Positions 1 through 32,069 of a stretch of 32,069 nucleotides of DNA are shown here, one piece after another (positions within the stretch are counted from its first letter, which is position 1; each line of letters begins with the position of its first letter). This DNA is from Solirubrobacterales bacterium (GTDB lineage Bacteria; Actinomycetota; Thermoleophilia; Solirubrobacterales; Solirubrobacteraceae): positions 1-32,069 of the forward strand of contig PMOY01000063.1 in NCBI GenBank assembly GCA_003165655.1, in the 5' to 3' direction. Under the pieces are notes generated by a model, which was not told where the DNA came from, did not search any database, and worked only from the letters and a program-made list of their open reading frames with translations. The translations under genes and the position numbers were made by a program.

Positions 1-1809
1 CCGGGCGGCGCCGCGGAGCCGATCCGCGCCGACATGCTGCCGCCGGAGATCGGGCAGGGCGCGCCCGCCTTGCTGAATTTCGACGAGTTCGCGGACGTGA
101 TGGCGCTGCCGTTCGAGATGGCCGTGCTCGAGTCCGGCGCGCGCAGCGTGATGAGCGCCTACACCGACGTTGACGGAATCCCGGCGGCTGCCAACAGGGA
201 GCTGCTCACCGGGCTGCTGCGCGAGACGTGGGGGTTCGAGGGCACGGTCGTGGCGGATTACTTCGGCGTCACCTTCCTGCGCACCCTGCACGGCGTCGCC
301 GGGAGCGCTGGCGAGGCCGCCGTTGCAGCGCTGACGGCGGGAGTCGACGTCGAGCTGCCGACCGTGAGCGCCTACAGCGATGCGCTCGCCGCCGAGATCG
401 ACGCGGGGCGGATCGACATCGAGGTGATCGACACCGCGCTGCGGCGCGTGCTGCGCCAGAAGCTCGAGCTCGGGTTGCTCGACCCGGACTGGGAGGCGCT
501 GCCCGAGGGCTTCACCGAGGCTGACCTCGCAGACGCCGAAGCGGCGCGTGGACGGCTGACACTCGACACCGACGAGGACCGTGCTCACGCCAGGCGGGTG
601 GCCGAAGCGGCAGTCGTGCTGCTCGCCAACGACGGAACGCTGCCGGTGGAGGCCGGTGCGGGCAAGCGGATCCTCGTGGTCGGCCCCACCGCCGACGACA
701 ACTTCACCCTGCTCGGCTGTTACTCGTTCCCCGGCCACGTTGGCGCTCTGCACCCGGAGGTACCGATTGGGATCGAGATTCCGACGGTGCTCGAGAGCAT
801 TCACTCTGCGTTCCCGGACGCGGAGATCACGTACATGCAGGGTGTGACGATCGACTGCGACGACCCCTCCGGGATCGAGCCCGCCGTCGCCGCCGCGGGC
901 GAGCACGATCTCGTGGTAGCGATGCTGGGCGATCGTGCCGGGCTGTTCGGGCGCGGCACCTCGGGTGAGGGCTGCGATGCCCTCGACATGAGCCTACCGG
1001 GGCGCCAGCAGGATCTGCTCGAGCGGCTGCTGGATAGCGGCGTGCCGGTGGTCGTCGGCCTGATCGAGGGCCGCCCGTACGCGCTCGGCACGGCTCCGGA
1101 GCGCGCTGCCGCGATACTCGTCTCGTTCTTCCCGGGTGAGGAGGGCGCGAGCGCGATCGCGGGCATCCTGAGCGGGCGAGTCGAGCCCTCGGGCCGCCTG
1201 CCGGTCAGCGTTCCGGCTACGCCGGACGGCCAGCCGAGCACCTACTTCGGCGCTCCGCTGACCCGCAGGAGCGGAACCTCGAACATCGATCCGACGGCGC
1301 GATACCCGTTCGGGCACGGCCTCTCCTACACGAGCTTCGAATGGAATCAGCTCACGGTCGACGGCCGGCTGGTCGAATCGCTCCCGCTCGACACCCCTCT
1401 CGAAGAGGTGCGATCGGTGGCGAGCGCCGCCACCGACGGTTCGATGTCGGTCGGCCTCACCGTCCGAAACACAGGGGAGCGAGCGGGTGTTGAGGTGATC
1501 CAGCTGTACCTGCACGACCCGGTGGCGTCGGTGGTGCGCCCCGTCAACCGTCTGATCGGCTACGCGCGGGTGGCGCTGGCGGCCGGCGAAGGCGCGACCG
1601 TGACGTTCGAGGTTCCCGCCGATCTCAGCGCCTTCACAGGTCGTGACGGCCGCAGGATCGTCGAGCCGGGGATGCTGCAGTTGCGGCTCGGCGCCTCGAG
1701 CGCGGACCTGCGCATGAATGCGGCGGTCGAGCTCACCGGCGATGCACGCGTCGTTGACCACACTCGGGAACTGCATTGCGAGGTCCGTGTACGGGCGCTG
1801 TTCGGGTAA
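1..1809 (+). CDS. Glycoside hydrolase family 3 beta-glucosidase-like protein, 5' end outside window
   Basis: The frame is open from base 1, so the true start lies upstream; about 602 codons are visible. GH3 enzymes hydrolyse beta-linked glycosides (glucosides, xylosides) by a retaining mechanism. Visible parts are the end of the N-terminal TIM barrel with the nucleophile motif VVADYFGV (Asp at 256-258), the alpha/beta sandwich domain (about 600-1250), the conserved PFGHGLSYTSFEW segment near 1307-1345, and a C-terminal fibronectin-III-like domain (about 1435-1720, with VRNTGERAGVEVIQLYLHDP). The usual acid/base region is expected in the sandwich domain, but I cannot assign the residue. The gene ends 21 bp before a convergent oxidoreductase gene. 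No signal peptide can be judged because the N-terminus is missing. The family call is firm; the substrate is not predictable. Confidence 0.93.
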   Translation, partial: PGGAAEPIRADMLPPEIGQGAPALLNFDEFADVMALPFEMAVLESGARSVMSAYTDVDGIPAAANRELLTGLLRETWGFEGTVVADYFGVTFLRTLHGVAGSAGEAAVAALTAGVDVELPTVSAYSDALAAEIDAGRIDIEVIDTALRRVLRQKLELGLLDPDWEALPEGFTEADLADAEAARGRLTLDTDEDRAHARRVAEAAVVLLANDGTLPVEAGAGKRILVVGPTADDNFTLLGCYSFPGHVGALHPEVPIGIEIPTVLESIHSAFPDAEITYMQGVTIDCDDPSGIEPAVAAAGEHDLVVAMLGDRAGLFGRGTSGEGCDALDMSLPGRQQDLLERLLDSGVPVVVGLIEGRPYALGTAPERAAAILVSFFPGEEGASAIAGILSGRVEPSGRLPVSVPATPDGQPSTYFGAPLTRRSGTSNIDPTARYPFGHGLSYTSFEWNQLTVDGRLVESLPLDTPLEEVRSVASAATDGSMSVGLTVRNTGERAGVEVIQLYLHDPVASVVRPVNRLIGYARVALAAGEGATVTFEVPADLSAFTGRDGRRIVEPGMLQLRLGASSADLRMNAAVELTGDARVVDHTRELHCEVRVRALFG

Positions 1810-1830
1810 CGACCGCGGTCCCGACGAACG

Positions 1831-3330
1831 TCAGGCGGGGGTCAGCATCCGCGCGCCCGTGCCCAGGTAGCCGCGCTCGTCGGCGTCGATGTGGGCGGCG
1901 AGGCGGCTGGCGAGCGCCATGATCGTCAGCGACGGGTTGACCGACAGGGTGCGCGGGATCACCGACGAGTCGCCGACGAACAGGCGCATGACGTCATGGG
2001 ACTCCCCGTTGGCGTCGACGACGGAGCGCTCGGGGTCAGAGCCCATCCGGCAGCTGCCCTGAACGTGCGTGCTGACCACGCCGGTCGGCAGCACCCGCTT
2101 GGCGCCGGCCGCCTCGAGGATCCGCCGGGCGGTGTCGAGCGAGGCGTCGAGCCGCTGCTGCTCGCGCTCGTTCCAGCCGTAGGAGTAGCGGTCGCGACCG
2201 TCCTCGTCGACCCACACGACCCCCGTGTTCTCGTCATTGACCATCGTCAGCAGGCTCGAGATGTGGCGGTAGCGACGGGTCACCTCGACGAGTGCCTGAC
2301 CCCACATCGGCAGGCCCTGCTCATCGCACAGCCCGGTGGCGAACCCGATCGGATCCTGCACAGTCGCGGCCTCGACCAGGAAGCCGCCGTCGGCGTCGCG
2401 CTGCCACTGCTTGCAGTGCGAGCTGATCGGATAGACCATGTGGGCGTCCATGCGCTCGTCGAACAGGCCGGCGATCAGCCGCGCGGCATGGAAGCCGAGG
2501 TTGCGTCCGAGCAGGCGGCTGGAGGGCGAGCCGCCGGCGATCTCCCGCACGCCCGAGCGCAGGAGCACCCCCGGCGTCGCGAGCGCGCCCGTCGCCACGA
2601 CGACCACGTCGGCGAGCGCCTGCTGGAGGTCCCCGCCGGGCCCGAGGTACTCGACGCCGGTCGCCTGCGGGCGACCGGCGCCATCCTCGATCAGCACCCG
2701 GCGTACTTCGCATCCGGCCCGCAGCTCGAGGCCACCGAACACGACGGCGGGCTGGATGTAGGTGTTGAGCGTCGACTTGCCCGCGTTGGTCGGGCAGCCC
2801 TGCATGCACGAGCCGCAGCGCATGCAGTTCGGATCGGTGTAGGACATCACCGGCGCGAGCTTGGCGCCGATCGCCTCGAAGCCGGGCTCGACCGCGGTCA
2901 CGCACCGCTGCCAGTCGGTCCGTGGCCGAACCCCCAACCGCTGCTCGACGCGCTCCAGATATGGCAGCAGGTCGTCCTCGGCGAACGGCTCGCCGTCCCG
3001 GCCGAGTAGTCCCGCTGCGGCGTACCACTTCGAGTAATCCTCGGCGTCCGGGCGGACCGCCACCTTGGTGTTGACGGTCGTCGTGCCGCCGACGCAACGG
3101 CCGCGGAACAGCGGCACCGGCGGCTGGTCCGGGGCGGGGGGCTCGGCGAACGCCACCGGGAACCAGATCTCGTGGTTGGCCCGCGCCTCCCAGCGCATGT
3201 GGTCGGCAGCCGAATGATGTGGCCCGGCCTCGAGCAGGAGCACCGAGCGGCCGCGCTCCGCGAGCTCGCCCGCGACGACGCCGCCACCGGCGCCCGAGCC
3301 GACGACGATCGCGTCGAACCGCTCGGTCAT
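1831..3330 (-). CDS. GMC-family FAD-dependent oxidoreductase with a four-Cys ferredoxin-like motif
   Basis: This is a 499-residue flavoprotein of the glucose-methanol-choline family, which oxidises alcohols, sugars or polyols. The N-terminal FAD motif is VVGSGAGGGVVAGELAERG (residues 9-27), followed by LLLEAG. The C-terminal GMC domain has the THVQGSCRMG motif holding the catalytic His and ends with NPSLTIMALASRLA. C169, C172, C175 and C179 form C-x2-C-x2-C-x3-C-P, an Fe-S ligand pattern; some FAD-GDH-type GMC enzymes carry an Fe-S cluster, so electron transfer to a carrier rather than to O2 is plausible. The ATG overlaps the stop of the upstream subunit-3-like gene (ATGA at 3330-3327), so the two are co-translated. 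An upstream extension of the frame exists but lies over the neighbouring gene and is rejected. The substrate is unknown. Confidence 0.9.
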   Translation of the reverse strand: MTERFDAIVVGSGAGGGVVAGELAERGRSVLLLEAGPHHSAADHMRWEARANHEIWFPVAFAEPPAPDQPPVPLFRGRCVGGTTTVNTKVAVRPDAEDYSKWYAAAGLLGRDGEPFAEDDLLPYLERVEQRLGVRPRTDWQRCVTAVEPGFEAIGAKLAPVMSYTDPNCMRCGSCMQGCPTNAGKSTLNTYIQPAVVFGGLELRAGCEVRRVLIEDGAGRPQATGVEYLGPGGDLQQALADVVVVATGALATPGVLLRSGVREIAGGSPSSRLLGRNLGFHAARLIAGLFDERMDAHMVYPISSHCKQWQRDADGGFLVEAATVQDPIGFATGLCDEQGLPMWGQALVEVTRRYRHISSLLTMVNDENTGVVWVDEDGRDRYSYGWNEREQQRLDASLDTARRILEAAGAKRVLPTGVVSTHVQGSCRMGSDPERSVVDANGESHDVMRLFVGDSSVIPRTLSVNPSLTIMALASRLAAHIDADERGYLGTGARMLTPA

Positions 3331-3701
3331 GCGCCGACTCCGAGGTAGGACCAGTCCTTCTGCAGCCGTGCCGCGAGCGGCGGCGCGAAGTCGATCTCGG
3401 CCCAGGCGCCCGGGCCGGGCGCGCCGGGCGCGACGAAGTCGCTGTAGAACGCCTCGCACGCGAGCGCTCGCACGAGCATGAACTCCGGCGTGAGCGCGTG
3501 CTCGGCGAGCGCCTCGGTCCCGCCCGCGACGAGCGGCGCGAGCGCGGCGATCGCGGCCAGCGCGACGGCGCGGTCGGCTCCGGGCATGCGTGCCAGCAGC
3601 GCGTCGATGTACACCTCGGGCTGGACACGAGCCGAGCCCGGCACGATCAGCTCACACAGCGACCGAACCACGGTCGACCTGTGGTCGTCAAGAACCTTCA
3701 T
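3327..3701 (-). CDS. Gluconate 2-dehydrogenase subunit 3-like protein
   Basis: This 124-residue protein resembles the small 'subunit 3' partner of membrane-linked GMC dehydrogenases (gluconate 2-dehydrogenase and FAD-glucose dehydrogenase type). Such subunits assist maturation or export of the flavoprotein. Visible family features are the N-terminal LDDHRSTVVRSLCELIVPG, then VYIDALLARMP, a helical Ala/Leu-rich middle, and a C-terminal region ending QKDWSYLG. I chose the ATG at 3701 because GGAGGA lies 5 nt upstream; an in-frame ATG at 3740 has no such site. No Tat signal is obvious, although these subunits often carry one. No cytochrome c partner is present in the window. The next gene starts inside its stop codon. 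Confidence 0.8.
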   Translation of the reverse strand: MKVLDDHRSTVVRSLCELIVPGSARVQPEVYIDALLARMPGADRAVALAAIAALAPLVAGGTEALAEHALTPEFMLVRALACEAFYSDFVAPGAPGPGAWAEIDFAPPLAARLQKDWSYLGVGA

Positions 3702-3860
3702 CGCTCTCCTCCGGGCCGATGTGATCGGGCGCAAGGACACCCGCGTGGAAGCTTAAAGCGCGCCCACGGGCGCTGGGTCGCTCATCGTCGCCGTCTGCGC
3801 TGATCGCCGCCTCGCGCTGCGCTCTCTGGCGAGGCCCGGCGCAGATGTATGATCCGCCCC

Positions 3861-3892
3861 GAATTATGGTTGACAAGATTGTTGACAATCTT
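3861..3892. promoter_or_regulatory. Palindromic operator candidate with a minus-strand promoter
   Basis: Within the 298-bp gap between the divergent subunit-3-like gene and the GntR regulator there is a perfect inverted repeat AAGATTG-TTGA-CAATCTT (3875-3892). Its core TTGTTGACAA is close to the t.GT..AC.a pattern of FadR-subfamily (FCD) GntR operators. On the minus strand TTGTCA (3888-3883) and TAATTC (3866-3861) are 16 bp apart and could be the -35 and -10 boxes for the GMC gene pair. TTGACAA also occurs twice as a direct repeat (3870-3876 and 3882-3888). The link to the adjacent regulator is inference. The rest of the gap, apart from the tandem repeat at 3913-4000, shows nothing I can name. 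Confidence 0.45.
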
Positions 3893-3912
3893 CGGGCTCG
3901 TGGTGACCCAGG

Positions 3913-4000
3913 GCGGAGATCGCCCGTCGGAGATCGCCCGTTCCGACATCGCCCGTTCGGAGATCGCTCGTTCGGCGATCGCCCGTTCGGAGATCGCCCG
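3913..4000. repeat. 15-bp tandem repeat, about six copies, ending at a start codon
   Basis: There are six head-to-tail units, two of 14 bp followed by four of 15 bp, with consensus TTCGGAGATCGCCCG. The last base of the last unit is the G of the GTG start of the GntR gene. Most units carry GGAG, and the final one places GGAGAT 7 nt before the GTG, so the repeat supplies the ribosome binding site. The frame used by the gene has no other start codon between the stop at 3904 and 4000. An overlapping frame reads the units as a pentapeptide repeat, but I do not think it is translated. Confidence 0.85.
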
Positions 4001-4620
4001 TGAGTCCCGAGGACGCCCTGCGGGAGGCGATCGTGAGCGGCCGTCTGTTGCCCAACCAGCGTCTCGTGGAGGCCGACCTGACGCGGACGCTCGGAGTGGG
4101 TCGCTCGGCGGTGCGCGCCGCGCTCGCCCGGCTCGAGCACGAGGGACTCGTGGAGCACGAGCGCAACCGCGGCGCTCGGGTTCGGCTCGTCGAGGAGCGC
4201 GAGGCCGTGGAGATCCTCGAGGCGCGTGCTGCGCTCGAAGCGCTCGCCGCTCGACACGCGGCGACGCGGGCCGGCGAGGCGGACATCGCGGACCTGCGAC
4301 GCATCCTCAGCGAGATGCGCTGCCTGCTCGATCGCGGGGATCTGCTCAGCGCCTCGGACCAGAACGCCGTGCTGCACGAGCGCTTGCTCGAGATCGCCGG
4401 GCACGCCACGGCGGGGCGGCTGATCTCGACCCTGAAGTCGCAGCTCGTGCGCTTCCAGTACCGGACGATCCTCGTGCCGGGTCGCAGCGAGCGCTCGTTC
4501 GCCGAGCACGGGAGGATCGTCGATGCCGTGGCGGCCGGCGATCCGGACGCCGCCGAGGCGGCGATGCAGACGCACCTCTCGCACGTGGCGGAGGCGCTGC
4601 GGGGAGCCGAAAGCCGATGA
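4000..4620 (+). CDS. GntR-family transcriptional regulator, FadR/FCD subfamily
   Basis: This 206-residue DNA-binding regulator has a winged helix-turn-helix at the N-terminus (residues about 5-55, with TRTLGVGRSAVRAALARLEH) and an all-helical FCD ligand-binding domain after it. FCD domains usually bind small carboxylates through a metal held by Asp and His residues; HERLLEIAGH and the C-terminal THLSHVAEAL supply candidate His ligands. It starts at GTG 4000, the only start in its frame. The N-terminus is about ten residues shorter than in relatives, beginning just before LREAIVSGRL. Its stop overlaps the ATG of the amidohydrolase gene (ATGA), so it is probably the local regulator of the ring-cleavage genes behind it. 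The palindrome at 3875-3892 is a candidate operator. Confidence 0.9.
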   Translation: MSPEDALREAIVSGRLLPNQRLVEADLTRTLGVGRSAVRAALARLEHEGLVEHERNRGARVRLVEEREAVEILEARAALEALAARHAATRAGEADIADLRRILSEMRCLLDRGDLLSASDQNAVLHERLLEIAGHATAGRLISTLKSQLVRFQYRTILVPGRSERSFAEHGRIVDAVAAGDPDAAEAAMQTHLSHVAEALRGAESR

Positions 4621-5534
4621 GCGCCACGCCTTCGGATCGTGCTCGTGAGCTCCTTCGCGGAGCGTTCGACACGCACGTGCATATCGCGCCCGACGTCGTC
4701 GAGCGCAAGATCGATGACATCTCGCTGGCTCGCCGCTTCGGCGGGCTGGGGATGGCGGGCTTCCTCCTGAAGTCGCACTACGGCTCCACCGCGGAGCGAG
4801 CGAGCGTCGTGCGAGCGGCGGTCCCCGGAGTGCACGTGCTCGGCGCGCTCGCCCTCAACCGGGCCGTAGGCGGCATGAATCCGCTGGCGGTGGAGATCGC
4901 GGCACGCGAGGGCGCCCGTACCGTCTGGCTGCCGACCGTCGACTCGGTGAACGAATCCCATGAGCGTGACGCTCCGCCCGGGGCCAAGGTGCCGGTGTGG
5001 GTCAAGCTCCAGCTGGAGCTGCGCGAGCAGGGAATCGAAATCGAGCCGGTGCCCGTCCTCGACGACGGCGGGGCGGTGCTGCCCGCCACGCGCGCGGTGC
5101 TGGCGACGATCGCGCGAAACGGGATGCTGCTGGCCACCGGACACCTCGGCCGCGATGAGATCTTCGCGGTGGTGGAGGCGGCGCTCGAGGAGGGGGTCCG
5201 TGAGATCGTGATCACGCACCCCGAGTTTCCTTCCCAGAACCTCTCCGTCGAGGACCAGCGCGCGCTGGCCGAGCGCGGTGCGCTGCTCGAGCGGTGCTTC
5301 ACCACCCCGCACACGGGCAAGATCGAGTGGGAGCAATGGATCGAGAACATCAGGGCCGCCGGGACCGAGCACTCGATCCTCTCGACGGATCTCGGACAGA
5401 TCTTCAACCCACCGGTCGAGGACGGCATGGCGCTGATGGTGGACCGGTTGCTCGCGGCCGGCGTCGATGACCAGGAGGTGCACGTGATGGCGGTTGTGAA
5501 CACGCGCCGGGTGGCGGGAGCGGACCCGTGGTGA
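4617..5534 (+). CDS. Amidohydrolase-like protein (DUF6282 type)
   Basis: This 305-residue protein belongs to the metal-dependent amidohydrolase/TIM-barrel superfamily, most like the DUF6282 group. Visible metal-site motifs are FDTHVHIAPD (HxH) near the N-terminus, TGHLGRDEIF, VITHPEFP and ILSTDLGQ with a late Asp. The reaction is not known for this group. Its position before a GalB-like hydratase and an RraA-like aldolase resembles LigI (2-pyrone-4,6-dicarboxylate hydrolase, also an amidohydrolase-superfamily enzyme) in the protocatechuate 4,5-cleavage route. A ring-product hydrolase or decarboxylase is therefore a reasonable guess. The ATG at 4617 overlaps the regulator's stop. The end codes VAGADPW, and this 3' end is the sequence multiplied in the 35-bp repeat that follows. 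Confidence 0.85.
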   Translation: MSATPSDRARELLRGAFDTHVHIAPDVVERKIDDISLARRFGGLGMAGFLLKSHYGSTAERASVVRAAVPGVHVLGALALNRAVGGMNPLAVEIAAREGARTVWLPTVDSVNESHERDAPPGAKVPVWVKLQLELREQGIEIEPVPVLDDGGAVLPATRAVLATIARNGMLLATGHLGRDEIFAVVEAALEEGVREIVITHPEFPSQNLSVEDQRALAERGALLERCFTTPHTGKIEWEQWIENIRAAGTEHSILSTDLGQIFNPPVEDGMALMVDRLLAAGVDDQEVHVMAVVNTRRVAGADPW

Positions 5535-5639
5535 GCGCGATGACGGTGGCGGGAGCGGACGCGTGGTGAGCGCGATGACGGTGGCGGGAGTGGACGCGTG
5601 GTGAGCGCGATGACGATGGCGGGAGCGGACCCGTGGTGA
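5511..5639 (+). repeat. 35-bp tandem repeat forming three coupled 12-codon mini-ORFs
   Basis: About 3.7 copies of a 35-bp unit begin at 5511, 5546, 5581 and 5616. The first copy is the end of the amidohydrolase gene. Each copy has GGGAG, then 10 nt, then GTGA, in which a TGA stop overlaps a GTG start. Because 35 is 3n-1, the GTG in each copy opens a 12-codon frame that closes in the next copy's GTGA. This gives mini-ORFs at 5531-5569, 5566-5604 and 5601-5639, coding near-identical peptides (MSAMTVAGADAW, MSAMTVAGVDAW, MSAMTMAGADPW). The last stop overlaps GTG 5636 of the PIG-L gene. There are no spacers, so this is not a CRISPR array. Confidence 0.9.
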
Positions 5640-6352
5640 GGTCGCGGAGGATGATGGTGATCGGCGCGCACTCCGCGGACTTCGTCTGGCGCGCGGGCGG
5701 CGCGATCGCCGTGACCACCTCGGATGGGGGAGCCGCGAGCGTGATCGCGCTCTCCTACGGCGAGCGCGGCGAATCGGGTGAGCTGTGGAAGCAGGAGGGC
5801 CAGACGATCGAGCGCGTCAAGGAGATCCGCGGGGGCGAGGCCGAGCGGGCGGCCGCTGCGCTCGGAGCCGAGTTCGACTGCCTGGACCTCGGCGACTACC
5901 CACTCGAGATCGACGGCGACGCGCTGCGGACGATCTCGGACCGAATCCGCGAGTTCGCCCCGGACGTGCTGATCACGCATACCGATACCGATCCCTTCAA
6001 CCCTGATCACCCGATTGCGTCCGTGGCCGTGGCGCGGGCCCGCTCGCTGGCCGCCGGAGCGGGCGTGCAGAGCGCGTTTGCGACGGTGAACCCGCCGGAG
6101 CTGTTTCTGTTCGAGCCCCACCAACCGGAGCTGTGCAACTTCACCCCTACCACCTTCGTCGACATCACGCCCGTGATCGACAAGAAACTCGCAGCGATGG
6201 GGGAGATGAAGGCGCAGAATTACCTCGTGACCTACTACGAGCAGCGGGCCGACCATCGTGGCAACCACGCGCGCCGCAGCTCGGGGAACGCGGAGATCAG
6301 ACAGGCCGAGGCGTTCCAGCGGGTGACGCCCCAGGTGGTGAGCGCGCTGTGA
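5636..6352 (+). CDS. PIG-L family hydrolase, 4-oxalomesaconate hydratase (GalB)-like
   Basis: This 238-residue zinc-dependent LmbE/PIG-L-fold protein has the N-terminal metal motif AHSADFVWRAGG. That HSADFVWRAGG form, instead of the usual HPDD of deacetylases, is what I associate with GalB-type 4-oxalomesaconate hydratases. GalB adds water to 4-oxalomesaconate to give 4-carboxy-4-hydroxy-2-oxoadipate in gallate and protocatechuate meta-cleavage. Further motifs are THTDTDPFNPDHP (metal-site His) and a C-terminal HRGNHARRSSG. I chose GTG 5636 because it overlaps the TGA of the last mini-ORF in the 35-bp repeat; GTG 5633, ATG 5651 and GTG 5657 are alternatives, the last with GGAGG 6 nt upstream. 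The next gene is an RraA-type aldolase in a GTGA overlap, which supports the pathway call. Confidence 0.85.
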   Translation: MRSRRMMVIGAHSADFVWRAGGAIAVTTSDGGAASVIALSYGERGESGELWKQEGQTIERVKEIRGGEAERAAAALGAEFDCLDLGDYPLEIDGDALRTISDRIREFAPDVLITHTDTDPFNPDHPIASVAVARARSLAAGAGVQSAFATVNPPELFLFEPHQPELCNFTPTTFVDITPVIDKKLAAMGEMKAQNYLVTYYEQRADHRGNHARRSSGNAEIRQAEAFQRVTPQVVSAL

Positions 6353-6999
6353 CCGAACCGATCGACCACGCAACCAGCGAGCGCTACGAGGAGCTCGCGC
6401 GGCTCGGCTCCGCCACGGTGTACGAGGCCGGCGGCCGGCGCGGCTACGTGGACGCCAACCTGGTACAGGTCGTGCCGGGCTCACGCGCCGCCGGACCGGC
6501 GCGCACCGTGCGCTGTGGCCAGGACGACAACCTGATGGTGCACGCCGTAATGGCTCAGGTGCAGCCTGGCGAAGTGATCGTGCTGACCATGCCCGAGCCG
6601 CGGCCGGTGGCGCTCGTGGGAGAGCTACTGGCGACCCAGGCCAAGGCGCACGGCGCGGCCGCGATCCTGATCGACGCGTCGGTGCGAGACGTGGAGGAGC
6701 TGACCGAGCTCGGCCTGCCGATCTGGGCCCGCTGGGTGCGTGTCCACGGCGCGACCAAGGACGTAGCCGGCACGATCGGCGAGCCGGTGCGGGTCGGAGC
6801 GGCCACGATCCGCCAGGGCGATGTCGTCGTGCTCGATGCCGACGGAGCCGCCGTGGTGGAGCGGCTGCGGATCGATCAGGTGCTCGAGTCCTCGCGCGAG
6901 CGAGCCCGGCGCGAGGCCGTCAAGCGGGGGAAGCTCGAGGCCGGCGCTCTGTCCTATGACCTCGACGGATTGCGCGAACGCGTGGAAGGCGGGTCATGA
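6349..6999 (+). CDS. RraA-like 4-carboxy-4-hydroxy-2-oxoadipate aldolase/oxaloacetate decarboxylase
   Basis: This 216-residue protein of the RraA/class II HMG-CHA aldolase family would cleave 4-carboxy-4-hydroxy-2-oxoadipate to pyruvate and oxaloacetate (GalC/LigK/ProA type). Evidence is the conserved GELLATQAKAHGAAAILID stretch followed by SVRDVEEL, which contains the R-D-x2-E metal and substrate motif, and the typical end region GDVVVLDADGAAVV. An RNase E inhibitor role (true RraA) is unlikely in this catabolic setting. The GTG start overlaps the stop of the PIG-L gene, and its own stop overlaps the dioxygenase ATG. Its first codons (MTEPIDH) closely resemble those of the next gene (MTEPIHD). 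Confidence 0.87.
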   Translation: MTEPIDHATSERYEELARLGSATVYEAGGRRGYVDANLVQVVPGSRAAGPARTVRCGQDDNLMVHAVMAQVQPGEVIVLTMPEPRPVALVGELLATQAKAHGAAAILIDASVRDVEELTELGLPIWARWVRVHGATKDVAGTIGEPVRVGAATIRQGDVVVLDADGAAVVERLRIDQVLESSRERARREAVKRGKLEAGALSYDLDGLRERVEGGS

Positions 7000-8021
7000 C
7001 CGAGCCGATTCACGATCTTGCCCACATCGGGCACGCGGAGCTGCTCACGCCGTTCCCGCAGGACAGCCTGCGCTTCTTCGTCGATTTGTTCGGGATGGAG
7101 GTGGAGGCGCGTGAGGGCAACTCGGTCTATCTCCGCGGCTGGGGCGACTATCAGCGCTACAGCCTCAAGCTCACGGAGTCAGACCTGCCCGGGCTCGGCC
7201 ACATGGCGATCCGCGCCTGGAGCCCGGCAGCGCTCGATCGGCGCGTGGCGGCGATCGATGAGGGCGGCCTGGGCATCGGCTGGATCGACGGCGATCACGG
7301 CCACGGCCCCGCCTACCGTTTCACCGACCCCGATGGGCATCCGATGGAGCTCTACTACGAAACCGACAGGTACGACCCACCCGAGGGGCTGCGTCCGGCG
7401 CTCAAGAACGTGCCCCAGCGCTACCTGGGCCGCGGCGCGGCGGTCAAGCGGCTCGATCACGTGAACCTGCTGGCCAGGGACGTGGAGGCCAACCGGCGCT
7501 TCGCCGAGGAGACGCTCGGCTTCCGGCTCTACGAGCAGATCGTCAACGACGACGGCAGCGAGACCGGGGCGTGGATGAGCCTCACAATCGCCGCGCACGA
7601 GCTCATCTACGTGGCCGACCACGCCGGCGCTCGGGGTCGCCTCCACCATTTCGCCTTCTTTGTCGACACGCGCGAGGAGCTGCTGCGCGCCGCGGATCTG
7701 TTCCTCGATGCCGACGTGCCGATCGAAGCGGCGCCCTCGAAGCATGCCGTGGCGCAGGGCATGTTCCTCTATGTCTACGAGCCAGGCGGAAACCGGGTTG
7801 AGGTGACGACCGGGACGCACTTCATCTACGACCCGGCTTACGAGCCGGTGGTCTGGACCCAGGCCGAGCGAGCGCGCGGCCAGGCCTGGGGCGTCAAGAC
7901 GATCGAGACGTTCCACACCTATGGCACGCCGGATCTGAGCGGACAGGCGACGGGACCGCCGATCCCGCCGACCAGCCGTGTCCCCGACCTCGGACACATT
8001 CCTGATCTCGGACACACATAG
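6996..8021 (+). CDS. Type I extradiol ring-cleavage dioxygenase (VOC fold)
   Basis: This 341-residue, two-domain vicinal-oxygen-chelate protein cleaves catechol-type rings next to the two hydroxyls using Fe(II) (sometimes Mn) and O2. The metal ligands can be placed: His155 (LDHVNLL), His217 or 218 (RLHHFAFF) and Glu269 (NRVEVTTG). This spacing is close to homoprotocatechuate 2,3-dioxygenase, and His201 is a candidate acid/base. The C-terminal PVVWTQAERARGQAWG region is shared by catechol 2,3-dioxygenase relatives. It is last in the overlapping set with the GalB-like and GalC-like enzymes, so it probably makes their precursor. Known gallate and protocatechuate 4,5-dioxygenases are the unrelated type II LigAB fold. 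The end contains an imperfect 18-nt duplication coding PDLGHIPDLGH. Confidence 0.9.
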   Translation: MTEPIHDLAHIGHAELLTPFPQDSLRFFVDLFGMEVEAREGNSVYLRGWGDYQRYSLKLTESDLPGLGHMAIRAWSPAALDRRVAAIDEGGLGIGWIDGDHGHGPAYRFTDPDGHPMELYYETDRYDPPEGLRPALKNVPQRYLGRGAAVKRLDHVNLLARDVEANRRFAEETLGFRLYEQIVNDDGSETGAWMSLTIAAHELIYVADHAGARGRLHHFAFFVDTREELLRAADLFLDADVPIEAAPSKHAVAQGMFLYVYEPGGNRVEVTTGTHFIYDPAYEPVVWTQAERARGQAWGVKTIETFHTYGTPDLSGQATGPPIPPTSRVPDLGHIPDLGHT

Positions 8022-8036
8022 CGACGGGGTGGCTGC

Positions 8037-8104
8037 GCTGCGCCCCCCGCCGGGCTCGTCGATGCCGGCTGCGCCGCCCGGGTCCGTCGATGCCGGCTGA
8101 GCCG
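8037..8104. repeat. 28-31 bp direct repeat around the MFS start codon
   Basis: Two copies of a unit beginning GCTGCGCC and ending GTCGATGCCG occupy 8037-8067 and 8068-8095, with the start of a third at 8096. Both copies carry an ATG. The first (8062) opens a short frame that stops at 8100; the second (8090) is the start of the transporter gene. This looks like a small tandem duplication of the translation start region. Confidence 0.6.
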
Positions 8105-9316
8105 CAGCAGCGGTCGACTCGCGAGCTGGTCGTGATCCTGGGCGCGCTGTCTGCGTTCGGGCCGCTGTCGATGGACATGTACCTGCCGGGGCTTCCCTCG
8201 CTCACGCGCCAGCTCGACGCCTCGGCGTCCACGGGCCAGTTGACGCTCACCGGGTGCATGCTTGGGATTGCCCTGGGGCAGCTGATCGCCGGTCCGGTCA
8301 GCGACTCGCTCGGCCGTCGCCGGCCGCTGCTCGCCGGTCTCGTTGGCTACACGGCCGCATCGGCCGCGTGCGCCTTCGCCCCGTCGATCTGGACGCTGAT
8401 CGTCCTGAGACTGATGCAGGGCCTCGCGGGCGGCGTCGGGGTAGTGATCGCCCGGGCGATCGTGCGCGACCTGTTCGATGGAACCACCGCGGCTAGGATG
8501 TTCGCCGCGCTGATGATGGTCACGGGCGTGGCGCCGGTGTTCGCACCGCTCGTGGGCGGGCAGGCGCTCGCGGTCACCTCGTGGCGCGGCATCTTCATCC
8601 TCCTGACCGCGATCGGCGTTCCCCTGTTCCTGGTGACACTGCGCCGTGTGCCCGAGACGCTGCCGCCGGAGCGTCGTCACGGCGGCGGTCTTGGCGCCAC
8701 GCTGCGCACCTTCCGCCGGCTGCTGAGAGATCGCCGCTTCAGTCCCTACGCGGTGTCGTTCTCACTCTCCTTTGCCGCGATGTTCGCCTACATCGCGGGC
8801 TCGTCGTTCGTGCTCGAGGATGTCTACGGGGCCTCTCCCCAGGTGTTCAGCATCGTCTTCGCTGTGAACTCGGCGGGTCTGATCGCGATGTCTCAGGTGA
8901 GCGCCCACCTGGTGGGGCGTGTGGGCCCGGCCTTCCTGCTGAGGTGCGGGCTGGGCGCCGTCGCGCTGGCCTCAGCCGCCACGCTTCTCGTCACCGTGAC
9001 CCATGCCGGCCTCGGATTGCTGCTTGTGTGCCTGTTCGTGCTCCTCGCCGGCAACGGCCTGGTCCTCCCCAACGGGACGGCAGCGGCGATGGCGGAGCAG
9101 CCCCAAGCCCTTGGAAGTGCGTCTGCCCTGCTCGGCCTGGGACAGTTCGGCTGCGGCGCGGCGGTCGCCCCGCTCGTCGGCCTTGCCGGCTCCCACGACG
9201 CGCTGCCGATGGCGATCGTGATTTCGGTCTGCGGCGTGAGCGCATTCGCCTTCAACCAGATATTCGCCCCGCGGGGAATCCGGCCCCGTGCCGCCGCGGA
9301 CCGTGGCGCTGCGTAA
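8090..9316 (+). CDS. MFS transporter, Bcr/CflA (DHA1) type
   Basis: This 408-residue integral membrane protein has about 12 hydrophobic segments. TM1 holds the SMDMYLPGLPSL signature of Bcr/CflA-type drug-proton antiporters, and the loop between TM2 and TM3 has MFS motif A as GPVSDSLGRRRP. A central Arg-rich cytoplasmic loop (RRVPETLPPERRHGG) separates the two halves. Such proteins export small hydrophobic or aromatic compounds by proton antiport. Next to the ring-cleavage genes it may export an aromatic substrate or toxic intermediate, which is inference. It begins 68 bp after the dioxygenase stop, so it could be the last gene of that operon. The start is taken at ATG 8090, inside the second copy of a short repeat. 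Confidence 0.88.
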   Translation: MPAEPQQRSTRELVVILGALSAFGPLSMDMYLPGLPSLTRQLDASASTGQLTLTGCMLGIALGQLIAGPVSDSLGRRRPLLAGLVGYTAASAACAFAPSIWTLIVLRLMQGLAGGVGVVIARAIVRDLFDGTTAARMFAALMMVTGVAPVFAPLVGGQALAVTSWRGIFILLTAIGVPLFLVTLRRVPETLPPERRHGGGLGATLRTFRRLLRDRRFSPYAVSFSLSFAAMFAYIAGSSFVLEDVYGASPQVFSIVFAVNSAGLIAMSQVSAHLVGRVGPAFLLRCGLGAVALASAATLLVTVTHAGLGLLLVCLFVLLAGNGLVLPNGTAAAMAEQPQALGSASALLGLGQFGCGAAVAPLVGLAGSHDALPMAIVISVCGVSAFAFNQIFAPRGIRPRAAADRGAA

Positions 9317-9620
9317 GCTGGGTTCCGGAAGGCAAGCTGTGCGACTGCTGGCTCCCGTGTGAGAGCCGGTGAGTTCAACGGGCTTGACACAGTCGAGCGA
9401 GCTAGCCGCCCGACGCTATGGAGAAACAGCGGGGCAGCCGACGTCGCCGGCCTCGGGTCGAAGCCACGAATTGCTCGAAACCCAGGTCAAGCCGCTCGAG
9501 GCGATTACCGCTCACAACCTACAAGACGTTCCGAGCGACCTCGAGGTTGCACTGCCTCCACAAAAGAAGGGCACGCCGAGGTCGAGATGCAACCCACTAT
9601 GAATTATTCACGACCAGTGA
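9317..9620. other. Non-coding stretch with no recognised gene
   Basis: Between the MFS stop and a repeat block lies about 300 bp with no protein I recognise on either strand. Small frames exist, but their translations are Arg- and Ser-rich and look like noise. One modest stem (GGCTC, 8 nt, GAGCC) lies near 9350-9367. It could be a terminator or a remnant of an inserted element, but I see no transposase or intron-encoded protein to support that. Confidence 0.5.
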
Positions 9621-9810
9621 CCACACGCCCGGGAGCTCGCAGACCACACGCCCGGGAGCTCGCAAGCCGCCGCCCCGGAGCTCGCATCGACCCCGGAGCT
9701 CGCACACCACCCGGGATCTCACAACCCGCCGCCCCGAAGCTCGCAAACGGCCCCGGAGCTCGCAAACGGCCCCGGAGCTCGCAAACGGCCCCGGAGCTCG
9801 CATCGACCCC
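9621..9810. repeat. Degenerate tandem repeat with core CCCCGGAGCTCGCA, about nine copies
   Basis: Nine units of about 18-23 bp share the core CCCGGAGCTCGCA, which contains the 6-bp palindrome GAGCTC. The first two units are exact 23-bp copies (9621-9643, 9644-9666), and the later ones are 19-bp units ending GCAAACGGC. One unit is degenerate (GGGATCTCACA). The block fills the space between the convergent MFS and malate/lactate-dehydrogenase-like genes and ends 1 bp before the stop of the latter. Function unknown. Confidence 0.85.
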
Positions 9811-9811
9811 A

Positions 9812-10747
9812 CTACCAACGCGACGGCTCACGCGGGACGGTGACGATGCCCTCAGCGGCGGCCCGCACGAACGCCGCGCCCGCCTGCAACGCCTCGTGCT
9901 GCTCGCCCGTGAGCTCCCATTCGTGAATCCGCTCGGCGCCGCCGGGCCCGAGCGACACGGGCACGCTCAGGCTCACTCCCTCGATGTCGTACTCACCGGC
10001 GAGCATCACCGAGGCGGGCCAGACAGCGTCAGGACCGCTGCGGTCGATCGCACCAACCATCCGGGCGACGCCGAGCCCGGAGGTCCAGGTTGACGATCTG
10101 CCCGAGTCGAGCGCGACGTGGCGGGTGTACCAGCCGCCCGTGAAGTCCGCGATCTGAGCTCGCTGCGTGTCGCTGAGCTCGATCCGAGCGCCGTCCAGGC
10201 GCACGCGGTCCAGCAGCGGCACAGCCAGGTCGCCGTGCTCACCGATGGCCCAGGCCTCCACCCGTCCCGGATCGACGCCCAAGGCCTTGCCGATCCCGGT
10301 ACGCAGCCGCAGCGAATCGTTCACGGTGTAGCCGAGCACGCGACGCCGGTCCAGACTCGCGCGCCGCTGCACCCACGTGCAGAGCGGGTCCACCGGGTTG
10401 GCGACGACGAGCAGCAGCCCGCCCCACTGGGCGGGCAAGAGATCGGCCACCGAGGCGAGGATGCGCGCGTTCGCGTCGAGGTAAACCATGCGCGATTCGT
10501 TCACGGTGAGCGGAGCGGCAGCGGTCAGCACGAGCACATCGGCCTGCGGCACATCCTCCTCGTCGCCTCCGCGAATGCGTCCGGTCGCTCCCTGCTCGAG
10601 CACCTGCTCGAGGTCCATCACGTGCGAGAGCACCATCTCGCGTCGGTGGTCCAACAGCACCACTTCGTGATCGCCCGGGCCGATCAGGAGGTTGAAGGCC
10701 ACCGAGGAGCCCACCCCTCCGCCCCCGCCGGCGATGATCACCTTCAT
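9812..10747 (-). CDS. Lactate/malate dehydrogenase-family NAD-dependent oxidoreductase
   Basis: This 311-residue protein has the LDH/MDH fold, which interconverts 2-hydroxy and 2-oxo acids with NAD(H). The NAD motif is GGGGGVGSSVA (residues 7-17). NPVD (117-120), the active-site segment NDSLRLR (Asp144, Arg147) and GEHGD with catalytic His171 are present. The mobile-loop region reads TAAAPLTVNESR: the substrate Arg (R86) is kept, but the position that is Gln in LDH and Arg in MDH appears to be Leu80 or Thr81, and the first loop Arg of MDH is absent. The true substrate may therefore differ from malate or lactate. It is the last gene of a long minus-strand operon, 13 bp after a GMC dehydrogenase gene. 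Confidence 0.87.
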   Translation of the reverse strand: MKVIIAGGGGGVGSSVAFNLLIGPGDHEVVLLDHRREMVLSHVMDLEQVLEQGATGRIRGGDEEDVPQADVLVLTAAAPLTVNESRMVYLDANARILASVADLLPAQWGGLLLVVANPVDPLCTWVQRRASLDRRRVLGYTVNDSLRLRTGIGKALGVDPGRVEAWAIGEHGDLAVPLLDRVRLDGARIELSDTQRAQIADFTGGWYTRHVALDSGRSSTWTSGLGVARMVGAIDRSGPDAVWPASVMLAGEYDIEGVSLSVPVSLGPGGAERIHEWELTGEQHEALQAGAAFVRAAAEGIVTVPREPSRW

Positions 10748-10760
10748 CGCATCTGGCTTG

Positions 10761-12356
10761 CTACGCCACTCCGGCCGCGGCGTGCGCGCCGCTGGGCTCC
10801 CGAATCAGATCCGCCGCGCGCTCGGCGATCATGATCGTGGGAGCGTTCGTGTTGCCCCTCGTGACCTGCGGCATCACCGAGGCATCGACCACGCGCAACC
10901 CCTCGAAGCCGTAGACCCGCAGCTGTGGGTCGACGACCGATCCCATCGCGCACGTCGACGTCGGGTGATAGACGGACTGGCCAACGCGTCGGACAAAAGC
11001 CATCAAGTCCTCGTCGGAGCCCGAGTCGGGGACGCTGAACGGTGCCCGCTCGACCGCCCGCAGCGGTGCCTGGCGCGCGATCTCGAGTGCCAGTCGCATC
11101 CCCTCGAGCATGCTCTCGCGGTCCTCGTCGGTGGTCAGGAAGTTACACAGCACCCGGGGCTTGGAATCGGGTAATGGGCTGCGCAGCATCACCCGCCCGC
11201 GGCTGGTGGGGTGGATCACCACGGGGCCGAAGCAGTAGCCGTGATCCGAAGGCGCCGTCAGCCCCTCGTCGAAGAACATCGACGGCGCGAAATGGAACTC
11301 GATGTCGGGCGCGTCGACTCCCGGCCGCGCCCGGAAGAAGCCGGCCGCCTCGGGGATGTTCGAGGTCAGCGGGCCGCGACCCTCGGACTCGAGCAGCGCG
11401 ATGTTCTCCGGTGTCACCGTCATGTACAGCGAGGGCTCGTCCGTGAGGTAGTTGACTTGGGCCATGCAGTGATCCTGTAATCCGTGACCAACCGGCAGCG
11501 GTGCTCGCAGGGAGATCCCCAGCGGTGTCAGCTGGTCCTCGGGACCGATGCCTGACAGCATCAGCAGCACGGGCGACTGATACGCGCCCGCCGAGAGGAT
11601 GACTTCCCGCTCGGCGCGGATCTGCTCCACGCGGTCACCATGGGCGACCTCGACGCCCACAGCCCGGTCTCCCTCGAACAGGATCCGCAGCGCCATCATG
11701 CCCGTGATCACCTCGAGGTTGGGACGGCCGGCGGCGGGACGGAGGTAGGCGTCGGCGGTGCTGCAGCGCAGGCCATCGCGCTGTGTGAGCTGGAAGCGGC
11801 CGACGCCCTCCTGGCGGGCGCCGTTGAAGTCGGGGTTGTGCTCGTGTCCGGCTTGGCGGGCGGCCTCGAGCATGGTGTCGACGAGCGGGTGCATCGAGCG
11901 GCTCTCGGACACTCGCGTCGGTCCGCCGACTCCGTGGTAGGCGTTCTCACCGCGCTCGTTGTCCTCGGCGCGCTTGAAGTAGGGCAGGACCTCGTCGTAG
12001 CTCCAGCCCTCGCAGCCGGCCTGCGCCCAGCCGTCGTAGTCGGCACGGTTCCCGCGCACGTAGATCATCGCGTTGATCGAACTGCACCCCCCGAGCATCC
12101 GTCCCCGAGGGAGATACAGACGGCGGTTGCCCAGCCCGGGCTCTTGCTCGCCGAGCAGATCCCAGTCGAGGCCCGATTTGAACAGGGCCGGGAACGCGGC
12201 CGGAATGTGGATCTCCGGCTGGCGGTCCTCACCTCCGGCTTCGAGTAGGCCAACGCTGACGTCGCCATCCTCGCTCAGGCGGCCGGCGAGAACGCAGCCC
12301 GCAGACCCGGCGCCGACGATCACGTAGTCGTACGTTCGTTCCGGGCGCTCACTCAC
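10761..12356 (-). CDS. GMC-family choline/alcohol dehydrogenase-like flavoprotein
   Basis: This 531-residue protein closely follows the choline dehydrogenase (BetA)/AlkJ layout and would oxidise a primary alcohol or polyol using FAD. Features are the FAD motif VIVGAGSAGCVLAGRL (residues 12-27), GLLEAGG, the PRGRMLGGCSSINAMIYVRG signature (83-102), SAGAYQSPVLLMLSGIGP, and the C-terminal YHPTSTCAMG (His464) with GNTNAPT (Asn504), the expected catalytic pair. It lacks the four-Cys motif of the GMC protein at 1831-3330. The GTG start overlaps the end of the zinc alcohol dehydrogenase gene by 8 nt, so the two are co-translated and may act on the same substrate or on successive alcohols. Confidence 0.92.
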   Translation of the reverse strand: MSERPERTYDYVIVGAGSAGCVLAGRLSEDGDVSVGLLEAGGEDRQPEIHIPAAFPALFKSGLDWDLLGEQEPGLGNRRLYLPRGRMLGGCSSINAMIYVRGNRADYDGWAQAGCEGWSYDEVLPYFKRAEDNERGENAYHGVGGPTRVSESRSMHPLVDTMLEAARQAGHEHNPDFNGARQEGVGRFQLTQRDGLRCSTADAYLRPAAGRPNLEVITGMMALRILFEGDRAVGVEVAHGDRVEQIRAEREVILSAGAYQSPVLLMLSGIGPEDQLTPLGISLRAPLPVGHGLQDHCMAQVNYLTDEPSLYMTVTPENIALLESEGRGPLTSNIPEAAGFFRARPGVDAPDIEFHFAPSMFFDEGLTAPSDHGYCFGPVVIHPTSRGRVMLRSPLPDSKPRVLCNFLTTDEDRESMLEGMRLALEIARQAPLRAVERAPFSVPDSGSDEDLMAFVRRVGQSVYHPTSTCAMGSVVDPQLRVYGFEGLRVVDASVMPQVTRGNTNAPTIMIAERAADLIREPSGAHAAAGVA

Positions 12357-13383
12357 CGCGGATCACCACCTTCATCACTTCGGTCGGGTTGCTCATCGCG
12401 AAGCGGAGCGCCTCCGGCGCCTGCTCCAAGGGAAACTCGTGACTGATCATGCGCGCCAGGAGTGCGCCGTTGCGCTCGACCACCCGCACCGCCTCGGCGA
12501 ACGCGTCGCTGTCACAGCAGCTGACGCCGAGCAGGTCGAGCTCCTTCTCGGTGAGGCTGCCGATCCGCAGCGAGACCTCGTCGGTCGACATCCCGACCTG
12601 TACGGCCCGCCCCGCTGAGGCCACCATGTCGACCATCGCTCTCACGGCTCCAGGCGCTCCGGTCGCGTCGACCGCCACCGGCGGCCCTGCCGGTCCCGCC
12701 CAGCGCCGTGCGAACGCGACGACATCGTCGCGCTCGGTCCACACGAGGGTGTCTGCTCCCATCTCCCGGCTCAGCTCGAGCCGCCCCTCCTGGAGGTCGA
12801 CGACGAGCACCTTGGCACCGCGCTCACGCGCGAGGAGGCACACGCACTGGCCGATCGGTCCCGCGCCCAGCACCACTACCCGCTCGTCGGGTTCGATCGC
12901 GGCCCGGTCCGCGGCGCGCACGGCAATCGAGACCGGCTCGGCCAGCGCCGCGACGGCGGAGTCTTCGGCGCGGATCGGGAACACCTGCTCCTGGGCGGTC
13001 GACAGCAGGCCCTGGAGCCCGCCATCGACGTGGATCCCGATGAGCTCGAAGTTGTCGCACGCGTTCGGGCGCCCGACGCTGCACGGATAGCAATGCCCGC
13101 ACGCACGGAGCGGCCACAGCGCCACCTGCTGGTCGAGCTCGAGCTCCGCGCGACAGCCCGGCCCGAGCGCGGTGATCGTGCCCGCCACCTCGTGCCCTTG
13201 GACGCGCGGGAATTGCGACCCGCCTGCCGCCTCGGACAGCTCTCCGGAGAAGAAGTGGTAGTCGGAGCCGCAGATCCCGACCGCCTCAGGGTGCACGAGC
13301 ACCTGACCGGGACCGGGGGTGGGGGGGTCGGGGCGCTCGGTCATCGCCATTGCCCCGACCCTCTCGGTCACCGCCGCGCGCAT
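12349..13383 (-). CDS. Zinc-dependent alcohol (polyol) dehydrogenase, MDR family
   Basis: This 344-residue medium-chain dehydrogenase of the threonine/sorbitol/galactitol dehydrogenase type oxidises a secondary alcohol with NAD(P). Catalytic zinc ligands are Cys38 (GICGSD) and His64-Glu65 (GHE). The structural zinc site is Cys95, Cys98, Cys101 and Cys109 (CGHCYPCSVGRPNAC). The nucleotide motif is VVVLGAGPIGQC. It starts at ATG 13383, whose first codons (MRAAVTER) are a natural MDR N-terminus and are also the unit repeated upstream in a 35-bp tandem array. The ATG overlaps the TGA of the last mini-ORF (TGATG), which suggests reinitiation. The downstream GMC gene overlaps its end. Confidence 0.92.
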   Translation of the reverse strand: MRAAVTERVGAMAMTERPDPPTPGPGQVLVHPEAVGICGSDYHFFSGELSEAAGGSQFPRVQGHEVAGTITALGPGCRAELELDQQVALWPLRACGHCYPCSVGRPNACDNFELIGIHVDGGLQGLLSTAQEQVFPIRAEDSAVAALAEPVSIAVRAADRAAIEPDERVVVLGAGPIGQCVCLLARERGAKVLVVDLQEGRLELSREMGADTLVWTERDDVVAFARRWAGPAGPPVAVDATGAPGAVRAMVDMVASAGRAVQVGMSTDEVSLRIGSLTEKELDLLGVSCCDSDAFAEAVRVVERNGALLARMISHEFPLEQAPEALRFAMSNPTEVMKVVIRGE

Positions 13384-13479
13384 CAGCGCACCCGCCTCTC
13401 GGTCACCGCCGCGCGCATCAGCGCACGACCCTCTCGGTCACCGCCGCGCGCATCAGCGCACGACCCTCTCGGTCACCGC
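13356..13479 (-). repeat. 35-bp tandem repeat of the alcohol dehydrogenase 5' end with coupled mini-ORFs
   Basis: Units begin (plus coordinates) at 13361, 13396, 13431 and 13466 (partial), exactly 35 bp apart. Read on the minus strand, each has GAGAGGG or a close variant, about 10 nt, then TGATG, in which a stop overlaps the next ATG. Starts at 13453 and 13418 give 11-codon frames (MRAAVTERVVR, MRAAVTERRVR), each ending in the next TGATG. The third ATG (13383) is the real gene. A GTG overlapping the stop of the methyltransferase gene (about 13492) reads into the first mini-ORF, so stop/start links are unbroken from one gene to the next. Confidence 0.9.
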
Positions 13480-13488
13480 GACCCTGCG

Positions 13489-14649
13489 TCACCCCCACAC
13501 CTCTGCCGCGGTCTCGACGAGCAATTCGAGCTTGGCGACCTCTTGGTCGTAGCTGAGCGTATTGCCCTCGAAGGTCGAGGAGAAGCCGCACTGCGGCGAG
13601 AGGCACAGCTGCTCGATCGGGACGAAGTGCGAGGCCTCCTCGATCCGCCGCTTGAGCAGGTCCTTGCTCTCCAGCTCGCCGCGCTTGGTCGTCATCAGCC
13701 CGAGCACCACCATCTTGCCCTTGGGCACGAAGCGCAGCGGCTCGAACCCGCCCGAGCGCGTGTCGTCGTACTCGAGGAAGAAGCCGTCGATGTCCAAATC
13801 CCCGAACAGTGCCTCGGCGACGAAGTCGTAGCCGCCCTCGGACGCCCATGACGAGCGGAAATTGCCGCGGCACAGGTGAGTGGTGACGGTCAGGCCCTCC
13901 GGCCGGTGTGCGAGCGCCTCGTTGATGTGTCGAATATAGGTCTCATGCAGGTGCTCGGCGTCCTCGCCCTTGCTCTCCATCTGCTGGCGTTGGTGCGGGT
14001 CGTTGAGATACGCGAGGGTGGTGTCGTCGAACTGCAGATACCTGCAGCCCAAGTCGGCAACGGCGCGAACCTCGTCAGCGTACGCCGCGCTCAGGTCCGT
14101 CCAGAACTCCTCCACATCGGGATACACGCTCGGATCGATCGCGGCGCGGCCGCCGCGGTAGTGGACCATGCTCGGCGAGGGGATCGTCAGCTTCGGCGTG
14201 ACCCCATCCTCGACGACGCCCGTGAGGAACTCGAAGTCCTCGGCGAAGATCGGATGATCGAGATGGACCTTCTCAGCCACGTGGATGGCCGCCGGCTTGT
14301 ACTCGATCTCACCGTGCTCGTTGGTGAACTTGACCTTGATGTCGCCCGCGACCTGCTCGATCCCGCCGAGCTGGTAGATGAAGTCCATGTGCCACGACGC
14401 CCGGCGAAACTCGCCGTCGGTCGCCGACTGCAGTCCCACATCGCGCTGCATCTTCACGACCGCGCGGATCGCCTCGTCCTCCAGTGAGCGCAACTCCTCG
14501 CGCGAGATCCGGCCGGCCGCGAGCTCCTCCCGCGCGCGCAGCAGCTCGGGCGGCCGCAACAGGCTCCCCACGTGATCGGCGCGAAACGGCGGCGACGTGC
14601 GTTGGCCACCGCTGGTCGTTGTCCCGCTCGCTGTCTGTGGTTCAGCCAT
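13489..14649 (-). CDS. MetE-like (core-MetE/YxjG-type) cobalamin-independent methyltransferase
   Basis: This 386-residue protein corresponds to the C-terminal catalytic half of cobalamin-independent methionine synthase. The zinc-site residues are recognisable: His258 and Cys260 (THLCRGN), Glu293 (FFLEYDD) and Cys354 (LSPQCGF). RADHVGSLLRP at the N-terminus and YLQFDDTTLAYL (203-214) are family hallmarks. The folate-binding N-terminal half of full MetE is absent. Known short homologues move methyl groups to homocysteine or other thiols from varied donors. Inside an operon for uptake and oxidation of a compound, it may remove a methyl group from the substrate, which is inference. An AGGT ribosome site sits shortly before ATG 14649. 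Confidence 0.88.
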   Translation of the reverse strand: MAEPQTASGTTTSGGQRTSPPFRADHVGSLLRPPELLRAREELAAGRISREELRSLEDEAIRAVVKMQRDVGLQSATDGEFRRASWHMDFIYQLGGIEQVAGDIKVKFTNEHGEIEYKPAAIHVAEKVHLDHPIFAEDFEFLTGVVEDGVTPKLTIPSPSMVHYRGGRAAIDPSVYPDVEEFWTDLSAAYADEVRAVADLGCRYLQFDDTTLAYLNDPHQRQQMESKGEDAEHLHETYIRHINEALAHRPEGLTVTTHLCRGNFRSSWASEGGYDFVAEALFGDLDIDGFFLEYDDTRSGGFEPLRFVPKGKMVVLGLMTTKRGELESKDLLKRRIEEASHFVPIEQLCLSPQCGFSSTFEGNTLSYDQEVAKLELLVETAAEVWG

Positions 14650-14665
14650 TGCTACCTCGCTTGGG

Positions 14666-15070
14666 TCAGGGATGTCTCACGTTGATCTCGATCCGAACTC
14701 CGTTGGGATCGTCGATGAACAGCTGGCGCGGTCCGCCCGGAACGGTGTTGGCGACCGCTGGCACGCCGTCGCGCTCGAGCCGCACGCTGAGCTCCTCATA
14801 GTCGCTGGCGTTGAAGGCGATGTGGTCCACCGGCCCCGCGTCCGGCGCCTCGGCGGGGACGGACAGGCCCAGATGTGCTGCGTGGGCCCCATACGTCCGG
14901 CGTTCGGCGATGTGCAGGCACGGGGTGGCGCCCGCGTAGAGCCAGTAGCCGGGGAACTCGAGCGGTGGGCGCTCGCCGACGCGCAGTCCGACGACCCGAC
15001 AGTAGAAATCGCGCGTCGCCTCGATGTCGTCGCTGAGGACCAGCACGTGCTCCATGGCGGTGACGCTCAT
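14666..15070 (-). CDS. VOC-family (glyoxalase-like) protein
   Basis: This 134-residue single-unit vicinal-oxygen-chelate protein has two beta-alpha-beta-beta-beta modules, MEHVLVLSDDIEATRDFY and VDHIAFNASDYEELSVRL. Candidate metal ligands are His8, the His of CLHIAE, the His of DHIAF and the Glu of RIEINVRHP, an H-H-H-E set. The small size fits lyases, epimerases or isomerases (glyoxalase I, methylmalonyl-CoA epimerase, fosfomycin-resistance type) rather than two-domain ring-cleaving enzymes. The ATG overlaps the livF-like stop (ATGA), so it belongs to the importer operon, and the methyltransferase gene starts 16 bp after it. I cannot name its reaction. Confidence 0.85.
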   Translation of the reverse strand: MSVTAMEHVLVLSDDIEATRDFYCRVVGLRVGERPPLEFPGYWLYAGATPCLHIAERRTYGAHAAHLGLSVPAEAPDAGPVDHIAFNASDYEELSVRLERDGVPAVANTVPGGPRQLFIDDPNGVRIEINVRHP

Positions 15071-15885
15071 TTCGCGCTGCCGGGAGCCGGCCTTGGTGCG
15101 GCGCGCGCGTCCGGCGCACCGTTCACGGCCCCGCTCCCGCGCAGCAGGTAGGCCGACTGGAGCAGCTCCGGCTGCTCACGCAGCTCACTGGCGAGCCCGG
15201 AGTACTGCAGCCGGCCCCCCTCCATGATGTAGGCCCGGTTGGCGAGGCCGAGCGCGACGATGGCGAACTGCTCGATCAGGAGCACGCCGACCCCGGACTC
15301 GGCGATCCCCTGGATGATCGGGATCAGGCGCTGGACGACGACCGGAGCCAACCCGAGTGACAGCTCGTCGATGCACACGTAACGCGGACGAGAGACGAGC
15401 GCCTGAGCCAGCACGAGCATCTGCTGCTCGCCGCCCGAGAGCGAGCGGGCGGAGGAGCCGAGGAGCCGCTGGAGCTCCGGGAACAGCTCCAGCGCGCGCG
15501 CTCGACCGGCCTCTGCATCCGCGCGGGAGAGGGCGTAGGTCGCGACCCGGAGGTTGTCCTCGACGGTGAGCTCGGCCAGCAACCGCCGGCCCTCGGGGAC
15601 GACAGCGACTCCTGCCTGGCGGATCTTCTCTGGTCGGCGTCCGACCAGGTCCCCACCGTCGAGGAGCACGGATCCGCTCTCCGGGCGCAGCACCCCCCCC
15701 ACGGCCAGCACCAGGCTCGACTTGCCTGCCCCGTTCGGGCCCAGCAGCGCCGTGACCTCGCCGGCTGCGATCTCGAGCGATACGTCGCGTACCACCGCGC
15801 GCCCGCCTCGCGCCACGGTCAGGTCGCGCACGCTCAGCGCATCGCCTGTGGTCACCGTGTCCGCCGCGACTTCCGGACTACTCAC
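15067..15885 (-). CDS. livF: Branched-chain amino acid-type ABC transporter ATPase (LivF-like)
   Basis: This 272-residue ATP-binding subunit of a HAAT-family importer powers uptake of amino acids or related carboxylates, amides and aromatic acids. It has Walker A GPNGAGKSS, a Q-loop region, the signature LSGGEQQM, and Walker B YVCIDE followed by LSLGLAP, typical of LivF. I chose GTG 15885 because it overlaps the livG-like stop (GTGA); an open frame continues upstream but lies over that gene. The C-terminus has an extra Ala/Pro-rich tail. It is encoded directly after the LivG-like ATPase. Confidence 0.93.
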   Translation of the reverse strand: MSSPEVAADTVTTGDALSVRDLTVARGGRAVVRDVSLEIAAGEVTALLGPNGAGKSSLVLAVGGVLRPESGSVLLDGGDLVGRRPEKIRQAGVAVVPEGRRLLAELTVEDNLRVATYALSRADAEAGRARALELFPELQRLLGSSARSLSGGEQQMLVLAQALVSRPRYVCIDELSLGLAPVVVQRLIPIIQGIAESGVGVLLIEQFAIVALGLANRAYIMEGGRLQYSGLASELREQPELLQSAYLLRGSGAVNGAPDARAAPRPAPGSAK

Positions 15886-16598
15886 AGCACCGACTCGGTT
15901 CCCAGGTAGGCGCGGATCACGCGTTCGTCTCGGAGCACCTCGGCGGTGGGACCCGAGGCGATCAGCTTGCCGAAGTCGAGCACAGCGGTCTTCTCGCAGC
16001 ACGACGAGACGAGACCCATGTCGTGATCGACGAGGATCGTCAGGGCACCGGTGTGCTCGGGGATCTGGCGAATCACCTCGCCCATGCGCTCCGTCTCTTG
16101 GTCAGGCAGGCCGGCGGCCGGCTCGTCCAGTAAGACCACGCGCGGCCGTCCCACGACCGCGCGTGCGACCTCGACCAGGCGGCGCTCACCGGCGCCGAGC
16201 GTCCCCACTCTCAGTTGCGGGTCCAGGTCGAGCCCGACGAACGAGATCGCGTCCAGCACGTCCTTGCGGCGTGAGGCGGCGCCCACCTTCGAGTGCTCGT
16301 GGACCATCGCCACGTTGTCAAACACCGAAAGCTGCTCGATCGCCTGCTCGGTCTGAAACGTTCGTCGGAGCCCCCACCGCGCGCGCCGGAAGTGGGCCAT
16401 CCCGAGCAGGTCCTGGTCGAACGCGCGCACGGTGCCCGCGACGGGCCGCACAAAGCCGCTGAGCACGTTGAAGAAGGTCGTCTTACCGGCCCCGTTGGGT
16501 CCGATCAGCCCGCACGTTCCCTCCGCGAAGCTCACGTTCATGTCGTCGAGTGGAGTGACTCCTCCGAACCGAACCGATAGCCCGGTGACTTCGATCAC
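15882..16598 (-). CDS. livG: Branched-chain amino acid-type ABC transporter ATPase (LivG-like)
   Basis: This 238-residue ATPase has Walker A GPNGAGKTT, Walker B VVLLDEPAAGL and an H-loop in LVDHDMGLV, matching the LivG subunit of HAAT importers. The ABC signature is LGAGERR instead of LSGGQ; LivG-type proteins often deviate here, so this does not suggest inactivity. The GTG start (16598-16596) overlaps the stop of the LivM-like permease gene. It would pair with the LivF-like ATPase below the two permeases. Confidence 0.93.
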   Translation of the reverse strand: MIEVTGLSVRFGGVTPLDDMNVSFAEGTCGLIGPNGAGKTTFFNVLSGFVRPVAGTVRAFDQDLLGMAHFRRARWGLRRTFQTEQAIEQLSVFDNVAMVHEHSKVGAASRRKDVLDAISFVGLDLDPQLRVGTLGAGERRLVEVARAVVGRPRVVLLDEPAAGLPDQETERMGEVIRQIPEHTGALTILVDHDMGLVSSCCEKTAVLDFGKLIASGPTAEVLRDERVIRAYLGTESVL

Positions 16599-17680
16599 GG
16601 GGAGCGCCCCCCGGCTGGCGCGACGCGGCGGGCGAGGCCGCGCAGCAATCTGCCGAGCCGTGCCAGATCCTTGGGCACCTGATCGACGAGACCGGCAGGG
16701 GCGGTCAGCAGCACCTGGAGAACGCCGATGCCAAAGAGGATCGTGAGCCAGTCAGGCGAGACTCCCCAGCTGTTGAGCAGCTGTGGCAGCAGCTGCAGCA
16801 GCAGCCCGGCGATGATCGCGCCCCAGAGGCTGAAGATCCCGCCCATCAGGACGACGGCCAGCAGGGTAATCGACTCCTGGGTCGTGAAGTCGTACGAATA
16901 CAGGTAGCGGGAGCTGCCGGCGAGCAGGCCGCCGGCCACGCCGGTGACGAACGACGCGAGGGCGAACGCCCACAGCTTGTACAGGGTGGTGTTGATGCCC
17001 GCCGCGAGGGCGGCCGACTCGCTCTGGCGGATCGCTGCCCACGCTCTCCCCGGCCGCGTTCGCACGTGCGCGAGCACGAGGAGGAACATGAGCGCTGCCA
17101 CGATCACCGAGTACCTGAGGAAGGCGGTGTCCGTGTTGGCGATGCTCGGGCGGCGGATCTGCGGAATGTGGACCGCACTGCCGTTGTAGCCGAGGAAGCC
17201 GTGGCCGCCGTTGGGGAAGTTGGTCGTGGCCAGCACCACGGTGATCGCCCCCGCGAGCATCAGCGTGATCAGCGCGAGGTAGAGGCCGCTCAGCCTCAGT
17301 GCCGGTAGGCCGACGAGCGTTCCCAGCACCATCGTGATCAGCCCCGCGGCGAGCAGCACCAGCGGATAAGGCAGCGAGGTCGCGAAGAGGATCCGCGCCG
17401 CGACCCAGGCGCCGAGCGCCAACACCGCGGCTTGCCCCAGCGACACCAGGCCGACCCGCCCCACGAGTAGTCCGAGGCCGAGCGCGACGATCGACCAGAT
17501 CGCCACCTGGATCATCGCGTCGACGTAATAGGTGCTGAGGATCGACGGCAGCGCGAGCACCACGAACAAGAGCAGCGCTGCGATCACCGCCGGGCGTACG
17601 AGCGTTCGAGTGTCGAAGCCACCGGGTGAGGACGGCGGCTGCGTGGTGGTGTCGGCCGTCTCCACGCCCGCCGCGCTCAT
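16595..17680 (-). CDS. livM: Branched-chain amino acid-type ABC transporter permease (LivM-like)
   Basis: This 361-residue inner-membrane permease has about 8-10 hydrophobic segments. The LivM hallmarks GRVGLVSLGQAAVLALGAW and LRLSGLYLALITLMLA are present, as is the cytoplasmic coupling motif GRAWAAIRQSESAALAAGI. A polar N-terminal stretch of about 30 residues precedes TM1. The start is ATG 17680, two bases after the stop of the LivH-like gene; a longer upstream frame overlaps livH and is not supported. It forms the channel together with the LivH-like permease. Confidence 0.93.
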   Translation of the reverse strand: MSAAGVETADTTTQPPSSPGGFDTRTLVRPAVIAALLLFVVLALPSILSTYYVDAMIQVAIWSIVALGLGLLVGRVGLVSLGQAAVLALGAWVAARILFATSLPYPLVLLAAGLITMVLGTLVGLPALRLSGLYLALITLMLAGAITVVLATTNFPNGGHGFLGYNGSAVHIPQIRRPSIANTDTAFLRYSVIVAALMFLLVLAHVRTRPGRAWAAIRQSESAALAAGINTTLYKLWAFALASFVTGVAGGLLAGSSRYLYSYDFTTQESITLLAVVLMGGIFSLWGAIIAGLLLQLLPQLLNSWGVSPDWLTILFGIGVLQVLLTAPAGLVDQVPKDLARLGRLLRGLARRVAPAGGRSP

Positions 17681-17682
17681 CG

Positions 17683-18609
17683 CTAGATCCCCTCCTGGGA
17701 GATCGAGATCACGCGATGGCGGTTGATCACCAGCAGTGCCACCGCGGCGAGCACGAACGGCGTCATGTCCCGGTAGTTGCTGAGCGACTGGATCGGCGTG
17801 ATCAGCGCGTCGACGACACCGATCACGATCGCCGCCACGAAGGTGATCACGATCGAGCTGAGCCGCGCGATCAGCGCCGCCGCCAGGGAGGAGATCACCA
17901 GGAAGGTCAGCGTGGTGGCGTCGAGCGCCACGAGATCGGCGAGCAGAATTCCCGCCACGCCTGAGACGATGCCGCAGCCGAACCAGGCCGCGGCTTCGAC
18001 CCGCCGCACCGGCACGCCGAGGGTGGCGGTGATCTCGCGATCGTTGGCCATCGCCCGCATCGCGGTGCCCAGCTTGCTGTAGCGGAGGAACGCCGTCGTG
18101 ACGATCGTGAGCGCGACTCCGACCGCCAGTCCGATCACGTCGGTGGTGCTCACCTGGACCTGGCCGATCATGAAGCCGTGGTTGTCGGTCGGCAGCGTGA
18201 TCGCGCGCGACGCGCCGCCGCTCGACGTCCACAGTAGGTCCATCACCCCGAGCAAGACGAGCGTCAGGCCGAGCGTGGCCGTCGTCTTGACCAGTGGGTC
18301 ACGACCCGCCAGCGCTCGGCCGAACACCATCCCGTAGGCCAACGTCAGCACGCCGGAGAACAGAATGCACACCAGGTATGCGAGCCACTGGTTCACACCC
18401 GAGTGGTTGATCAGCTGCCACGCGATCAGGGCACCGAACGCGCCCACGGCACCGAACGACAGGTTGAGCACCCCCGTCGTCCGGTAGAGCACGATCATCC
18501 CCACCCCGGAGAGGGCGTAGACCCCTCCGAGCGCCAGCCCGGTGACGAGAAACGGCCATTCGTCCTGCCAGCTGGGCAGTGATAGCGCCATGAGGATGAA
18601 CGGATGCAT
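17683..18609 (-). CDS. livH: Branched-chain amino acid-type ABC transporter permease (LivH-like)
   Basis: This 308-residue permease has about eight membrane segments. Family motifs are GLALGGVYALSGVGMIVLYR and GVLNLSFGAVGAFGA near the N-terminus and GTAMRAMANDREITATLGV as the ATPase-coupling loop. It begins 44 bp after the binding-protein stop and is followed by the LivM-like permease gene with a 2-bp gap, the usual K-H-M-G-F order. Confidence 0.93.
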   Translation of the reverse strand: MHPFILMALSLPSWQDEWPFLVTGLALGGVYALSGVGMIVLYRTTGVLNLSFGAVGAFGALIAWQLINHSGVNQWLAYLVCILFSGVLTLAYGMVFGRALAGRDPLVKTTATLGLTLVLLGVMDLLWTSSGGASRAITLPTDNHGFMIGQVQVSTTDVIGLAVGVALTIVTTAFLRYSKLGTAMRAMANDREITATLGVPVRRVEAAAWFGCGIVSGVAGILLADLVALDATTLTFLVISSLAAALIARLSSIVITFVAAIVIGVVDALITPIQSLSNYRDMTPFVLAAVALLVINRHRVISISQEGI

Positions 18610-18653
18610 GTTTGCTGTCGTTCAGCGCCCTGATCGTATGGTTTCCTGCGCCC

Positions 18654-20033
18654 CTAGCTTAGCCCAGAGGCGACCCCGTGGGCTGACGCGACCTTATGGT
18701 ATTGGGCGATCTGCGGATCCGCCGAGGAGATGCTGGTGCAGCCCTGAACGGTGATCATCTTGCCGCTCTCGGGCGTCACCGTGTAATCGGCGTTGTTGGG
18801 GATGTGCAGCGCCAGATTGCCATACGTCCAGGGTTGGCAGAGCATCTCGGACTTGTAGTCCTTGATGCCCTCGATCGCCGTGTTGACGCTCTTGATCGTG
18901 TATGCACCATGGACGGTGTCGAGCGCCTGCACGAGGAACTTGGCCAGGAGGAAGCCGAACTGGCTGAACGAGCCGATGCCACCGGCGACGCTGGAGCCGT
19001 ACTTGGCGAGGATCGCCTTGTAGAGCTGCATCTCGGGTCCGTTGTGGTCATCGGCGTCGGTCGCCTCGGCGTTGACGAACAGCTTGTGGTCCCACTTCGG
19101 TCCCAACGCCTTGGCCAGGAAGTCGGTGTCGCACGGCGTCGAGCACCCCCATGACTTGACCCGATCCTCGAGGCCGAGCTTCTGAACGGCCTGCAGGATC
19201 ACCAGCGCCTCGGGCGGGGTGAAGTTGAGCACCACAGATCCGTTGGAGCCGGCGTCGTCGACGAGGTTGAGCGCGACCGAGCTGGCGTCGGTGATCGGCA
19301 CGTTCTCGGTCAGCTCGGTGATCGGCACCTTCGAGGCCTTTGCGAGCGCGGCCGGACCGGCGGCGATGTAGCCGGTTCCCGGGACGTTGGACTGGACGAA
19401 TACGATCTTCGACGCGTGCTCGCTCGCGAGCGCGTACTGCACTGCTCCATCGGAGCTGTAGCGGGGGCCCATGTTGACGGCGGCGCTGTTGGGCGTCGAC
19501 CAGCATTCGGGCGCGATCCCCGCGTCCATCTCGAAGATGCCCAGCGACTTCCAGTAGGACTGATCGATCGTGCACTCGAGCAGGTCGAACACGCCGTCGA
19601 TGGCGACGACGTGATCGGACTGGATCAGCTGCTTGGCGGCCGCCGCCACCTGCGCCGGCTGGGTCTGGTCGAGCTCGACGAAGAGCTTGAGCGGGTGCCC
19701 GTCGACTCCGCCGTTGGCGTTGACGCAGGCGAAGTAGGCATTGATCATGTTCGGCCCATCGGTGAAGTCGGTGCCCGGCTGATGGGTGTCGATCGTGCCG
19801 ATGTTGATCGGCGTGCCTGTCGCCGCGACGCCCGGCTTGGAGCCGCACGCCGACGTGCTGCTGCTGGTCGCTGCGGTGGTGCTGGTGGTCGTGCTCGGCG
19901 CCGGCGCCGGCGCCGGCGTGGTGGTGCTTGTTGACTTGCTGCTACTCCCGCATCCGGCCAGAATCATCGCGCCGACCGCGGCGGCCAGCGCGAAGCTCAA
20001 GCGCACACGCGGCGCATCTTTGTACTTGCTCAC
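18654..20033 (-). CDS. ABC transporter substrate-binding lipoprotein (LivK/HAAT type)
   Basis: This 459-residue periplasmic-binding-protein type I has a lipoprotein signal: basic N-terminus, hydrophobic core and lipobox LAGC with Cys28. A Ser/Thr/Pro/Ala-rich linker (about residues 29-62) precedes the binding domain, common in actinobacterial lipoproteins. The domain begins near INIGTIDTHQPG and shows the usual alternation of lobes (NANGGVDGHPLKLFVELD, KIVFVQSNVPGTGY). The ligand is unknown; HAAT relatives bind branched amino acids, amides, urea or aromatic acids. GTG 20033 has GGAGGA about 8 nt upstream. A very long frame continues upstream of this start across the next regulator region and is rejected. 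It heads the importer operon. Confidence 0.92.
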   Translation of the reverse strand: MSKYKDAPRVRLSFALAAAVGAMILAGCGSSSKSTSTTTPAPAPAPSTTTSTTAATSSSTSACGSKPGVAATGTPINIGTIDTHQPGTDFTDGPNMINAYFACVNANGGVDGHPLKLFVELDQTQPAQVAAAAKQLIQSDHVVAIDGVFDLLECTIDQSYWKSLGIFEMDAGIAPECWSTPNSAAVNMGPRYSSDGAVQYALASEHASKIVFVQSNVPGTGYIAAGPAALAKASKVPITELTENVPITDASSVALNLVDDAGSNGSVVLNFTPPEALVILQAVQKLGLEDRVKSWGCSTPCDTDFLAKALGPKWDHKLFVNAEATDADDHNGPEMQLYKAILAKYGSSVAGGIGSFSQFGFLLAKFLVQALDTVHGAYTIKSVNTAIEGIKDYKSEMLCQPWTYGNLALHIPNNADYTVTPESGKMITVQGCTSISSADPQIAQYHKVASAHGVASGLS

Positions 20034-20095
20034 CGATCTCTCCTCCTCGGTTTGATCACGGTTGAAGCCACGCCGGGTTCGCGAGGCAACAATCG

Positions 20096-20124
20096 ATAGT
20101 AGTTGCCCATACACTTGCATGCAA
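20096..20124 (-). promoter_or_regulatory. Candidate promoter of the importer operon
   Basis: On the minus strand TTGCAT (20124-20119) and TACTAT (20101-20096) are 17 bp apart and lie about 65 bp before the livK-like start. The -35 box sits inside the palindrome CTTGCATGCAAG, so a repressor bound there would block RNA polymerase. This was found by eye and the match to consensus is moderate. Confidence 0.45.
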
Positions 20125-20125
20125 G
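20114..20125. promoter_or_regulatory. Operator candidate CTTGCATGCAAG
   Basis: This perfect 12-bp palindrome lies in the 252-bp gap between the divergent livK-like and GntR genes and overlaps the candidate importer promoter. Its centre is 63 bp (six helical turns) from a related palindrome at 20178-20187. GntR/FCD regulators often bind such short palindromes next to their own gene. Confidence 0.5.
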
Positions 20126-20177
20126 AACTCCCTAACAAGACCCCAAAAGAGCCATTGACGGGTCCGGGATGATACTT

Positions 20178-20187
20178 CTGCATGCAG
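20178..20187. promoter_or_regulatory. Operator candidate CTGCATGCAG
   Basis: This perfect 10-bp palindrome shares the TGCATGCA core with 20114-20125 and lies on the GntR-proximal side of the same gap, about 100 bp before that gene. The two sites could be bound together by one dimer-of-dimers. The remaining gap sequence shows no other feature I can name. Confidence 0.45.
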
Positions 20188-20285
20188 GATTTTGTGGATG
20201 AACCGAATCGACCTATCGCGCAAAGGCACCGCTGGATGCCCGAGGCGGACACGACGCGCTCGAGCCCCTGAGCAACGGTAACGCC

Positions 20286-21044
20286 GTGGCGACTCCAGCC
20301 AACCGAACCCAGATCATGCGGGCGCTGCTGCGTCTGCGTGAGCAGATTCTCAGCGGCGAATTCGCGCCCGGCGAGCGGATGTCGGAGCTGCCGCTGGTGG
20401 AGCGACTGGGCGTCTCGCGCACACCGCTGCGGCTCGCGCTCGCCGAGCTCGAGCACGAGGGCCTGCTGCGGGGGCTCGTCGGCGGCGGTTACGCCGTGCG
20501 CGAGTTCACCCAAGCCGACATCCGCGACGCGATCGAGCTGCGTGGGGTCCTCGAGGGCACGGCCGCCCGCTTCGCCGTCGAGCGTCGAGTCACGCGCCGT
20601 GACCTGCGCGCGCTGGGCACGATCAACGATGGGATCGAAGAGCTCGTGCACCGGGCGGACTACGATTCCTTCGAGCGCTACGTCGACCTCAACGAGCGCT
20701 TCCACGCGCGCCTGGTCAAGATCGCGCGCAGCCCCATGCTCGAGCGGGCGCTGGCGGGACTGGTCTCGCTGCCGTTCGCCGGTCCGAGCGCGGCCTTCGT
20801 CCTCAGTGAGGCGGAGCTCCCCGAGTCGCGCGAGATTCTCGTGATCGCCCACCGCCATCACGTCGGGCTGATCGAGTCGATCGAGCGCCGCGAGGGCGCC
20901 CGGGCCGAGAGCCTCGCTCGCGAGCACGCGCATCTGGCGCTCACGAACCTCGAAATCGCGCTGCGCCACCGCGATGTGCTGAAGCGGATGCCGGGCGCGT
21001 CGCTGATCGCGCTCCCGCGCGACGGTGAACCTCAGCATGCCTGA
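20286..21044 (+). CDS. GntR-family transcriptional regulator, FadR/FCD subfamily
   Basis: This 252-residue regulator has a winged helix-turn-helix (about residues 10-75, with VERLGVSRTPLRLALAELEHEGLL) and an FCD effector domain. NERFHARLVKIA, HRHHVGLIESI and REHAHLAL supply the expected His residues of the metal-dependent ligand site. The start is GTG 20286 with no clear Shine-Dalgarno site, so the transcript may be leaderless or the leader weak. It is transcribed divergently from the importer operon and convergently with the E1 genes, its stop lying 8 bp from theirs. The two ATGCAT-type palindromes in the upstream gap make the importer operon its most likely target. Confidence 0.9.
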   Translation: MATPANRTQIMRALLRLREQILSGEFAPGERMSELPLVERLGVSRTPLRLALAELEHEGLLRGLVGGGYAVREFTQADIRDAIELRGVLEGTAARFAVERRVTRRDLRALGTINDGIEELVHRADYDSFERYVDLNERFHARLVKIARSPMLERALAGLVSLPFAGPSAAFVLSEAELPESREILVIAHRHHVGLIESIERREGARAESLAREHAHLALTNLEIALRHRDVLKRMPGASLIALPRDGEPQHA

Positions 21045-21052
21045 GCCTCGGC

Positions 21053-22081
21053 CTACGGCGCCGTGACGGCGCCCGGTTCGGGGGACGCGGCGAAGGGCTC
21101 GTCCCAGTGGGCGGCGATCCGCGCCGCGCGGTGGATCTCGGCCGCTCCCGGCCGGTAGGCGTCCTCGAGCGGCGGGCTGACCGGGACCGGCGTGAACGGT
21201 GCGCCGACCCGCTGGATCGGCGCCTTGAGGAAGTCGAAGGCGGCCGCCTGGAGCTGGGCGGCGATCTCCGCCCCGAAGCCGCCTGTGTAGACCGCCTCGT
21301 GCGCGACCACGGCGCGGCCGGTGCGCCGGACCGATTCGGCGATCGTGTCCAGATCGAGCGGCGTCAGCGTGCGCGGGTCGATGACCTCGGCTTCGATCCC
21401 GTCGGAGGCGAGCTGCTCGGCGGCGCTCAGCGCCTCGCCGACGAGGCGCGAGAGTGCGACGATCGTGAGATCGCGGCCGGGGCGGAGCGTGCGTGCACGT
21501 CCCAGCGGCACCGGTGCGGGGTCCTCGGGCGCGAGCTCCCGGCGGAAGTAGAGCGACTTGTTCTCGACGAACACCACCGGGTTGGGATCGGCGATCGCGC
21601 TGGCCAGGAGCCCCGCCGCGTCGGCCGCGCAGCTCGGCATCACGACCTTCAGTCCGGGCACATGCGTGAGCCAGGCCTCGAGGCTCTGAGAGTGCTGTGC
21701 TCCGCTCCGGCTCCCAGCCCCGCCCTGGGTGCGGACGACGAGCGGGACGGTCAACTGACCGCCGGACATGAAATGCGCCTTCGCGGCCTGGTTGACCAGC
21801 TGGTCGAGCGCAAGCGTGAGAAAGTCGATGAACATGATCTCCACGACCGGACGCAGGCCGGCCTGGGCCGCGCCGATTGCCGCGCCGCACACCGCTGCTT
21901 CGCTGATCGGCGTGTTGATCACCCGCTCGATGCCGAACTCCTCGGCGAGCCCGGCAGTGGTCGTGTACGGCCCTCCCTCCGCCACGTCCTCGCCCAGCAC
22001 GATCACTCGCTCGTCCGCTCGCATCGCGCGTGCGAGCGCGGCATTGATCGCCTTGACGAACGTGGTCTGCACCTCGGCCAT
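21053..22081 (-). CDS. ThDP-dependent 2-oxoacid dehydrogenase E1 beta subunit, second pair
   Basis: This 342-residue protein resembles the beta subunit of pyruvate, acetoin or branched-chain 2-oxoacid dehydrogenase E1. The pyrimidine-binding domain includes VIVLGEDVAEGGPYTTTAGL and INTPISEAAVCGAAIGAA, and the transketolase C-terminal domain includes EAEVIDPRTLTPLDLDTI. The beta subunit completes the ThDP site with the alpha subunit encoded just upstream (6-bp gap). It is the last gene of the minus-strand set; no E2 or E3 gene follows. Its sequence differs clearly from the other beta subunit at 23103-24083, so this is not a recent duplication. The 2-oxoacid substrate is unknown. Confidence 0.9.
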   Translation of the reverse strand: MAEVQTTFVKAINAALARAMRADERVIVLGEDVAEGGPYTTTAGLAEEFGIERVINTPISEAAVCGAAIGAAQAGLRPVVEIMFIDFLTLALDQLVNQAAKAHFMSGGQLTVPLVVRTQGGAGSRSGAQHSQSLEAWLTHVPGLKVVMPSCAADAAGLLASAIADPNPVVFVENKSLYFRRELAPEDPAPVPLGRARTLRPGRDLTIVALSRLVGEALSAAEQLASDGIEAEVIDPRTLTPLDLDTIAESVRRTGRAVVAHEAVYTGGFGAEIAAQLQAAAFDFLKAPIQRVGAPFTPVPVSPPLEDAYRPGAAEIHRAARIAAHWDEPFAASPEPGAVTAP

Positions 22082-22087
22082 CCGCCT

Positions 22088-23092
22088 TCAGCGCTCGCTC
22101 GCGTAGACAAGCTCTCCGGCCAGCTCGAGCGCCGGAAACGGACTCGCACGCGCAAAGCTCACCGCCTGCTCCACTTCGGCTCGCGCCCCCTGCTCGAGTG
22201 CGCCGGCCCCCGCTTCGTCGAGCCAGCGCTGAGCGATCGCGTCTGCCTGTAACCGCGCGAGCGGATCACGCCGTTGCCATTCGGCGTCCGCCAGCGCGTC
22301 GCGGTACGCCTCCTGGTCACCCTCGTAGTGCCCGCGGCGGCGGTGGGTCATGCACTCCAAGAGCAGCGGCCCGCGGCCACGGCGAGCGAGGTCGAGATCG
22401 GCGGCGAATACCGCGAACAGGGCTCCGACATCGGTGCCGTCGACCGACTGGCACGGAAATCGATAGGGCGCCACGGCGTCGCAGACGCGCTCCACGGTGG
22501 TGTGTGCGGATCGCGGCGTGAACTCGGCGAAGCCGTTGTTCTCACACACGAGGATCAGTGGCAGCTCCCACAGTGCGGCCAGGTTCACCGACTCGCTGAA
22601 ATACCCGGTCTGCACCGCGCCGTCGCCGAAGAAGACGACGGTGACCTGGTCCGAGCCGCGCAGTCGCGCCGCCAACGCGTTTCCGACCGCCAGCGGGATG
22701 TTGCCGGCCACCACGCCGGTGGCCCCGAGCAGACCGTGAGCACGATCGACGAGATGCATCGACCCGCCCAGGCCACGGCAGAGCCCGTCGGAGCGCCCCA
22801 TCAGCTCCGCCATCACCCGATCGAGCGGCGCTCCCTTGGCGATCGCGTGTCCGTGGGCGCGGTGCCCGCTGTAGACGGTGTCGTCGTCGCGTAGCTGCCC
22901 GCAGATCGCCGCGGCGACGCCTTCACCGCCGATGCTCAGGTGAATCAGTCCGTGCACCTGGAGCGTACGCTTGAGCTGGGCGACGCGTTCCTCGAAGCAG
23001 CGAATCCGCCACATCGTGCGCAGCAGCCCGAGCGCCGTCTCGCCGTCCAGCTCCGCGGAGGTCGACGCGGGTGGCGGTGTCGGCGTTCCCAC
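22088..23092 (-). CDS. ThDP-dependent 2-oxoacid dehydrogenase E1 alpha subunit, second pair
   Basis: This E1 alpha subunit has 334 residues from GTG 23092. The ThDP/Mg motif is FFGDGAVQTGYFSESVN ending at CENN (about residues 150-185). Other landmarks are IHLSIGGEGVAAAICGQL, YSGHRAHGHAIAKG and GLCRGLGGSMHLVD. I prefer the GTG 10 bp after the upstream stop; an ATG at 23146 would overlap the preceding gene by 44 nt and add a basic tail not typical of the family. No strong ribosome site is visible, so coupling to the upstream gene is likely. It decarboxylates a 2-oxoacid together with the following beta subunit. Confidence 0.87.
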   Translation of the reverse strand: MGTPTPPPASTSAELDGETALGLLRTMWRIRCFEERVAQLKRTLQVHGLIHLSIGGEGVAAAICGQLRDDDTVYSGHRAHGHAIAKGAPLDRVMAELMGRSDGLCRGLGGSMHLVDRAHGLLGATGVVAGNIPLAVGNALAARLRGSDQVTVVFFGDGAVQTGYFSESVNLAALWELPLILVCENNGFAEFTPRSAHTTVERVCDAVAPYRFPCQSVDGTDVGALFAVFAADLDLARRGRGPLLLECMTHRRRGHYEGDQEAYRDALADAEWQRRDPLARLQADAIAQRWLDEAGAGALEQGARAEVEQAVSFARASPFPALELAGELVYASER

Positions 23093-23102
23093 GAGTGCGC
23101 GC

Positions 23103-24083
23103 TCAGGCCGCGACCGGTGCGGTACCGAGGACCTGGTGCACGGCACAGAGGATCTTCGCCTCGTCCGGTAGCACGTAGGCTTCCATCGGCTCGCTGTAGG
23201 GCACGGACGCGTCGAGGGCGGTGACCTGCTTGATCGGTGCCTTCAGCGCCGAGAACCCGTGGTCGGCGATCTCCGCCGCGATCAGGGCCGACGCCGACGC
23301 GTGGCGGGTGGCCTGGTCGACGAGCACAACGTGGCCGGTCTTCTCCACCGAGGAGAGAATCGTGTCGATGTCGAGGGGAACCAGCGTGCGGGGGTCGATC
23401 ACCTCGGCCTCGATCCCTTCGGCGGCCAACGACTCGGCGGCGGCCAGCGCCTTACCCACCATCCAACCCGTGGCGACGATCGTCACGTCGCCGCCGGAGC
23501 GCCGGACCGAGGCCTGCCCAAACGGGACCAGGTATTCGCCCTCGGGCACTTCGCCGGGCTCGAGCGTGAGCAGATAATGGTGGAAGTAGCAGACGGGATT
23601 CTCGTCCCGGATCGCCGTCGCCATCAGCCCCTTGGCGTCGGCTGCGGTCGCCGGCAGCGCCACCTTCAATCCCGGGATGCCCATGAACATCCCATAGATC
23701 GAGCCCGTGTGCTGGCCGGCCCAGCCGGCGGTGAAGCCGTAGCCGGCCTTGAGAACGAGCGGCACCTTGACCCTGCCACCGCTCATATAGCGGAAGCGCG
23801 GCGCCTCGTTGACCACCTGATCCATGGCCACAAGCATGAACTCGGCCATGTAGAGCTCGACGACCGGTCGCATGCCGGCGATAGCGGCGCCGACGGCCAT
23901 CCCGATCTCGGCGGTCTCGGAGATCGGGGTCACGCGCACCCGGTCGCTGCCGAAGGCCTTGAGGAACTCGTCGTTCTCGGTGGTGGCGAGGTTCTGTCCG
24001 AAGTACAGGACGCTCTCATCGCGCGCCATCTCCTGGTGGATAGCCTCGTTGATCGCCGCGATGTAGGGGATCTCCCGTGCCAT
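23103..24083 (-). CDS. ThDP-dependent 2-oxoacid dehydrogenase E1 beta subunit, first pair
   Basis: This 326-residue E1 beta-type protein has VRVTPISETAEIGMAVGAAI in the pyrimidine domain and EAEVIDPRTLVPLDIDTI in the C-terminal domain. The segment FTAGWAGQHTGSIYGMFMG replaces the more usual RSGAQHSQSLEAW-type stretch seen in the other beta subunit, so substrate or partner specificity may differ. ATG 24083 has GAGGAGG about 10 nt upstream. It follows its alpha subunit gene by 20 bp and precedes the second alpha gene by 10 bp. Confidence 0.9.
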   Translation of the reverse strand: MAREIPYIAAINEAIHQEMARDESVLYFGQNLATTENDEFLKAFGSDRVRVTPISETAEIGMAVGAAIAGMRPVVELYMAEFMLVAMDQVVNEAPRFRYMSGGRVKVPLVLKAGYGFTAGWAGQHTGSIYGMFMGIPGLKVALPATAADAKGLMATAIRDENPVCYFHHYLLTLEPGEVPEGEYLVPFGQASVRRSGGDVTIVATGWMVGKALAAAESLAAEGIEAEVIDPRTLVPLDIDTILSSVEKTGHVVLVDQATRHASASALIAAEIADHGFSALKAPIKQVTALDASVPYSEPMEAYVLPDEAKILCAVHQVLGTAPVAA

Positions 24084-24103
24084 CAGCTCGTGCCTCCTCG
24101 GGC

Positions 24104-25126
24104 TCAGGCGTAGACGTTGTGCAGGGCCGCTTCGGGCTCTGGATAGGGACTGTCGATGCCGAACTGCACGGCGACCTGCATCTCCTCGCGCACGTGCGCG
24201 GCGATCTGGTCGGCCGCGTCGACCGTCAGCGAGCCGTCACTGATGAGCCTGGCGCGGAAGCGCGGCACCGGGTCGCCGCGGAGGGCCGCCTCGTACTCCT
24301 CGCGCGCACCGAACACCTCGATCGCCTCGTGCTCGGGGTAGTGCAGGGGTACGCCCGGCGGCGCGATGATGTTGCCGTGGGCGCTCAGGCGGTAGACCTT
24401 CGACTCCACCAGCGTGGGGCCGGCGCCCGAGCGGGCACGATCGACCGCGGCTCCCACCGCCTCGTAGACCGCAATCGGATCGCCGCCGTCGACGGTCACC
24501 CCGGGCATGGAGAACGCCTTCGCCTTCATCGCCAGCGGCTCGCCCGCGGCGGCGTTGGCGTCTTCCTGCTCGACGCGCGTCACGACGTTATACGAGTTGT
24601 TCTCCATCACGTAGACGATCGGGAGCTTCCACAGCGACGCGACGTTCAGCGACTCCGAGAACGCGCCCTGCTTGGACGCTCCGTCGCCGAAGAAGCACAG
24701 AACCACCTGGTCCTGCTTGCGGATCTGGGCGGCGTAGGCGGCGCCGGTGGCCTGCGGGATGCCCTGTCCGACGATTCCCGAGGTCCCGAGGAAGCCGCGC
24801 TCGGTGTCGACCAGGTGCATCGATCCCCCGTAGCCTCCGCACAGGCCGGTGCTCCGGCCGTAGATCTCGGCCATCATCGCCTTCGGGTCGGTGCCCAGGG
24901 CGAGCGGGTAGCCGTGGCAGCGGTAGGTGGCCATCAGCTGGTCGCTGGGGCGCAGTGTGGCCAGAGACCCGACGATCGAAGCCTCGGCTCCGTCGGCCAG
25001 GTGCGTGTGACCGCGGATCACTCCGGGGTACTCCTCGAACGTTCCCTTGACTCGCTCCTCGAACTCGCGGATCCGCAGCATCTGTGTGTAGATCCAGACG
25101 AGCCTCTGGTTGTCCAGCTCCTTCAT
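24104..25126 (-). CDS. ThDP-dependent 2-oxoacid dehydrogenase E1 alpha subunit, first pair
   Basis: This 340-residue E1 alpha resembles the acetoin dehydrogenase/pyruvate dehydrogenase alpha type. The ThDP motif is CFFGDGASKQGAFSESLN ending at MENN (about residues 143-176). THLADGAEASIVGSLATL, YRCHGYPLALG and GLCGGYGGSMHLVD are further signatures. I chose ATG 25126 because GAGGAGGAGAG lies directly upstream; an ATG at 25147 would fall within the previous gene. It forms a pair with the beta gene that follows. Without an E2 gene the enzyme may use a lipoyl protein encoded elsewhere or an artificial-acceptor-like route, which cannot be told from here. Confidence 0.9.
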   Translation of the reverse strand: MKELDNQRLVWIYTQMLRIREFEERVKGTFEEYPGVIRGHTHLADGAEASIVGSLATLRPSDQLMATYRCHGYPLALGTDPKAMMAEIYGRSTGLCGGYGGSMHLVDTERGFLGTSGIVGQGIPQATGAAYAAQIRKQDQVVLCFFGDGASKQGAFSESLNVASLWKLPIVYVMENNSYNVVTRVEQEDANAAAGEPLAMKAKAFSMPGVTVDGGDPIAVYEAVGAAVDRARSGAGPTLVESKVYRLSAHGNIIAPPGVPLHYPEHEAIEVFGAREEYEAALRGDPVPRFRARLISDGSLTVDAADQIAAHVREEMQVAVQFGIDSPYPEPEAALHNVYA

Positions 25127-25136
25127 GCTCTCCTCC

Positions 25137-26006
25137 TCATGCCACACCGGCGGCGAATTGGGCGGCCGTGGTCTCGTAGGCGCGCGTGAACTCCTCCTCG
25201 ATCGGCAGGCTGCGCAGCTCGGCCGAGAGCACCTCGACTCCCCACGGGCCCGGATAGCCGACCTCCTGGCAGGCCTCGACGTAGGCGACGATGTCGAACT
25301 CGCCTTCGCCGGGCAGCCGGCGATGGTTCACGGTCTCGTCGACGAGGTCGTCCATATTCTCGAGCTGCCCGTCGGAGAGCTCGACCCAGGTCAGGTACTC
25401 GGCCGGGATTGCGCGCAGCGACGCCGGCGCGATTCCCAGCTTCGCCATGTGCCACGTGTCGATCGCGAGCCCGCCGTTCGGAGCCGCGGCGCTCTGCACG
25501 AGCTCGAGTGCGGCGTCCAAGGTATTCACGTTGACATCGAAGGGCATGAACTCGTAGACGACCTTCGCGCTCGTGTGCCGCGCCGCGTCCTCACACAGCT
25601 CGGCGAACGCCTCGGTGAGCTCGCCGAGCCCACATGGGGTGCCCGGGATGTTGCCGACCTTGATGTGATGGGCGCCGAACGCCGCCGCCGTCTCGAACAG
25701 CAGCGTGCGCCGCGCGTCTGACTCCGCTCGAGCCGGCTCCCCCCGGGCGACGAAGAAGTCCGCGAGGAACTCGACCTGGAGATACGTGAGCCCGGCGTCG
25801 TCGAAGATCTGCTTCATCTCGGTCAGCGTCCGTGTCTCGAGCTGGTGCTCGATGTCGGCGTGCCAGAGGCCGAGTCCCTTGAACCCGACGCGCTGGGCTT
25901 CGGCGCAGCGCTCGCGCCAGTCGAAGGTGCTCCACTCGCGGCCGACGTGGACATCAGCGGGACCGCTCACCGTCCAGTACAGAGCCAGAAGCTCAACCTC
26001 GTCCAT
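25137..26006 (-). CDS. Sugar phosphate isomerase/epimerase-like TIM-barrel protein
   Basis: This 289-residue protein is of the xylose-isomerase-like/AP-endonuclease-2 TIM-barrel family, which includes sugar and inosose isomerases, epimerases and dehydratases acting with a divalent metal. Candidate metal ligands sit at the expected strand ends: Glu in VVYEFMPFD, Asp and His in LAIDTWHMAK, and Glu in WGVEVLS. ATG 26006 has GGAG 5 nt upstream and is preceded by the truncated hydrolase. It lies 10 bp before the first E1 alpha gene, so its product may feed the 2-oxoacid oxidised there. The substrate is not predictable. Confidence 0.82.
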   Translation of the reverse strand: MDEVELLALYWTVSGPADVHVGREWSTFDWRERCAEAQRVGFKGLGLWHADIEHQLETRTLTEMKQIFDDAGLTYLQVEFLADFFVARGEPARAESDARRTLLFETAAAFGAHHIKVGNIPGTPCGLGELTEAFAELCEDAARHTSAKVVYEFMPFDVNVNTLDAALELVQSAAAPNGGLAIDTWHMAKLGIAPASLRAIPAEYLTWVELSDGQLENMDDLVDETVNHRRLPGEGEFDIVAYVEACQEVGYPGPWGVEVLSAELRSLPIEEEFTRAYETTAAQFAAGVA

Positions 26007-26247
26007 CGTCACTCCTCGTCTCTCGCACGCGGACATCAACGTAGCGCCGGCGAGGCGACGCGGCCAGCCAACGCGCGCAAGTGTTCTTGTCGGCCAGCGC
26101 TCGACGCCGCGCTCGCCTGCGCCCGCGAGGCGATCCGGGCAGGGCGAGCGCCTCGACCGCGTGGCCGGCGGCGCGCAGGTCGGGCAACACCGGCTCCCAG
26201 CACCATGCTCCGGCGAACGCTCCATGGAACAACAGGATCCGCGCCAT
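25993..26247 (-). pseudogene. Truncated alpha/beta hydrolase (N-terminal remnant)
   Basis: This frame of 84 codons has a strong GAGGAGGAGAG ribosome site directly before ATG 26247. Its first 38 residues are a textbook start of a small alpha/beta-hydrolase esterase: ILLFHGAFAGAWCWEPVL (oxyanion HG motif) then LRAAGHAVEALALPG. After that the translation becomes Arg-rich and unlike any hydrolase; no nucleophile elbow (GxSxG), acid or catalytic His follows, and the frame runs 14 nt into the isomerase gene. It is best read as a remnant left by deletion, possibly kept for coupling to the next gene. A functional short peptide is unlikely. Confidence 0.7.
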
Positions 26248-26256
26248 CTCTCCTCC

Positions 26257-27177
26257 TCAGTGGGTCGTGAGTACGATCTTGCCGCGCAGCCCGCCGCGCT
26301 CGGCGAGCCGGTGTGCCTCGGCGGCGTCTCCCAGGTCGAGCGTCCGCGCGACGCGCGTGCGCAGCGAGCCGCTCGCGACCCGGCGCGCCAGCTCCGCCAG
26401 GGCGGTCGGGTCGCAGTGCACGAGCGGCGTCTGCACCCGGAGCGCGCGCTCGGCGCCGACCTCCACGCGCCTGGTGAACACGGCGACGCCGGCGTCGCGC
26501 ACCGGCGCCGCGGCCGCCGCGCCGATCGGCACGGCATCGATGACGGCATCGACCGGGTCAAGGCCGGCCAGGTCGGTGGACCGCGGCAGCACCTCGTCCG
26601 GTCCGAGCCCGGCCACCCATTCCTCGTCCCCCTCGGAGGCGATCGCCAGCACCCGCAGCCCGTCCTGCACGGCCAGCTGGGTGGCGTAGCCGCCGACGGC
26701 GCCGCTGGCGCCCGTCACGAGCACGGTCGCGCCCGCCGGCGCCGCGATCAGGTCGAGCGCCTGGCGGGCGGTCAGCGCATTCAGCGAAACCGTCGCTGCG
26801 GTCACGTCGTCGAGATTCTCGGGCCGCGGCGCCAGCCACGCGGGCATGACCGCGGCCGCCTCCGCATAGGCGCCCACGCGACCGCCGGTCTGGATCCAGG
26901 GGATCATTCCCAGTACGCGATCGCCGACCGCGTATCCGGACGCCCCCGCCCCGACCTCGCTGACGGCGCCGGCGAGATCCCACCCGAGCACGAACGGCGT
27001 CAGCAGGTCCGGCATCCGCCGGCGGTGGGCCCCGCTGCGGGCGGCGAGGTCGCTGGGATTGACGTTGGCAGCGGCGATGCTGACCACCACTTCGCCGGCG
27101 GCAGGGACCGGCCACGGGTGCTCGCTCGGGCGCAGAACCTCCGGGCCGCCGAACTCGGTGACCTCGCAGACACGCAT
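26257..27177 (-). CDS. NADPH:quinone oxidoreductase-like MDR family protein
   Basis: This 306-residue zinc-free medium-chain dehydrogenase/reductase of the quinone-oxidoreductase group reduces quinones or activated double bonds with NADPH. The N-terminal GroES-like domain begins MRVCEVTEFGGPEVLRPSE and contains AANVNPSDLAARSG. The nucleotide motif is VLVTGASGAVGGYATQLA, and the C-terminus ends GGLRGKIVLTTH. No zinc-ligand Cys cluster is present. I chose ATG 27177 because the family N-terminus begins there, although its ribosome site is weak. It is the first gene of the minus-strand set and is divergent from the phosphotransferase operon. Confidence 0.87.
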   Translation of the reverse strand: MRVCEVTEFGGPEVLRPSEHPWPVPAAGEVVVSIAAANVNPSDLAARSGAHRRRMPDLLTPFVLGWDLAGAVSEVGAGASGYAVGDRVLGMIPWIQTGGRVGAYAEAAAVMPAWLAPRPENLDDVTAATVSLNALTARQALDLIAAPAGATVLVTGASGAVGGYATQLAVQDGLRVLAIASEGDEEWVAGLGPDEVLPRSTDLAGLDPVDAVIDAVPIGAAAAAPVRDAGVAVFTRRVEVGAERALRVQTPLVHCDPTALAELARRVASGSLRTRVARTLDLGDAAEAHRLAERGGLRGKIVLTTH

Positions 27178-27309
27178 CGCGCGACTGTCCGCTGCTCTCC
27201 TCAAGCGGGCGATCGTAGTCGGCGCCGAGCACAGGCGCGGCCTCGGGCCGGCGCGGTGATCGAATCGAGCGCCTGTGTGCATGAGGCCCTGCGCTGAGGG
27301 GCAAGGGTA

Positions 27310-27338
27310 TTGACTTCACGGGCATGCGTCCCTATAAG
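27310..27338 (+). promoter_or_regulatory. Sigma-70-type promoter for the phosphotransferase/biotin operon
   Basis: TTGACT (27310-27315) and TATAAG (27333-27338) are separated by exactly 17 bp, close to the housekeeping consensus and unusual in this GC-rich DNA. The predicted start point is near 27345, giving a leader of about 45 nt. The ribosome site GAGGGAGG (27377-27384) lies 5 nt before ATG 27390. Confidence 0.75.
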
Positions 27339-27348
27339 CCGAGGTGAT

Positions 27349-27362
27349 CTCGCCGCGGCGAG
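27349..27362. promoter_or_regulatory. Palindrome CTCGCCGCGGCGAG just after the promoter
   Basis: This perfect 14-bp palindrome begins a few bases after the predicted transcription start, between promoter and ribosome site. It could be an operator for a repressor or a small hairpin in the leader. No regulator gene is next to this operon in the window, so the protein that might bind is unknown. Confidence 0.4.
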
Positions 27363-27389
27363 GCGACCCGTAGCGCGAGGGAGGTTCGT

Positions 27390-29225
27390 ATGGACAGCAC
27401 GGCGCCTGCAGTCGGCGCTTTTCCCAGTCCGTTCTCGATCGAGGCCCCGCCGGGCTGCGAGGGCTGGCAGGAGATGTACCCCTACTACGCGCTGTTCGAC
27501 GAACGCCGGCGCGAGTCCGACGAGCCCCGCTTCTGGTTCTGGAACTCGATGCACTTCCCCGTACCGATGCCGGCGTTCGACGTGATCTGCATCGACTCCC
27601 CCTACCAAGCGGTGGGATCGTGGCAGAACCGCGTCTTCGCGGTGCCCCCGGCGATGGGCATCGACTACCGGATCGTCAATGGCTACGTCTACATCTCGGG
27701 CAATCCCGTCACCGATCCCGCCAAGATCGCCGAGCGCGCTGAGTTCTTCCAGAAGCGAGCGGGCTTCTACTACGAGAACTGGACCGAGCTCTACGGCAAG
27801 TGGCGGGCGAAGATGGAGTCGCTGATCGCAGAGCTCGGCGATCTGCACGTACCCGAGCTTCCGGAGTACGAGCCGGACGAGGTCGCCTTCGGCGATGACC
27901 GCAACACGGCGTTCTACGAGGTCCTCGACGCCTATGGCCGCGCGCTTCGGCTCGATGACCTCATGTGGCAGCACCACTTCGAGTTTCTCTTGCTCGGCTA
28001 CGGCGCCTACGGCACGTTCGTGGAGTTCTGCAAAGGTCACCTGCCCGACATTCCGGACCAGCACATCGCCCAGATGGTCGCGGGCATCGACGTGCTGCTG
28101 TTCAAGCCCGACGCGGAGCTGCGGCGCCTGGCGCGCCTCGCGCTCGACACGGGCGTCGATGGCGCGTTCGCTCAGGGTCGCTCGCCGGAGGAGATCGACG
28201 CAGCCCTCGAGCAGTCCGAGGCGGGCCGGAGCTGGCTGGAGGAGCTCGAGAAGGCGAAGGACCCGTGGTTCAACATGGCCACCGGCGACGGCCTATACCA
28301 CTACTACCGCAGCTGGCTCGACGATCCGAGCATCCCCTATGCGGCGTTGATCGGGTACGTCACCGCGCTCCGCTCGGGCGAGCAGATCGAGCGTCCCGCC
28401 GAGGAGATCAAGCGCGAGCGCGACCGACTCGCGTACGAGTACGGGGCGCTGCTCGACGACGACTCGCGCGGCGCCTTCAACAATCTCCTGGCTCTCTCGC
28501 GCACCGTGTTCCCCTATGTGGAAGAGCACAAGTTCTTCTGCGACTACTGGTTCCTCACCCGATGGTGGAACAAGATTCGCGAGTTCGGCGCGCTGCTCGC
28601 CGAGCGCGGCTTCCTGCAGGACGGCGAGGACATCTTCCAGCTCACGCGCCACGAGGTCGCCTCCGCGCTGGACGAGATGGTGCTCACCTGGGCCACCGGC
28701 GGTGAGCCGCTCGGTCCCAAGCACTGGCCGCCGATCGTCGCGCGCCGGAAGGAGATCCTTGAGAGGCTCGCGCAGTGGAACCCCCCGCCCGCTCTCGGCG
28801 TGACACCGGAGGCGATCACCGATCCGATGACGATCATGCTGTGGGGCGTGACGACCGAGCGCGTTCGGGAGTGGGCGCGTCAGCAGGACGGCGGCCGGGT
28901 GTTGAACGGTGCTGCGGCGTCGCCCGGCCTGATCGAAGGCGTCGCTCGCGTCGTCAAGTCCGTCAACGAGCTCTCGGACCTACAGGACGGCGAGATCCTC
29001 GTCTGCGGCAGTACATCGCCCGCGTGGGCACCGATCTTCTCGAAGATCAAGGCGACGGTCACCGACGTCGGCGGCGTCATGTCGCACGCCGCGATCGTCT
29101 GCCGCGAGTACGGGCTCCCGGCCGTGGTGGGCACGGGCCGCGCCACCTCGGAGATCCACACCGGACAGACGATTCGCGTCGACGGCACAGAGGGCGTCGT
29201 CACCCTGCTCGATGTGGAGGGGTAG
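27390..29225 (+). CDS. PEP-utilizing enzyme, substrate and phospho-histidine subunit (phenylphosphate synthase subunit 1-like)
   Basis: This 611-residue protein ends in the swivelling phospho-histidine domain of PEP synthase/PPDK: AAASPGLIEGVARVV, then ILVCGSTSPAWAPIF, then VGGVMSHAAIVCREYGLPAV with the phosphorylated His566. The first 480 residues, Trp/Tyr-rich (PRFWFWNSMHFPVPMP), match no ATP-grasp or TIM-barrel domain and probably bind the small-molecule substrate. The PEP/pyruvate-binding barrel is absent, so this is not a PEP synthase. Its size (about 70 kDa) and the next gene (about 38-40 kDa) match the two-protein phenylphosphate synthase of anaerobic phenol metabolism; rifampin phosphotransferase is a one-chain relative. 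It has a strong promoter and ribosome site. Confidence 0.85.
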   Translation: MDSTAPAVGAFPSPFSIEAPPGCEGWQEMYPYYALFDERRRESDEPRFWFWNSMHFPVPMPAFDVICIDSPYQAVGSWQNRVFAVPPAMGIDYRIVNGYVYISGNPVTDPAKIAERAEFFQKRAGFYYENWTELYGKWRAKMESLIAELGDLHVPELPEYEPDEVAFGDDRNTAFYEVLDAYGRALRLDDLMWQHHFEFLLLGYGAYGTFVEFCKGHLPDIPDQHIAQMVAGIDVLLFKPDAELRRLARLALDTGVDGAFAQGRSPEEIDAALEQSEAGRSWLEELEKAKDPWFNMATGDGLYHYYRSWLDDPSIPYAALIGYVTALRSGEQIERPAEEIKRERDRLAYEYGALLDDDSRGAFNNLLALSRTVFPYVEEHKFFCDYWFLTRWWNKIREFGALLAERGFLQDGEDIFQLTRHEVASALDEMVLTWATGGEPLGPKHWPPIVARRKEILERLAQWNPPPALGVTPEAITDPMTIMLWGVTTERVREWARQQDGGRVLNGAAASPGLIEGVARVVKSVNELSDLQDGEILVCGSTSPAWAPIFSKIKATVTDVGGVMSHAAIVCREYGLPAVVGTGRATSEIHTGQTIRVDGTEGVVTLLDVEG

Positions 29226-29231
29226 CCGCTG

Positions 29232-30323
29232 ATGGCCGGCGCCGATGGTCTGGTGCAGTACAGCCGGCCGCTGAGCGAACTGCGGGCGGCCGACGAGTCC
29301 CGGTTCGGCGGCAAGAGCGCCGGCCTCGGCGAGCTGCTGGGCGCCGGAATCCCGGTGCCGGACGGCTTTGCGCTCTCGACCGCCGCCTTCAGCACGTTTC
29401 TCGTCCGGGCGGGCTTGGTACCCGAGATCGAACGGCGGCTGGCCTCGCTTCGCCTGGAGGACCTGGATTCCGTCGGCCTGGCCTGTGCTGAGATCGCCGA
29501 GGCCATCGGATCGGCCTCGGTCCCTGGCGCCGTCGAGGCGGAGATCGCCGGCGGCTACGCCGAGCTCGCTCGCGCCAGCGGCGAGTCCGCCCCGCCCGTC
29601 GCCGTGCGCTCCAGCGCGATCGGCGAGGACAGTGCCACCGACACCTTCGCCGGCCAGCAGCAGACACTCCTGTGGGTACGGGGAGCCGAGGATGTCACCC
29701 GCGCCGTGCGCGACTGCTGGGCAAGCCTCTATAGCCTGACCGCCGTCAGCTACCGGGCCAGGGCGGCCCGGGCCGGTGAGGCGCCGGCCATGGGTGTGGC
29801 CGTGCAGCTGATGGTCGATGCTTCGGTCTCGGGCGTGATGTTCACCTGTAACCCGGTCAGCGGCGATCCGAGCATCATCGCCGTCAACGCGAGCTGGGGT
29901 CTGGGCGAGGCGGTGGTCGGGGGGGAGGTGACGCCGGACGAGTACCTGCTCAGCAAGATCACCCGCGAGGTCGTCCGCACGCGCATCGGAGCCAAGCTGA
30001 TTGAGTACGTACCCGCACCCGCCGGCGGCGGGACCGTGCGGCGGGAGGTACCCGATGAGCGCCGGGAGGTCCCGTGCTTGCCGGAGGGCGCGCTCGGTGC
30101 GCTCGTCGACCTCGCGCGCCGGGTCGAGCGCCATTTCGGATCCCACCAGGACATCGAGTGGGCGATCGCGCGCGCCGGAGCGCTGCCCGACACCCTGTCG
30201 GTGTTGCAGTCGCGCCCCGTCACGGCGATACCCGAGCGCCAGCGTCGGCCACAGCCGCAATCCGCGATCTCGCTCGTGATGAGCACGTTCGGCGCCGGCC
30301 GGCCGCCGTCGATCGACGCCTGA
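29232..30323 (+). CDS. PEP synthase-type ATP-grasp subunit (phenylphosphate synthase subunit 2-like)
   Basis: This 363-residue protein equals only the N-terminal nucleotide-binding part of PEP synthase. Motifs are FGGKSAGLGELLGAGIPVPDG, VAVRSSAIGEDSATDTFAGQ (about residues 122-141), VMFTCNPVSGDPSIIAVNAS, GLGEAVVGGEVTPDEYLL and the closing DIEWAIA with LSVLQSRPVT. It would bind ATP and phosphorylate the His of the partner encoded 6 bp upstream, releasing AMP and phosphate. The domain order is reversed relative to single-chain PEP synthase genes. A CBS-domain third protein, known in Thauera phenylphosphate synthase, is not seen. The BCCP gene starts 6 bp downstream. Confidence 0.88.
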   Translation: MAGADGLVQYSRPLSELRAADESRFGGKSAGLGELLGAGIPVPDGFALSTAAFSTFLVRAGLVPEIERRLASLRLEDLDSVGLACAEIAEAIGSASVPGAVEAEIAGGYAELARASGESAPPVAVRSSAIGEDSATDTFAGQQQTLLWVRGAEDVTRAVRDCWASLYSLTAVSYRARAARAGEAPAMGVAVQLMVDASVSGVMFTCNPVSGDPSIIAVNASWGLGEAVVGGEVTPDEYLLSKITREVVRTRIGAKLIEYVPAPAGGGTVRREVPDERREVPCLPEGALGALVDLARRVERHFGSHQDIEWAIARAGALPDTLSVLQSRPVTAIPERQRRPQPQSAISLVMSTFGAGRPPSIDA

Positions 30324-30329
30324 TCTGGC

Positions 30330-30887
30330 ATGGCGCTCAGCAACGAAGACGTCCGCGAGATCCTGAGGATCATCGACACCACTCCGCTGGCTGAGCTGCG
30401 CATTGAGACTGAGGGGTTCTCGCTCCAGGTGCTGCGTCAGGGTCCGGCGATGGGCGACGCCGTCTCCCGGACTCCGGAAATGCAAGGAGTCCGGGAGACG
30501 GCGTCCCCCACCGCCGGTGGCGAACCTGGGGGTGGCACGGCGGCCGTCTCGATCGCCGCCTCCGCCGACTCCGCAGCCCCGGGCTCCGGCACGCCGGCGT
30601 CGCCCGGCGCCGCCGACACGCCCGCCGGCGCAGCCCCCGCCGACGGCCTGCTCACCGTCCAGGCGCCGATGCTTGGCATCTTCTATCGTGCCGAGTCGCC
30701 CGGTCAGCCGCCGTTTGTCGAGGTCGGCAGCCGGGTTGAGCCGGACACGACTGTGTGCATCATCGAGGTGATGAAGATGATGAACTCGGTGCCTGCCGGG
30801 GTCTCCGGGACGATCGTGGAGGTCTGCGAGGAGAACGCCGGGCTGGTCGAGTACGCGCAGCCGCTGTTCCGGGTGCAACCGGAATGA
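30330..30887 (+). CDS. Biotin carboxyl carrier protein (AccB-like)
   Basis: This 185-residue carrier has an N-terminal helical segment (NEDVREILRIIDTTPLAELR) as in AccB, a long Ala/Pro/Gly/Ser linker (about residues 40-105) and a biotinyl domain starting VQAPMLGIFYRAESPG. The biotinylation site is EVMKMM with Lys149; Val replaces the usual Ala before Met-Lys-Met. The biotinyl domain ends PLFRVQPE. The linker contains a 60-bp near-perfect inverted repeat in the DNA. It lies between the phosphotransferase pair and a biotin carboxylase. No carboxyltransferase is visible yet; it may lie beyond the window. Confidence 0.92.
   Translation: MALSNEDVREILRIIDTTPLAELRIETEGFSLQVLRQGPAMGDAVSRTPEMQGVRETASPTAGGEPGGGTAAVSIAASADSAAPGSGTPASPGAADTPAGAAPADGLLTVQAPMLGIFYRAESPGQPPFVEVGSRVEPDTTVCIIEVMKMMNSVPAGVSGTIVEVCEENAGLVEYAQPLFRVQPE
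30451..30510. repeat. Long inverted repeat inside the BCCP linker
   Basis: The arms 30456-30475 and 30486-30505 are perfect 20-bp reverse complements around a 10-nt loop. After one mismatch the pairing continues for four more base pairs (30451-30454 with 30507-30510). Read in frame it codes part of the disordered linker, residues 41-60 or so. It looks like a palindromic element inserted in frame, and the RNA would form a very stable hairpin within the coding region. Confidence 0.9.
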
Positions 30888-30903
30888 GCGGCGAGGGGGT
30901 GCG

Positions 30904-32069
30904 GTGACGATCACGCGGGTGTTCGTGCCCAACCGGGGCGAGATCGCCTTGCGGATCGTGCGCGCGTGCCGGAAGCTCGGGGTGGAGAGCGTGGTCGGTA
31001 CCTCGGATGTCGACCGCGACGGAGTCGCCGCGCTCAGCGCCGACCGGGCGGTCTGTCTCGGTCCGGGACCGGCGGCCGACAGCTACCTGCGCGACGACGT
31101 CGTGGTGCAGGCGGCGCTGGGCACCGGCTGCGACGCGATCCACCCGGGATACGGCTTCCTGTCCGAGAGCCCACAGCTGGCGAGGCGGGCGAGGGAGCAC
31201 GGGCTCGTGTTCGTGGGCCCGTCCCCTGAGGTGATCGAGCTTGCAGGCGACAAGGTGCGGGCTCGTCGCGAGGCGGCTCGCGCCGGGCTGGCGGTCCTGG
31301 CGGGGCAGGAGGTGCAGTCCGCGGCGGACGCCCATGAGGTGGCGGAGCGGATCGGTTACCCGATCCTCGTCAAGGCGGCCGGCGGGGGTGGCGGGCGCGG
31401 CATCAAGCTTGCGCAGAGCTCCACCCGCCTCGAGGAGCTCCTCGCTCTCGCGGGCCGCGAGGCGAGCGCGGCGTTCGGCGACGACCGCCTCTACCTCGAA
31501 CGTTTCATCGCGGCCGCGCGTCATGTCGAAGTGCAGGTCGCCGCCGACGAGCACGACGTGATCGAGCTGGGCGAGCGCGACTGCTCGGTTCAGCGGCGGT
31601 ACCAGAAGGTGATCGAGGAGGCGCCCGCGCCGTCGCTCCCGGAATCCGCACGCGACGCGCTGAGGACCGCCGCCGTGACGTTCGCGCGTGCGATCTCGTA
31701 CCGCAACCTGGGGACCGTCGAGTTCGTCCTTGACGCCGACAGCGGCCGGTTCTCCTTCCTCGAGATGAACTGCCGGATCCAGGTCGAGCACCCGGTGACC
31801 GAGGCGCTCACCGGCTGCGACCTCGTCTGCGAGCAGCTGCGAATCGCCGGCGGCGGTTCGCTGAGCCTCTCTCAATCGCAGGTCGCCTGCGAGGGGCACG
31901 CCGTCGAATGCCGGCTGACTGCCGAAGACGCCGAGCGCGGCTTCAGGCCGAGTCCGGGCACGATCTCGCGGTTCTCGATTCCGCTCCTGCCCGGCCTGCG
32001 CATCGACACGCACTGCGCAGCGGGGACGCGCGTGCCCCCGTTCTATGACTCCCTGCTGGCCAAGCTGAT
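30904..32069 (+). CDS. Biotin carboxylase (AccC-like), 3' end outside window
   Basis: The visible 388 codons form an ATP-grasp biotin carboxylase that carboxylates the biotin on the BCCP with bicarbonate and ATP. Motifs are VFVPNRGEIALRIVRACRKL at the start, GCDAIHPGYGFLSES, the glycine loop KAAGGGGGRGIKLAQ, ERDCSVQRRYQKVIEEAPAP, and FLEMNCRIQVEHPVTEALTG (usual form MNTRLQVEHPVTE). GTG 30904 is preceded by GAGGGGGT and lies 16 bp after the BCCP stop; the typical N-terminus begins within a few codons. The frame is open at the window end, so about 60 or more residues are missing, and a fused or downstream carboxyltransferase cannot be excluded. Confidence 0.93.
   Translation, partial: MTITRVFVPNRGEIALRIVRACRKLGVESVVGTSDVDRDGVAALSADRAVCLGPGPAADSYLRDDVVVQAALGTGCDAIHPGYGFLSESPQLARRAREHGLVFVGPSPEVIELAGDKVRARREAARAGLAVLAGQEVQSAADAHEVAERIGYPILVKAAGGGGGRGIKLAQSSTRLEELLALAGREASAAFGDDRLYLERFIAAARHVEVQVAADEHDVIELGERDCSVQRRYQKVIEEAPAPSLPESARDALRTAAVTFARAISYRNLGTVEFVLDADSGRFSFLEMNCRIQVEHPVTEALTGCDLVCEQLRIAGGGSLSLSQSQVACEGHAVECRLTAEDAERGFRPSPGTISRFSIPLLPGLRIDTHCAAGTRVPPFYDSLLAKL

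What the first reader, a model, noticed from the sequence alone, without database searches (positions are those of the whole stretch)
13356..13479. A second, unrelated junction repeat with the same 35-bp period and the same logic
Upstream of the zinc alcohol dehydrogenase, 35-bp units duplicate that gene's own first codons. Each has an AGAGGG-type site, 10 nt and TGATG, giving 11-codon mini-ORFs that each stop on the next start. The first is entered from a GTG overlapping the methyltransferase stop. The sequence shares only about half its bases with the 5511-5639 repeat, and it copies the start of the downstream gene rather than the end of the upstream one. Equal period, equal spacing and equal coupling at two junctions suggest selection or a common mechanism rather than chance.
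Basis: partly seen in the sequence, partly recalled or inferred. Interest (0 to 1): 0.7.

Follow-up and report, generated by a model that had tools for sequence, protein, structure and literature searches.

The report
Stop-start junction copied as ribosome relay
A short piece of DNA where one gene ends and the next begins has been copied several times in a row, and the copy length (35 bases, three-n minus one) makes each copy a tiny reading frame that ends on the next start codon, so ribosomes could still pass from one gene to the next; related soil bacteria show the same kind of event at other gene junctions.

Summary
The repeat is real. On the minus strand, three 35-nt units, the last being the alcohol dehydrogenase start, follow a decayed 36-nt copy at the methyltransferase stop. 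Every step is a stop/start overlap: MT stop → GTG ORF (24 codons, in frame through the first repeat ATG) → 11-codon ORF → ADH. Best reading: slippage duplications spanning a stop/start overlap. When net length is 3n−1 they automatically create mini-ORFs, usually start of the downstream gene plus end of the upstream gene, that hand the ribosome on. Relatives have single-copy MT/ADH junctions, and one has an independent 26-nt duplication there; similar relays occur at SelA/SelB, LivH/LivM, GntR/DUF6282 and others. The shared property is residue 3n−1, not 35; other intergenic arrays have many periods. Controls temper selection: microhomology at overlapping junctions already favours 3n−1 about twofold, intact chains survive random substitution, and single mini-ORF relays occur near chance; only chains of two or more are in excess (7 vs 1.4), in a partly biased sample. 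Closest known: mycobacterial MIRUs (77 and 53 bp, both 3n−1), which work similarly but are a dispersed sequence family; this is not a member. New variant of a known kind; translation untested.

The parts
13489..14649 (-). Upstream gene: MetE-like cobalamin-independent methyltransferase (Pfam Meth_synt_2); stop codon TGA at 13491-13489
   Evidence: Pfam PF01717 E 2.4e-13; ORF
13489..13492 (-). GTGA: MT stop TGA overlapping a GTG start by 4 nt (entry of the relay)
13418..13492 (-). First mini-ORF, GTG start, 24 codons VTQGRGDREGRALMRAAVTERVVR*, runs in frame through the first repeat ATG (13453) and stops on the second repeat start
   Evidence: chain trace
13456..13491 (-). Decayed first copy of the unit, 36 nt (TGACGCAGGGTCGCGGTGACCGAGAGGGTCGTGCGC), ATG changed to ACG
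   Evidence: read
13421..13455 (-). Repeat unit 1, 35 nt, TGATG overlap, ATG at 13453
13386..13420 (-). Repeat unit 2, 35 nt, TGATG overlap, ATG at 13418
13383..13418 (-). Second mini-ORF, 11 codons MRAAVTERRVR*, its stop overlaps the ADH ATG by 1 nt
12349..13383 (-). Downstream gene: zinc alcohol dehydrogenase-like protein; its first ~30 nt are the last copy of the unit (MRAAVTERVG)
   Evidence: Pfam ADH_N 7e-21, ADH_zinc_N 4e-24; relatives start at the same residue
5510..5640 (+). Second array of the same class: 35-nt units at DUF6282 -> PIG-L, GTGA overlaps, mini-ORFs VSAMTVAGADAW*, VSAMTVAGVDAW*, VSAMTMAGADPW*
5636..6352 (+). PIG-L deacetylase with GTG start overlapping the last mini-ORF stop
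   Evidence: Pfam PIG-L 1.5e-19; chain trace; relatives have the single-copy GTGA overlap

Best explanation
[quoted passage not shown] Because the net length is 3n-1, each duplication creates an open mini-ORF that begins at the downstream gene's start signal and ends at the upstream gene's stop signal, which overlaps the next start. A ribosome finishing the methyltransferase can therefore terminate and re-initiate step by step (24 codons, then 11 codons) and reach the alcohol dehydrogenase start, so coupling survives an insertion of about 105 nt that would otherwise be expected to break it. Shown: array, reading frames, unbroken overlap chain, single-copy state in relatives, independent duplications in relatives. 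Inferred: slippage origin, ribosome relay in vivo, retention because coupling is kept.
For: Array and chain. Relatives with the same MT-ADH gene order: direct TGATG overlap in L012, 1-nt spacer in L013/L017, 7-nt in L014, and an independent 26-nt duplication in G003 (L019) making MRAAEISG* = MRAA of ADH + EVWG-like end of MT. DUF6282/PIG-L is a single GTGA-type overlap in many relatives. Other relays: SelA/SelB period 23 VSDAEAVG*, LivH/LivM period 26 MSSARQGI*, MT/SDR period 23, GntR/DUF6282 period 17 in eight copies, PfkB/PurU 14/56, period 23 in G080, a six-mini-ORF chain in G025, and G013 whose units are 25/26 nt but whose net shift is 101 = 3n-1. At junctions duplicated across a stop/start overlap I count 11 relays (3n-1), 4 in-frame extensions (3n) and none of 3n+1. 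Chains with two or more mini-ORFs: 7 observed, 1.4 expected from shuffling. SD-like pairing before the repeat starts (-7 to -12.5 kcal/mol) is better than the median for overlapping pairs in this genome, -5.8. Literature: coupling is nearly lost at ~20 nt spacing, and 15 nt of an upstream ORF suffices for re-initiation (PMC10666635).
Against: No expression data. Random substitution leaves the chain intact in 59-97% of simulations, so intactness is no proof of selection. Single mini-ORF relays are near chance in short spacers (49 observed, 37-41 expected). Microhomology between the upstream gene's end and the downstream gene's start is itself 50-53% at lag 2 mod 3, so the phase preference is partly mutational; 0 of 15 for 3n+1 then has p about 0.02 and 11 of 15 for 3n-1 about 0.09. 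The set is partly biased (window given, some cases found by a GTGA pattern, two 25-nt unit arrays classed by net shift or composite step after the fact). The upstream-derived part of this particular unit is about 5 nt and not clearly recognisable.
Confidence: 0.62

Rival explanations
1. Pure mutational by-product: slippage arrays at junctions, phase set by codon-phase microhomology, with the relay an automatic but unimportant consequence; ADH is translated from its own ribosome-binding site.
For: Lag-2 microhomology bias; intact chains survive random change; SD-like site 10 nt before the ADH ATG, -12.5 kcal/mol; intergenic arrays of many periods in this clade.
Against: No 3n+1 net shifts at overlapping junctions (about 3 expected under the biased model); multi-link chains exceed the shuffled expectation.
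Confidence: 0.3
2. Copy-number switch: the array works as a variable-number repeat that tunes or phases ADH expression.
For: Copy number differs between species at the same junction (one, two, four); near-perfect repeats are prone to slippage (general knowledge).
Against: Only one genome per species is held, so no within-species variation could be seen; 3n-1 units keep the chain at any copy number, so adding copies would not switch it off.
Confidence: 0.05
3. A mobile repeat inserted at junctions (MIRU-like transposition).
For: Same architecture as MIRUs (PMC12548453).
Against: The unit occurs nowhere else in the genome (next best 35.6 bits) and is made of the flanking genes' own ends; units at different junctions are unrelated.
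Confidence: 0.02
4. A structural RNA element: each TGATG sits in the loop of a hairpin (GUCGUGCGC-UGAU-GCGCGCGGC) that hides the start until a ribosome opens it. This would add to the relay, not replace it.
For: Unit folds at -17.6 kcal/mol against -6.5 to -11.8 for MT/ADH junctions of relatives; whole array z -2.0.
Against: Modest z-score in a GC-rich genome; no such hairpin at the 5511 array (-7.5) or LivH/LivM (-2.9).
Confidence: 0.1

Closest known systems
MIRU, mycobacterial interspersed repetitive units (Supply 1997; described in PMC12548453)
   Same: Short tandem units between co-directional genes, each holding a small ORF coupled to its neighbour by a stop/start overlap; MIRU lengths 77 and 53 bp at senX3-regX3 (PMC4213456) are also 3n-1.
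   Different: MIRUs share sequence across many loci and appear to be mobile; here each array is made from its own two flanking genes, is unique in the genome and mostly 14-56 nt.
Termination-reinitiation at ATGA/TGATG overlapping gene pairs (PMC6728339, PMC10666635)
   Same: Uses the -4 and -1 overlaps as hand-over points; the single-copy relatives are ordinary examples.
   Different: Several hand-overs in series through mini-ORFs instead of one.
Bicistronic-design leader ORFs and natural short coupled ORFs (mentioned in PMC12548453)
   Same: A short ORF whose job may be only to deliver a ribosome to the next start.
   Different: Arises by junction duplication between two real genes rather than as a 5' leader.
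Ordinary bacterial minisatellites (VNTRs)
   Same: Tandem, slippage-prone, present at many other intergenic sites in the same genomes.
   Different: Those show no phase rule and no stop/start overlap in the unit.

Membership tests
MIRU | Unit is one of a dispersed family sharing sequence at many loci | tested here: not met
   Whole-genome search: only the window copy, next match 35.6 bits E 0.013; class-wide pattern finds it only at MT/ADH of G000 and G003 plus unrelated sites in G176
MIRU | Small ORF in the unit overlapping its neighbours' stop/start codons | tested here: met
   Chain trace
MIRU | Spread by insertion/transposition | tested here: not met
   No other copies; unit carries the ADH gene's own start; relatives show single-copy junctions
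MIRU | Coupling of the small ORF to the next gene in vivo | not testable with these tools
   No expression data
Tandem repeat / minisatellite | Head-to-tail near-identical units | tested here: met
   Period 35, 93% matches
Translationally coupled gene pair (termination-reinitiation) | Stop and start codons overlap by 4 or 1 nt at each hand-over | tested here: met
   GTGA, TGATG, TGATG
Translationally coupled gene pair (termination-reinitiation) | Downstream translation depends on upstream translation | not testable with these tools
   Needs a reporter assay

The most novel reading that the evidence does not exclude
Junction-spanning duplications of 3n-1 net length are a recurrent route by which bacteria lengthen operon spacers while keeping translational coupling, filtered by selection for the phase, and yielding self-made chimeric mini-ORF ribosome relays of up to six steps; MIRUs would be one mobile offshoot of the same principle.
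Probability: 0.35. Interest if true: 0.65.

Novelty: new variant of a known kind. Interest (0 to 1): 0.45.

Why it matters
It gives a simple arithmetic rule (net length 3n-1 at a stop/start overlap) that predicts which junction duplications should keep operon coupling, accounts for two odd repeats in this window and several in relatives at once, and makes it testable whether ribosomes can be handed on through serial mini-ORFs between real genes and whether such duplications are filtered by selection.

Tried and rejected
Dispersed or mobile repeat: rejected by genome search. Common 35-nt mechanism: rejected, other relays have other periods. Common sequence origin with the 5511 array: 19/35 identity, not above shuffles. 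Selection inferred from chain intactness: rejected by simulation (a first run of that simulation had wrong indices and is discarded). Relay in general as a surprise: single-link relays are near chance. L148 and L153 arrays (29 and 17 nt) contain a stop but no start, so they are not relays; L054 is an in-frame N-terminal extension (start-to-start 45 nt), not a relay. G176 pattern hits are an intergenic array lying antisense to its neighbours. The 'array' at L122 is a masked run of N, and L136 (12-nt period over a whole contig) is probably the same.

Full report
Setting. The window is the first 32069 bases of contig C7 of a draft genome (4.2 Mb, 434 contigs, 75.6% complete) from a genus whose near relatives are deposited as 'MAG: Solirubrobacterales bacterium' assemblies. 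The repeat lies between a MetE-like methyltransferase (MT; Pfam Meth_synt_2) and a zinc alcohol dehydrogenase (ADH), both read on the minus strand.

Observation. The array is real: period 35, 3.5 copies, 93% matches. In transcription order: MT end GAG GTG TGG GGG TGA, whose TGA begins a 36-nt decayed copy TGACGCAGGGTCGCGGTGACCGAGAGGGTCGTGCGC, then TGATGCGCGCGGCGGTGACCGAGAGGGTCGTGCGC, then TGATGCGCGCGGCGGTGACCGAGAGGCGGGTGCGC, then the ADH itself TGATGCGCGCGGCGGTGACCGAGAGGGTCGGGGCAATGG. The hand-over path traced by script is MT stop (GTGA) -> VTQGRGDREGRALMRAAVTERVVR* -> TGATG -> MRAAVTERRVR* -> TGATG -> ADH.

What the relatives show. With the same gene order, L012 has a plain TGATG overlap (TGGGGCTGATGCTGGCGGCG), L013 and L017 a 1-nt spacer, L014 a 7-nt spacer, and L019 (genome G003) an independent duplication of 26 nt giving the 8-codon ORF MRAAEISG*: its first half is the ADH start, its second half resembles the MT end EVWG*. 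The 5511 junction (DUF6282 -> PIG-L) is a single GTGA-type overlap in most relatives that keep the gene pair, and the window's 35-nt units there begin with a PIG-L-like GTGAGCGCG start and end with the DUF6282 end VAGADPW*. So units generally span the junction and weld the two genes' ends. For the ADH array about 30 of 35 nt match the downstream start, and the 5-nt remainder (TGCGC) is too short to assign.

The arithmetic. If a duplication spans a -4 or -1 overlap, the ORF opened at the first start reaches the next stop/start only when the length is 2 mod 3; it is then open by construction, because it reads the downstream gene's frame and then the upstream gene's frame. Length 0 mod 3 gives an N-terminal extension of the downstream gene; length 1 mod 3 breaks the hand-over. 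In about 2.0 Mb of sampled sequence plus about 0.4 Mb of fetched loci I found relays at SelA/SelB (23 nt, three copies), LivH/LivM (26), MT/SDR (23, via TTGA), GntR/DUF6282 (17, eight copies, chain intact although two copies have lost ATGA), PfkB/PurU (14 and 56), and, through a pattern search, G080 (23), G025 (steps of 17 and 8, six mini-ORFs in series) and G013 (units 25/26 but net 101 nt, one 34-codon ORF ending on the gene start). Gene names for PfkB, PurU, GntR, LivH, LivM and SDR are my reading of the sequences; SelA, SelB, MT, ADH, DUF6282 and PIG-L were confirmed with Pfam. Extensions: L040, L037, L132, L054. None with a 3n+1 net shift. Coding-region repeats in the sample are all 0 mod 3, and other intergenic arrays have many periods.

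Controls that lower the claim. (a) Exact matches of 5-7 nt between the end of the upstream gene and the start of the downstream gene at 308 overlapping junctions fall at lag 2 mod 3 in 50-54% of cases, because codon phases line up there, so slippage itself favours 3n-1. Against that background, 11 of 15 at 3n-1 has p about 0.09 and 0 of 15 at 3n+1 about 0.02; against a uniform background both are about 0.002. (b) Random substitutions at the observed level keep the chain in 59-97% of trials. (c) Among 680 co-directional pairs with gaps of 2-200 nt, 49 have some relay against 37-41 expected; only chains of two or more mini-ORFs stand out, 7 against 1.4, and three or more, 3 against 0.24, and three of the seven came from the window or from a search aimed at such patterns.

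Function. Published work in E. coli and Haloferax finds re-initiation largely lost at about 20 nt spacing and 15 nt of upstream ORF sufficient (PMC10666635). A 105-nt stop-to-start distance with no relay would thus be expected to uncouple ADH from MT; the relay would prevent this. SD-like pairing ahead of each repeat start is better than the genome's median for overlapping pairs, and in the ADH array the TGATG lies in the loop of a -17.6 kcal/mol hairpin, which could make the start depend on an arriving ribosome; that hairpin is specific to this array. None of this is shown in vivo.

Comparison. The closest known things are mycobacterial MIRUs: repeated units between genes whose ORF is coupled to its neighbour with a -4 spacing (PMC12548453), with lengths 77 and 53 bp at senX3-regX3 (PMC4213456), both 3n-1. 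The present arrays work alike but fail the defining MIRU feature of a dispersed, shared sequence. I therefore file them as a new variant of a known kind: self-made, locus-specific, MIRU-like relays. I found no paper describing this pattern in the library searched, which misses most subscription journals.

Noticed in passing
L252 (G025 C46, about 1425-1535): Six mini-ORFs in series (VSTRGGVST*, VRVVSGGGLSA*, VSREGS*, VSA*, VSREGS*, VSA*) linked by GTGA overlaps lead from one gene's stop to the next gene's start; steps of 17 and 8 nt dominate.
   Followed up: partly
L050 (G023 C486, about 1306-1440): Eight 17-nt units with ATGACGGGGCATCAGGC between GntR and DUF6282 genes; two copies lost ATGA yet the chain still reaches the gene start.
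   Followed up: yes
window 3914-4001, 8037-8105, 9619-9802: Further minisatellites (15, 28, 23 and 19 nt) upstream of a GntR-type regulator, between a dioxygenase-like gene and an MFS gene, and between the MFS gene and a dehydrogenase; this contig is unusually rich in arrays.
   Followed up: partly
L015, L016, L024: In some relatives the ADH directly follows a glyoxalase-family gene and the MT is missing; in L016 a stretch ACGGCGGCCGAGGTGGGGAGCTGA resembling the MT end remains, suggesting an MT deletion.
   Followed up: no
window 13421-13460: The repeat unit's TGAT is the loop of a GC-rich inverted repeat (GUCGUGCGC/GCGCGCGGC) absent from relatives' junctions.
   Followed up: partly
L086 (G101 C583, 1790-1830): Relay using a rare TTGA overlap: TTG ACG GCC GAG GAG GTC CGG GGT TGA, 8 codons, onto a TTG-started dehydrogenase.
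   Followed up: partly
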